Source: Chlorophyllum brunneum
Lineage: Eukaryota; Basidiomycota; Agaricomycetes; Agaricales; Agaricaceae
DNA length: 64,000 nucleotides
Direction: 5' to 3'
NCBI GenBank assembly: GCA_963576785.1
Contig: OY756143.1
Coordinates: 434,001 to 498,000 of the forward strand
Positions 1-64,000 of this stretch are shown here, piece after piece. Numbering within the stretch: the stretch's first letter is position 1; each line of letters opens with the position of its first letter. The notes below the pieces were generated by a model. It searched no databases. It saw nothing but the letters and a program-made list of their open reading frames with translations, and was not told the DNA's origin. Made by a program: the position numbers and the translations under genes.

Positions 1-2136
1 GAGTATTTCTTGGCGTAACTCGGCGTTTGGTGGTGCATATATTCTTCCTTCGAACATAGGTAATCCATCCATTTCCCATATCCCCTCTGGTCGTTTCTCC
101 TTTTCTTTTAGCCACTGTGTTTCTCTCCTTTGCTCCTTTCATAATCGGTATTTCAGATCCTCTTCTCCCGATATTTCCCAAATTTGTCTGATCTCGGTGA
201 TAGTGTTGTTGAATAAGTGGTCGGGTAATAGCGTGATATCTGTGTTATCTCTGGTGGTGTCCGTTTTTGCTAGTCTTGATAGCATGTCTGCTTTTGTGTT
301 TGTCTTTCCGGGTATGTGTTTTAGTGTGTAGCGATATTCTTGTAGTTCCAGTTGCCATCTTGCCTGTCGTCCTGTGAGTTGTTGTGGTTTCCTGAAGTAT
401 TCTAAGTTCTTGTGGTCCGTCCATATCTCGAATGGTTCATTGGCATTGAGTAGGTACTGTCTCCACGTTTTGACTGCTTCCCGGATTGCTAGTAGTTCTT
501 TGTCGTAGATTTGGTAGTTTCGTTCTGCCGGTATCATTGTTCTTGAGTGAAAGGCGATTGGGTGCCACTGATCATTCTGGTTTTGTGACAACACCGCTCC
601 TACTCCATATCCCGATGCGTCTACTTCTACCCTGTATTGTCCTTTGTCTTGAGGCATTGCTAGTACTGGTTCGCTCGTGATCTTTTCCTTGATCTTCTCA
701 AATGCCTGTTGTTGTCGTTCTGACCATGACCATTGCGCATCTTTCTTCTTCAGCTCGTGTAGGGGTGTTGCTATGTTACTGAAGTCTTGTATGAATCGTC
801 GGTAGAAGTTTGTGAAACCCAGGAATTTTTCGACGTCTTTTACGGATTTGGGTGTTGGCCATTCTTTTACTGCTTTCACCTTCTCTTCCTCCATTTTGAC
901 GCTGCCTTGTCTGACTATAAAGCCCAATATGGGTATTTCCTTCGTGTCGAACACACATTTTGATCGTTTGAAATAGAGTTGGTGCTTGGCTGCAATGTCT
1001 AAGAACCGCGTTGTTCTTTTCTCGAGTTCTTCCTGTGTGGTTCCTGGGATGACAAAATCGTCCATGTAGTTGACAAGCGATCCCTCATGTAACATTTCCT
1101 GAAATACTGTGTTCATCATCCTCTGGAAGGTTGCCGGTGAATTACTCATCCCAAAGAACATGACTGTAGGTTCGAATAACCTGCTGTTTGTTACAAATGC
1201 TGCCTTCCATTCATCCCCTTCTCTGATCCTGACGTTGTTATATCCCCAAATGATATCGAGCTTGTTGAATACCTTCGCGTCCTTTAACCGGTCTAGGACT
1301 TCGCCTATGAGTGGCAGTGGCGTCTTGTCTTTGATGGTGTGTTCATTCAGCTTTTTGTAATCCTGTACCAGGCGTTTTGTTCCGTCCTTCTTTGGTATGA
1401 AGAAGCGTGGGGTGGCGTAGGGGGATTGTGATGGTCTGATTCATCCTGAGGCAAGGTTTTCGTCGAGGAATTTCTGTAGTTCCTGCTTCTCCATTATTGT
1501 CATTGGGTAGACCTTGGACTGTAGTACCGGGGGTGCATCTTCGGATAGATTTATCTCGTGGTCCCATACCGTGTGTTCGGGTAGTTTGTCAAAGTTTTTC
1601 TTGTTGAATAGGTGGGTGTATCATCGGAGGTATGGTGGTAGATCTTCATTGTTCGTCTGGTCCGCCTTTTTCTCTTCAATGTGTTCTCTGATTGTCCGTA
1701 TTCTCTCGTTGAACCGTATGTCACTATGTGATATTTTGCAATCATCTGGGCATCTGGTGAATCGTATGACGTGATTGTTCCAATCGATCTCCGGGTTATG
1801 CTTGACCAGCCAGTCGTGTCCGAGATATAAGTCCGCACTTTCCAATTGTGTTACTAGAGCATCGATTTGTTCTGTATGGTTGCCGTTGTTTAATACCAGT
1901 TGTGCTTTGTCCGTTATTTCTCCTTTTTTGTTTTCTGTTCCGTCGGCATTGATTACCCTGATCGGGGTTTCCAGGGGTTTAGTCGGAATCTGTTCTTTGT
2001 CTACCATTCGTTGTGCTATGCACGTGTGGGTGCATCCGGAGTCTACAAGGGTTGTGATTTGTCTGCGTCCTTTTCTTGTCTGGATTGTTGAGTCGAGGAG
2101 AAGTTCGCGCGTGGAGTTTCGTTTCTGGGGGATCAT
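1..2136 (-). pseudogene. pol: Gypsy A pol: aspartic protease, RT, RNase H and start of integrase, with TGA breaks
   Basis: Reading from 2136 (Met-Ile-Pro-Gln-Lys) the frame encodes a retroviral-type aspartic protease with DSG in TLVDSGCTHTCI. It continues into a Ty3-type reverse transcriptase with the YMDD active site (about 1075) and RNase H (RVEVDASGYGVGAVLS, about 640-590). The frame stays constant but carries TGA codons at 1623-1621, 1443-1441 and 141-139. The first two fall where the related copy C has CGA, that is CpG to TpG changes. The third is shared with gypsy B and D. Upstream of the Met the same frame remains open into the end of gag. Confidence 0.9.
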
Positions 2137-2195
2137 GTATCGTCTTTTGTGGGCTAAAACAGAAACTCTAGATTTATTGGCTCGCGGGTTTGTGC

Positions 2196-3440
2196 CTACT
2201 CGGAGCCTTCGACAAATTCCTCTTTCTCCTCCATTTCTCGTTCATCTTCCTCGTTGATCTCTCTGATATGCGCTTTCTTGGGTGCCCGGCAGTTCTTCGA
2301 GATGTGGCCCTGTTTGCCACAATTGTAACACGTTATCTTGGTGTATGTGACTTTCGTCTTCTTCCTGCAGTATTTGGCAATATGCCCGTAGAGGTTGCAG
2401 TTGTAGCACCTCGGTTTCCCATTCTGATCGGTGTCTGCTTTTTGTCTTCCTATCTCCATGGGTTGTCCTCTACCTCCATAAGTAACTCCGGTGGTGGTTC
2501 TGACATCTCCTCGGGTGATGTCCGTTGCTTCATACCCTTGTCCTACTGCAAGGATTGTAGTTTTCCATTTGGTGTATGTTGTTGGGACAGAGGTTGTCGG
2601 GTAGCCTACTATGGTTCGGATGATGTCTGCTCGGGTGTGGCGTTTGAGGAGGAATATTGCGTGGGTGTCGTCTGTCCCCACTTGGGCTTTCAATACCTCG
2701 AATTCGATTAAGAAATCTGCCATGTTCTTCTTCCCTTGTTTGAACGTCTCAATTTCTCCTTCTGCTATGGCTTTCCTATTTCCCAAGGAAAATGTGGCTT
2801 CTATTTCCTTTGTAAAGTCATCCCAATCTGGTGTTTTCTTGTTCTGGATGGCTTGGAGTTGCGTGTTGGCGTAAGGGCCTGCTAGCCCCCCTTTCATTCT
2901 TGCCAAAATTGCTACTATTTTCTGTTCTTCTTCTTCTATCTTGTTGAACATCAGCCATAAGGATATGGCTCTCCACCAATCATCAAATCTGGTTCTATCC
3001 CCATTGAAATATCCTGGCTCCGGGGCTAGGTTTTTTGGGATGTTGACTTCTTCTGTCATTTCTGGTTCTGTTTCTGGTTCGCTGTGTTCGTTTGCGTGGG
3101 TCTCGGTGATTTCTCTATCAGCTGTGGCGTCGGCGACTTCTATGTCGATTTCTTCTTCAGATGCGGCTAGTTCCTCGTCTGTACTGTGTTCGGATTCTTT
3201 CTCGTAGGTCTCGACGATATCTATATCGGATGTGTTCTCAGCGACTTCTATGTCGAATTCGGTTTCGAATAGAGCTGTACTTTCGTCTACGCTGTGTTCG
3301 GATTTCTGCCGTTTAAGGCCTTCAGGGATTTCTGATTCTGTTGATCGTTTAGATCCTGTTGCTATAGGTGAACCCTGGATGTCTGTTGGTCTCAGAGCTC
3401 TGTGTCTTCTCGGTGTTCTCAATGAGCTACTGTTGCTCAT
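2196..3440 (-). CDS. gag: Gypsy A Gag nucleocapsid polyprotein, 414 aa, intact
   Basis: The protein has an acidic, low-complexity N-terminal third, then a retrotransposon Gag capsid region (about residues 140-300, including WWRAISLWLMFNK). Two C-terminal CCHC zinc knuckles follow: CYNCNLYGHIAKYC and CYNCGKQGHISKNC. By family knowledge, Gag assembles virus-like particles and binds the element RNA through the knuckles. The ATG is 94 nt inside the 5' LTR. The pol frame overlaps its 3' end in the -1 register. No stop codons are present although pol in the same copy is broken. Confidence 0.93.
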   Translation of the reverse strand: MSNSSSLRTPRRHRALRPTDIQGSPIATGSKRSTESEIPEGLKRQKSEHSVDESTALFETEFDIEVAENTSDIDIVETYEKESEHSTDEELAASEEEIDIEVADATADREITETHANEHSEPETEPEMTEEVNIPKNLAPEPGYFNGDRTRFDDWWRAISLWLMFNKIEEEEQKIVAILARMKGGLAGPYANTQLQAIQNKKTPDWDDFTKEIEATFSLGNRKAIAEGEIETFKQGKKNMADFLIEFEVLKAQVGTDDTHAIFLLKRHTRADIIRTIVGYPTTSVPTTYTKWKTTILAVGQGYEATDITRGDVRTTTGVTYGGRGQPMEIGRQKADTDQNGKPRCYNCNLYGHIAKYCRKKTKVTYTKITCYNCGKQGHISKNCRAPKKAHIREINEEDEREMEEKEEFVEGSE

Positions 3441-3520
3441 ATACTGTCGTCCTGGTCGGAGGCTATTATTCCAAGCCTAGCTACAAATAGTGGCACCTCT
3501 CTTGCAAGGTGAGTCGAATG

Positions 3521-3532
3521 ACACTTTACCAA
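3521..3532 (-). other. Gypsy A primer-binding site, complementary to its own LTR
   Basis: On the element strand the sequence is TTGGTAAAGTGT, starting 2 nt after the 5' LTR. It is the exact reverse complement of the LTR segment at 3617-3628, which lies downstream of the TATA box. This is the arrangement of self-primed Tf1/sushi elements, where the 5' end of the mRNA folds back to prime. Confidence 0.8.
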
Positions 3533-3533
3533 A

Positions 3534-3798
3534 TGTTACGACCTTAGTCTGAGACTCAGGTTGCAAGTCTTTGGATAAAGACAAGGAAGTAGAGAAGAGA
3601 GTAAGGGATGATACGATTGGTAAAGTGTAAGGAATACATCAAGTATTACTATACTTTATATACTAGTAGTGGCGGCTAATAATAAGGGAGATGAGTAGAC
3701 GAGTCAGATAGGAGGCATAGCCTTTAGAGATGAAACAGGAGATGGAACGAGGAGTGAAACAGGTGTGAGGGTACATGAGCTATCTATAGTTCATAACA
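3534..3798 (-). repeat. Gypsy A 5' LTR (265 bp, internally shortened)
   Basis: It is bounded by TGTTACG...CATAACA inverted ends and contains the TATATAAAG promoter block and the self-primer segment (3617-3628, plus-strand TTGGTAAAGTGT). Other LTRs of the family here are 293-294 bp. This one lacks about 29 bp in U3 between the GTACATGAG and CTATCTATAG positions near 3775-3781. Confidence 0.92.
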
Positions 3799-4673
3799 TG
3801 GGGTTTACCCTGGCGCTTCTTGGGCTTCTTCTTCTTCTTCTGGACGTTAATCCAGGTAGGAGTAGGAGGAGAAGGCTGAGGGGGCTGCCCACTCAGATTG
3901 GCAGGGTGGCGAGGACCTCTCGCAGGCTGGGCCCTGGTATTGCCTCCAGGGTGGAAGCGGTTCCAGGGTGGTCCAGGGCGAGTCCTGGGGATATTGCCCT
4001 GAGGGCGAGCTTGGTAGTTGGCAGTGGCGGCAAAAGAGGCTTGTGGGTTAGACATGTTAGGTCTTGACCCTTCACGTCTTGACCACTCAGCATTTATAGC
4101 CTGCTGAACTACCTCCCAGGTCATATCCACAACATCGTGATTATTCGCCAATGTTGTTTGTGCCACAGCATTCCAATCCGGTGGTAATGCGTTCAAAGCG
4201 ATCATCACGCCTAGAACTTCTGGCAATTTTACTTTAGCTGTTTCTAATTGAGAAGCCATTGTTCTCAATTCAGCTAGATCCATTGCTGGATCTTGATTCC
4301 CTGAAATGCGCTTTCGCAACATTCTTTGGAGAATTGAATACACCACGGCAGGAGAAGGTGTTCCAAAGCGGGTTTTCAAATCAGTCCAGAGGAATCCAGG
4401 AGCATCATGCCCATGGAGTAACAGGGAATCAGGTAAGGTACCATTAATAACAGCCAATGCCTGACCTCTCAATTGTTCTCTCCTTCTGTCTTCCTCCGTT
4501 AAGGTGGTAGGATTGGCAGGAGAGAGATCCTGGTCTGTCACAGTCCATCCAGACTGGTCAGAACCAGTGACAGAAATGAGGGTTAGGGCATCCTGAAGCC
4601 TTCTAGACCAGAATGCATAGTTCTTTGGCCCATTGAGCTTAGGTAAACCAGCGACGATATTATTAGTAGACAT
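3799..4673 (-). pseudogene. gag: Copia gag N-terminal part, truncated by gypsy insertion
   Basis: It starts MSTNNIVAGLPKLNGPKNYAFW, the Ty1/copia Gag (UBN2-like) signature, and is near identical to residues 1-290 of the complete copia polyprotein at 19,254. The frame is open to the gypsy LTR at 3798 and would read into it. There is a Pro/Arg-rich stretch and a KKKKKPKKRQGK basic patch near its end. No CCHC knuckle is visible in this family's Gag. Confidence 0.9.
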
Positions 4674-4820
4674 AATATCTTCGTCGAGTGTATTTCTTTC
4701 TAGAAGAAAATTCTCGTATCAGCAATGATCAAATACAAGGATAACTCTGTCAGGTGAAGCCCTATCATCCTATCTCAGTTAGAGGGGATGATAATGGTTT
4801 AACCATCGGTAAGGCTACCG

Positions 4821-4832
4821 GGGCCCATAACC
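4821..4832 (-). other. Copia primer-binding site, initiator tRNA-Met anticodon-loop type
   Basis: Directly after the LTR the element strand reads GGTTATGGGCCC. Its complement GGGCCCATAACC is the anticodon stem-loop of eukaryotic initiator tRNA-Met, which Drosophila copia uses as a half-tRNA primer. The plus strand here carries the tRNA-like version. Confidence 0.8.
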
Positions 4833-5403
4833 TGTTGAGGAAACGACCGTAATGAGTTGTTTGCTGGGGGCAGCAGTAAACGCAGTGGGAGAGAACATAG
4901 GGTCTACTCACTGAGATAATAAGCTTCTATCTGATACCTGTAGAAAGGTAATTCGGATAGACAGATATTATTGATGAAGCAGTTAATGTCAGATAAGTAG
5001 AGGTCGAAGTCGATTAAATCGATTGAGGTGTTGTACTCAAAGAGATAGGCAATGATGAAGAAGTTGTTCGATTGAACAAGATGCAGAACTAGGTCTGCTA
5101 CATGGGGTTTATATACATATTGTAACATGTGCGAGTCATACTACATAAAATACTAGCATTGCATGGATTGTTCCTTATGACTCCCTTTAACTGCGGCATA
5201 GTGCCTGCGGAGTACTGCGGAACATAGTATCTAGTCATTGGTACTATGTAGAATAATCTATCAAGTACTTATGACCCTCATCGTATGCAGAGCAACTCAT
5301 AGGAAGTTACTACGGAATGAAGTTACTGGAAAGTAACGGATCAGTCTATTATTATCATAATGACTTCATAGTCTATTTCTAGAATATGTCCGAAACTTCA
5401 ACA
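4833..5403 (-). repeat. Copia 5' LTR, minus strand (571 bp)
   Basis: Ends are TGTTGA...TCAACA. It is homologous along its length to LTRs at 18,522, 25,315 and 26,575, and contains a TATATAAACCCC promoter block (plus-strand complement near 5108-5118). Confidence 0.93.
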
Positions 5404-7335
5404 AGTGAGAGAGAGAGATTGATAGAAAAGAAACTACCGACTCGCAATCACAAGGGGAAACATCAAACGGTACATAGCATGTGGGCGGATATTTTACCCG
5501 GCACCACAGGAAAGATGGAAGTAGAAGGAAAACTATGTAAAATAGTAGACAAATGAGGAGGGGAAGAATAGAGAAATGAGTTGGAAATCATAACCAGGAG
5601 AGGAAAAGAAAAGAGAGAAAAGAAGAGGAAACTACGCAGGTGCAGACCCAAACCTCCTTTGGACTTGATGACGATGTAATGGTGGTATTGAACCGGCACG
5701 GATATGAGGGCGTTCAGGTTCTGGAGGGAAGCTGAACGCGGAGGGATTGTGGCGTAAGAAGTTGACGAATGTTTTGATTGTGTTGACGCCAAAGTGGTGA
5801 TTGAAGTTGTTACAACGATACAGGATGTGTGACTGCGTTTGCACCATTTGACTGTTGCAGTGGTGGCATGTTAGGTCCTTGTTGGGGAAGAATCGGAGTC
5901 AATACTCCCCGATCGGGGCATGGCATAGGATGGTGCAACATGCTCTTGCAAAGAGCTGAGGCTGGTATCCGCATTCTCGTATCCAGGGACCGGACTTGAT
6001 GTGCAACGGTAAGGCGGAAGCTCCGTTTGCTCACACCGGGAGGTGGAGGAAGGAGCTACCGCTGTAAGTCTTGAACCCGAACATGGCCTGCCATGTGTGA
6101 ATGGTGCGTTCGGCAGACTTCTTGTGAAGGTAGTCAATCGAGTTCGGTACTCGGTGATTTCGACCCTGGTTAGGCCAGGCGACCGTTTGGATCCAGTTGT
6201 GCATGGCTTTTTGTATCCTGTACTTGCATTTCGACGACGTGTGATAAAATGAAAGGCGGTGTCGGTCTGACTTGTTGAACCAAGCCAGGAGTACCTTCAA
6301 GGTGAGGATGGACTGTCGTTGGCAGGAATGCGGTGAACAGTCGAGTAGGAGCCGGGAGGCCACGATGGAGTCGGTGAACACATGAATGTGCTCAACCTGG
6401 TCGTAATCGGCAGTAGCGAGCACCTTGGTGATACCTAAGTACTGTGCTACCAGTTCTGTGTCCGTCGACGTAGTTCCTCTGAGCCTCTTCATAATAGAGC
6501 TCCCGCCATCAAGATGTCGAATGGTAGCTGCTGCCATGAACTGGCTGGCAAGCGGGTTGGGATTGGGGTAGACCGAGCCATCCATACCGATCGTGATAGA
6601 TTTTGCGTCCGTCATCGCATTCATTGTTACATTGTCCCAAAGCATCTTCGAGAGGTGAGGGTTGTCCCGGTTGAATCCTATAAAAGTTACATTAGTAGAG
6701 AAACGGTCAAGTAACCTATGTCCGGGCCAGAGAGATTTAGAAATGGAACTGAAATGTTCTATATACCGAGTCTCGGGGGTGGGGCGTGAAAAGTCCATCA
6801 CAGCTCCTAATGTCTTCTTCTTCTGAACCTCCGTGAAGTTCTTGATGTGAAGTTGGTGGGGGGAAGAGTGATACTCCTTTGTCAATCTTGCCAGTGCGTG
6901 TTCATCATCCAACGTATGAAGCCTCGACGATTGTCGTTCGGCCAACTTTCGGAGATGAAGCTTGATGGGCATCAGCTCCGCAAGGGACTTGACGCCGCCA
7001 GTAGGGGAGGTGCGGAAGGCCCCAGTAATCCAGAGCGCCGCCCTTTGTTGCATTCTGTTTAGGATCTCACAAGTTCCCTTGGTGCGGGATCAATCGTGGA
7101 ACCAGAGTCGGAATCCATATGTCACAACCGGTACGACACACGACCGGTATAGGAGTCTCTTGTTACTGGGGGACAGGCCCCTAACGGAGTTCCCCAGCAT
7201 TTTCATCGCCTTGATGGTGGATATCGCCTTGGTGGAGTAGAATCAAACGTGTTCCTTGAACGTCAATGTCCGGTCAAAGTAGAAGCCGAGGTACCGCCAA
7301 TGGGTCTTCGGTTTGAGGGGGTTGCAACCTGTGAA
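5404..7335 (-). mobile_element. LINE3: 5'-truncated Tad/I-type non-LTR retrotransposon fragment
   Basis: It contains the end of the RT, the RNase H domain and the 3' UTR. The 5' truncation joins copia gag sequence at about 7336. The 3' tail is cut at 5404 by a copia LTR, so the poly(A) end is left of the window. A 1,080-bp block (5757-6836) appears identical to LINE1 (9513-10,592), while the flanks on both sides are clearly divergent. Confidence 0.9.
6031..7335 (-). pseudogene. LINE3 ORF2 C-terminal part: thumb and RNase H
   Basis: The frame runs from about 7335 to 6031 with TGA codons at 7245-7243 and 7092-7090; both correspond to Arg CGA in other copies. The RNase H domain shows GMDGSVYPNPN, ELVAQYLGI and FTDSIVASRLL, the D-E-D core of the Tad/I lineage. 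The last 340 codons are open and end HLPV as in the other LINE copies. Confidence 0.88.
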
Positions 7336-8929
7336 GGGGATGACCCCCTTCGACCTGATGAGGCACATGGATGTGCCTAGACCTGTTCCTGCTCCCACTC
7401 CTCCGACCACTCGTGTACTAGTGAGTGAGAGACCAAAGTCTCTTACTTGGGTTAATCCCAAGAAGGTCCAGCAGGCACGAGAGAACGCTCGTGCTGAGCT
7501 CGAGAAAAAGGTGCATGCTGAAGCTCGAAACTTATGTTTCACCACCCTGCTCGAAAACTCACTGCGGATCCAACAGGTGACCACCTGGCACAACTGCATC
7601 ACTGGTCCTTCGCCAATGCAAATGGCGAAGAAACATGCTCTCGATCGATATGATCGAAGAATGCACGAGGTCTCTCATCCCTACACCCAACAAGGATGAT
7701 CGGTGACACCTCCCAGTGCACCTTCAGTTCCTTCTGGTCACCCCCCAGGTTGTACCTGTGAGGGCCACACGAGGGTGAGTAAATGGTTCCTAAAGCATAG
7801 TAACCCCGACATTAATGCGACTCGCGTATGCTTCTCTTTCCTCTTACCCCTTGGTTCACCATACACCTTATTGGTTTCTCCCAAATTTGGGACGAAAATT
7901 AATTTGGCTATGCACCATGTGGTAAAGATCCCAAGCATGGACTCCGTCGCCCAGGGCAACTCACTTGAACCTGCACAGGTTCAGCTGTTCTACCTTCCTC
8001 CTAGGGAGGAAATAGTAGCTCCAGCTGTCAGGACCTATGACAAAGAGTTTCCTCCTCTTCCTCGGGCCTCCCCTCCAACAGAGCAATTCCAGAGTAAGCA
8101 AGACCACTTACAGGCGACCTGCCACACTTACAGTGTTGGTAGATGAAGCCTTCAAGCAGCTTGAGAGCGAGAAGGAGGTTGATGACCTCATGGCACTGGC
8201 TCAGGATGTTGCCTATGACATCCGCGACCCCAGGAACCCTGCGAACGTCGCAGGACCCTCTTCTGGGCCTCTCCCGAAGTCTCCGAAGTCCAAACCTTTT
8301 GCTTCGGCACCTCAATCTGAGGTGTCTCTCGGACTTTCATTGACCAACTACGGAAGTGACTTCAAGAAGAAGGGAGGAGCTGGGTACGTGATCAATTCGA
8401 TCTCAGATACTCTTACTAACCCTGATACACAGTCCTGTCACCAACATGCCAACCGGCTGTCTTCACAAGAAGAAGGGCAAGGGCAAAAGGAAGGAACGTC
8501 GGGGGCCAAGCATGTAAATACTCAATCAGGATCTTTAGGATCCCATAATTATGTATTTTCACGTGTAACAATGAATGAGAAGTGTTTTAACACTTCTCAA
8601 TTTTCTTGCTTCTCAACACGCATGCCCAATCAGTTTTTAAGAGTACTGGATCAAATTAGATCTTGATCACTAAGCAATGATCAAATCATAACACCACTAG
8701 AAGAATATAGTGACGTATGGTTATTAGACTCAGGGGCATCATGTCATTATATCCCTTATGCAGAAGACTTCATCAACTTCGAAGAACTCGAAGTTTCAAT
8801 TCCAATTAAGACTGTAGGAGCACAAGGCCCCTACCTTAATGTGGTTGGTCTTGGCATAGTTATGCTTAAGCATAGAGTCTATAACAGGAAGACTGACAGC
8901 GTTCAACCAATGCAAATATTAATATATCC
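7336..8929 (+). mobile_element. Older copia element, piece 1 of 3 (gag-protease region)
   Basis: It starts mid-gag, aligned to about 20,200 of the complete copia, and ends in the protease/pre-integrase region, where the LINE1 insertion begins. Pieces 2 and 3 are at 15,715-18,521 and 25,888-27,145. The ORFs are broken (TGA at 7697-7699, a deletion in the SKRFSLTQ region near 8096, TGA at 8664). The protease site WLLDSGASCHY is still visible at 8720-8752. Confidence 0.9.
7336..8929 (+). pseudogene. Copia gag-PR fragment, decayed
   Basis: This is homologous to residues about 317-860 of the complete copia polyprotein. Many Arg codons of the younger copy are Gln, Cys, His or Trp here, or stops, from CG to TG or CA changes. 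The DSGA aspartic protease motif is retained. The frame continues across the LINE insertion to 15,715. Confidence 0.85.
8915..8929 (+). repeat. Target-site duplication of LINE1, left copy
   Basis: AATATTAATATATCC is repeated exactly at 15,715-15,729. It is copia sequence present once in the complete element (near 21,805-21,820). Confidence 0.93.
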
Positions 8930-9786
8930 TTTTTTTTTTTTTTTTTTAAATCAACAATTTATATAGTGGTGCTCGAACGCAGTCCACGTGTACATACATA
9001 CAAAGGCAGAATGTACAGAATGTTCAGAGAAGGGAAAGTAAACTACAAGTAAACTAACCCCACGAGACTCGTCGACCTCTAGCGCATACACTAGAGAGAT
9101 GTTTGGTACCTACAATGTTCAGCGGAAAAGGGAAAGAAAGGAATTTGGAAAGAGAGAGAGTGAGAGAGAGAAATCGATAGAAGAGAAACTATCTACTCAC
9201 AATCACAAGGGGGAACATCAAACGGTACATAGCATGTGGGCAGGTATTTACCCGGGCACCACGGGAGAGATGAAAGTTGAATGAAAACTATATAAAATAG
9301 TAGACAAGTGAGGAAAGGGGAGATAGAGAAATGAATTGGAAATCCGTAACTGGGAGAGCAAAAGAAAAAAGAGAAAAGAAAAGGATCCTATACAGGCGCA
9401 GACCCAAACCTCCTCTGGACTTGATGACGATATAACGGTGGGATTGAACCGGCATGGATGTGAGGGCGGTCAGGTTCCAGGGGGAAGCTGAACGCAGAGG
9501 GGTTGCAATGCAAGAAGTTGACGAATGTTTTGATTGTGTTGACGCCAAAGTGGTGATTGAAGTTGTTACAACGATACAGGATGTGTGACTGCGTTTGCAC
9601 CATTTGACTGTTGCAGTGGTGGCATGTTAGGTCCTTGTTGGGGAAGAATCGGAGTCAATACTCCCCGATCGGGGCATGGCATAGGATGGTGCAACATGCT
9701 CTTGCAAAGAGCTGAGGCTGGTATCCGCATTCTCGTATCCAGGGACCGGACTTGATGTGCAACGGTAAGGCGGAAGCTCCGTTTGC

Positions 9787-12700
9787 TCACACCGGGAGGT
9801 GGAGGAAGGAGCTACCGCTGTAAGTCTTGAACCCGAACATGGCCTGCCATGTGTGAATGGTGCGTTCGGCAGACTTCTTGTGAAGGTAGTCAATCGAGTT
9901 CGGTACTCGGTGATTTCGACCCTGGTTAGGCCAGGCGACCGTTTGGATCCAGTTGTGCATGGCTTTTTGTATCCTGTACTTGCATTTCGACGACGTGTGA
10001 TAAAATGAAAGGCGGTGTCGGTCTGACTTGTTGAACCAAGCCAGGAGTACCTTCAAGGTGAGGATGGACTGTCGTTGGCAGGAATGCGGTGAACAGTCGA
10101 GTAGGAGCCGGGAGGCCACGATGGAGTCGGTGAACACATGAATGTGCTCAACCTGGTCGTAATCGGCAGTAGCGAGCACCTTGGTGATACCTAAGTACTG
10201 TGCTACCAGTTCTGTGTCCGTCGACGTAGTTCCTCTGAGCCTCTTCATAATAGAGCTCCCGCCATCAAGATGTCGAATGGTAGCTGCTGCCATGAACTGG
10301 CTGGCAAGCGGGTTGGGATTGGGGTAGACCGAGCCATCCATACCGATCGTGATAGATTTTGCGTCCGTCATCGCATTCATTGTTACATTGTCCCAAAGCA
10401 TCTTCGAGAGGTGAGGGTTGTCCCGGTTGAATCCTATAAAAGTTACATTAGTAGAGAAACGGTCAAGTAACCTATGTCCGGGCCAGAGAGATTTAGAAAT
10501 GGAACTGAAATGTTCTATATACCGAGTCTCGGGGGTGGGGCGTGAAAAGTCCATCACAGCTCCTAATGTCTTCTTCTTCTGAACCTCCGTGAAATTCTTG
10601 ATGTGAAGTCAGTGGGGGGAAGAGTGGTATTCTTTGGTTAATCTTGCCAAAGCGTGTTCATCGTCCAATGTATGAAGCCTCGACAATTGCCGTTTGGCCA
10701 ACTTTCGGAGATGAAGTTTGATGGGCATGAGCCCCGCGAGGGACTCTACACTGCCAGTGGGAGAAGTCCGGAAGGCCCCGGTGATCCAGAGTGCCGCCCT
10801 TCTTTGCATTTTGTTGAGGATTTCACAAGTTCCCTTGGTGCGGGATTGATCATGAAACCAAAGTCGATATCCGTATGTCACAACCGGTACAACACACGAG
10901 CGGTACAATAGCCTCTTGTTGCTGGGGGACAAGCCCCTGACGGAGTTCCCCAGCATCTTCATTGCCTTGATCATGGATATTGCCTTGGCGGAATAGAATC
11001 GAATGTGTTTTTTGAAGGTCAACGTCCAATCGAAGTAGAAGCCGAGGTACCGCCAGTGGGTCTTCAGTTTGAGGGGGTAACAACCTGTGAATGGCAGGGA
11101 TCCCAAGTCAATCGAGGGATTTGAGTCTTGTCTTGCACACGTGAAGTGAAAGATCTCCAACTTGCCATGTTCAATTTCCAGGCCGAATTCGTTCATGAGC
11201 CGCTCCATTTCGCGGTACATGTGTTGAAGGATTTCCATGTTCTTTTCCAGAGACAGGGACTGCGTGACTAGGGTGCCATCATCGACAAACGACAGGACAT
11301 CGAAGTCCCACTTGTTGCGGTGTTCCTCCATACGGATGTTGAATACGTGTAAGAGGGGGGTGAGGAATAGAGCGGAGAGAATAGGGCTAAGGGCTGAGCC
11401 CTGACCTACTCCTACTGCTGCGTCGTATTCCAGGGAAGTTTCATTGTTCCACCGGTAGGTAGTGCGGCATTCCTTAAGGTAGTTGTTGAAGAATGCAGTG
11501 ACCTGGGGGGGAAATCCCTGTCGTCGTAGAATTTCGATCAGGAGATCATGGTTGAGGGAGGGAAAGAATTGGGCTACGTTGAATGCAAGCACCGACGTCT
11601 TCTTCTTCTTTGTCCAAGCTCCCCAGATAATGTGCGTCAGGAAGAGACCTGCATCCTCAGTGGACCTTTGGCAGATCGCTCCCAATTGGTGCAGATGGAG
11701 GACCTTGAATTTAACTGCCTCGAATTGAAGTCATTTGGCGAGCATTTTCTCTATCAGCTTGCCGAACATGTTGAGGAGGATGATTGGTCGGAACGCCTTC
11801 GGAGTGGAGTAGTCGGGTTTATTGGGTTTCGGAATAATCACCGACATTGACTTCTTGAAGTGGGTAGGCCAGTGTCCGATGTTTAGACATGCACTACCGA
11901 TTTTGAGGAATAGACTGGCGCAAGTTTCGTCGGCGATGATCTGTTTGAGATGAGACCAGGAAATATGGTCGGGACCAGGGGAGGAAGAATTCGAGGTATC
12001 CTTGAGTGACTCCATCATCTCCATGAGAGAGAAATCTACCCAAGTCCTATTCTCCATTCCGCTCGGGAGAGGGAGTTCGTCTAGAACTGCCACGTTCGTT
12101 GGTCTATTGCGGGCAGTATTATAGTGGGAGTCAAGAGCCATCCACAGATTGTCTAGTGTGAGACATGGTCGACCGTTGTGATGCATGGCTTCCATGGCCG
12201 GAAGTGCACGGTCTTTAACCCATGGCATGAGATCCCACGGACGTTTTTGGTCGACAGAGATTTCTTGTATCTTCTTGTCGAAGTATGCTCTTTTCATCTT
12301 TCTCGTGGTCTTGCGAAAAGCGTTCCACTTGCGCTTGTTCTTGCGGTCTGCGCAGTGCGTAGCGAGTGTGGTCGAGCACTCCTCATTCCACCAGGTCTTG
12401 GACCTAGTGGTGATCTTGGTCGTCTTCACATTCCGGGTCCATGATCTGTCAAACAAAACTCCCAATTCGGCAACAGCTCTCTCCAGCTTGTCCACGTCAT
12501 TCATCGGCCAGTTCTGGTTCTTGATTCCTTCTACAATATCCGTCAGGAACCTGGTTTCCTCTTCCGAGTCCTTGGGGATGGTCAATCTTTCGACGACAAC
12601 ATCCATCTGCAGAATAGGTAACCTGATTAGCAGGGGGGCATGGTCTGAGTTGTACCGATCGCCGTCCTGGATAGCGTGGGAGGGAATATGTGGAAGTGTT

Positions 12701-13437
12701 CCCGAAACAAAGATCAGGTCGATGACCGTGTCTGGCAAATTAGGGTCCGAGGCATATCGAGTCGGCTTGGCCTCAGACGGAGTTGTCCTCACAAGATTGA
12801 GGGCTTTGGTGACCATAAGGAGTTGGTCCACACTTGCCGGATGTTGATCCATCGAAGGGTCCCAAAATTCCGATCTGATGTTTATATCTCCTCCCAAAAG
12901 AAGAAAGGGTGGGAGGTCAAAGAGTCGCTCCTCGAGAAAATGGAGCGCAGTATTATGGCTGTCGTTATAGACATTTAACAGCAGTAGTTCTTCTCCTCCC
13001 GCATATAGTGATATACACAGGAGGTCTCGATGTTCGATTATGTCTCTTCGGATGGAAGATCGGAGTTGTTTCAGCCTTTTATGAGCAAAGGCGAGGACTC
13101 GCGGAGTGGTACGGTGTTCCATGTTGACCATGCATTGGGGGTATCGTCGGCGTCCCACTTGAAGGACTTCTTCGGCAATAAATGGGTATGAAAGGAGCGT
13201 CCAATCCGGATGAACTGGGCCTCCTACGAGGGGCGATCCATTGTTAGAGACAGATGAGGGGATGTCTCGGAGGTATCTCCAAGGGGGTTCTTGTATGAGG
13301 AGGAGGTCGACATCACCTCTACGCGCGAGGACTGTCTCCATCACTCCATACAATCTTCCTACATTGTGAGAGCAGACCTTCAACTTGTTCAGGAGTGAAT
13401 GAGGAGGCCTGTCTTGCTCGTTGGGGATGTTATTCAT
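9787..13437 (-). pseudogene. LINE1 ORF2: APE endonuclease, reverse transcriptase, RNase H
   Basis: About 1,217 codons in one frame. The N-terminal endonuclease shows KVCSHNVGRLYG, LLIQEPPW, GGDINIRS and SDHAPLLI. The central RT shows VIIPKPNKPDYSTPKAFRPI, VAQFFPSLNHD, GVGQGSALSPILSALF and the catalytic SFVDDGT. The C-terminal RNase H shows GMDGS, TELVAQYLG and TDSIVASRL. TGA codons at 11,733-11,731 and 10,611-10,609 are the only breaks. At both the LINE at 52,828 has CAA, so the ancestor was probably CGA. The start ATG overlaps the ORF1 stop as ATGA. Confidence 0.93.
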
Positions 13438-15631
13438 TGAGGGGGGGTTGTCTGGCTTTGACTAGCCCGGGATGGTGAGGAGGCGGGTGACGGAACTCCT
13501 TTGTTCGCTCGAAGTTCGAGTGCTTTGTTTGTATGCCAGTCATGGTCAAACCGCTTCCTCCAAAACTGACATTTTCGGTCGGTAGCGAGGTGGTCCTTGC
13601 CACAGTTGGAGCACGTCACCTTGTGGGGGCATGGTTCTCCAAGGGGGTAGCCGCGATAGGCAGAGTGGCTTTATCATTGCCCTTGCAACAATGGGTGAAC
13701 GATCAGTGGTTGGTGGTGGCATGCGGCCCTTTGTAGTGTGCGCATGTGAAGAGTCTTGCTCGGCAACGGATGAGGGGGTGGCCCCATCTGCAACACTTGG
13801 AGCAGAATGGGACTCCCGGGTTGGCTGTGGCCCTCCTGATGCGGAAGAGCCCTCCATAGATGTTGAGGAACTTGTCCTCAATTTTCGCGATGTTGGTCCC
13901 CGCTTTCGAGTCCCAGATTTCAAACCACACCGTACAGGTGTCCGAATGTTTTGAGTTGCGTCGTACACATGGTTGTGATGTGAATTGGATGGCGTCGGAG
14001 TGGATCGAACTCTGGACGCTGGAGACCACATCAGCCTCAGTGAGGATCTGTCCTCGGAGGGTGATGTAACTTACGTCCGTGACTTTCACGAACGACTTGG
14101 ACTTAGGGAGGGTAGCATCACCCGTAGTGATCCCTCCGAACTTCTCCTTGAGCCATGCTTTGACTACGTCGAGCTCCGTGGGGGTTAAGACCTCCGAGGT
14201 GTGGACCATAAGGCCCAGCTTACCCTGTGAGGCAGCGATAACCCTCGTCTTGGACTTCTTTGCAATCAGGCATGCATTAAGAGAATCAATTATGGCCCCG
14301 AAATTGGTGACAGTGGGACCGGTGAGAAGAGGAATGATCACCTGCTTTCGCGAGGGACCATTGAGGGTGGAACGAACAGTACCAGCTTTTTTGGCTGGCT
14401 TCTTATTCGCAGGGGAGGTGGAGGGTGAGTAGGCGGCGTCGTACATTGCCACAATCTTCTCATTGGAAAGTTCGGGGAATTTGCTTGCAAACTCTAAAAG
14501 TTTGAGTGGATCCCGAGCATTGGTGGAGGGGGCGGCATTGGAGGGGGATTTCTTAGTAGCCATTGCAGCATAGGAGGATTTCACTCCTTCCTGGGGGTTG
14601 GTTCCCTTACCGTTGGGCGTGGGAGCCGGAGTTTTGATGGCCTTGGCAGGCGCGGTGGTGGGGGCGGCCGTGGTAGGTGCAACGGGAGTCGTCTTCTTCA
14701 GCCCAGGGTATCCTAGAGCCAGATTTCTTGGTTTCCTGGCTCACTTCTTCTTTCTGTGAGCCACGGTCTTGAACTCTGCCTCGGAGATCATTTGAACATC
14801 ATCGTCGGAGATACCTGAACGAGTGATGTCATTGCCACCAGTGATGCCCGGAGTGACAATGTGTTCAATGACCTCCATGTGGACGTCGTCAGGTTTGCGC
14901 ATGGGGCCTTTGGAGGCCATGCGGGGGGGGTATGTAACGTCCAGCTGAGGAGATCCCTCAGCGTGGACAGCGTACTTACCAAAATTCTTCCCCAACCAAC
15001 CTTGGAGGTTGTTCTTTCCTTCGTCGACCGCTACCTTAAGCCATCCCGCCTTGCTCAAGGTTTCTGTCAATTCGGTGAAAGCTTGCCCGAATGCCAGCCC
15101 TTCATCGCCGCTCATATTGAAGGTGCTGCAGGCTTTCACCCACTCTGAGATCTTACCGACCTCTTTCACAGCATCTTCATAGAATTCTTTAGGACCTTCT
15201 CCTTGGTCCTCTTGGGTTTCGTCGTCGTCTTCTTCGACTTGGACTTTCTTTTTGGGCATGAATTCTTCTTCAACTTGTTCAGCCCAGGTCTCTCCCGAGT
15301 AATATTGGTCTCTGCTGACTCTTGTCCATTTGGAGACATGGTGAATGGTACGGTCTCCTTCGCCCTGGAGGGGGTTTGAGATGACCGAAGTAGGTGTGGT
15401 TGGCCTACTGCTTTGGACCGATGGAGGAATAGTGTTGCTATAGGCTTGGTCTATGAGTACGAACGGCCTAGTCGTAGTTGGCGTCCTAGGGAACAGGACG
15501 CCGGGGGGTGGTAGAGCCAGAGGGGCTGCGAAGATGGACGGGGGTGGAGCACGTGTTGTGTTCCCAAAGATTTCCCCCTCGCCGTTGGGTGTGGGCTCTC
15601 TAGGAGAGAGATTTGAACGTAGCACAGGCAT
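13434..15631 (-). pseudogene. LINE1 ORF1: Gag-like protein with zinc knuckles
   Basis: This is an RNA-binding ORF1 typical of Tad-type LINEs: a Pro-rich N-terminus, an acidic central stretch, KVTDVSYITLRGQILTEADVV, then knuckles (CSKCCRWGHPLIRC and, after a frameshift, CSNCGKDHLATDRKC). Breaks are TGA at 14,743-14,741, TAG at 13,705-13,703 and a frameshift between 13,702 and 13,619. The homologous ORF1 of the LINE at 46,921 reads through the first of these positions without a stop. Confidence 0.88.
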
Positions 15632-15714
15632 TGTGTATCCTAGTACTATAGACTAATACCGTGTAATCGACTTTTGTGAAATCGATGGTGGTGGTACGAG
15701 TCAAAGAAGGGATG

Positions 15715-18521
15715 AATATTAATATATCCAGTCTTCCTTCTAAAAGGAACCTCTGAACGACTAATGTTAGTGGGACAGTTATGCCAAGATGGCAAAACTG
15801 TTAGAACAGATGCCAATGAATCAGTAGTAGTTGATAGCAAAGGAAATACTATTCTTTAAGCATATCCTTCAGCAAGTCATAATACTAGTTTACATTTTGT
15901 TAATACCAAAATTGTACACTCAGAACAAGCAGCTATGACTGCGGATCCAATCATTGGCTACAAAGTTGTACATGCGAGATTAGGACATCCCTCTAATTGT
16001 ATCCTCAATCATTTTGAGAAAAATACGATTGGGTTTACTCCGGTGCGGATTCCCAAGCAAAAACCAGTCTGTGACGGTTGTGCCAAGGGAAAGATACACC
16101 AGAAACCCTTTAGAGATAATCCTACATGCACAAAGTGTCCATTCGAAAGAATTCACTCGGATTTAGTTGAACTTCCGATTCTTTCTTACCATAAATTTAA
16201 ATGGGTCATGACCATAATGGATGACTTTTCCTCTCATGGATGGATTCGCTTCCTCTATAAGAAATCAGAAGTAGCAGAAGAAATGAAAAATTTCATTGTA
16301 TTAATTCAGACTCAATACGAAACTAAATTAAAAAATCTCTGCACTGATAGAGGAGGAGAGTATGCAACTGACAAGTTGCAATCTCATTTGCACTCATTAG
16401 GGATTATACATGAGACTAGTGCACCGCACATACACCAACAAAATGGTCGAGTGGAATGCTTGAACCGAACTCTAATGGATAAAGCAGAAGCCATGTGGCA
16501 TCATGCTTGTATTCCTGATGGTTGGTGGGAGTTTTCTATAGATCATGCAATACATATCTATAATAAAACACTGGTATCATGGCTCATGTGGAAAACACCT
16601 TATGAAGTGTTAAATCAGAAGATTCCAGATATCTCCAAAGAGAGAGTCTTTGGCTGCGGTGCTTATGTCTTTCTCCCAAAAGAGATAAGAGACAATAAAC
16701 TGACAGCAAAGTCAGAACTCATGATTTTCCTTGGTTGGACATCAGATAGGAAAAACTATCGTTTCATGAGGTACCTAAATGGAAATGTAATCTATACATC
16801 TCCAACAGCCGTATTCAGTGAAGAACACTTCCCTAAATGTGTTGGAAAGAAGCAAGAAGAACAGATGAACCAACCATTATCTTCTACTTCTCGAAGCACA
16901 CCTTTGGAAGTAATTGTCTTCTATGCTCCAGACCCATCTACTGGTGTACCTATTGATAGACCACCAAATCCTATACTCCAAACTTCTCCTGAAAGTTCTC
17001 CGGAAGATAGGAATTATAGATCTGTTCATGGACGAATTCCAACTCCTTTCCCTGAACCTAAAAAGAATAAAGGAAAGAGAAAAGCACCGAATATCGATAC
17101 AGATGTTCAGGAGGAGTGGGATAGTATTGTGCAAAACATTCTCTTTCCACCAAGAGAAGCACAAACACCAGAAGATGATGACAGTGATGGGTTATCATAT
17201 GCTGATCCACCTAATCACCCTGAAGGTCCGAACCATCCACCTTCTCAAAGAGATGATCCAGATGTACAACCTTTCATACCCTATACCCCTGTCGAAGATG
17301 ATCGGGATGCTGGTCCTTCTGTACCGTGAGGTCACTCGGATCAAATACCAGTTCCTGAAATACCTCAGAGACCGCAAAGAACCAGAAAAGTACCTGAACG
17401 TCCAGGAAACTTCGATGGTTCTACAAAGCATCCGACCAAAATTCTCCAGGAATATGAGATGTTCCAACCTCCTAAGTCGAAGTTAACAAGTTCTACGAGT
17501 AGACTTGTTAGACAAATTCGATCAGAGGCTTCCAAACCTGGAATAATCGATAGACATTCTCAGCATGAAGCTTCTACATTAGAAGACTTATGCAGAGAAG
17601 GAGGAGTAGGGATGATCGATTATTTGTGTGCTCAAAACCTATTTCTTTCAAAGATCTAAATCGACTACCACCAGGAGAGAAATCTAAATGGTGGAAAGCA
17701 TGCTTAGAAGAGTTAAATTTGCTCAAAGAAAGACATGTTTATGACTTAGCTAAACTTCTGCCTGGAAGAAAAGTGGTCAAAAATAGATGGGTCTTTACAC
17801 CCAAGTCAGATGGTCGATACTGTACTCGACTAGTAGCAAAAGGATTCTCTCAGATAGAGAGGATTGATTACGATGAACTATTTTTACCAGTAGTCCATTA
17901 TGAGACAATGCAACTCATATTTGCAGTTGCTGCCCTCAACGATTGGGAGATGCTCAGTTTAGATGTTAAAACTGCTTATCTCTACGGAAAACTGGATGAA
18001 GAACTCTATATGGAACTTCCAGAAGGTTTTAATACAGGTCATGGTAATACGGTTTGGAAATTAAACTGAGCCATTTATGGACTAAAGCAATCCGGATGGC
18101 AATGGTGGAAGGAATTAACTAAGTCAATGACCGACCTAGGATTTGTCCGATCCAAACTAGATGCTGGAGTCTATTATTACTATGACCCTGAAACCAAAGG
18201 GCTTATTATAGCTCTGGTCTATGTAGATGACTCAATGTTTGTTGGAATCAGAGGCTCTAGACTTCTACATGAGAAGCGAGCACTCTTTATGAAGAAATGG
18301 GAATGTCAACATCTTGGTCCAACCAAAGAGTTTCTTGGCATGAAAATTTCACGAAATCCTATAAACCAATCAATTACCCTAGACCAAATAGATTATCTAG
18401 GAAAGGTTCTTGATCAATTTAAAGTGATTGGAAAAGAAGAAATCCCATTACCAAATGGATTTATCTTCGAATCCAATACAGGACAAGTGACATCTGACTT
18501 CATAAAGAGGTATCAACAGTT
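15715..18521 (+). mobile_element. Older copia element, piece 2 of 3 (integrase and RT)
   Basis: It resumes exactly after the LINE1 target duplication and stops at 18,521, where the younger copia is inserted. It is homologous to 21,805-24,640 of the younger element. Confidence 0.93.
15935..18521 (+). pseudogene. pol: Older copia integrase and reverse transcriptase, decayed
   Basis: The GAG-pre-integrase zinc domain (HARLGHPSN...CDGCAKGK) and integrase core (HSDLVEL, CTDRGGEY, and a glutamate in the NGRVECLN region) read open to TGA 17,327-17,329, a position shared with the younger copy. A 22-bp deletion near 17,637 shifts the frame before the RT. The RT has LVYVDDSMFVG at about 18,210. TGA at 18,067-18,069 is CGA in the younger copy. 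Arg losses through CG to TG/CA are frequent. Confidence 0.9.
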
Positions 18522-19094
18522 TGTTGAAGTTTCGGACATATTCTAGAAATAGATTATGAAGTCATTTATTCTAATAATAGACTGATCCGTTACTTTCCAG
18601 TAACTTCATTCCGTAGTAACTTCCTATGAGTTGCTCTGCATACGATGAGAGTCATAAGTACTTGATAGATTATTCTACATAGTACCAATGACTAGATACT
18701 ACGTTCCGCAGTACTCCGCAGACACTACGCCGCAGTTAAAAGGAGTCATAAGGAACAATCCATGCAATACTAGTATTTTATGTAGTATGACTCGCACATG
18801 TCACAATATGTATATAAACCCCATGTAGCAGACCCAAGTTCTGCATCTTGTTCAATCGAACAACTTCTTCACCATTGCCTATCTCCTTGAGTACAACACC
18901 TCAACCAATCTCATCGACTTTAGCCTCTATTCAACTGACGTTGATCGCTTTATCAATAATATCTGTCTATCCGAACTACCTTACTACAGGTATCAGATAG
19001 AAGCTTATTATCTCAGTGAGTAGACCCTACGTTCTCTCCCACTGCGTTTACTGCTGCCCCCAGCAAACAACTCATTACGGTCGTTTCCTCAACA
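18522..19094 (+). repeat. Younger copia 5' LTR
   Basis: TGTTGA...TCAACA ends; 573 bp; TATATAAA at 18,811-18,818 is the likely promoter, leaving a long R-U5. Confidence 0.95.
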
Positions 19095-19107
19095 GGTTAT
19101 GGGTCCC
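19095..19107 (+). other. Copia primer-binding site (initiator tRNA-Met anticodon loop)
   Basis: GGTTATGGGTCCC follows the LTR with no gap. With one C-to-T difference from the minus-strand copy (GGTTATGGGCCC) it pairs with the anticodon stem-loop GGGCCCATAACC of initiator tRNA-Met. Confidence 0.8.
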
Positions 19108-19253
19108 GGTAGCCTTACCGATGGTTAAACCATTATCATCCCCTCTAACTGAGATAGGATGATAGGGCTTCACCTGACAGAGTTATCCTTGTATTTGATC
19201 ATTGCTGATACGAGAATTTTCTTCTAGAAAGAAATACACTCGACGAAGATATT

Positions 19254-22200
19254 ATGTCTACCAATAATATCGTCGCTGGTTTACCTAAGCTCAATGGGCC
19301 AAAGAACTATGCATTCTGGTCTAGAAGGCTTCAGGATGCCCTAACCCTCATTTCTGTCACTGGTTCTGACCAGTCTGGATGGACTGTGACAGACCAGGAT
19401 CTCTCTCCTGCCAATCCTACCACCTTAACGGAGGAAGACAGAAGGAGAGAACAATTGAGAGGTCAGGCATTGGCTGTTATTAATGGTACCTTACCTGATT
19501 CCCTGTTACTCCATGGGCATGATGCTCCTGGATTCCTCTGGACTGATTTGAAAACCCGCTTTGGAACACCTTCTCCTGCCGTGGTGTATTCAATTCTCCA
19601 AAGAATGTTGCGAAAGCGCATTTCAGGGAATCAAGATCCAGCAATGGATCTAGCTGAATTGAGAACAATGGCTTCTCAATTAGAAACAGCTAAAGTAAAA
19701 TTGCCAGAAGTTCTTGGCGCAATGATCGCTTTGAATGCATTACCACCGGATTGGAATGCAGTGGCCCAAACAACATTGGCGAATAATCACGATATTGTAG
19801 ATATGACCTGGGAGGTAGTTCAGCAGGCTATAAATGCGGAGTGGGCAAGACGTGAAGGGTCAAGACCCAACATGTCTAACCCCCAAGCCTCCTTTGCCGC
19901 AACTGCTAACTACCAGTCTCGCCCTCAGGGCAATATCCCCAGGACTCGCCCTGGACCACCCTGGAACCGCTTCCACCCTGGAGGCGATACCAGGGCCCAG
20001 CCTGCGAGAGGTCCTCGCCACCCTGCCAATCCAAGTGGGCAGCCACCTCAGCCTTCTCCCCCTTCTCCTACCTGGATTAACGTCCAAAAAAAGAAGAAGA
20101 AGCCCAAGAAGCGCCAGGGTAAACCCCAGGCCCACATGGCCGAAGCCATGGCGGGCTTTGCTACTGCCATGGAACCAGCGGTCCGTCGCTTCACTGGTCC
20201 GGGGATGACCCCCTTCGACCTGATGAGGCGCATGGACGTGCCTCGACCTGTTCCCGCTCCCGCTCCTCTGACCACTCATGTACTTGTGAGTGAGAGACCA
20301 AAACCGCTTACTTGGGTTAATCCCAAGAAGGTCCAGCAGGCACGAGAGAACGCTCGTGCTGAGCTCGAGAAAAAGGTGCGTGCTGAAGCTCGAAACTTAT
20401 GTTTCACCGCCCTCCTCGAAAACTCACTGCAGATCCAACAGGTGATCACCTGGCGCGACCGGGTCACTGGTCCTTCGCCTATACAAATGGCGAAGAAACG
20501 TGCTCTCGATCGATATGATCGAAGAATGCACGAGGTCTCTCACCCCCACGCCCCGAAAGGACGATCGGTGACACCGCCCAGTGCACCTTCGGTTCCTTCT
20601 GGTCACCCCCCAGGTTGTACCTGTGAGGGACACACGAGGGTAAGCAAATGGTTCACTAAACATAGTAACCCCGATATTAACGCGACCTGCGTCCGCTTCT
20701 CTTTTCTTTTACCCATTGGTTCGCCTTATGCCTTATTGATTTCTCCCAAATTTGGGAATAAACTCAATTTGGTAATACATCATGTGGTAAAGATCCCAAG
20801 CATGGACTCCGTCGCCCGGGGCGACTCACTTGAACCTGGAGAGGTTCGGCCATACTACCTTCCTCCTCCGGAGGAAATAGTAGCTCCGGCCGTTAGGACC
20901 TACGAAGAGGAGTTCCCTCCTCTTCCTCGGGCCTCCCCTCCTACGGAGCGCTTCCAGAGTAAGAGATTTTCTCTTACTCAGAAGAACAAGACCGCTAATA
21001 GGCGTCCTGCCACACTTACAGTGTTGGTAGACGAAGCCTTCAAATGGCTTGAGAGCGAGAAGGAGGTCGATGACCTCATGGCGCCGGCTCAGGATGTCGC
21101 CTACAACATCCGCGACCCCAGGAACCCTGCGAACGTCGCAGGACCCTCTTCTGGGCCTCTCCCCAAGTCTCCGAAGTCCGAACCTTTTGCTTCGGCACCT
21201 CAATCTGAGGTGTCACTCGGACTCTCATCGACAGACTACGGGAGTGACTTCAAAAAGAAGGGAGGAGCTGGGTATGTGATCAATTCAATCTCAGATACTC
21301 TTACTAACCCTGATACACAGTCCTGTCACCAATATGCCGACCGGCCGTCTTCGCAAGAAGAAGGGCAAGGGCAAGGGGAAAGGACGTCGGGGGCCGGGCA
21401 TATGACTACGCTATCGGGATCTATAGGATCCCATAATCATGTATTATCTGTGTGCGAATCAATAAATGAGAAGTGTTTTAACACTTCTCAATTTTCTTGT
21501 TTCTCCACGCGCATGCCTGATCAGTATTTAAGAGTACCAGATCAATTTAGATCTCGATCGCGAAGCAATGATCAAAGCATAACGCCACTAGAAGAATATA
21601 GTGACATATGGTTATTAGACTCAGGGGCATCATGTCATTATACCCCTTATGCGGAAGACTTCATCAACTTCGAAGAACTCGAAGTTTCGATCCCAATTAA
21701 GACTGTAGGAGCACAAAGCCCCTACCTTAATGCGGTTGGTCTTGGCGCAGTTATGCTTAAGCATAGAGTCTATAATGAGAAGACTGACAGCGTTCAACCA
21801 ACGCAGATATTAATATATCCAGTCTTCCTTTTGAAAGGAACCTCTGAACGACTAATGTCAGTGGGACAGTTATGCCAGGATGGCAAAACTGTTAGAACAG
21901 ATGCCAACGAATCAGTAGTAGTTGATAGCGAAGGAAATGCTATTCTTCAAGCATACCCTTCAGCAAGTCGCAACACTACTTTACATTTTGTTAATACAAA
22001 AATTGTACATTCGGAACAAGCAGCTATGACTGCACATCCGATCGTTGGCTACAAAGTTGTACATGCGAGATTAGGACATCCCTCTAATCGTATCCTCAAT
22101 CATTTTGAGAAAAATACGATTGGGTTTACTCCGGTGCGGATTCCCGAGCAAAAACCAGTCTGTGACGGTTGTGCCAAGGGAAAGATGCACCAGAAACCCT

Positions 22201-25200
22201 TTAGAGAAAACCCTACACGCGCAAAGCGTCCATTCGAAAGAATACACTCGGATTTAGTTGAACTTCCGATTCTTTCTTACCATAAATTTAAATGGGTCAT
22301 GACCATAATGGACAACTTTTCCTCTCATGGATGGATTCGCTTCCTCCATAAAAAATCAGAAGCAGCAGAAGAAATGAAAAATTTCATTGCCTTAATTCAG
22401 ACTCAATACGAGACTAAATTAAAAAATCTCTGCACTGATAGAGGAGGAGAGTATGCAACTGACAAGTTGCAATCTCATTTGCGATCATTAGGGATCAGAC
22501 ATGAGACCAGTGCACCGCACATACACCAACAAAATAGTCGAGCGGAACGCTTGAACCAAACTCTAATGGATAAAGCAGAAGCCATGCGGCATCATGCTTG
22601 TATTCCTGATGGTTGGTGGGAGTTTTCTATAGATCATGCGATACATATCTATAATAAAACACCGGTATCACGGCTCATGTGGAAAACACCTTATGAAGTG
22701 TTAAATCAGAAGATTCCAGATATCTCCAAAGAGAGAGTCTTTGGCTGCGGTGCTTATGTCTTTCTCCCAAAAGAGATAAGAGACAATAAACTGACAGCAA
22801 AGTCAGAACTCATGATTTTCCTTGGTTGGACATCAGACAGGAAAAATTATCGTTTCATGAGGCACCTAAATGGGAATGTAATCTATACATCTCCAACAGC
22901 CGTATTCAGTGAAGAACACTTCCCTAAATGTGTTGGGAAGAAGCGAGAAGAACGGATGAACCAACCATCATCTTCTACTTCTCGAAGTACACCTTCGGAA
23001 GTTATTGTCTTCCATGCTCCAGATCCATCTACTGGTTTACCTATTGATAAACCACCAAGCCCTATTCCCCGAACTTCTACCGGAAGTTCTCCGGAAGATA
23101 GGACTTATAGATCTGTACATGGACGAATTCCAACTCCTTTCCCTGAACCTAAAAAGAATAAAGGAAAGGGAAAAGCACCGAATATCGATACTGATGTTCA
23201 GGAGGAGTGGGATGGTATTGTGCAAAACATTCTCTTTCCACCAAGAGAAGCACAAATACCAGAAGACGATGACAGTGATGGATTATCATATGCTGATCCA
23301 CCTAATCACTCTGAAGGTCCGAACCATCCGCCTTCTCAAAGAGATGATCCGGATGTACAACCATTCATACCCTATACCCCTGTCGAAGATGATCGGGATG
23401 CTGGTCCTTCTATACCGTGAGGTCACTCGGATCAAATACCGGTTCCTGAAATACCTCAGAGACCGCAAAGAACCAGAAAAGTACCTGAACGTCCAGGAAA
23501 CTTGTATGGTTCTACAAAGCATCCGACCAAAATACTCCAGGACTATGAGATGTTCCAACCTCCTAAGTCGAAATTAACAAGTTCTACAAGTAGACTTGTT
23601 AGACAAATTCGATCAGAGGCTTCCAAACCTGGAATAATCGATAGACATTCTCAGCATGAAGCTTCTACATTAGAAGACTTATGCAGAGAAGGAGGAGTAG
23701 GGATGATCGATTATCTGTGCGCTCAAAAAGTCGAATCACCATTAGTTCCTATTTCTTTCAAGGTTCTAAATCGACTACCATCAGAAGAGAAATCTAAATG
23801 GTGGAAAGCGTGCTTAGAAGAGTTAAATTCACTCAAAGAAAGACATGTTTATGACTTAGCTAAACTTCCGCCTGGAAGAAAAGCTGTCAAAAATAGATGG
23901 GTCTTTACACCCAAATCAGACGGTCGATACCGTGCTCAACTAGTAGCAAAAGGATTCTCTCAGATAGAGGGAATCGATTACGATGAACTATTTTCACCAG
24001 TAGTCCGTTATGAGACAGCATGACTCATATTTGCAGTCGCTGCCCTCAACGATTGGGAGATGCTCAGTTTAGATGTTAAAACTGCTTATCTCTACGGAAA
24101 ACTGGATGAAGAACTCTATATGGAACTTCCAGAAGGTTTCAATACAGGTCGTGGTAATTTGGTTTGGAAATTAAACCGAGCCATTTATGGACTAAAGCAA
24201 TCTGGACGACAATGGTGGAAGGAATTGACTAAGTCAATGACCGACCTAGGATTTGTCCGATCCAAACTAGATGCTGGAGTCTATTATTACTACGACCCTG
24301 AAACCAAAGAGCTTATTATAGCTCTGGTCTATGTAGATGACTCAATGTTCGTCGGAATTAGAGGCTCTAGACTTCTATATGAGAAGTGAGCACTCTTTAT
24401 GAAGAAATGGGAATGCCGAGACCTTGGTCCAACCAAAGAGTTTCTTGGCATGAAAATTTCGCGAAATCCTATAAACCAATCAATCACCCTAGACCAAATG
24501 GATTATCTAGGAAAAGTACTTGATCGATTTAATGTAATTGGAAAAGAAGAAATTCCATTACCAAATGGATTCATCTTTGAATCCAATACAGGAAAAGCGA
24601 CACCTGACTTCATAAAGAGGTATCAACAATTAGTAGGATCGGTTATGTATCTGATGATAGGCAGTCGGCCCGACATAGCTTTCGCCACTGTCAAACTATC
24701 ACAACATATGACCAATCCAACTAAAGCGCATTACAATGCAGGCTTACATTTGCTAAAGTATCTTAATGCTACTCGCAAATATAGAATTACCTATAATGGA
24801 AGTTCTATGCAAGGCCTGAATGCCTTTTCCGACTCTGATTGGGCTGGTGATCCAATTAGTCGTAAATCTGTAACTGGATATTTCTGTTTATTAGCCAGCG
24901 GAGCTATCACTTGGTTAAGTAGGAAACAGAAAACTGTTGCATTATCTTCCACTGAAGCCGAATATATGGCTTTGTCAGATTGCAGTCGACAACTAGTTTG
25001 GACTGTCAATTTGTTAGAAGAAATTGGTATCCAATCATTGGCCCCTTATCTCTTCGGTGATAATGAGGGTTCAATATTTTGGGCCAAAAATCCAGTAACA
25101 GAAAAATGATCAAAACACGTCGACGTCAAATACCATTACATTCGTGATTTGATAGAAGACGGAAAGATTGAAATATTCTCTGTGAAAGGCACTGAAAATC

Positions 25201-25280
25201 CTGCCGATATTCTCACAAAGAATTTAGACAAGATTAAATTCAATCTATTCCGACCTCGCCTTAGCTTGACGTTTGAGTGA
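19254..25280 (+). pseudogene. gag-pol: Copia Gag-Pol polyprotein with four in-frame TGA codons
   Basis: A single reading frame of 2,009 codons. Gag is residues 1 to about 800 (UBN2-like start, basic patch, a CTCEGH region). The protease site is WLLDSGASCHY. The integrase has an HHCC pre-domain and a D-D-E core (HSDLVE, CTDRGGEY, AERLN). The RT has WVFTPKSDGRY and LVYVDDSMF. The C-terminal RNase H shows FSDSDWAGD, SSTEAEYMAL and ending LSLTFE. TGA codons interrupt at 23,418, 24,021, 24,387 and 25,107. At 24,021 and 25,107 the older copy has CAA; at 24,387 it has CGA. The 1,388 aa before the first TGA are open. Confidence 0.93.
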
Positions 25281-25300
25281 TTAAAACTCTATATCAATAC

Positions 25301-25314
25301 AGAGCAAGGAGGAG
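25301..25314 (+). other. Copia polypurine tract
   Basis: AGAGCAAGGAGGAG lies immediately before the 3' LTR; it is the expected plus-strand priming site. The older copy has the same tract before 26,575. Confidence 0.85.
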
Positions 25315-25887
25315 TGTTGAAGTTTCGGACATATTCTAGAAATAGATTATGAAGTCATTTATTCTAATAATAGACTGATCCGTTACTTTCCAGTAACTTC
25401 ATTCCGTAGTAACTTCCTATGAGTTGCTCTGCATACGATGAGAGTCATAAGTACTTGATAGATTATTCTACATAGTACCAATGACTAGATACTACGTTCC
25501 GCAGTACTCCGCAGACACTACGCCGCAGTTAAAAGGAGTCATAAGGAACAATCCATGCAATACTAGTATTTTATGTAGTATGACTCACACATGTCACAAT
25601 ATGTATATAAACCCCATGTAGCAGACCTAAGTTCTGCATCTTGTTCAATCGAACAACTTCTTCACCATTGCCTATCTCCTTGAGTACAACACCTCAACCA
25701 ATCTCATCGACTTTAGCCTCTATTCAACTGACGTTGATCGCTTTATCAATAATATCTGTCTATCCAAACTACCTTACTACAGGTATCAGATAGAAGCTTA
25801 TTATCTCGGTGAGTAGACCCTACGTTCTCTCCCACTGCGTTTACTGCTGCCCCCAGCAAACAACTCGTTACGGTCGTTTCCTCAACA
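25315..25887 (+). repeat. Younger copia 3' LTR
   Basis: 573 bp, about 99% identical to the 5' LTR. Confidence 0.95.
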
Positions 25888-27145
25888 CAGTTAGTAGGAT
25901 TGGTTATGTATCTAATGATAGGCAGTCAGCCTGATATAGCCTTTGCCACTATTAAACTATCACAACATATGACCAATCCCACTAAATTGCATTACAATGC
26001 AGGCCTACATTTGCTAAAGTACCTTAATGCTACTTGCAAATATAGAATTACCTATAATGGAAGTTCTATATAAGGTCTTAATGCTTTTTCTGATTCTGAT
26101 TGGGCTGGTGATCCAATTAGTCGAAAATATGTAACTGGATATTTCTATTTATTAGCTAGTGGAGCTATTGCTTGGTTAAGTAGAAAACAGAAAATGGTTG
26201 TATTATCTTCCACTGAAGCTGAGTATATAGCTTTGTCAGATTGCAGTCAACAACTTATTTGGACTGTCAATTTGTTGGAAGAAATTGGTATCCAATCATT
26301 GGCCCCTTATCTCTTTGGTGATAATGAGGGTTCAATATTTTGGGCCAAAAATCCAGTAACAGAAAAACAATCAAAACATGTCGATGTCAAATACCATTAC
26401 ATTCGTGATTTGGTATGACAGAAAGATTGAAATATTCTCTGTGAAAGGCACAGAAAATCCTGCCAATATTCTCACAAAGAATTTAGATAAAATAAAATTC
26501 AATCTATTCTGACCTTGTCTTGGCTTGACGTTTGAGTAATTAAAAACTCTACATCAATACAGAGCAAGGAGGAGTGTTGAAGTTTCGGACATATTTTAGA
26601 AATAGACTATGAAGTCATTATGATAATAATAGACTGATCCATTACTTTCCAGTAACTTCATTCCATAGTAACTTCCTATGAGTTGCTCTGCATATGATGA
26701 GAGTCATTAGTACTTGATAGATTATTCTACATAGTACCAATGACTAGATACTATGTTCCGCAGTACTCTGCAGGCACTATGCCGCAGTTAAAGAGAGTCA
26801 TAAGGAACAATCTATGCTTTGCTAGTATTTTATGAAGTATGACTTGCCTATGTTACAATATGTATATAAACCCCATGTAGCAGACCTAGTTCTGCATCTT
26901 GTTCAATCAAACAACTTCTTCATCATTACTTATCTCCTTGAGTACAACACCAGTCTCGATCTCCTCAACTATAACTTGTCCACCTCTGACACCAACCATT
27001 TCATTACTAATATCTGTCTATCCGAATTACCTTTCTACAGGTATCAGATAGAAGCTTATTATCTCGGTGAGTAGACCCTACATTCTCTCCCACTGCATTT
27101 ACTGCTGCCCCCAGCAAACAACTCGTTATGGTTGTTTCCTCAACA
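25888..27145 (+). mobile_element. Older copia element, piece 3 of 3 (RNase H and 3' LTR)
   Basis: It starts with the duplicated CAGTT and continues the RT/RNase H frame (SSTEAEYIAL, NEGSIFWAKNPVTEK), broken by TAA near 26,071, TGA near 26,416 and others. The polypurine tract precedes a 571-bp LTR at 26,575-27,145. Confidence 0.93.
26575..27145 (+). repeat. Older copia 3' LTR
   Basis: TGTTGA...TCAACA; 571 bp; more diverged from the younger pair than they are from each other, with many CG to TG/CA changes. Confidence 0.93.
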
Positions 27146-27589
27146 ATTAGTTATGAAGCAGTCAGTGTCAGAGGTAGAGAGACCAAAGTTGAGTAGATCA
27201 AGACTTGTGTTGTACTCAAGGAGATAAGCAATGATGAAGAAGTTGTTCAATTGAACAAGATACAGAACATAGTCTGCTACATGGGGTTTATATACATGTA
27301 AGAACATAGACAAGTCATATTACATAAAATACTGGGAATATATAGAATGTTCCTTATGACTCCTATTAACTGTGGCATAGCTCCTGCGGAGTACTGCAGA
27401 ACATGTATACTAGTCATTGGAACTATGTAGAGTAATCTACTAAGTACCAATTGTCATTATGACTCTTATCATATGCAGAGCAACTCATAGGAAGTTACTA
27501 CAGATTGAAGTTACTGGAAAGTAACGGATCAGTCTATTATTATCATAATGACCTCATATCTATTTCTAGAATATGTCCGAACTTCAACA
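27146..27589 (-). repeat. Partial minus-strand copia LTR relic
   Basis: It is homologous in reverse orientation to the first ~430 bp of the copia LTR and ends with the LTR terminus at 27,589. It starts directly at the end of the older copia's 3' LTR, so the older copia most simply inserted into this pre-existing LTR. Confidence 0.85.
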
Positions 27590-28381
27590 ATTACTTGTAA
27601 CAAAATTTTTGAACCCAGTGCAGCAGTTCCAGTGGTTACTATACAAATTAGTCTTGAAAACTAGAGCAATGGTCAATTCACAGGTTAGTTTGGGCTAACC
27701 CAGTATTGGCCAAGGCAAGGTCATTGCCACTGGTATTTGCGCTGCAAGAACTCCAGCCAATGAGGTTGAGAACCCCTGCTATGAGAACCTGGTATGGGAT
27801 CGAACGAGTGGGTTGACGAGAGACCTGGTGACGGCTTTGGGAATGGTGACCGTCGAGTAAGACATTCTCCATTCACTTCATGTTATATGATCCCCTCTCT
27901 GGAGTGGTAGGTCCTGCATGACTCTCAATCCCACTGCTGAATCACCCCATGATAACAAGGCAGATGTTCGATTCATCCAAGCCGTCGACGCTCAGCCCAT
28001 CCGAACAAGTATGAGCCCATTGAGCCTTACAGGTCCCACCACTGCCAACAATTCGTCACTTTTCGCCTCACACGCAAGAATGATTTCGGGGTCCACTCTT
28101 CTCAACACGAACGATCCTTTCACACTCTAACCACCACCCACCTTGGTTCGTGATTGGTATTTGACCAATTGACTAGTAGGCGGCAATCTTGGGTCCGGGG
28201 AGAAAATCAGTTGCTTTGGTAGAGGCCCAAGTTATCATATGCAAAGAATCACTTTATTGCGGAAGAATTAATAACGGCCATGGTCCCCCTCTGAGTAGAA
28301 AATGTCATACTTCCCCAGCTAGAATGATGGAAGTCGACAGACGATGATTAGCAGACCAGAGCCGAGAACGATAGCCTAGTA
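27590..28381. other. Spacer between copia nest and Crinkler genes
   Basis: About 790 bp. No domain, repeat or convincing exon was recognised; the short open frames (for example 27,918-28,130) have no recognisable composition or splice context. Confidence 0.6.
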
Positions 28382-30107
28382 CTACGCAAACAAGTGTTCA
28401 AACATGATGTGGTCATGCGCGGAAAGGATAGGAGCACCACCGCGCACATCAGCAGGATGCCCAAGTTTGGGATCTTTATCCTTAAACAGCGGATAGTTCA
28501 CCTCTCCATCGCGTCCCGCCCAGTCAAGGCCATGCAACATAAAGTCTCGCCCACCATCCTTCTTCACCAAAATGTTTGTCCTGCGAATATCCCCATGGAC
28601 CATCAACTCTTGGTGAAGACGAGTGACTGCATCGTGGATGGATGCTCTCAATCCCTCGCGCTGACACGATTCACCATCCAGGTAAACCCACGATTCGTCC
28701 AACTGTTCCATGACAACCATATACCACCCACCAGGAAGTTTGTCGAATGCAATCAGCTTTGGTGCAAAGCCGAGGTCGGCACACCGCGTATGAACGTCGT
28801 CTCCGTATCTCGGGACAAATTTAATGAAAATTGGCACCTGGTCATCGCCACGCCTGCCACTAAAAAGGAGTTTCTCGCCTTCCATCTGCCGATCGTACGA
28901 AAAAGCCACATTTGAGAGCAGGTTCTGGATAGGGTGAAATGTTCTTGGGTAGGGGGGAAAGAGGGAACTGGCGGACGTCAAGGAACGAGAGGGACGCGTC
29001 CCGACCGCATGGCCAGGGGACGCCAATGAACGGGCTTCCGCATCATTGGTATAACGTGTCACCAACGTATTCACTGCCTTTTTCAGAGCAGACAAGTGAC
29101 GAGCGAGTGCAGTAAATGTCTTTACATCAGTACTGTGGAATGCGAGGGGGAAAGCAGAAAACGTCTCCGTGGCGCTGCGGTCAGTCAGAGCGAAACCGCC
29201 AAAGGTGAGATGCGGTCCTAGATCTCAATTAGAGCAGCAGGAGCTAGGAGCGGGGACTGTATCTACCTTGGACGGTGATGATAAAGCAGGGATGATACGA
29301 AGAAACGTCCGCCCACAATTTCGGTACCCCACAAAAGGTATTGTAGTAGAGTAGACCTTCGAGCTCCGGGCTACCCTCGCCAATTTCATCCGTTCCCTCC
29401 AGAATAAGCACCGGGCGACCTTGGTAGGCAATATGAAAATGTAATGAACAACACTTTGGATCTAGGACCTTGGGGGTGAGATCGATGCCATATTTGTCGA
29501 GGATGTCGCAGAAGTCGTATCGGGTGAAGATGAAACCCACACATGTCCTCGCGCAACTCGCGAGCCGTTGCGTAGTCTTCAGCGACAAGGGGCTGGGCCT
29601 CACAGTCGTCAACAAATGTCCCGAACACAGGATCGGGTAGGGTGAAAGGAATGCCCTCTGGGCGTTGCTGTCATTTGGAATTCGGGGTGGTGACTGGGTT
29701 GGGTGAATGAGAACGCGAGTGGAATGAATCAGAAATGATAAACGGCGTGCCGCAAACTCACCATCCTCAGGGGGTTTAGTGATGACTTGCACGTGTCCGT
29801 TGGTAGGCGTGGTTCCTGTCTCTGGCTCAGACATGAAAAGCTCTGAGAGGATCCTGGTGCCGTGCAATGGGTTTTGTGCCTTAGATAGGTGCTCCTTAAC
29901 GTCCTCTTTGAGGCGTTCACCGTCAGGAATGGAAACCTGCCACAGATGGAGGGAGTCTGCGGCGACGTGATCAAAGGCGGGTTTCTTTTTCTCCTTGATC
30001 GCGTGCTTGAGGTCAGAAACAGAAGATGCCCTGTCGATTGTGACTTTGAAGACACAATCAAGGTCGTCGCCATGGACATAGCAGTACAGAGAGAGTGGCA
30101 TGGTCAT
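28382..30107 (-). pseudogene. Crinkler-type gene 1: single header, degenerate nuclease-like and kinase-like domains
   Basis: Exon 1 (30,107-29,762) encodes a Crinkler (CRN/CR) ubiquitin-like header, LYCYVHGDD...LWQVSIPDG. Its donor is GTGAGT at 29,761. The middle exon (to 29,267) encodes the PD-(D/E)xK-like domain but contains a one-base frameshift near 29,542, and its acceptor is uncertain (an in-frame TGA follows the most obvious site). A 49-nt intron (29,266-29,218) leads to the kinase exon (29,217-28,382), with HGDIRRTNIL. The nuclease motif reads LEGTDE instead of the neighbour's LEGKNE. The kinase metal-binding DFD reads GLD. Loss of both catalytic residues plus the frameshift argues for a dead copy; sequencing error at the frameshift is not excluded. 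Confidence 0.8.
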
Positions 30108-30281
30108 GGTTAGCAGTTTGTCGGTGAGTGGACGCCCATTAGCCAGTTTGTGGCAGCACAGGGACAACATCCACAAACATCTCGCGGGCCGTAGCGTCCT
30201 TGTGCTGAGGCGTCGATGTTTGAGCCAAAACAAATGTTCTCACTGTGGTAGGGACTCTTCTAATAACGCATAGGACTGATA
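30108..30281. promoter_or_regulatory. Short intergenic region upstream of Crinkler gene 1
   Basis: 174 bp separate the gene 2 stop from the gene 1 start. An ACATCCACAAACAT block about 55 bp upstream of the gene 1 ATG (around 30,165-30,178) recurs about 55 bp upstream of gene 2 (around 33,282-33,295), as expected for duplicated promoters or 5' UTRs. Confidence 0.45.
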
Positions 30282-33221
30282 CTACGCAAACAATTTTTGA
30301 AACATGATGTCGTCGTGCATGGAACGGATAGGAGCACAATCACTGACATCAGCAGGGCGCATAAGCATGGGGTTTTTGTTTACAAATGGCGGATACTTGA
30401 CCGCTCCGTCGCGTCCTGCCCAGTCAAAGTCAAGCAGCATAAATTCTCGTCCGCCATCCTTCTTCACCAAAACGTTTGTCCTGCGAATATCCCCATGGAC
30501 CATCCCCTCTTGGTGAAGACGGGTGACAGCATCGTGGATAGATTCTCTCATTCCCTCGCGCTGACACGATTCATCGTCCAGGTAAACCCACGATTCATCC
30601 AACCGTTCTATGACAACCATATACCATCCGCCAGGAAGCTGGTCATATGCAATCAGCTTTGGTGCAAAACCGAGGCCTGCACACCAGCTATGAACCCCGT
30701 CTCCGTATCCCCGAACAAATTTGATGCAAATTGCCTTCCGGTCATCGCCGTACCATCCGCTAAAAAGTAAAGCCCTGCCCTCCATCGGCTTGTCATACGA
30801 AAATGCTACAGCTGAGGGTTGGGTTGAGGATCGGTCAGGCAGGGGATGAAATTCGGTTGGGTGGGGGGGTAAGACAGATAGGTCCGGATTAATGGAAGAC
30901 TTGACCCCGTCACCAGGGGGAGCCTTCTCATAGCGAGTGGTCAACGTATTCATTGCTTTCTTCAGAGCTGATAAATGACGGGCGAGCGCGGCATATGCTT
31001 CTAGAGAGAATTCGTGAAACATGAGGGGGAGGAATGAAAACATTTCCATTGTGGGCCGATCACTCAGAGCGCAACCGCCAAAGCCCAGATGGGGTCCTAG
31101 ATCTCAATCAATACAGCAAAGGCTGAAAATGAGGATAAGACCTACCAGCCAGAACGATGGCAAAGCAAGGATGACACGAAGATTTATCTCTCCACACATT
31201 GCCTGATTTACATAAAGCATTGTAATAAAGTAGGGCTTGGAGGGTAGGTTCCGCCGTTCCCTGACTAATTTCATTTTTACCCTCCAGAATGATCACCGGG
31301 TGATCCCCCTTGAGAAGATGACCATCGGTCAAGAACTGTGTTGCACCAACGCCCCTAGAGTGGAGCTTAATCCCATATTTTTCCAGTACTTCGTGGAATG
31401 CAAGTAAACGAGACGCTTCTTTATTATAAAACTGACACATCGCCTGTTGCAACTCCGAAGCGGCGAAGTAGTCCTCAGCACCGACGGGACTCTGCTTGCA
31501 GTCGTCGAGAAATTTGCCAAACACAGGATCGAGCAAGGTCAAAGGAATTGAATGCTTCCGTTTCGGAGGGCGGCAGCAGGCAAAGAACAGGTGGTCATCG
31601 CGTTGTATCTTCTCGAATTCCTCGGCTTTGCCCCACGTTGAAGGGGCGCGATTGGGTCCGTCTTGAAAAAGTTCTCGTCGCATTTCCATATATGTGGGTG
31701 GCAGTGGTTCCGAAGGAGTGGTGACTAGATGAGAACGTGAGTGGAATGTCGGCTACGAAACGGAAATGAGAAGCGGCGAGCGGTAGACTCACCAGCCTGA
31801 GTACCAGCCTGAGGGGGCTTAACGATGATTTGCACGTGTCCCTTCGTAGGCTCATGTGGGAAGAGTTCCTTCACGGTCGTTGTTGCGAGAGTTAAGGCAA
31901 CCTTGTCACCATCGAACGCGTCTACCGCCTCTTCGAGAACTTCGCTCACGGGAAGGGAAACCTGGCAGAGCTTGAGGGTGTTTGCATCGATATGATTAAA
32001 GGCGTGTTTCTTTTCCTCCTTGATGGCTTTCTTGAGGTCGCCAACAGAAGCCTGCCGTCCCACCGTGACAAGAAAGGTGGAATTATCGCCTTGGACGTAG
32101 CATAAGAGAGAGACTAGACAAGTCAGTGGAAATGCGCGGAATGACGGAGGCGTAAAACTCACTCTCCGGACGTTCTATGACGATACTTATGGTTCCTTTC
32201 TTTGGGTCACGCTTGAAGAGATCGGAGAGATTCCTACCACTCCGTAATGGGTTTCGTGCGTTGGACAACTCCTCTTCAACGTCTTCTTTGAGGTCGTCAC
32301 TATCGGGAATGGAAACCTGCCAGAGCTCGAGGGTGTCTGCATCGATATGATTAAAAGCGTGTTTCTTTTCCTCCTTGATGGCTTTCTTGAGGTCGCCAAC
32401 AGAAGCCTGCCGTCCCACTTTGACAGGAAAGGTGGAATTATCGCCTTGGACGTAGCATAAGAGAGAGACTAGACAAGTCAGTGGACATGCTCGGAATAAC
32501 GGGGGCGTAAAACTCACTCTCTGGACTGTTCTGTGGACATTCTATGACGATACTTATGGTTCCTTTCTTTGGGTCACGCTTGAAGAGATCGGAGAGATTC
32601 CTACCACTCCGTAATGGGTTTCGTGCGTTGGACAACTCCTCTTCAACGTCTTCTTTGAGGTCGTCACTATCGGGAATGGAAACCTGCCAGAGCTCGAGGC
32701 TTTTTGCAGCAATGTGATCAAACTCGGGCTTCTGTTCCTCCTTGATGGCTTTCTTGAGGTCGCCAACAGAAGCCTGCCGTCCCACTTTGACAGGAAAGGT
32801 GGAATTATCGCCTTGGACGTAGCATAAGAGAGAGACTAGACAAGTCAGTGGACATGCTCGGAATAACGGGGGCGTAAAACTCACTGTCTGGACTGTTCTG
32901 TGGACATTCTATGACGATACTTATGGTTTCTTCCCCTGGGTCAGACTTGAAAATCTGAGAGAGCTTCCGGCTACTCTGTAATGGTTTCCGTCCCTTGGAC
33001 AGCTCCTCTTCAACATCCTCTTCGAGACCTTCGCTATCGGGAATGGAAACCTGCCAGAGCTCGAGGGTGTCTGCATCGATATGATTAAAAGCGTGTTTCT
33101 TTTCCTCCTTGATGGCTTTCTTGAGGGTGGCGATATTACATGTCTTGTCAATTTCGACTTCGAAGACACGGTTGGCATCATCACCGCGGACATAGCACAA
33201 AAGAGAGAGTGGGCTTGACAT
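30282..33221 (-). CDS. Crinkler-type gene 2: four tandem ubiquitin-like header domains, nuclease-like and kinase-like domains (891 aa, 6 exons)
   Basis: Exon model: 33,221-32,885; 32,835-32,518; 32,468-32,163; 32,113-31,793; 31,724-31,146; 31,096-30,282. The total is 2,676 nt, in frame, and every junction is phase 1. Introns are 49, 49, 49, 68 and 49 nt with GTGAGT or GTAGGT donors and CTAG acceptors. Exons 1-4 each encode a Crinkler N-terminal header (LLCYVQGDN...VGDLKKAIKEE...LWQVSIPD). Residues about 428-640 are PD-(D/E)xK-like with IILEGKNEI and a following QALLYY, then HPCFAIVLAGPHLGFGG across the last junction. The C-terminus is kinase-like with HGDIRRTN and LLDFDWAG. By family knowledge, CR-REase-kinase proteins act as secreted or intracellular effectors; no signal peptide is visible. 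The function here is inferred only from domains. Confidence 0.85.
32114..32835 (-). repeat. Tandemly duplicated exon-intron units inside Crinkler gene 2
   Basis: Units of 367 bp (32,835-32,469) and 355 bp (32,468-32,114) each hold one header exon plus its 49-nt intron. Introns 32,884-32,836 and 32,517-32,469 look identical; the third differs at about five positions. Exon 4 (32,113-31,793) starts with the same sequence and then diverges. Confidence 0.9.
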
Positions 33222-35250
33222 GGTTTAGAGTTATCGATGGGTGGCCACTCGCCAGCTCGCAGTAACACATCATGGACAGACAAAACATCCACAAACACAT
33301 AACCTGATGTTGGTCCAAGCCGATTTGCAGGGACTAGCAATGGCCACGGCCGCTTTAGATAGAATGTGTTGCTAGACAACATACACTGCGTGCAGTTTAG
33401 CATAAGCTCTGGGACTTTTTTTTAAACTATTTTGAGCTATTTTTTATAATATCTTCAGAATTAACAAAGGTAATAATAGTGAACAAATATTAAAATTGGT
33501 CAGATTAAACCCTTATACCTTTTTTTGGTCAATTTGGTGCCTTATTTTATCTCAGCATGTCACACACTGATCTAAATATAATTCAGAATAAGACATCCAA
33601 CTCAAATATAAACTAATATAAAATTAAGTCCCTGATTTGTTCAGAAATAAATAAATTGGACTATGGAAAACATTTTCTGAAAATTTCTCAACCTTTTTCA
33701 GTAGCCAAGCAGCAATATAAATTCAAGTAAAGTTCAAAGTCATTCTACAATAAGTCAAAGCACAGCTTTTTGATCAAACAATATACTTATACTGAGTTTG
33801 GACAAACATTTTTTCAGCTTTTGATCAGAATATGTGATATTACCTTAGAGTGAATGATTTGTGGCTTTATTTTATCATATTACATTGAATAATTTTGTGA
33901 ATTAATCTCAAACAAATATGTGGTCTTGTGATTTGACATTGAGAGAATCATATATATATATTAATTTGAATATAATACCAACTCTTGTCGCAGCAGTTCA
34001 AAGTTGCATCTAGCTGGCAGTCATGAGTTGAGAGACTCACACTTTGTTATGTGAATGGCAAATTTGTAATTGGTGATAGAGGCATCAAAGGTAGATACAG
34101 TGATCAGAGCTGAAAGGTCAATGTGATACAACATGTGAGACAAGGAGGAGCAGAGGGTTAAAGGTTGTCACCGCTGCTACCCTTACTACTACCAACCGCA
34201 TCATTCTCAGATTTGGGCAAGTGAGTAGTGGGTGAAGTTGAGGCATTGTTGATAAAAGACTGATGTCCATCATTGTCTTCGATGCAAAGGAATGCAGTTA
34301 CAGTGGTATAGTCTAAATGAATCTTCCCATCAGCCTCTTTGCACATCCGCAATAAACTGGCATCTACGTTGTGAAAGGATGTCCCTAGTGAGAAGGTGGG
34401 ATAGTTAGTGATTCTGTAATTCCTGTAATTCTGTAGTTCCTGTAATTCTGATAAAATATCAGGATGATACTGGATGAGAGTAGCTATAAGACCCAGATGT
34501 ACACAATTTCAGGGTCAGGTACCCATTCTCCCCATCCTCAAACTTCGACGGCAGTTGTGGAGGTGGTTGTGAAGGTGGTTGTGGAGGTATCTGTTGCTAT
34601 TGGCAGTGGTAAGAAGGCTCCCACGTTGTGATTGACGTTTCAACACCCACCCCCCAACCCTTCCTGACACATAATCCTCAATCCCACCAAATTCCTCCTA
34701 TCAGATCTAGGGCCCTTGTCTGTGTTCAATATGCTCGGCCAGAACCAGTCTCATTGCCCAGCCCGTCAGCAATTTTGGTGTCTTGCAAAGACCATCAGAA
34801 GAGTACTATTACCTAAGAGGGCACAAAACTGAGAGGATGGGAGAGGAAGATAATACAGAAGGGATGAATGTGAGGTTTGTATTTTCCAGTCTACTTTGTT
34901 TATTCATTGACTGACAAGTCTCCATCTATTCATCCTACCTTCTCCCCCACCTTTGTACCCACTGTTCATGTCAGGCAATTTTCACTAGGGTAGACCTAAT
35001 CACTCTAAAATATGTTCTGATTCCTGACAAACATGATAAATGCTCCCTAGCCATTCTACTAGTGCTGAAGTTGGCTTTTGTAACTGAGAGTAAGCATACA
35101 ATGGCAGCAAGGAAAGAAAACAAATAATACCCCATGAAGATATCTGTGAGTGTTGATATTGGTGTGCAAAAGGTTCATGCTGATTCAGAGTAGCAGAAAT
35201 CAATTTTTTCTTTCTTTCTTGTAGAGGCTGTGTTCTTATTCCTAGATGTA
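33222..35250. other. AT-rich intergenic DNA with one possible small exon
   Basis: 33,420-34,000 is strongly AT-rich with no coding signal. On the minus strand 34,370-34,158 has an acceptor-like CTCACTAG followed by an open frame ending SSKGSSGDNL, possibly a terminal exon of an unknown gene. Elsewhere I see only short unsupported frames. Confidence 0.4.
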
Positions 35251-35484
35251 TTGTAAGTCAAATGAACATATATAGTTAGCTACAATGACAGACCATGACA
35301 AGCACCTCTGCTGGAGTCAGACTGGCCCATGTTGCTTGCTGAGTTGGCTGGTGAACAAAGTGAGGGAGGAGAGAGTGATGGGTGAGGATGATGGGACCCT
35401 TACCATTTCTGGTACTCCCACTGTAACACTCTTTATAGGATCATCACCAAATCAAGAACATCATTGGTTTTGTCAGCCCACAAG

Positions 35485-35890
35485 GTAGGTGTGACCAATT
35501 GGTTTGGCTAGGTCTTCATTGTGAGCTCCTTGTAGGATCAACCCCCACTGGTGTAAAACTTTGGGAGATCTTCAACAGGTACCTTCCCGATGTCAAGGAC
35601 CCAACTAGGAACTCTTTACCGATTGTCATGATGGTCATCACAGACAGTGTCCCGAGTGAGATCTTCCCATACTTAGAATCAAATTGCAATGTTAATGATT
35701 TCTCTAGTTAGCTGATGAGGTGGACAGTGTAATAGCTGAAGCCACTTGCTGTCAAGACTGTAACCATATTCTGCCCTACCATCTTGGTGTTTTGTTTGCC
35801 CAGATCAGTGATAACCCAGATGCGGCCAACTTTTTGAGAGCATTGGATGACAAAATCAGCAGTCAATTTGGGTGCAGAGTGAGTATGGCC
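35485..35890 (+). pseudogene. von Willebrand factor A-like domain remnant
   Basis: The plus strand encodes GSTPTGVKLWEIFNRYL (MIDAS-type TPTG), then LPIVMMVITDSVP. A plausible 56-nt intron (35,656-35,711; GTGAGA...GTTAG) rejoins the frame as TDEVDSVIAEA, followed by LGVLFAQISDNPDAANFLRALDD. This order resembles fungal vWA proteins (TPTG, ITDGVP, F.Q.G.D..A...L..LDD). No full-length gene could be assembled upstream and conserved positions are altered, so it is probably a relic. Confidence 0.45.
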
Positions 35891-35899
35891 TCTGCTGTT

Positions 35900-37430
35900 T
35901 ATTCAGTCACACTGACTTCTTGTGATTATCAGAACATGGTTAATGCTTTCCAGTGTGTGCTTCTGTCCGTTGATTCCTGCTACAATTCAATGTGTACCTA
36001 CAAAATGCCCAGCCCACATTCTGGAAACATTCTACCACCAAATGCCATCCATAAACCCTTCTATGCAACCAACAGTCATGTATTTCCCATCTTCCTCATT
36101 CAAAAAATCAGTAGACTGATTAGATAACCTGAAGGAATCCTCATCTGAGGCTTGTATTCCTTCAGTCACCATGAGGAATTGAAATTGTCCAGTGAGTCCT
36201 CAGAGTCCAGATCATTATAGATGGGTGCAACGCCATCATCAACAATCCCACCAATTGTCTGTAGTTGGGAAGAAGCAGGGACATCAAAGCCAATGATACA
36301 TTATACTGTCGAAACTAGGATCTATCAAACTATCAGTAATGTCGGGAGATTTGCAAGCCTGAAAGCAATGTTTATGACAAAATAGTAGTACAAGTATTTA
36401 ACATTTTCCAAATTCGGAGAAAAATATACCTGATATAGTAATACTGACTGACAATCACATCAAATCCAACCAGGACACATTTGCAGCATGACCAAGTAGT
36501 TGGCCAGTACAGCCACCAATGGAGAAGTCTGAAGACTGGGTGGATGTCAGAGCATCAAGTATTTCCAGATCAGGACTCCTGGGAATCCAAGTGATTTCTG
36601 CAATCTTTGGATTTATGGAAAATCAAAAATTTGCACAGCCGAATCATGATTTACTGACTGGTGCATTGGGAAGCTACACCAGGTGTGTCTTTTGAAGAAA
36701 ACATAAGTAGATGAGAATCTGCCATTCCTAAATTCCTGGAAATTTGTATTCAGAAATACAAATATCCAACAAAATTTCAACTCATAGAGAGCATCTCTGG
36801 AACTTGGAATATGTATATTATTTGGGTTAAATCGAGTCCAGGAAAGTAAATGGAGAGAAATGCCGAGAAACTCTCCATTGGAAGGACTTTTCATGGATGT
36901 CTCTGTGGTGTATGTCCCTGTCGATAACAGTCACAAGGTCATCCAAAGCATAGAAGACAAGAATTTACCTACCCTGTTCACCTCATTAATTTAAGGAAAG
37001 AAGATACCAACCTGCAATGAGCAGGCATATTTCCAATTTGGGAAATTGAAGTGATTTCTGAAATTCCTGGAATTATGGGAAATCAGAAAAACAAGGATTC
37101 TTTTCAAAAGATGAATCACTTGTCTCAGAACTCAATATTGCAAGGCTCAACGACCCTCTCAATATTTGGATTTTGGGAAATTCTAGTATTGATCAATGAG
37201 GAACCAAGATACTGGTGCATAATCATAAGACAAAAATTGATGTGATAGTAAAGTAAACATACATTGGACCAGAATTTGGTACCCTCAGTCAAAACTGTAC
37301 TAGTACCTTTCCAGAATATAACACTGGATAATATAGCACAAAATCTGATGAGATAGGTCAACCACTCATTGATTCAAAAAAAGGCAAAACAAGTGTCCTG
37401 GTTCAAGTTTCTTGTGAGTAGTACACAACA
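35900..37430. other. Non-coding or undecipherable stretch
   Basis: No recognised gene. Two related segments occur at about 36,590-36,635 and 37,050-37,095 (both begin AGTGATTTCTG and share ~80% over 40 bp), suggesting an old local duplication. Confidence 0.4.
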
Positions 37431-37433
37431 GGA

Positions 37434-38507
37434 TCAGAAGAGTATTCCAGTAGATATATAAGACAGAAAAACTGGAAGATTAAGAGAGATGATAGATGTA
37501 ATTAAGATAAGCAATATCACAAACAAAGCATGACATAGAATCCTCTCCACATTAGGATCAGGAGCTAGAAGTCTCCGCGGCATGGCCAAGCAAGATTTGG
37601 AGATTAGCACTCTAGTAGAGGAAACCATCAATCTTCCCAATAAACTTCTTGACAACCTTCAGAAATTGCCCATCCATCTTTTCCAACAGATCTAGAATTT
37701 CAACCAGATTGACCATGGCAAGACACCATGCTGTTGGGACAGTGCTACCCTCCAGGACCAGATACAAAGACATTTCAGTGTGGATGATATGATAGAAGCT
37801 GGTGATATGCTCCACTATTCGAGCCAAACAGATGAGGACTATCTCTACATTGACCTCCAGGTCTGCCAAGTATTTCTTTCAGTATGTTGCAAAACATGAC
37901 TGCAGGTGGCATGAGGTGTACAAACTCATATCTATTGTGAAAGAATGTGAAATTAGCTGTGTAGTGAGAGAAATGCTATCATACAGATAAAACATGAGAT
38001 ATTCCCAGAATCAAGAATTACTCACTGTTCAACTATTCCAGCCATTTGTGTATCTAGCTGAAGCAACTGCATGCTGGAGTTGTTCTCATCGACCATGAAG
38101 TTGTCCAACAAACTGAGCATCTGCTCCTTCGAGGCTATTTTACTACCATTAATTGTGTAGGCAAGTTCCACAGCCATTACCTCCATTCTCTTGAATTCTG
38201 ACACAAGAGCCAAAAAATTGTGACCCCAATGAAGGATAGTACCATTGTGGTCCAGTACGGGGTCCCATGTTCAAATAATGATAGGAGAGGAAACCAAGCA
38301 GACAACACACAAAACATCCCACAACAGTAGGAAGGAAATACCAGCAAATCTACATGGAATTGTGGATTCACTAGCATTTGCTGCCTAAATCATCCAAATC
38401 AGCAAGTGCATCTGAAATAGTAGTGTAACATACCAGTGGATAGTGGAGATCTAACACAAGATCTTCTCCAGTATCTTCAACACATCCTTCACCCACAGAG
38501 GCCAATG
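37434..38507 (-). pseudogene. Possible multi-exon coiled-coil/membrane protein remnant
   Basis: Minus-strand open segments with helical composition (around 38,213-38,022 and 37,869-37,612) are separated by an intron-like GTGAGT...ACAATAG gap. A hydrophobic segment (LFVILLILITSIISLNLPVFL, 37,560-37,450) follows. The right end is interrupted by the gypsy B LTR at 38,508. It is not recognised as a known family and exon order is uncertain. Confidence 0.3.
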
Positions 38508-38800
38508 TGTTACGACCTTAGTCTCTGACTCAGGTTGCAAGCCTTTGGATAAAGGAAAGGAAGTAGAGAAAGGAAGAAGGGATGATACATTGGTAAAGTG
38601 TAAGGAATACATCAAGTATTACTACACTTTATATACTAGTAGTGGTGGCTAATAATAATGGAGATGAGTAAACGAGTCAGATAGGAGGCATAGCCTTTAG
38701 GGGTGAAACAGGAGATGGAACGAGGAGTGAAACAAGTGTGAGGGTACACGAGGTAACGGGCGCAAGATAGGAATGAACGGTCTAACTATAGTTCGTAACA
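38508..38800 (-). repeat. Gypsy B 3' LTR
   Basis: 293 bp, TGTTACG...CGTAACA. It shares diagnostic bases (TTAGACC, ATGGAGATGAG, GGTGGCTAATAATAATG) with the gypsy D LTR at 59,760 rather than with gypsy B's own 5' LTR. Confidence 0.93.
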
Positions 38801-38909
38801 ATACCTCCCTTTCAAGCTTCATGTCCTCATGACGTATATTACTATAAAGGTCCTTTGTAAAATAACGCATACGGAATTTTCGGAGAAGGTAATAAAACGC
38901 GCTGAGCAT

Positions 38910-39746
38910 TTACTCGTTCATAGGTACGGCTGCTCCCAGAGCTCTGGCCAAGTCCTTCTTGTTTCCTCCAATGAGAGGTATCTTGTTGACACGTCGTAAG
39001 CCGATCCAGAGGGGCGCGTGTGGTGGTCCTTCTTTGAATAGGAAGTGGGTGTGATTATTGTATGTGGTGTTGTCGTTGGTGTGATTGCTTAAGAGTTTAT
39101 GCACTATGCCCCTCCAGTATTTGTTGTCCTTTTCGCCTTCCGATTTCAACATGTTGTATCCCTGCAGTGGGTGGAAGGTCATGGGTGTGATGGGGGGTAC
39201 TACCATGATGAGGATGGTTTGGAGATGGGCTACTTCTTCTTCGATGTCGGGGTGAAGCAGTTGATCGGCGGCTGTTGCTTCTTGTGTCTTTTGTTCACAT
39301 TTATGACAGATGTGATGTTGGATGGGGAACGGGTCATTACTAGCAAGTAGTCGGTTGACGATATGGTGGGAGAGGTTTTCTGTGCTCCTTGACTCGTATG
39401 TATTGAGTCGTTCAGCTAGGGCTACAAGGATGCTATGCATCCGAGCTCGCATATTGGAGATGACAATGAGTTGCAGGTCGTCGTTGATTTCATATAGGTG
39501 TCTCTCTAATTGGTCTCTCCTTCCTTCGTCGATGATAAACTGATTGAGTCTTGGAGTGGCGTCGGATAGGGTATCCATTATTTTGGATGCGCCTTCTTGG
39601 GTTGCTTTCATTGCTGCGCCCAGTAGTATCATGGTGTCGACTAGGGTCTCTCCTTCCACGAGCTCCTCATGGCTGGTTCTTTCTGGGACGAGTTCATCGA
39701 ATTCTTTGAGGTAGGGGTATGGAGTAAGTTGGCGTTTGGTGGGCAT
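38910..39746 (-). CDS. Gypsy B ORF3: 278-aa protein of unknown function between pol and the 3' LTR
   Basis: It starts MPTKRQLTPYPYLKEFDELVP and ends ALGAAVPMNE. It is rich in predicted helix (residues about 30-160), with a Cys/His cluster around HHICHKCEQ (residues about 152-160). There is no signal peptide and no membrane segment, so it does not look like an envelope protein. It begins about 100 nt after the pol stop. A second copy of its C-terminal 80 residues is present at 45,309-45,067 with only a few substitutions. It remains open while gag and pol of this copy carry stops. No known family is recognised. Confidence 0.8.
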   Translation of the reverse strand: MPTKRQLTPYPYLKEFDELVPERTSHEELVEGETLVDTMILLGAAMKATQEGASKIMDTLSDATPRLNQFIIDEGRRDQLERHLYEINDDLQLIVISNMRARMHSILVALAERLNTYESRSTENLSHHIVNRLLASNDPFPIQHHICHKCEQKTQEATAADQLLHPDIEEEVAHLQTILIMVVPPITPMTFHPLQGYNMLKSEGEKDNKYWRGIVHKLLSNHTNDNTTYNNHTHFLFKEGPPHAPLWIGLRRVNKIPLIGGNKKDLARALGAAVPMNE

Positions 39747-39843
39747 GGTGTGTTATGAAGATAGTTGGCGAAGTCGAGGGTGAAGTGGATACAGCGAGTG
39801 ATACGTTGAGTGTAGTGGTTGCTTGGAATGCGAGGTCTGTTGT

Positions 39844-42800
39844 TCATAATTGCTGCTTTTTACCTCCTCTTTTTATAGGTTTCGTCCTCGAAATCTTGCT
39901 CATAAACTTTTGTACTGCTCCCTTGGCGTTTTCCAGATTTGCTTCATCTTCCCATGTATCTTCTTCGGACGTATATCCTTTCCAGTGTATTAGGTATTGT
40001 TTTCGTTTTCCCTTTGTGCGGTGTCCTCGGACTTCATCTACCTCGTAGTGTTTCTCATCATTGACTATCTCGGGGATCGGTGGTGGTGGAGTGCGCTGGC
40101 TGTCATACTCGGGTTTGTGATAGGGGGAGAGGAGTCTGCTGTTGAACACGTCGTGTATTGCCCATGTTTCAGGTAACTCCAGTCGGTAGCTTGTTTTACC
40201 TATTTTCTCTTTTACCCGGAAGGGTCCATATCTCCTGTGATCAAGTTTTTTTGTCGGCCTTGTTGTCCTAATATTGTCTGCTTCAAGCCAAACTTGGTTT
40301 CCTGCCTCATACTCGTGTTCTGGTTTTGTGCTATTCCGTTTCTCCATTTGCATCTGGTTCTGTTGTAGCATCTCGATCGTTTTTTGGTGCATGTCTTGTA
40401 ACTCTTGTATTCGCTCCGTGATCGCAGGTGCTTTGGATGTGTTTGAGATATCCCCTTTCCATGGATGTCGTCCATATACTATCTGGAACGGTGAATGTCC
40501 TGTGGCGCTATGTGTTTTGTCGTTATACTGGAATTCCGCTGTGCTGAGCTATTTTTTCCAGTTGTCCTGCGCATGGTTGATTACGTTTCTGAGGTATGCT
40601 TCGACCTCCTGGTTGATGCACTCTGTCTGACCGTCTGTTTGTGGGTGGTATGCCGTGGATAGGTTACGTTGGGTGCCGGTTGCTCTACAAAGTTCTGCCA
40701 TGAATTTTGATACAAACTGTGGTCCTCTGTCACTGATGATCCTGCGGGGTATCCCGTGTTGTCTCCATATATCATCACAATAAATGTCTCCTAACTCTTC
40801 GGATGATAGGGTGGTGTTAACTGCGCATAGTCTGATCATTTTGCTGAAACGATCAACGATGACAAGTATCGCATCATATCCTTCTGATTCTGGTAGTAGT
40901 CCTATCATGTCGATTGATATTTCTTCCCATGGTCCAATGGGTATCGGTAGTGGATGGAGATGTGTGGTAGGTCGTGTCCGGAGTATCTTGTTTCGCTGAC
41001 ATGTGTCGCATCCTTTGATGTATCGTTTAACATCATTGTGCATCTGTGGCCACCAATATGTCCTTTTGAGGAGTTCGATCATTCTGTGCTGTCCCGGATG
41101 TCCTACATCTGTTCTGTCGTGGTGTTGTTGGAGTATTTCTTGGCGTAACTCGGCGTTTGGTGGTGCATATATTCTTCCTTCGAACATAGGTAATCCATCC
41201 ATTTCCCATATCCCCTCTGGTCGTTTCTCCTTTTCTTTTAGCCACTGTGTTTCTCTCCTTTGCTCCTTTCATAATCGGTATTTCAGATCCTCTTCTCCCG
41301 ATATTTCCCAAATTTGTCTGATCTCGGTGATAGTGTTGTTGAATAAGTGGTCGGGTAATAGCATGATATCTGTGTTATCTCTGGTGGTGTCCGTTTTTGC
41401 TAGTCTTGATAGCATGTCTGCTTTTGTGTTTGTCTTTCCGGGTATGTGTTTTAGTGTGTAGCGATATTCTTGTAGTTCCAGTTGCCATCTTGCCTGTCGT
41501 CCTGTGAGTTGTTGTGGTTTCCTGAAGTATTCTAAGTTCTTGTGGTCCGTCCATATCTCGAATGGTTCATTGGCATTGAGTAGGTACTGTCTCCATGTTT
41601 TGACTGCTTCCCGGATTGCTAGTAGTTCTTTGTCGTAGACTTGGTAGTTTCGTTCTGCCGGTGTCATTGTTCTTGAGTGAAAGGCGATTGGGTGCCACTG
41701 ATCATTCTGGTTTTGTGACAACACTGCTCCTACTCCATATCCCGATGTGTCTACTTCTACCCTGTATTGTCCTTTGTCTTGAGGCATTGCTAGTACTGGT
41801 TCACTCGTGATCTTTTCCTTGATCTTCTCAAACACCTGTTGTTGTCGTTCTGACCATGACCATTGCGCATCTTTTTTCTTCAGCTCGTGTAGGGGTGTTG
41901 CTATGTTACTGAAGTCTTGTATGAATCGTCGGTAGAAGTTTGCGAAACCCAGGAATTTTTCGACGTCTTTTACGGATTTGGGTGTCGGCCATTCTCTTAC
42001 TGCTTTCACCTTCTCTTCCTCCATTTTGACGCTGCCTTGTCCGACTATAAAGCCCAATATGGGTATTTCCTTTGCATCGAACACACATTTTGATCGTTTG
42101 AAATAGAGTTGGTGCTTGGCTGCAATGTCTAAGAACCGCATTGTCCTTTTCTCGAGTTCTCCCTGTGTGGTTCCTGGGATGACAAAATCGTCCATGTAGT
42201 TGACAAGCGATCCCTCATGTAACATTTCCCGAAATACTGTGTTTATCATCCTCTGAAAGGTCACCGGTGAATTACTCATCCCGAAGAACATGACCATAAG
42301 TTCGAATAACCCGCTGTTTGTTACAAATGCTGCCTTCCATTCATCCCCTTCTCTGGTCCTGACGTTGTTATATCCCCAAATGATATCGAGCTTGTTGAAT
42401 ACCTTCGCGTCCTTTAACCGGTCTAGGACTTCGCCTATGAGTGGCAGTGGCGTCTTGTCTTTGATGGTGTGTTCATTCAGCTTTTTGTAATCCTGTACCA
42501 GGTGTTTTGTTCCGTCCTTCTTTGGTATGAAGAAGCATGGGGTGGCGTAGGGGGATTGTGATGGTCTGATTCATCCTGAGGCGAGGTTTTCGTCGAGGAA
42601 TTTCTGTAGTTCCTGCTTCTCCGTTATTGTCATTGGGTAGACCTTGGACTGTAGTACCGGGGGTGCATCTTCGGACAGATTTATCTCGTGGTCCCATACC
42701 ATGTGTTCGGGTAGTTTGTCAAAGTTTTTCTTGTTGAATAGGTGGGTGTATCGTCGGAGGTATGGTGGTAGATCTTCATTGTTCGTCTGGTCTGCCTTTT

Positions 42801-43266
42801 TCTCTTCAATGTGTTCTCTGATTGTCCGTATTCTCTCGTTGAACCGTATGTCACTATGTGATATTTTGCAATCATCTGGGCATCTGGTGAATCGTATGAC
42901 GTGATTGTTCCAATCGATCTCCGGGTTATGCTTGACCAGCCAGTCATGTCCGAGATATAAGTCCGCACTTTCCAATTGTGTTACTAGAGCATCGATTTGT
43001 TCTGTATGGTTGCCGTTGTTTAATACCAGTTGTGCTTTGTCCGTTATTTCTCCTTTTTTGTTTTCTATTCCGTCGGGATTGATTACCCTGATCGGGGTTT
43101 CCAGGGGTTTAGTCGGAATCTGTTCTTTGTCTACCGTTCGTTGTGCTATGCACGTGTGGGTGCATCCGGAGTCTACAAGGGTTGTGATTTGTCTGTGTCC
43201 TTTTCTTGTCTGGATTGTTGAGTCGAGGAGAAGTTCGCGCGTGGAGTTTTGTTTCTGGGGGATCAC
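39844..43266 (-). pseudogene. pol: Gypsy B pol: PR, RT, RNase H, integrase, chromodomain
   Basis: One frame of 1,141 codons. Protease VDSGCTHTCI; RT with YMDD; RNase H RVEVDTSGYGVGAVLS. Integrase: zinc domain HHDRTDVGHPGQHRM...CDTCQRNK, core IDMIGLLPES, IISDRGPQF and the catalytic E in DGQTECIN. A C-terminal chromodomain (about 40,035-39,876) includes YLIHWKGY and EDTWEDEANL. By family knowledge, chromodomains steer integration to marked chromatin. Stops: TGA 42,573-42,571, TGA 41,271-41,269 (shared by gypsy A and D, between RNase H and integrase), TAG 40,551-40,549. Confidence 0.92.
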
Positions 43267-43325
43267 GTATCGTCTATTGTGGGCTAAAACAGAAACTCTA
43301 GATTTATTGGCTTGCGGGTTTGCGC

Positions 43326-44570
43326 CTACTCGGAGCCTTCGACAAAATCCTCTTTCTCCTCCATTTCTCGTTTATCTTCCTCGTTGATCTCTCTGATATG
43401 CGCTTTCTTGGGTGCCCGGCAGTTCTTCGAGATGTGGCCCTGTTTGCCACAATTGTAACATGTTATCTTGGTGTATGTGACTTTCGTCTTCTTCCTGCAG
43501 TATTTGGTGATATGCCCATAGAGGTTGCAGTTGTAGCACCTCGGTTTCCCATTCTGATCGGTGTCTGCTTTTTGTCTTCCTATCTCCATGGGTTGTCCTC
43601 TACCTCCATAAGTAACTCCGGTGGTGGTTCTGACATCTCCTCAGGTGATGTCCGTTGCTTCATACCCTTGTCCTACTGCAAGGATTGTAGTTTTCCATTT
43701 GGTGTATGTTGTTGGGACAGAGGTTGTCGGGTAGCCTACTATGGTTCGGATGATGTCTGCTCGGGTGTGGCGTTTGAGGAGGAATATTGCGTGGGTGTCG
43801 TCTGTCCCTGCTTGGGCTTTCAATGCCTCGAATTCGATTAAGAAATCTGCCGTGTTCTTCTTCCCTTGTTTGAATGTCTCAATTTCTCCTTCTGCTATGG
43901 CTTTCCTATTTCCCAAGGAAAATGTGGCTTCTATTTCCTTTGTAAAGTCATCCCAATCTGGTGTTTTCTTGTTCTGGATGGCTTGGAGTTGCATGTTGGC
44001 ATAAGGGCCTGCTAGCCCCCCTTTCATTCTTGCCAAAATTGCTACTATTTTCTGTTCTTCTTCTTCTATCTTGTTGAACATTAACCATAAGGATATTGCT
44101 CTCCACCAATCATCAAATTGGGTTCTATCTCCATTGAAATATCCTGGCTCTGGAGCTAGGTTCTTTGGGACGTTAACTTCTTCTGTCATCTCTGGTTCTG
44201 TTTCTGGTTCACTATGTTTGTTTGCGTGGGTCTCGGCGATTTCTCTATCGGCTGTGGCATCAGCGACTTCTGTGTCGATTTCCTCTTCAGATGCGGCTAG
44301 TTCCTCGTCTGTGCCATGTTCGGATTCTTTCTTGTAGGTCTCGGCGATATCTATATCGGATGTGTTCTCGGCGACTTCTATGTCGAATTCGGTTTCAAAT
44401 AGAGCTGTACTTTTGTCTACGCTGTGTTCGGATTTCTGCCGTTTAAGGCCTTCAGGGATTTCTGATTCTGTTGATCATTTAGATCCTGTCGCTATGGGTG
44501 AACCCTGGATGTCTGTTGGTCTCGGAGCTCTGTGTCTTCTCGGTGTTCTCGATGAGCTACTGTTGCTCAT
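43326..44570 (-). pseudogene. gag: Gypsy B gag with two TGA codons
   Basis: Homologous to the intact gags of gypsy A and C. TGA codons at 44,477-44,475 (CGA in A and C) and 43,643-43,641 (CGA in A and C). Both CCHC knuckles survive (43,589-43,326). Confidence 0.92.
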
Positions 44571-44650
44571 ATACTGTCGTCCTGGTCAGAGGCTATTATT
44601 CCAAGCCTAGCTACAAATAGTGGTACCTCTCTTGCAAGGTGAGTCGAATG

Positions 44651-44662
44651 ACACTTTACCAA
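44651..44662 (-). other. Gypsy B primer-binding site (self-complementary type)
   Basis: Element-strand TTGGTAAAGTGT, pairing with LTR segment 44,747-44,758. Confidence 0.8.
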
Positions 44663-44663
44663 A

Positions 44664-44957
44664 TGTTACAACCTTAGTCTCTGACTCAGGTTGCAAGCCT
44701 TTTGGATAAAGGAAAGGAAGTAGAGAAAGGAAGAAGGGATGATACATTGGTAAAGTGTAAGGAATACATCAAGTATTACTACACTTTATATACTAGTAGT
44801 GGCGGCTAATAATAAGGGAGACAAGTGAACAAGTCAGATAGGAGGCATAGCCTTTAGGGATGAAACAGGGGATGGAACGAGAAGTGAAACAAGTATGAGG
44901 GTACACGAGGTAATGGGCACAAGATAGGAATGAACGGTCTATCTATAGTTCGTAACA
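44664..44957 (-). repeat. Gypsy LTR shared between gypsy B and the adjacent fragment
   Basis: 294 bp. It serves as the 5' LTR of gypsy B and as the 3' LTR of the internal fragment 44,958-45,332. It shares AGACAAGT and GAACGAGAAGTG variants with the LTR at 45,333. Confidence 0.9.
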
Positions 44958-45332
44958 ATACCTCCCTTTCAAGCTTCATGTCCTCATGATGTATATTACT
45001 GTAAAGGTCCTTTGTAAAATAAAGCATATGGAATCTTCGGAGAAGGTAGGAAAACGCGCTGAGCATTTATTCGTTCATGGGTACGGCCGCTCCCAGAGCC
45101 CTGGCCAAGTCCTTCTTGTTCCCTCCGATGAGAGGTGCCTTGTCGACACGTCGTAAGCCGATCCAGAGGGGCGCGTGTGGCGGTTCTTCTTTGAACAGGA
45201 AGTGGGTGTGATTATTGTATGTGGTGTTGTCATTGGTGTGATTGCTTAAGAGTTTATGCACTATGCCCCTCCAGTATTTGTTGTCCTTTTCGCCTTCCGA
45301 TTTCAACATGTTGTATCCCTGCGGTGGGTGGA
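44958..45332 (-). mobile_element. Gypsy 3'-internal fragment between two LTRs (ORF3 C-terminus plus polypurine tract)
   Basis: Plus-strand ATACCTCCCTTT (polypurine tract) follows the LTR. The fragment encodes the last ~80 residues of ORF3 and breaks at 45,332 directly against the next LTR. gag, pol and most of ORF3 are missing, so this is a deletion derivative of a second gypsy element. Confidence 0.88.
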
Positions 45333-45626
45333 TGTTACGACCTTAGTCTCTGACTCAGGTTGCAAGCCTTTGGATAAAGGAAAGGAAGTAGAGAAAGGAA
45401 GAAGGGATAATACGATTGGTAAAGTGTAAGGAATACATCAAGTATTACTACACTTTATATACTAATAGTGGCGGCTAATAATAAGGGAGACAAGTAGACA
45501 AGTCAGATAGGAGGCATAGCCTTTAGGGATGAAACAGGGGATGGAACGAGAAGTGAAACAAGTATGAGGGTATACGAGGTAATGGGTGCAAGATAGGAAT
45601 GAACGGTCTATCTATAGTTCATAACA
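45333..45626 (-). repeat. Gypsy LTR (5' LTR of the deletion derivative)
   Basis: 294 bp, TGTTACG...CATAACA. Confidence 0.92.
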
Positions 45627-45779
45627 AGTTGTACACTGCACATGTTGATTGATGGGCAGGGTGCCCAGGATGCTAAGCTATAGGATATGGTCATGAAGGT
45701 GAGCTCTTTTGAATGATTCAGCATGGGAGTCACCCCAACCACATGTCAGATTTTGGATGGAACAGCTTCAAATTTTCTC

Positions 45780-46808
45780 ATACATTTAGGAGTATCTGAG
45801 AAGTGACTGAAAGAAGATGAAATTGCTTCACTCTCTGATGATACCTATCATATTAAAACAGAACTTGAAGAACTCAGAGATACTGTTTATTTTGAGCAAA
45901 AGAAAATGGAAGTAATGTATAGATGATGATGTGCTGATTTGGTAAGTTTGGTGGCTATCCCTGTTATTTACTCATTAATGTTCTCTCAGAACATGCAGGT
46001 ACAAGGATTACATAACCTCCTAGAACATGTCTCTCAGCATGTTGACCATTTGAAGAAATGGATGGATGGACATAACCAAACCATCAATGAATTCAAAAGT
46101 AGACTCACCTTACTTTTCGATAAGTCGCACACAATTGAATCTTGTATTGATCAGCTGAACATTGAATTATTCTCAAAGAAGAATGATCACCAGGAGCCAG
46201 GAGTCATTCCAACTTACCTCATAGAACTCATTGATGCTGGCACTCTGCATTTCCAGTTGCTTCATGAAAATCTTCATACCCACATTGACAGACTTGTCAT
46301 CACTTCTGTTCAAGTGGAACATTACTCAGTTCAAAAGCTCAAGGAATTTGAGAAAGAACTCAAAAGTTTGCAAATGGAGGTGTCAATCCTGGCACAAAAT
46401 GACTGGATGTTCTGCAGAGACAAAAGACTTTTGTAGGTAAATGGTGCTAATTCTAGGTTTTTGGTCCCCTACTGACTATAAAATTAGAGGAGCTGAATGG
46501 CCTAGAAAGAATGCAAGTTCAGAAAGGGCTTGAATATGCAGGTATAGTGAATGAAAAAGTCCCTCTTTTCTATGATGGACCTGCAGTGAGTACCATTCCC
46601 CAGGCATTGTTGCCAGGTCTGATGTTACATCCCAAGGATTGCTCAAACCTCCACAGGATGATTTCAGGGCAATGCAGGCCAAACCTCTTGTCCTCAACTC
46701 CATCATGAATTGTATTCTGAGCCTCTACTACTATTATTCATGTTGTCTCATCACTATTGTGATTCCCATCCTGGCTTCTATTTTCTGGGCCATACTTATT
46801 GACTAGCA
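45780..46808 (+). pseudogene. Coiled-coil protein remnant with C-terminal membrane anchor
   Basis: One frame runs from about 45,810 (DDTYHIKTELEELRDTVY) through two adjacent TGA codons (45,925-45,930) to 46,436. It has a helical, heptad-like composition (LLEHVSQHVDHLKKW, VQKLKEFEKELKSLQMEV). Possible introns then lead to FRAMQAKPLVLN and a hydrophobic C-terminal segment LITIVIPILASIFWAILID ending in TAG at 46,806-46,808. The membrane-tail layout resembles the remnant at 37,434-38,507. Function is unknown; the double TGA suggests decay. Confidence 0.45.
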
Positions 46809-46906
46809 GTATGTATACTAGTATTATCCTCCATCATTGTTTGGGATTGTTCGGAAAGATGCTTGAGTAAATACAAAGGATGTATGCACAATTTAGGATA
46901 AACTGC

Positions 46907-46920
46907 AACTGTTGCTAGCT
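46907..46920 (+). repeat. Target-site duplication of LINE4, left copy
   Basis: AACTGTTGCTAGCT is repeated at 51,272-51,285 directly after the poly(A). Confidence 0.88.
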
Positions 46921-47002
46921 CCCCTTCTTTGACTCATACCACCATCATTGATTTGTGAAACTTGATTATACGGTACAAGTCTATAGTACAAAGGACACAT
47001 TT

Positions 47003-48197
47003 ATGCCTGCATTATGCTTGAATCTCTCTCCAAGAGAGACTACGCCTGACGGTGACAGGGAAGTCTTCGGGAACACACCACATGTTCCAGCCCCCTCCAT
47101 CTTTGCAGCCTCTCCAGCTCTGCCCCCTCCAGGCATCCTATTCCCTAGAACACCATCTGCACCTAGGCCGTTCGTCCCCACCGATCAGGCCTACAGCAAC
47201 ATGATTCCCCCGTTGGTCCTCAGCAGAAGATCGACCACACCTCCGATGTCCTCGGCATCCCTCTCTGGCAATAGAGAGAAAACAATCCATCGAGCTTCTA
47301 AATGGGTAAGGCCAGAGGGCGACCAATACTACTCAGGGAAAGACTGGGCAGACCAGGTTGAAGAAGAGCTGGAACCCAAAGTCTAACAAGAAGATGTGGA
47401 ACGGGAGGATGCTCCTGAAGAATTCTACGATGATGTAGTAAGGGAGGTAGGTAAGATCTCAGAGTGGGTCAAAGCCTGCAGCACCTTCAACATGAGCAGC
47501 GACAAAGGCCTCGCTTTTGGACGGGCCTTCACAGAACTAACGGGGACCTTGATGAAGGCGGGATGGCTTAAGGTTGCCGTCGATGAGAAGAAGAATGACC
47601 TCCACAGTTGGTTGGGGGTCAATTTTGGTAAGATCATTGTCTGTGCTGAGGAAACCCCCCAGCCGGATGTTTCTCCCCTCCACTGCGTAGCCCCCCAAAG
47701 CTCCACACGCAAATCTGACGATGTCTGCATGGAGGTCGTCGAGCACATTGTCACTCCAGGTATCACCGATGGCAATGAAGTCACTCATTCGGGTATCTCC
47801 GATGATGACGTGCAGATGATTACCAAGGCGCAATTCGAGACCATCATCAACAACAAGAAGCATGGGGGCTGGAAGCCCAAAGGAGTGGCCATGAAGACCG
47901 CTAACGCCAGACAGAAGACGTCCAAAACCCCCACCCCTGCCCCTCCCATTGTGCCTGCCAAGGCCACTAAAACCCTAGTGTCTCAACCTAGTGCCAATGA
48001 TGCCAAGAAACCCTAGGAAGAAACAAAGACTTCCTACGCCACAGCTGCGGCAAAAAAGGGTAACAATGCTGCTCCTGCCGTTGCCCCTTCTACAAACACC
48101 TGGGACCCTCTCAAACTCTTGGAGTTTGCGAGCAAATTCCTGGAATTGTCCAATAAGAAGATAGTAGCAATGTACAATGCTGCTTTCTCCTCCTCCT
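47003..48197 (+). pseudogene. LINE4 ORF1, interrupted
   Basis: The ATG at 47,003 aligns with LINE1 ORF1 Met (15,631); NLSPRETTPDGDREVFGNT matches NLSPREPTPNGEGEIFGNT. TAA at 47,384-47,386 and TAG at 48,014-48,016 interrupt it. The gypsy C LTR cuts it at 48,198, within LEFASKFLELSNKKIVAMY. Confidence 0.88.
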
Positions 48198-48491
48198 TGT
48201 TACGAACTATAGATAGACCGTTCATTCCTATCTTGTGCCTATTACCTCGTGTACCCTCACACCTGTTTCACGCCTCGTTCCATCTCCTGTTTCATCCCTA
48301 AAGGCTATGCCTCCTATCTGACTCGTCTACTTGTCTCCCTTATTATTAGCCGCCACTATTAGTATATAAAGTGTAGTAATACTTGATGTATTCCTTACAC
48401 TTTACCAATCGTATCATCCCTTCTTCCTTTCTCTACTTCCTTTCCTTTATCCAAAGGCTTGCAACCTGAGTCAGAGACTAAGGTCGTAACA
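48198..48491 (+). repeat. Gypsy C 5' LTR
   Basis: 294 bp, TGTTACG...CGTAACA; TATATAAA at 48,363-48,370; self-primer segment ACACTTTACCAA at 48,397-48,408. Confidence 0.94.
48363..48370 (+). promoter_or_regulatory. Gypsy LTR TATA box
   Basis: TATATAAA lies 34 nt upstream of the self-primer segment (48,397), placing the likely mRNA 5' end at or just before that segment. The arrangement is repeated in all LTRs of the family here. Confidence 0.7.
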
Positions 48492-48492
48492 T

Positions 48493-48504
48493 TTGGTAAA
48501 GTGT
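48493..48504 (+). other. Gypsy C primer-binding site (self-complementary)
   Basis: TTGGTAAAGTGT is the exact reverse complement of ACACTTTACCAA (48,397-48,408) in the LTR, starting 2 nt after the LTR. Confidence 0.85.
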
Positions 48505-48584
48505 CATTCAACTCACCTTGCAAGAGAGGTGCCACTATTTGTAGCTAGGCTTGGAATAATAGCCTCCGACCAGGACAACAGTAT

Positions 48585-49823
48585 ATGAGCAGCAGTAGCT
48601 CATCGAGAACACCGAGAAGACACAGAGCTCCGAGACCAACAGACATCCAGGGTTCACCTATAGCAACAGGATCTAAACGATCAACAGAATCAGAAATCCC
48701 TGAAGGCCTTAAACGGCAGAAATCCGAACACAGCGTAGACAAAAGTACAGCTCTATTTGAAACCGAATTCGACATAGAAGTCGCCGAGAACACATCCGAT
48801 ATAGATATCACCGAGACCTACGAGAAAGAATCCGAGCACAGCACAGACAAAGAACCAGCTCCATTTGAAGAAGAAATCGACACAGAAGTCGCCGACGCCA
48901 CAGCCGATATAGAAATCGCCAAGACCCACGAACACAGCAAACCAGAGACAGAACCAGAAATGACAGAAGAAGTCAACGTCCCAAAGAACCTAGCTCAAGA
49001 GCCAGGATATTTTAATGGAGACAGAACCCAATTTGACAACTGGTGGAGAGCAATATCCCTATGGTTAATGTTCAACAAGATAGACGAAGAAGAACAGAAG
49101 ATAGTGGCAATTTTAGCAAGAATAAAAGGAGGACTAGCAGGTCCATACGCCAATATGCAGCTACAAGCCATCCAAAACAAAAAGACACCAGATTGGGATG
49201 ACTTTACAAAGGAAATAGAAGCCACATTTTCCTTGGGAAATAGGAAAGCCATAGCAGAAGGAGAAATTGAGACGTTCAAACAAGGAAAGAGGAACACGGC
49301 AGACTTCTTGATCAAGTTCGAGGCACTGAAAGCCCAAGCAGGGACAGACAACACCCACGCAATATTCCTTCTCAAACGCCACACCAGAGCAGATATCATT
49401 CGAACAATAGTAGGCTACCCGACAACCTCCGTCCCAACGATATACACCAAGTGGAAAACCACCATCCTCGCAGTAGGACAAGGATACGAGGCAACGGACA
49501 TCACCCGAGGAGATATCAGAACCACAACCGGAGTTACTTATGGAGGTAGAGGACAACCCATGGAGATAGGAAGACAAAGGGTGGACACCGATCAAAATGG
49601 AAAACCGAGGTGCTACAATTGCAACCTCTATGGGCATATTGCCAAATACTGCAGGAAGAAGACGAAAGTCACATACACCAAGATAACGTGTTACAATTGT
49701 GGCAAACAGGGCCACATCTCAAAGAACTGCCGGGCGCCCAAGAAAGCGCATATCAGAGAGATTAACGAGGACAATGAACAAGAAATGGAGGAGAAAGAGG
49801 ATTTTGTCGAAGGCTCCGAGTAG
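48585..49823 (+). CDS. gag: Gypsy C Gag, 412 aa, intact
   Basis: Same architecture as gypsy A Gag: acidic N-terminus, capsid-like WWRAISLWLMFNK region, knuckles CYNCNLYGHIAKYC and CYNCGKQGHISKNC. Fully open. The pol frame overlaps the 3' end in the -1 register (the codons covering GTCGAAGGCTCC read CGA AGG CTC in pol). Confidence 0.94.
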   Translation: MSSSSSSRTPRRHRAPRPTDIQGSPIATGSKRSTESEIPEGLKRQKSEHSVDKSTALFETEFDIEVAENTSDIDITETYEKESEHSTDKEPAPFEEEIDTEVADATADIEIAKTHEHSKPETEPEMTEEVNVPKNLAQEPGYFNGDRTQFDNWWRAISLWLMFNKIDEEEQKIVAILARIKGGLAGPYANMQLQAIQNKKTPDWDDFTKEIEATFSLGNRKAIAEGEIETFKQGKRNTADFLIKFEALKAQAGTDNTHAIFLLKRHTRADIIRTIVGYPTTSVPTIYTKWKTTILAVGQGYEATDITRGDIRTTTGVTYGGRGQPMEIGRQRVDTDQNGKPRCYNCNLYGHIAKYCRKKTKVTYTKITCYNCGKQGHISKNCRAPKKAHIREINEDNEQEMEEKEDFVEGSE

Positions 49824-50678
49824 GCGCAAACCCGCAAGCCAATAAACCTAGAGTTTCTGTTTTACCCCACAATAGACGATATGTGATTCCCCAAAAACGA
49901 AACTCTACGTGCGAACTTCTCCTCGACTCAACAATCCAGACAAGAAAAGGACGCAGACAAATCACAACCCTTGTAGACTCCGGATGCACCCACACGTGCA
50001 TAGCACAACGAACGGTAGACAAAGAACAGATTCCAACTAAACCCCTGGAAACCCCGATCAGGGTAATCAATGCCGACGGAACAGAAAACAAAAAAGGAGA
50101 AATAACGGACAAAGCACAACTGGTATTAAACAACGGCAACCATACAGAACAAATCGACGCTCTAGTAACACAATTGGAAAGTGCGGACTTATATCTCGGA
50201 CACGACTGGCTGGTCAAGCATAACCCGGAGATCGATTGGAACAATCACGTCATACGATTCACCAGATGCCCAGATGATTGCAAAATATCACATAGTGACA
50301 TACGGTTCAATGAGAGAATACGGACAATCAGAGAACACATTGAAGAGAAAAAGGCAGACCAGACGAACAATGAAGATCTACCACCATACCTCCAACGATA
50401 CACCCACCTATTCAACAAGAAAAACTTTGACAAACTACCCGAACACATGGTATGGGACCACGAGATAAATCTGTCCGAAGACGCACCCCCGGTATTACAG
50501 TCCAAGGTCTACCCAATGACAATAACAGAGAAGCAGGAACTACAGAAATTCCTCGACGAAAACCTCGCCTCAGGACGAATCAGACCATCACAATCCCCCT
50601 ACGCCACCCCATGCTTCTTCATACCAAAGAAGGACGGAACAAAACGCCTGGTACAGGATTACAAAAAGCTGAATGAAC
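49824..50678 (+). pseudogene. pol: Gypsy C pol, N-terminal third (protease and RT start), truncated
   Basis: Open from inside gag through RVSVLPHNRRYVIPQ to the aspartic protease (TTLVDSGCTHTCI) and the RT start (SPYATPCFFIPKKDGTKRLVQDYKKLNE). It then runs into the inverted LTR tip and stops at 50,696-50,698. The position of the ATG seen in gypsy A and D (IPQK) is GTG here, so initiation at that codon is not required, in line with frameshifting from gag. Confidence 0.88.
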
Positions 50679-50700
50679 GGTCTATCTATAGTTCGTAACA

Positions 50701-51271
50701 GCTTCCCTCTGGAACCTGACTGCCCTCGTATCTGTGCCAGGTCAATACCCCCACTACATCGTCATCAAGTCCAAAGGAGGTTTGGGTCTGCATCTGCGTA
50801 AATCCTCTTCTTTTTCCCCTTGTTCTTATGCTTTCCCGGTTATGGACTTCAACTCCATTTCTCTATCTCCCCCTTTTCCTGCTTGTCTACTATTTTATAT
50901 ATAGTTTTCTTTCAAAAATCCATTTTTCCTGTGGTGCCTGGGCAAATGCCCTCCCACACACTAGTACCATTTGTTGTTCCCCCTTGTGATTGTGAGTCGG
51001 TAGTTTCTTTCTATCAATTTCTCCCTCTCACTCTCTATCTCTCCGAATCCCTTCTCTTCCTTTTCTCGCTGAACAACTTAGGTACCAAACATCTCTCTAG
51101 TGTATGCACTAGATGGCGTCAAGTCTCGTGGGGTTTGTTTACTTTTAGTTTACTTTCCTTGCTCCAAACATTCTGTATGTTCTGCCTTTGTATGTATGTA
51201 CATGCGGACTGCATTCGAGCACTGCTATACAAATTGTTGATTAAAAGAAAAAAAAAAAAAAAAAAAAAAAA
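50701..51271 (+). mobile_element. LINE4 3' end with poly(A)
   Basis: It matches the LINE2 3' region from about 55,340 onward (CCTCGTATC...GGTTTGGGTCTGC). It ends in an A tract overlapping the target duplication. No coding domain remains. Confidence 0.9.
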
Positions 51272-51285
51272 AACTGTTGCTAGCT

Positions 51286-52812
51286 GACAACTACCCTGCA
51301 GATGGCAATCCCTACACTTGATAACACAATGTGAAATTTTGATATGTGGGTACAATGAATTATATATAATTCATTGTACCTACATATTATATAGTTAATG
51401 CCTATGTCTGGGTGTCAAAGAGGGAACAATGGCCCTTGCCATTGTTTTCTTTTCTCTTACTGATAGTTACCAGGAAATAGGATATATAAACCTCAGTGCC
51501 CTTGAAAAGGTGGTGTATCACATTCTTTGATATCAAGGCACATCTTCCAAAAGTTTCAGACAGCTTTACAACTTAATTCAACCCAAACCCAAGAGCCCAG
51601 GTCTCTACCAATGCCTGTTGATCCCAATGACTCGAGTCCAGACCCCTATCCCCTGGACATGGACCCCTACATTGGAGCAATGCATAGACAATTCAAGGAG
51701 AGGTTGACTGTTCTAGCACAGTTTCAGGACCCATCATCTGGGTAAGTAACGTAGTCTTTTACACAAGAAATTCCCCAGTCACTTTCCCCAGTCACTGCCA
51801 GCCTTTCATCTGCCCTAGAGTTAGAATTTCTCAAGCCACTGGTAAGTGGCAGTCAGCTTCCTATCAGTGCACCCCTGATGGAGATTGATACCCCTATGTA
51901 CGTTTGACGAGGATATATTTTCCACCTCTATTCTCAGGAGGTCTCCAATAGCCACACCAAGCTGAGCATCTTGAGACAACCAAGATCTTGCTCTAATGAT
52001 CAAGCTGAGGAAAAGAGTGTTGCAGAAGTTCTCATGGATGTGACTTCTTTTGATGGGATAAGGGATACAGGCAGCAATAGTGTGTACTCAACTCTACATG
52101 ACAGAAATACAATCTTATTTCAGCATATGGCTAGTCGGACCTCAGACATTGATCAACCTTGAACTGCCAAATGCTCTCACCTGCCCTGGAGATAGGCTTG
52201 ACCAAAGAACAGAGCACAGCTCTGGAATTTCAGATAGGAGTCTTTCCTTGTTCTATGAGGAAATAGCTTATACCTTGTAGCCGGGGTCACTTCCATTCAG
52301 CCTGCCAGTGGCGGTCAACCCACAGCCTAGAGCCCGGGGTCTGGTAAGCTATGCTCACTCTATTCTCAAGCCTGTCTAAACCCATTTCATTACTAGTAGA
52401 GGCCATAATAGAGTTCCACCCCACAGCCAAAGTACATAGACTTCAGTGTGGAGAATTAGAGCCTCTGGTTTCTCCTCCTGGTGCCTCTGATGCCAAGTCG
52501 AGTCATGAAGTGAATTTCAATCATGTAGAATCCATTTCCCTGAATACTATGGGATATCAGAACAGTGGTATATTTTCTTTTATTCAGGTACCTTCAGATC
52601 CCTCTCTGAAACCAGACCAAAGGCATACAGCTACTTCTTCATAGCTCATAGCACATGGACACTGAAAATGATAGTGTTCTGAATGAATGAGGTATGTGAT
52701 GAGATTCCTATCAGAAAACCCTCAGACATGCCAACTCTATTGTTAGTTGTCCCCTATGATTCAACTCCCACAAACCTCACTTCACCAAGGGCTTCTGCCC
52801 ATCCTGAGGGTC
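51286..52812. other. Host-like low-coding stretch
   Basis: No recognised gene. Short open segments (51,527-51,745; 52,351-52,644) have protein-like composition and GTAAGT-like donors nearby, and may be exons of a decayed gene, but no family is recognised. After removal of the LINEs this is continuous with 45,627-46,906 and 55,923-59,759. Confidence 0.4.
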
Positions 52813-52827
52813 AATCAGTCCAAATCA
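52813..52827 (+). repeat. Target-site duplication of LINE2, left copy
   Basis: AATCAGTCCAAATCA is repeated exactly at 55,908-55,922. Confidence 0.93.
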
Positions 52828-55800
52828 TACCTCGAATTCTTCCTCCCCCGGTACCAACCATATTTCCTGGTCCCATCTTAAGCAGATCGTCACCGATGAA
52901 ACTTGCACCAGTCTCTTCCTCAAAATCAGCAGTGCATGTCTGAACATCGGACATTGGCCTACGCACTTTAAGAAGTCAATGTCGGTGATCATTCCCAAAC
53001 CCAACAAACCCGACTACTCCACTCCAAAGGCATTCAGACCAATTGTCCTCCTCAACACGTTTGGCAAACTAATCGAGAAGATGCTCGCCAAACAACTCCA
53101 ATTCGAGGCAGTGAAATTCAAAGTTCTCCACCCTCACCAACTGGGAGCTATCTACCAACGGTCTACCGAGGACGTGGGTCTCTTCCTAACACATATCATC
53201 CGGGGAGCTTGGATGAAGAAGAAGAAGACATCGGTGCTCGCATTCGATGTGGCCCAATTTTTCCCCTCCCTCAATCACGACCTCCTTATCGACATACTAA
53301 GACAACAAGGATTCCCCCCCCAAATTGCAGCATTCTTCAACAACTATCTCAAAGAATGCCACACAACTTACCAGTGGAATAACAAAACCTCCCCGGAGTT
53401 CGACACAGCGGTGGGAGTAGGGCAAGGCTCGGCCCTTAGCCCTATTCTCTCCGCTTTATTCCTCGCCCCCCTCCTTCACATCTTCGACATATGTATGGAG
53501 GATCACTGCGGCAGGTGGGACTTTGATGTCCTATCTTTTGTAGATGATGGCACTTTAGTCGCGCAATCCCCATCCCTGGAACGGAATGTCGAAATATTAC
53601 AACACATGTACCACGAAATGGAGCAGCTCATGAATGAATTTGGCCTGGAAATTGAACATGGCAAGTCCGAGATCTTCCACTTTATGCATGCAAGACAGAA
53701 CTCGAATCCCTCTATCGATTTGGGATCACCACCATTCACAGGTTGCAACCCCCTCAAACTGAAGACCCATTGGAGGTACCTCGGCTTCTACTTTGACCGG
53801 ACGTTGACCTTCAAGGAACACGTTCGATACTACTCCGCCAAAGCGATATCCATGATCAAGGTGATGAAAATGCTAGGGAACTCCGTTAGAGGCCTGTCCC
53901 CCAGCAACAAAAGACTACTATACTGTTCGTGTGTAGTACTGGTTGCAACATATGGATACCGACTCTGGTTTCATGATAGGTCTCGTACCAAAGGGACTTG
54001 TGAAGTCCTCAACAAGATGCAGCGAAGTGCGGCGCTCTGGATTACTGGGGCATTCCAGACTTCTCCCACCGGCGGTGTAGAGTCCCTCGCGGGGCTCATG
54101 CCCATCAAACTCCATCTCCGAAAGTTGGCCGAACGACAAACGTTGAGGCTTCATACGTTGGACGATGAACACGCATTGGCAAGATTGACGAAAGAGTATC
54201 ATTCTTCCCCCCACCAACTTCACATCAAGAATTTCATGGAGATTCAGAAGAAGAAGACACTTGGAGCTGTGATGGATATTTTGTGCCCCACCCCCGAGAC
54301 TCGGTATATAGAACATTTCAACTCTATCTCTAAATCTCTCTGGCCAGGACGTAGGTTACTTGACCGTTTATCTACTAATGTATCTTTCACAGGATTTAAC
54401 CGGGACAACCCTCACCTCTCGAAGACACTTTGGGACGATGTTACGATGAACGCAACGATGGATGATAAATCCATCATTATTGGCATGGACGGCTCCGTCC
54501 ACCCCAACCCCAACCCACTTGCCAGCCAGTTCACGGTGGCAGCTACTATTCGACACCTAGATAGCGGAAGCTCTATCATGAAGAGGCTCGGAGGAACTAC
54601 GTCGATGGACACTGAACTGGTCACACAATACTTAGGAATCACCAAAGTACTTGCAACCGAAGAATATGACCAGGTCGAGCACATCCATGTGTTCACCGAC
54701 TCCATTACAGCCTCCCGGCTCCTACTCGATTGTTCGCCGCATTCCTGCCAGCGGCAATCCATCCTCACATCAAAGGCGCTCCTGGCTTGGTTCAACAAAT
54801 CGGACCAGTACTGCCTTTCTTTTTATCACACGCCGTTGAAGTGTAAATACGGTATACAGAAAGCCACTCACGATTGGATCCAAACAGTCGCCTGGCCTAA
54901 CTGGGGTAGAAATCACCGAGTCCCCAACTCCATGGACTACTTACACAAAAAGTCCACCGAACAGGCAGTCCATACATGGCAAGCCATGTTCGGCTTCAAG
55001 AAATACAGTGGTAGCTCCTTCCTCCACCTCCCAGTGTGAGCGAATGGGGCCTCCGCTCTACCATCGCACATCAAGTCCGGTCCCTGGATACGAGAATGCG
55101 GTTACCAGCCTCAGCTCTTCGCAAGAGTGTGTTGCACCATTTTATGCCACGCCCCAATCGGGGAGTATTGACTCCGGTTCTTCCCCAATGAGGACCTATC
55201 ATGCCACCACTGCGACAATCAAATGGTCCAGACTAGGTCGCACATCCTATATCATTGCAACTACTTTGATCATCATTTCGGCGTTGATACCATCAAGACT
55301 TTCGTCAATTTCTTGCGTCGTAACCCTACTGTGTTCAGCTTCCCCCTGGAACCTGACCGCCCTCGTATCCACACTGGGTCAATACCCCCGCTACATTGTC
55401 GTCAAGTCCAAAGGAGGTTTGGGTCTGCGCCTGCATAAATCCTTTTCTTTTTCCCTTTTTTTCTTATGCTCTCCTAGTTATGGACTTCTATTCCATTTCT
55501 CTATCTCCCTTTCCTCGCTCATCTACTATTTTATAGATAGTTTTCTTTCAAAAGTCCATTTCTCCCGTGGTGCCTGGGCAAATGCCCTCCCACACGCTAA
55601 GTACCATTTGTTGTTCCCCCTTGTGATTGTGAGTAGATAGTTTCTTTCTATCAATCTCTCTCTCTCACTCTCTCTCTTTCCGAATTCCTCTGTTCCTCTT
55701 TCTTGCTGATCAACGTAGGTACCAAACATCTCTCTAGTATACATGCTAGACGGCGTCGAGTCTCATGGGGTTAGTTTACATATAGTTTACTCTCCCTTCT

Positions 55801-55907
55801 CCGAACATTCTGTACATTCTGCCTTTGTATGTATGTACACGCGGACTGCATTCGAGCACTGCTATATAAATTGTTGATTAAAATAAAAAATAAAAAATAA
55901 AAAATAA
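52828..55907 (+). mobile_element. LINE2: 5'-truncated Tad/I-type LINE (3.1 kb)
   Basis: It starts inside ORF2 between endonuclease and RT, carries RT and RNase H and a full 3' UTR, and ends in an interrupted A-rich tail (repeats of AAATAAA, 55,880-55,907). It is flanked by an exact 15-bp target duplication. Confidence 0.95.
52829..55039 (+). pseudogene. LINE2 ORF2 C-terminal part: uninterrupted RT and RNase H
   Basis: Open from the truncation point (TSNSSSPGT) to the stop at 55,039; the first internal Met is at 52,979. RT motifs: PNKPDYSTPKAFRPIVLLN, FDVAQFFPSLNHD, GVGQGSALSPILSALF, SFVDDGTLV. RNase H: GMDGSVHPNPN, TELVTQYLG, FTDSITASRLLLD, ending SSFLHLPV. No stop codons, unlike LINE1 and LINE3. 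It lacks the endonuclease and a native start. Confidence 0.93.
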
Positions 55908-55922
55908 AATCAGTCCAAATCA

Positions 55923-57100
55923 CAGAATAGTGCTATGGAGTTTCCTGTATGTGCATTTCTCTCCTAGCTTAAGGAAATAGCTCACAGCACAAGCTCATGG
56001 CATGCATATAGCCAGAGGTAAAGGCTTTTGTTCAGGACCTAGTGAGTATAGCTCAGTACAATGTAGCCAAACCAATAGAGAACCAACTTCAACTTTCACA
56101 GTGGTAGCAGTATCATGCCCTCAAGTTATGGTATTACTACTACAACCAGCTGAATGGAAATTGGATGGGACCTTTCCTGAACTTGGGTAAATTTATTACT
56201 TGAGGTCAGGGGTTGTAGCTTATATTCTGTAGAAATCATTAGTTATTCCAATGGACCTCAGGTTCCAAATGAGGATGTTGATGTGCCATATACAAGCCAC
56301 CACTGTAAGTCTTGCATTGATTGTGTACTGCTCTTTGGACGAGTTCTTATCTAGAAAACCCAAAATATAGGTATGAATTTGAATACATTCCCTCTTCACC
56401 ACTGCTCCAGCATCAAAAGCCAAGGCATTGGTTTTATCATCCCAACACCTGCTAATACTTTCCAGCTGCCTCTTCATCAAGGAAATATCAGCACACCATG
56501 TACAAGTCTGCAAAGCCAAAATGCAGACCCCACCCAGTTGAATCTTTGGGACAAAACCCATTCGGATGAAGAAATGAGCATGAGTGTTGCCCACTCACAA
56601 TAGGCTCCTTGTAGCAAATTTGATGCTGTGAGTGTTGTGACTGGTCATGATATCCCAATTCATGATATGGGGGGGAATGGCTTGCACAATAACAATAGGC
56701 TTGCATCCAACCATCAACAAGCAGTTTATCAACACTTTGACCCTCAGGTTGCCCTCCTTCTATTTCTGCTATGTATAGGATCTAATGCCTTTTTTGTGAG
56801 GAAGCAAACTCCAGTCGGGGATTTTGCCTGTCCTGGAGGTTCTGGAACTGGGAATACTGGGAACGTACCCCCTGTAGAGGACCCAAATGATGTGGAGGAG
56901 GCTGATGATGAAGGATTCTTTACTCACTCCAACCCCAAGTCCTGTGGGAAAGATTACAACACCTTCAAGATCCATCAATTGACCTTGATATTGTTGGAGA
57001 GAGCTGAAGTTTCTTATTGACTTTGCTCTAGAAATGTATTTATGAAAACTTAAGGGAATATATTGGCTACAGATGCAGTTTAACTTCCCTGGTTTCAGTA
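55923..57100. other. Host-like stretch with unassigned open frames
   Basis: Open frames on both strands (56,594-56,220 minus, 124 aa; 56,628-57,020 plus, 130 aa) have no recognised family. They may be decayed exons. No RNA gene or repeat seen. Confidence 0.35.
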
Positions 57101-57906
57101 ATGCATAATGAATGCCAGCTTTTTGCAGACATGGGGATGTTTGCCAATGGTCCCTTGTTGGACAACTTTTGTTTGGATTTTGTCTCTAAAGGGCTAAAAT
57201 CTATCTGGAACAAACATGTGGTAGAGCTTTTTGTTGAGGACTTCCTGGACAGGGAGAACACCCCTTTTTGTGAGAAGAGGTTTGTGTCAGACAGGTTTTG
57301 GGTGGCAATCAAATGCCTGAGGTGCAACTATGACCAACAAATCACTTGCTTGCAGTTGTTAAGTCAATACACTGCAAATAAGGAACTGAAGAAGAAGTCT
57401 ACTAATGCTCATGGTCAAAAGTACAATGTGAGTGAAGCCAAAAGTCTTACTCCAGCATTAGTTTGAACTATCATATATCAGCAATGTCAGCATCATGCCC
57501 AAGCTTTCCTCTACTATGAGGACCTCTACCCAGAATTGAGGAAATACACTAAAATCTGGGATCAAATGCCTCTGGATACCTGTAGCAGTAATGAGGAGGT
57601 GGTTTCATCTTCTAGCATTGTCTTCAACATCATTGTAGAACCAAATTGGCACAGTAAGCAGGTCTGGGCCTGGTTCTGACCTTTTGATCTTTTACATATG
57701 GTATATTGCTTCGAAGAAGGAATTCCAAAGAAAGAGAACTGGCCAACAGTCCATGTCTCAATGGACCCCATTCACAAGAATTCTCAGAGCAGGCCTGTTC
57801 CCAAGCTTCTGTACAACTTCTATAATGATCAATAGTATAACAAATTGAATGACATCGAGAAAAATGCCATCGATACATGGCATGAGATCTCACTTACTTT
57901 CAGCCT
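57101..57906 (+). pseudogene. Decayed ORF of unknown family
   Basis: A single frame of about 268 codons reads through TGA (57,464), TGA (57,677) and TAG (57,833) with protein-like composition throughout (WNKHVVELFVEDFLD, FLYYEDLYPELRKYTKIWDQ, DIEKNAIDTWHEI). The constant frame across three stops suggests an old gene or DNA-transposon-related ORF; I do not recognise it. Confidence 0.4.
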
Positions 57907-59759
57907 AGTATTGACCAAGTGCACCTATTAGACTGTTGCCTCAACAATATAACCCTGACTACATGATTTATGTACAGGGTAATGAATCAATATACTGCTA
58001 TTGTTGGATAGACAGATCGGCCCCTACCTTCAAATTTAATTGATGCCAATGACTAACATATATCCTTTGCTTATACTTGTCTATAATTGACTCTTACCCT
58101 ACTTGTTTGTTTTGTGACCCTACTTGTTGATAGTATATGTTGATAATTTGTATACTAGTATATGTATATATTGGGGATCTGGAATGTTCCGAGTTGTGCA
58201 TGAGATTGATAACACCATCATCAAAAGCATGTTACTCACCCCCAACCTCCACAACCCCCATGTATGCATAGATTCTCTCACAGATTGGTCTCAATGCCAA
58301 TTGGCTTTAGGTGGTGTCAGTTTGGATGAGGCAGACATAGCATCCTCTCATCTTGTGTAGTCATGCAGCAGACTTCTGTCCTTGCATGTCTCCTAGTTGG
58401 ACCTTTTGGTCCTACATGCTGATAGTACCAGCCCTTTTTGAGTCAAGTTTAGTTTGGATGAGACAGACCTTATGTTCTTTCATCTTGTAGAGTCGTGTGC
58501 CAGACATTCATCCTCGTACTACTCTTGGCTGGATCTGGTTAGACCTTTTGGTCCTCCCTTTTGATGAATATTGTACAGTACATATAAAGGCTGACACGTT
58601 TAGCTTGGTTGGCCCTGGCACTTGTCCTGGTTTGGAGGGCCCTTGTTCCCAATTTGAGGCCATTGGACCCATACTGGGTGGGATTATGCTAGTGCTAAGG
58701 GGCACAGATGTATTCTTTCTCATTTTCTTTATCCACTACAACACTGCCCAAATCCAGAAGCCTCAGTATCCACATAAATACCAGTCTCATTTACTTTCCC
58801 AGTTCTTCCCTCCAGCTAATCAACCATATCTACATTTACATAGCTAAGTTTTGTCGCAACTACTTCAGTTGTAACCTTTTGGACCTGGGCACAACCCACC
58901 TTGCCTTTGCCTACAAGCAGCAGGATGTGCTGTCCAAATCTTGTGCTTTGCATAACCATTGTACATACTCTTTCAAGACAGTAGGTATGGTCTGTCACTT
59001 ACTACCCCCAGCCGTTACTTGTCAGGTTTCCTGCAGGGACAACAATGAAGTGCCCTTTGTTGATCATATGGGTTAGTCGGATTTTAACTTTGATAGATAT
59101 CTCTTTTGCTCAATTGTCTGCAAAAGGTACTTCTAGTAGTCACTTGGCAGCCCGAATTCTTTCAGTATGTGTTTGCTATTCTCTTTACTGCCATATCAAT
59201 TTGACTGATCTGTCTTTGACACTTTTCATGCTCACAACATATCCAATGGCCTATCAATGAAAGAGAGATTTTGGAACCTCGGCTCCATCACAGCCAACAA
59301 TGTAGACCCTACCTTTTATGATTCCAGGACTCCTCAGTGTGTTGATCTCTCACATTTGGTTTTTGTATCCTGATGTGCTTGGTTTTTAGGTGAGGGCGGT
59401 GGCATGCAATTTGTTCCTGGTGGTGGGTTCTTGCTAGACACTTGTGAGTTGCCCCAGAATACCACTGGTTCTGTAGTAGGTTTCAATTGGCATTTCTCTC
59501 TATCACCTGATCAGTTACACAGAATCTGTGGTTGATTGCCCAGCCTGCAACCAGTGTGTTACCTGAGGATGGCATGGGTTTCATAGTAAGTATCTCATAC
59601 AATACTGGTTAGTCACCAAGGCATTGACAATCTTCATTTGTTCAGTGCCAGGCCAGCTTGCCCTCTGATCTTGGTCAGGCTATTCCTTCATTTGACATGC
59701 AGGATTCAGTCAGACTCTTCCATAAAGGTAGTTTGTCCCATGGCCAGCTGGATACATTG
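57907..59759. other. Stretch without a supported gene
   Basis: 1.85 kb. Short frames at 58,497-58,847 and 58,708-59,076 overlap in different registers and look like chance or decayed exons. No repeat or RNA gene recognised. Confidence 0.4.
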
Positions 59760-60053
59760 TGTTACGAACTATAGTTAGACCGTTCATTCCTATTTTGCGC
59801 CTGTTACCTTGTGTACCCTTACACTTGTTTCACTCCTTGTTCCATCTCCTGTTTCACCCCTAAAGGCTATGCCTCCTATCTGACTCGTTTACTCGTCTCC
59901 ATTATTATTAGCCACCACTACTAGTATATAAAGTGTAGTAATACTCGATGTATTCCTTACACTTTACCAATCGTATCATCCCTTCTTCCTTTCTCTACTT
60001 CCTTTCCTTTATCCAAAGGCTTGCAACCTGAGTCAGAGACTAAGGTCGTAACA
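59760..60053 (+). repeat. Gypsy D 5' LTR
   Basis: 294 bp; self-primer segment ACACTTTACCAA at 59,959-59,970; subtype shared with the LTR at 38,508. Confidence 0.94.
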
Positions 60054-60054
60054 T

Positions 60055-60066
60055 TTGGTAAAGTGT
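60055..60066 (+). other. Gypsy D primer-binding site (self-complementary)
   Basis: TTGGTAAAGTGT, 2 nt after the LTR and complementary to 59,959-59,970. Confidence 0.85.
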
Positions 60067-60146
60067 CATTCGACTCACCTTGCAAGAGAGGTGCCACTAT
60101 TCATAGCTAGGCTTGGAATAATAGCCTCCGACCAGGACGACAGTAT

Positions 60147-61391
60147 ATGAGCAACAGTAGCTCATTGAGAACACCGAGAAGACACAGAGCTCTGAGACCA
60201 ACAGACATCCAGGGTTCACCTATAGCAACAGGATCTAAACGATCAACAGAATCAGAAATCCCTGAAGGCCTTAAACGGCAGAAATCCGAACACAGCATAG
60301 ACGAAAGTACAGCTCTATTTGAAACCGAATTCGACATAGAAGTCACCGAGAACACATCCGATATAGATATCGCCGAGACCTACAAGAAAGAATCCGAACA
60401 CGGTACAGACAAGGAACTAGCCGCATCTGAAGAAGAAATCGACATAGAAGTCGCTGACGCCACAACCAATAGAGAAATCGCAGAGACCCACGCAAACGAA
60501 CACAGCGAACCAGAAACAGAACCAGAAATGACAGAAGAAGTCAACATCCCAAAAAACCTAACCCTGGAGCCAGGATATTTCAATGGGGATAGAACCAGAT
60601 TCGATGATTGGTGGAGAGCCATATCCTTATAGTTGATGTTCAACAAGATAAAAGAAGAAGAACAGAAAATAGTAGCAATTTTGGCAAGAATGAAAGGGGG
60701 GCTAGCAGGCCCTTATGCCAACACGCAACTCCAAGCCATCCAGAACAAGAAAACACCAGATTGGGATGACTTTACAAAGGAAATAGAAGCCACATTTTCC
60801 TTGGGAAATAGGAAAGCCATAGCAGAAGGAGAAATTGAGACATTCAAACAAGGGAAGAAGAACACGGCAGATTTCTTAATCGAATTCGAGGCATTGAAAG
60901 CCCAAGCGGGGACAGACGACACCCATGCAATATTCCTCCTCAAACGCCACACCCGAGCAGACATCATCCGAACCATAGTAGGCTACCCGACAACCTCTGT
61001 CCCAACAACATACACCAAATGGAAAACTACAATCCTTGCAGTAGAACAAGGGTATGAAGCAACGGACATCACCTGAGGAGATGTCAGAACCACCACCGGA
61101 GTTACTTATGGAGGTAGAGGACAACCCATGGAGATAGGAAGACAAAAAGCAGACACCGATCAGAATGGGAAACCGAGGTGCTACAATTGCAACCTCTATG
61201 GGCATATTGCCAAATACTGCAGGAAGAAGACGAAAGTCACATACACCAAGATAACGTGTTACAATTGTGGCAAACAGGGCCACATCTCGAAGAACTGCTG
61301 GGCACCCAAGAAAGCGCATATCAGAGAGATCAACGAGGAAGATAAACGAGAAATGGAGGAGAAAGAGGATTTTGTCGAAGGCTCTGAGTAG
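60147..61391 (+). pseudogene. gag: Gypsy D gag with TAG and TGA breaks
   Basis: 415 codons in one frame with TAG at 60,630-60,632 (Trp TGG in the other copies) and TGA at 61,074-61,076 (CGA in A and C). In the second CCHC knuckle the residue after the last Cys is Trp instead of Arg, also a CpG change. Confidence 0.92.
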
Positions 61392-61450
61392 GCGCAAACC
61401 CGCGAGCCAATAAATCTAGAGTTTCTGTTTTAGCCCACAAAAGACGATAC

Positions 61451-64000
61451 ATGATCCCCCAGAAACAAAACTCCACGCGCGAACTTCTCCTCGACTCAAC
61501 AATCCAGACAAGAAAAGGACACAGACAAATCACAACCCTTGTAGACTCCGGATGCACCCACACGTGCATAGCACAATGAACGGTAGACGAAGAACAGATT
61601 CCAACTAAACCCCTGGAAACCCCGATCAGGGTAATCAATGCCGATGGAACAGAAAAAAAAAAAGGAGAAATAACGGACAAAGCACAACTGGTATTAAACA
61701 ATGGCAACCATACAAAACAAATCGACGCTCTAGTAACACAATTGGAAAGTGTGGACTTATATCTCGGACATGACTGGCTGGTCAAGCATAACCCGGAAAT
61801 CGATTGGAACAATCATGTCATATGATTCACCAGATGCCCAGAAGATTGCAAAATATCACATAGCGACATATGGTTCAACGAGAAAATACAGACAGTCAAG
61901 GAACATATTGAAGAGAAAAAGGCGGACCGGACGAATGATGAAGATCTACCACCATACCTCCGACAATACACCCACCTATTCAACAAGAAAAACTTCGATA
62001 AACTACCCGAGCACATGGTATGGGACCATGAAATAAACCTGTCTGAAGATGCACCCCTGGTACTACAGTCCAAGGTCTACCCAATGACAATAACAGAGAA
62101 ACAAGAACTACAGAAGTTCCTCAACGAGAACCTTGCCTCAGGACGAATCAGACCATCACAATCCCCCTATGCCACCCCATGTTTCTTTATACCAAAAAAG
62201 GATGGAACGAAACGCCTGGTACAGGATTACAAAAAGCTGAACGAACACACTATCAAGGATAAAACACCACTACCACTCATAAGTGAAGTCCTAGACTGGC
62301 TAAAGGATGTGAAGGTGTTCAACAAGCTCGATATCATTTGGGGATATAACAACGTCAGGATCAGAGAAGGGGATGAATGGAAGGCAGCGTTTGTAACAAA
62401 TAACGGATTATTCGAACCGACGGTCATGTTCTTCAGAATGAGCAATTCACCAGCGACCTTTCAAAGAATGATGAACACGGTATTTCGGGAAATGTTACAC
62501 GAAGGAGCGCTTGTCAACTACATGGACAATTTTGTCATTCCAGGAACCACACAGGAAGAACTCGAGGAAAGAACTACACGGTTCCTAGGCATTGCAGCCA
62601 AACACCAACTTTACTTCAAGCGGTCAAAATGCGTGTTCGATGCGAAAGAAATACCCATACTGGGCTTTATAGTTGGACAAGGCAGTGTTAAAATGGAGGA
62701 GGAGAAGGTGAAAGCAGTAAGAGAATGGCCGACACCCAAATCTGTAAAAGACATTGAAAAATTCCTGGGCTTTGCAAACTTCTACCAATGATTCATACAA
62801 GATTTCAGTAACTTAGCAACACCCCTACACAAGCTGAAGAAGAAAGATGCACAATGGTCATGGTCAGAACGACAACAACAGGCGTTTGAGAAGATCAAGG
62901 AAAAGATCACAAGTGAACCAGTACTAGCAATGCCTCAAAACAAAGGACAATACAGGGTAGAAGTAGACACATCGGGATATGGAGTAGGAGCGGTGTTGTC
63001 ACAAAACCAGAATGATCAGTGGCACCCAATCGCCTTTCACTCAAGAACAATGACACCGGCAGAACGAAACTACCAAGTCTACGACAAAGAACTACTAGCA
63101 ATCCGGGAAGCAGTCAAAACGTGGAGACAGTACCTACTCGATGCCAATGAACCATTCGAGATATGGACGGACCACAAAAACTTGGAATACTTCAGAAAAC
63201 CACAACAACTCACAGGACGACAGGCAAGATGGCAACTGGAATTACAGGAATATCGCTACACGCTAAAACACATACCCAGGAAGACAAACACGAAAGCGGA
63301 CGTGCTATCGAGACTAGCAAAAACGGACACAACCAGAGACAACACAAATATCACGCTGTTACCCGAACACTTATTCGATAACACTATCACCGAGATCAGA
63401 CAAATTTGGGAAATATCGGGAGAAGAAGATCTGAAACACCGATTATGAAAGGAGCAAAGAAGAGAAACACAATGGCTAAGAGAAAAGGAGAAACGACCAG
63501 AGGAGATATGGGAAACGGATGGATTGCCTATGTTCGAAGGAAGAATATATGTACCACCAAACGCCGAGTTACGCCAAGAAATACTCCAACAACACCATGA
63601 CAGAACAGACGTAGGACACCCAGGACAACACAGAATGATTGAACTCCTCAAAAGGACATATTGGTGGCCACAGATGCGCAATGATGTTAAATGATACATC
63701 AAGGGATGCGACACATGTCAGCGAAACAAGATACTCTGGACACGACCTACCACACATCTCCACCCACTACCAATACCCATCGGACCATGGGAAGAAATAT
63801 CAATCGACATGATAGGACCACTGCCAGAATCAGACGGATATGATGCAATACTTGTCATCGTTGATCGTTTCAGTAAAATGATCAGACTATGCACGGTTAA
63901 CACCACCCTATCATCCGAAGAGTTAGGAGATATTTATCGTGACGATATATGGAGGCAACATGGGATATCCTGCAGGATCATCAGTGACAGAGGTCCACAA
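61451..64000 (+). pseudogene. pol: Gypsy D pol (PR, RT, RNase H, partial integrase) with five TGA codons
   Basis: One frame with TGA at 61,577, 61,823, 62,789, 63,446 and 63,692. All but 63,446 correspond to CGA in at least one sister copy; 63,446 is shared with gypsy A and B. The RT active site reads YMDN in place of YMDD (about 62,520-62,531), a further inactivating change. The integrase zinc domain (HHDRTDVGHPGQHRM) and core start (IDMIGPLPES) are present; the window ends just after ISDRGPQ. Confidence 0.92.

What the first reader, a model, noticed from the sequence alone, without database searches (positions are those of the whole stretch)
30282..33221. Crinkler gene with four tandem ubiquitin-like header domains
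Seen: four consecutive exons each encode a complete Crinkler header. All splice junctions are phase 1 and the six-exon model gives a continuous 892-codon frame ending in a nuclease-like (LEGKNE) and a kinase-like (HGDIRRTN, DFD) domain. Known: Crinkler (CR/CRN) proteins normally carry one N-terminal header. Inference: the product is a header concatemer, analogous in layout to polyubiquitin, which could change trafficking, processing or avidity.
Basis: partly seen in the sequence, partly recalled or inferred. Interest (0 to 1): 0.87.

Follow-up and report, generated by a model that had tools for sequence, protein, structure and literature searches.

The report
Crinkler gene with copy-variable header array
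A gene of the Crinkler effector/toxin family carries four copies in a row of its ubiquitin-like front domain, each on its own exon, and sister genes in the same genome carry three or five copies in front of practically the same back end, so the number of front domains can change while the reading frame stays intact.

Summary
Four consecutive exons (E1-E4, window 33221-31793, minus strand) each score 73.6-89.0 bits against PF20147 (cut-off 24.6). All five junctions are phase 1 with GTGAGT/GTAGGT donors and TAG acceptors; the six exons sum to 892 codons including the stop. E2-E4 have no Met in the exon or in the open frame before it, so they are not separate AUG-started genes. The new fact is genomic. 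The same gene recurs with 3 headers (C5:236 kb) and 5 headers (C7:343 kb) before an identical nuclease-like exon (579/579 nt) and a kinase-like exon differing at 1 of 815 nt. A diverged paralogue has 4, a broken copy 2, a distant paralogue 2. First and last headers form fixed classes; middle ones vary in number, and two chimaeric headers show exchange between units. The units are frame-neutral. A polyubiquitin-like layout is right; polyubiquitin-like cleavage is not supported (no Gly-Gly). The modelled header (E3) is ubiquitin-like (pLDDT 89.4). Expression, splicing and function are untested, and other species could not be surveyed adequately.

The parts
32885..33221 (-). Exon 1: start codon (33221-33219) and header 1 (class F, first)
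   Evidence: PF20147 85.8 bits; only Met of the four header exons; GTGAGT donor; phase 1 out
32836..32884 (-). Intron 1, 49 nt
   Evidence: GTGAGT...CTGAC...TAG, one of 13 alike
32518..32835 (-). Exon 2: header 2 (class M, middle)
   Evidence: PF20147 87.0 bits; no Met in exon or in open frame upstream; 318 nt, phase 1-1
32469..32517 (-). Intron 2, 49 nt, identical to intron 1
32163..32468 (-). Exon 3: header 3 (class M); modelled, ubiquitin-like fold
   Evidence: PF20147 89.0 bits; pLDDT 89.4, pTM 0.81; ubiquitin/RAD23/ISG15 matches
32114..32162 (-). Intron 3, 49 nt
31793..32113 (-). Exon 4: header 4 (class L, last), with HVQIIVKPP near its end
   Evidence: PF20147 73.6 bits; identity to the C12 four-header gene falls from 97% to 88%, 65% and 53% around and after this motif
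31725..31792 (-). Intron 4, 68 nt
   Evidence: GTGAGT donor, ATCTAG acceptor; 68/68 in the C5:236 kb and C7 copies
31146..31724 (-). Exon 5: nuclease-like domain with LEGKNE
   Evidence: 579/579 nt in two other copies; both Glu of LEGKNE among invariant columns of 5 paralogues, the Lys not; no Pfam hit
31097..31145 (-). Intron 5, 49 nt
   Evidence: GTAGGT donor, ATCTAG acceptor
30282..31096 (-). Exon 6: kinase-like domain (HGDIRRTN, DFD) and stop
   Evidence: Pfam Kdo/WaaY/APH at or over cut-off; aligned in 5 paralogues
28382..30107 (-). Adjacent single-header Crinkler paralogue: first ATG 30107-30105, header about 30092-29760, nuclease-like part in two frames meeting near 29512 (disrupted, or an unrecognised intron), kinase-like exon 29215-28382
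   Evidence: LEGTDE in place of LEGKNE and HGLD in place of LDFD
23300..25887 (.). Dispersed repeat downstream of the gene pair (context; the query ended at 23300, so it may be longer)
   Evidence: 39 other genome places at 96-98% over all or nearly all of this stretch; 40 of 596 candidates scored

Best explanation
An intact-looking Crinkler (CR) gene whose front part has become an array of exchangeable exons. Each middle unit is a phase 1-1 exon holding one complete ubiquitin-like header, followed by a near-identical 49-nt intron. Because both ends of a unit have the same phase, units can be gained, lost or swapped by unequal crossing-over or conversion without breaking the frame. That has given sister genes with header series F-M(n)-L, n = 1, 2 or 3, in front of practically constant nuclease-like and kinase-like domains (and n = 0 in a broken copy). 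Gene anatomy and copy-number difference are shown from sequence; splicing as modelled is inferred. The likely effect is a string of four ubiquitin-like beads (about 5-9 residues between the strands of neighbours) that makes the N-terminus multivalent for whatever a single header binds (a trafficking or scaffold partner, or other headers), while the C-terminal enzyme acts on its target. That functional step is inference (about 0.35).
For: Four PF20147 hits in four consecutive open phase-1 exons. No Met in E2-E4 or in the open frame before them. Copies with 3, 4 and 5 headers share E5 at 579/579 nt and E6 at 814/815 nt. 13 of 13 header introns keep length and splice signals. Position classes with chimaeras: S3 (C7 gene) is middle/last-type at its 5' end (48/48 nt to the last class in the first block) and identical to that gene's first header over its last 159 aligned nt; U1 (broken copy) is first-type at 5' and middle-type at 3'. 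Polymorphic sites shared between classes: F-M 11, F-L 1, M-L 11 with U1 left out; M-L falls to 2 if U2 is left out too (with U1 counted in F: 22, 8, 11). pN/pS pooled over 15 distinct headers is 0.66; 17 of 18 exons are stop-free. Between the window and C12 four-header genes the header part is 90-100% alike per 60 nt up to 31869, while bins after the HVQIIV motif range 53-98%, mostly 53-90%. The header model has strands at residues 2-6 and 92-98 of 100, so linkers are short. A distant paralogue (C9; kinase-like part 31% identical) also shows two headers in a row, the second without an upstream start Met.
Against: No RNA evidence. pN/pS of 0.5-0.7 is weak constraint; bootstrap intervals of recent header pairs include 1, W4-T4 is 1.09, and E5 window vs C12 is 0.68 (0.44-1.05). 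Shared polymorphism between classes shrinks when the broken copy's headers are left out. The gene sits in repeated, mobile-element-like DNA, and one sister copy is broken. Nothing shows that header number matters. No second species could be examined: the protein search with one header gave 9 hits of 110-160 aa, a second with a single-header frame gave none, and scans of viral and prokaryote contigs gave none.
Confidence: 0.6

Rival explanations
1. Neutral array drift: header number changes by unequal exchange like a minisatellite and is tolerated because units are frame-neutral and each header folds on its own; one header would do.
For: 3, 4 and 5 headers before practically identical enzyme-like domains; no clear positive selection in headers (per-class pN/pS by segment 0.34-0.63, one segment 1.12).
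Against: Multi-header state also in the diverged C12 gene and, as inferred, the distant C9 gene; first and last classes are kept.
Confidence: 0.3
2. Alternative-splicing cassette: since E2, E3 and E4 are each phase 1-1, transcripts with any subset stay in frame, so the gene makes a mixture of header numbers; intron retention would add 26 codons and stop.
For: Symmetric exons; 13 of 13 retained-intron readings end at the same place.
Against: Introns 1 and 2 are identical and the signals canonical, with no sign of weak sites; the 26-codon readings follow simply from exon conservation.
Confidence: 0.13
3. Recognition array comparable to the WD40 arrays of Podospora HET-D/HET-E: repeat exchange within and between paralogues feeds changing binding specificities in a fungal conflict or self/non-self system.
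For: Chimaeric units and number differences among paralogues, the pattern described for HNWD genes (PMC1805685 and PMC12222747, passages); Crinkler domains also reported at N-termini of fungal NLRs (PMC9815663, section 10 and passages).
Against: No diversifying signal except a weak 1.12 in the 3' part of the last class; no allelic data.
Confidence: 0.1
4. Decaying, unexpressed copies in repeat-rich DNA; open frames only reflect recency of duplication.
For: Repeat neighbourhood; broken sister copy with TAG in header 2 and a split kinase-like exon; the neighbouring single-header gene has its nuclease-like part in two frames in the window copy.
Against: Open exons and canonical splice sites in the 3-, 4- and 5-header copies; kinase-like exon window vs C12 w 0.57, bootstrap 0.39-0.82.
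Confidence: 0.15
5. Assembly artefact (false tandem expansion).
For: Units 2 and 3 are 95% identical; WD40 arrays of this kind were unreliable in short-read assemblies (PMC12222747, passages); read type of this assembly unknown.
Against: Units differ (W2 vs W3 by 15 nt); five arrays at four places with differing flanks; the remote C9 gene shows the same layout.
Confidence: 0.04

Closest known systems
Crinkler (CR/CRN) proteins with REase-like plus kinase C-terminus
   Same: PF20147 header(s) in front of a nuclease-like and a kinase-like part; HV..IV motif at the header/effector boundary, near which paralogue identity drops. PMC5289972 describes HVLVXXP as a recombination hot spot and REase-kinase as about one-sixth of C-termini (passages).
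   Different: Four (elsewhere 2, 3, 5) headers on separate exons; the HV motif is only in the last header.
Polyubiquitin genes
   Same: Head-to-tail string of ubiquitin-like units with variable number.
   Different: No Gly-Gly ends; units are separate exons; a large enzyme-like part follows; unit sequence depends on position. Polyubiquitin features are recalled.
Podospora HNWD (het-d/het-e) WD40 arrays
   Same: Exchange within and between paralogues with changing repeat number (PMC1805685, passages).
   Different: The repeat is a ubiquitin-like domain at the N-terminus, not WD40 behind a NACHT; no diversifying selection found.
RAD23 Ubl / ISG15
   Different: 16% and 26% identity; no functional link shown.

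Membership tests
Crinkler (CR/CRN) protein | N-terminal Crinkler header (PF20147) over cut-off | tested here: met
   E1-E4 at 73.6-89.0 bits against 24.6
Crinkler (CR/CRN) protein | Header has a ubiquitin-like fold | tested here: met
Crinkler (CR/CRN) protein | HVLVXXP-like motif ends the header region and marks a recombination point | tested here: met
   HVQIIVKPP near the end of E4; identity between the window and C12 genes drops around and after it; one gene pair only
Crinkler (CR/CRN) protein | A single header | tested here: not met
   Four headers; hence filed as a variant
Crinkler (CR/CRN) protein | Known CR effector domain (REase-like) | tested here: inconclusive
   E-x-K in LEGKNE, both Glu invariant in 5 paralogues; no Pfam or PDB sequence match; fold model pLDDT 39, unusable
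Crinkler (CR/CRN) protein | Known CR effector domain (kinase) | tested here: met
   Kdo, WaaY and APH at or over their cut-offs; PF00069 below its cut-off; HGD, N and DFD kept
Crinkler (CR/CRN) protein | Secretion and entry into another organism's cells | not testable with these tools
   No experiment; no signal-peptide tool
Polyubiquitin | Gly-Gly at each repeat end, cleaved to monomers | tested here: not met
   Junctions RPE-I, CPQNSPE-I, CPQNSPD-I in the listed copies
HNWD-like recognition array | Repeat exchange within and between paralogues with number change | tested here: met
HNWD-like recognition array | Diversifying selection at interaction positions | tested here: not met
   pN/pS below 1 in all segments but one (1.12); coarse test, few sequences, no per-site model
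HNWD-like recognition array | NACHT/WD40 architecture | tested here: not met
   no such Pfam hit in the six exons

The most novel reading that the evidence does not exclude
A two-gene conflict module: a multi-header enzyme-like CR protein whose header number and mix are changed by frame-neutral exon exchange, next to a single-header paralogue with altered key residues (E-x-K reads E-x-T in the three copies seen; the first Asp of DFD is Gly in the four copies seen) but a kinase-like exon still under constraint (w 0.30-0.37 in the five better-diverged pairs), acting as partner, decoy or antidote through header-header pairing.
Probability: 0.12. Interest if true: 0.85.

Novelty: new variant of a known kind. 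Interest (0 to 1): 0.62.

Why it matters
Headers are a poorly understood part of a widespread effector/toxin family. A natural series of 3, 4 and 5 headers in front of practically the same enzyme-like domains, in one genome, turns 'what does the header do?' into a dose question that a laboratory can test. It is also a clear case of exon-number change that keeps the reading frame because of how the unit is built.

Tried and rejected
Separate genes for each header: rejected, no Met in E2-E4 or in the open frame before them. Ubiquitin-like self-processing: no Gly-Gly. Diversifying selection: not seen. Survey of other organisms: protein search with E3 gave 9 hits of 13 candidates, all 110-160 aa, because the tool admits only proteins of similar length; E5 gave 1 of 52 candidates, a 100%-identical protein without a named source, apparently the window's own frame; a 341-aa frame of a single-header paralogue with its header as region gave none of 21 candidates; viral contigs 0 of 59 stretches and prokaryote contigs 0 of 263. 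So absence elsewhere is not shown. Fold of E5 from one sequence: pLDDT 39, discarded, not searched. Papers: ten searches; several lists were capped (20 of 75, 12 of 304, 10 of 273, 10 of 390 shown). I saw titles and the start of abstracts, plus passages of PMC5289972, PMC6131194, PMC9815663 (and its section 10), PMC1805685 and PMC12222747; nothing seen describes a multi-header CR gene. The main paper on CR headers (doi 10.1093/nar/gkw221) is not held and may describe such cases. Rows and letters dropped or off: the codon with the in-frame stop (U2) was skipped in the codon comparisons; T4 was cut by hand and carries about five nt past its donor; the C8:42 kb, C8:51 kb and C9 headers were left out of the codon comparisons; one search used 15 distinct headers of 18; U1, itself a chimaera, was counted in class F, which raised shared sites, and one search gives the counts without it.

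Full report
WHAT IS THERE. On the minus strand of the window, 33221-30282, there are six exons with canonical boundaries. All five junctions are phase 1 and the lengths 337+318+306+321+579+815 sum to 2676 nt, 892 codons with the stop. Each of the first four exons encodes a complete Crinkler header (PF20147, 85.8, 87.0, 89.0 and 73.6 bits; cut-off 24.6). E5 has the LEGKNE motif and no Pfam match. E6 is kinase-like (Kdo, WaaY and APH at or above their cut-offs; PF00069 below). E2-E4 have no methionine and none in the open frame upstream back to a stop, so they are not independent AUG-started genes.

THE SAME GENE WITH OTHER HEADER NUMBERS. The window lies at C5:434001-498000 of a 38.9-Mb genome in 14 contigs. 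PF20147 gives 28 matches there. I group them by position: this gene (4) and its single-header neighbour (1); C5:236-239 kb (3 and 1); C7:343-347 kb (5 and 1); C12:1930-1931 kb (4); C12:1933-1935 kb (2 and 1); C7:61 kb (1); C9:340-341 kb (2); C8:51 kb (1); C8:42 kb (2 partial). Leaving C8:42 kb aside, 6 of 12 genes are multi-header. The 3-, 4- and 5-header copies share intron 4 (68/68), E5 (579/579 nt) and E6 (814/815 nt); the 2 kb upstream is 93.6% alike in C7, and in the fetched C5:236 kb stretch only the last 167 bp of it is found (97.0%). The C12 four-header gene is an older relative: E5 79.6% and E6 81.3% alike in DNA. The C12 two-header copy is broken: a TAG in header 2 and a kinase-like exon split over two frames. 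The C9 gene is remote (kinase-like part 31%) yet has two headers in a row with no Met in the open frame before the second; that they form one gene is inferred. C8:42 kb is a decayed locus, with eight stops in its kinase-like match.

HOW THE NUMBER CHANGES. The 18 header exons of the five close copies fall into first (F), middle (M) and last (L) kinds by position and similarity. Middle numbers are 2 (window), 1 (C5:236), 3 (C7, one of them chimaeric), 2 (C12 four-header) and 0 (broken). In the C7 gene S2 and S4 are identical; S3 between them matches the last class 48/48 in its first block, then the middle class, and is identical to that gene's first header over its last 159 aligned nt. U1 is first-type at 5' and middle-type at 3'. 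Leaving U1 out, F and M share 11 polymorphic sites and differ fixedly at 50 (34 of them in the first 108 nt); F and L share 1; M and L share 11, or 2 without U2; no class pair has a fixed difference in the central block (columns 109-162). The chimaeras are the clearest marks of exchange between units; the shared sites lean partly on the broken copy. All 13 header-to-header introns are 49 nt with GTGAGT, CT[AG]AC and TAG; 10 of 49 sites vary, none in the donor or TAG, and the one in the branch-like motif (label recalled) keeps the consensus. The junction DNA search returned 13 places, the same ones. Between the window and C12 four-header genes, identity is 90-100% per 60 nt through E3 and most of E4, 88% at 31868-31810, then 65% and 53%. 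The header array and the enzyme part thus have different histories, with the change near the kind of motif where CRN genes are reported to recombine (PMC5289972, passages).

SELECTION. pN/pS pooled over 15 distinct headers is 0.66 (0.656 over all 18). By class it is M 0.56, F 0.50, L 0.72, with one segment (3' part of L) at 1.12. Deeper pairs exclude 1 (W1-W3 w 0.45, 0.26-0.80; W1-W2 0.46, 0.25-0.83; W1-T1 0.37, 0.18-0.76); W3-W4 (0.65, 0.42-1.04) and the recent pairs do not, and W4-T4 is 1.09. Kinase-like exon window vs C12: 0.57 (0.39-0.82). E5 window vs C12: 0.68 (0.44-1.05). So there is moderate constraint and no clear diversifying signal; exchange between units makes these values rough.

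THE NEIGHBOUR. Beside the window, C5:236, C7 and C12:1933 arrays stands a single-header paralogue. LEGKNE reads LEGTDE or LEGTNE in the three copies I looked at (window; C12 and C7:61 kb). DFD reads GLD or GFD in four of four kinase-like exons of this kind examined (window, C12, C7:347 kb, C7:61 kb). The window and C12 multi-header genes keep DFD and C9 has DFE. The kinase-like exon of these paralogues has w 0.30-0.37 in five comparisons and 0.12 in one with 7 differences. Against this, their nuclease-like part shows no constraint (0.87, 0.42-2.07) and their headers give 0.58-1.19 on few differences. In the window copy the nuclease-like part lies in two frames, and the C5:236 kb copy is cut short. 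A constrained partner without full catalysis is possible; some copies are damaged.

HOW IT MOST LIKELY WORKS. Shown: gene anatomy, number series, exchange. Inferred: splicing of all headers into one product; a bead string that raises avidity for the header's partner; an enzyme-like part that acts as proposed for REase-kinase CR proteins, the REase being seen as the toxic part and the kinase as its regulator (PMC5289972, passages). Not supported: release of headers by cleavage. Whether the protein leaves the fungus is open. In Rhizophagus most CRN-like proteins lack a signal peptide (PMC6131194, passages), and Crinkler domains occur at fungal NLR N-termini (PMC9815663, section 10), so an internal role is as possible as export.

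NOVELTY. Ten literature searches (several lists capped) showed no paper that, from title, abstract start or the passages I read, reports multi-header CR genes; the main classification paper was not held. I call it a new variant of a known kind. After the recount of shared sites I lowered confidence from 0.62 to 0.60 and the novel case from 0.13 to 0.12.

Noticed in passing
window 28382-30107: Single-header paralogue beside the array has LEGTDE for LEGKNE and HGLD for LDFD; the kinase-like exon of this kind is constrained between copies (w 0.30-0.37 in five pairs), its nuclease-like part is not (0.87).
   Followed up: partly
window 29274-29670: Nuclease-like part of the single-header paralogue lies in two frames that meet near 29512, whereas the C12:1936 kb, C7:347 kb and C7:61 kb copies match in one frame.
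   Followed up: partly
window 23300-25887: Dispersed repeat found at 39 other genome places at 96-98% identity (40 of 596 candidates scored); a 1403-codon open frame lies at 19209-23417 and several other frames look like mobile-element proteins by eye (no family search).
   Followed up: no
L032 (C9:337-345 kb), 2031-4443 minus strand: A remote Crinkler locus (kinase-like part 31% identical) with two headers in a row, the second without a Met in the open frame before it.
   Followed up: partly
L033 (C8:40-46 kb), about 2480-4780: Decayed Crinkler locus with two partial header matches and eight stops in its kinase-like match.
   Followed up: partly
G000:C5:23-112 kb, C4:85 kb: Six places with open frames of 279-292 codons 32-40% identical to part of the kinase-like exon and no PF20147 match near them.
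   Followed up: no
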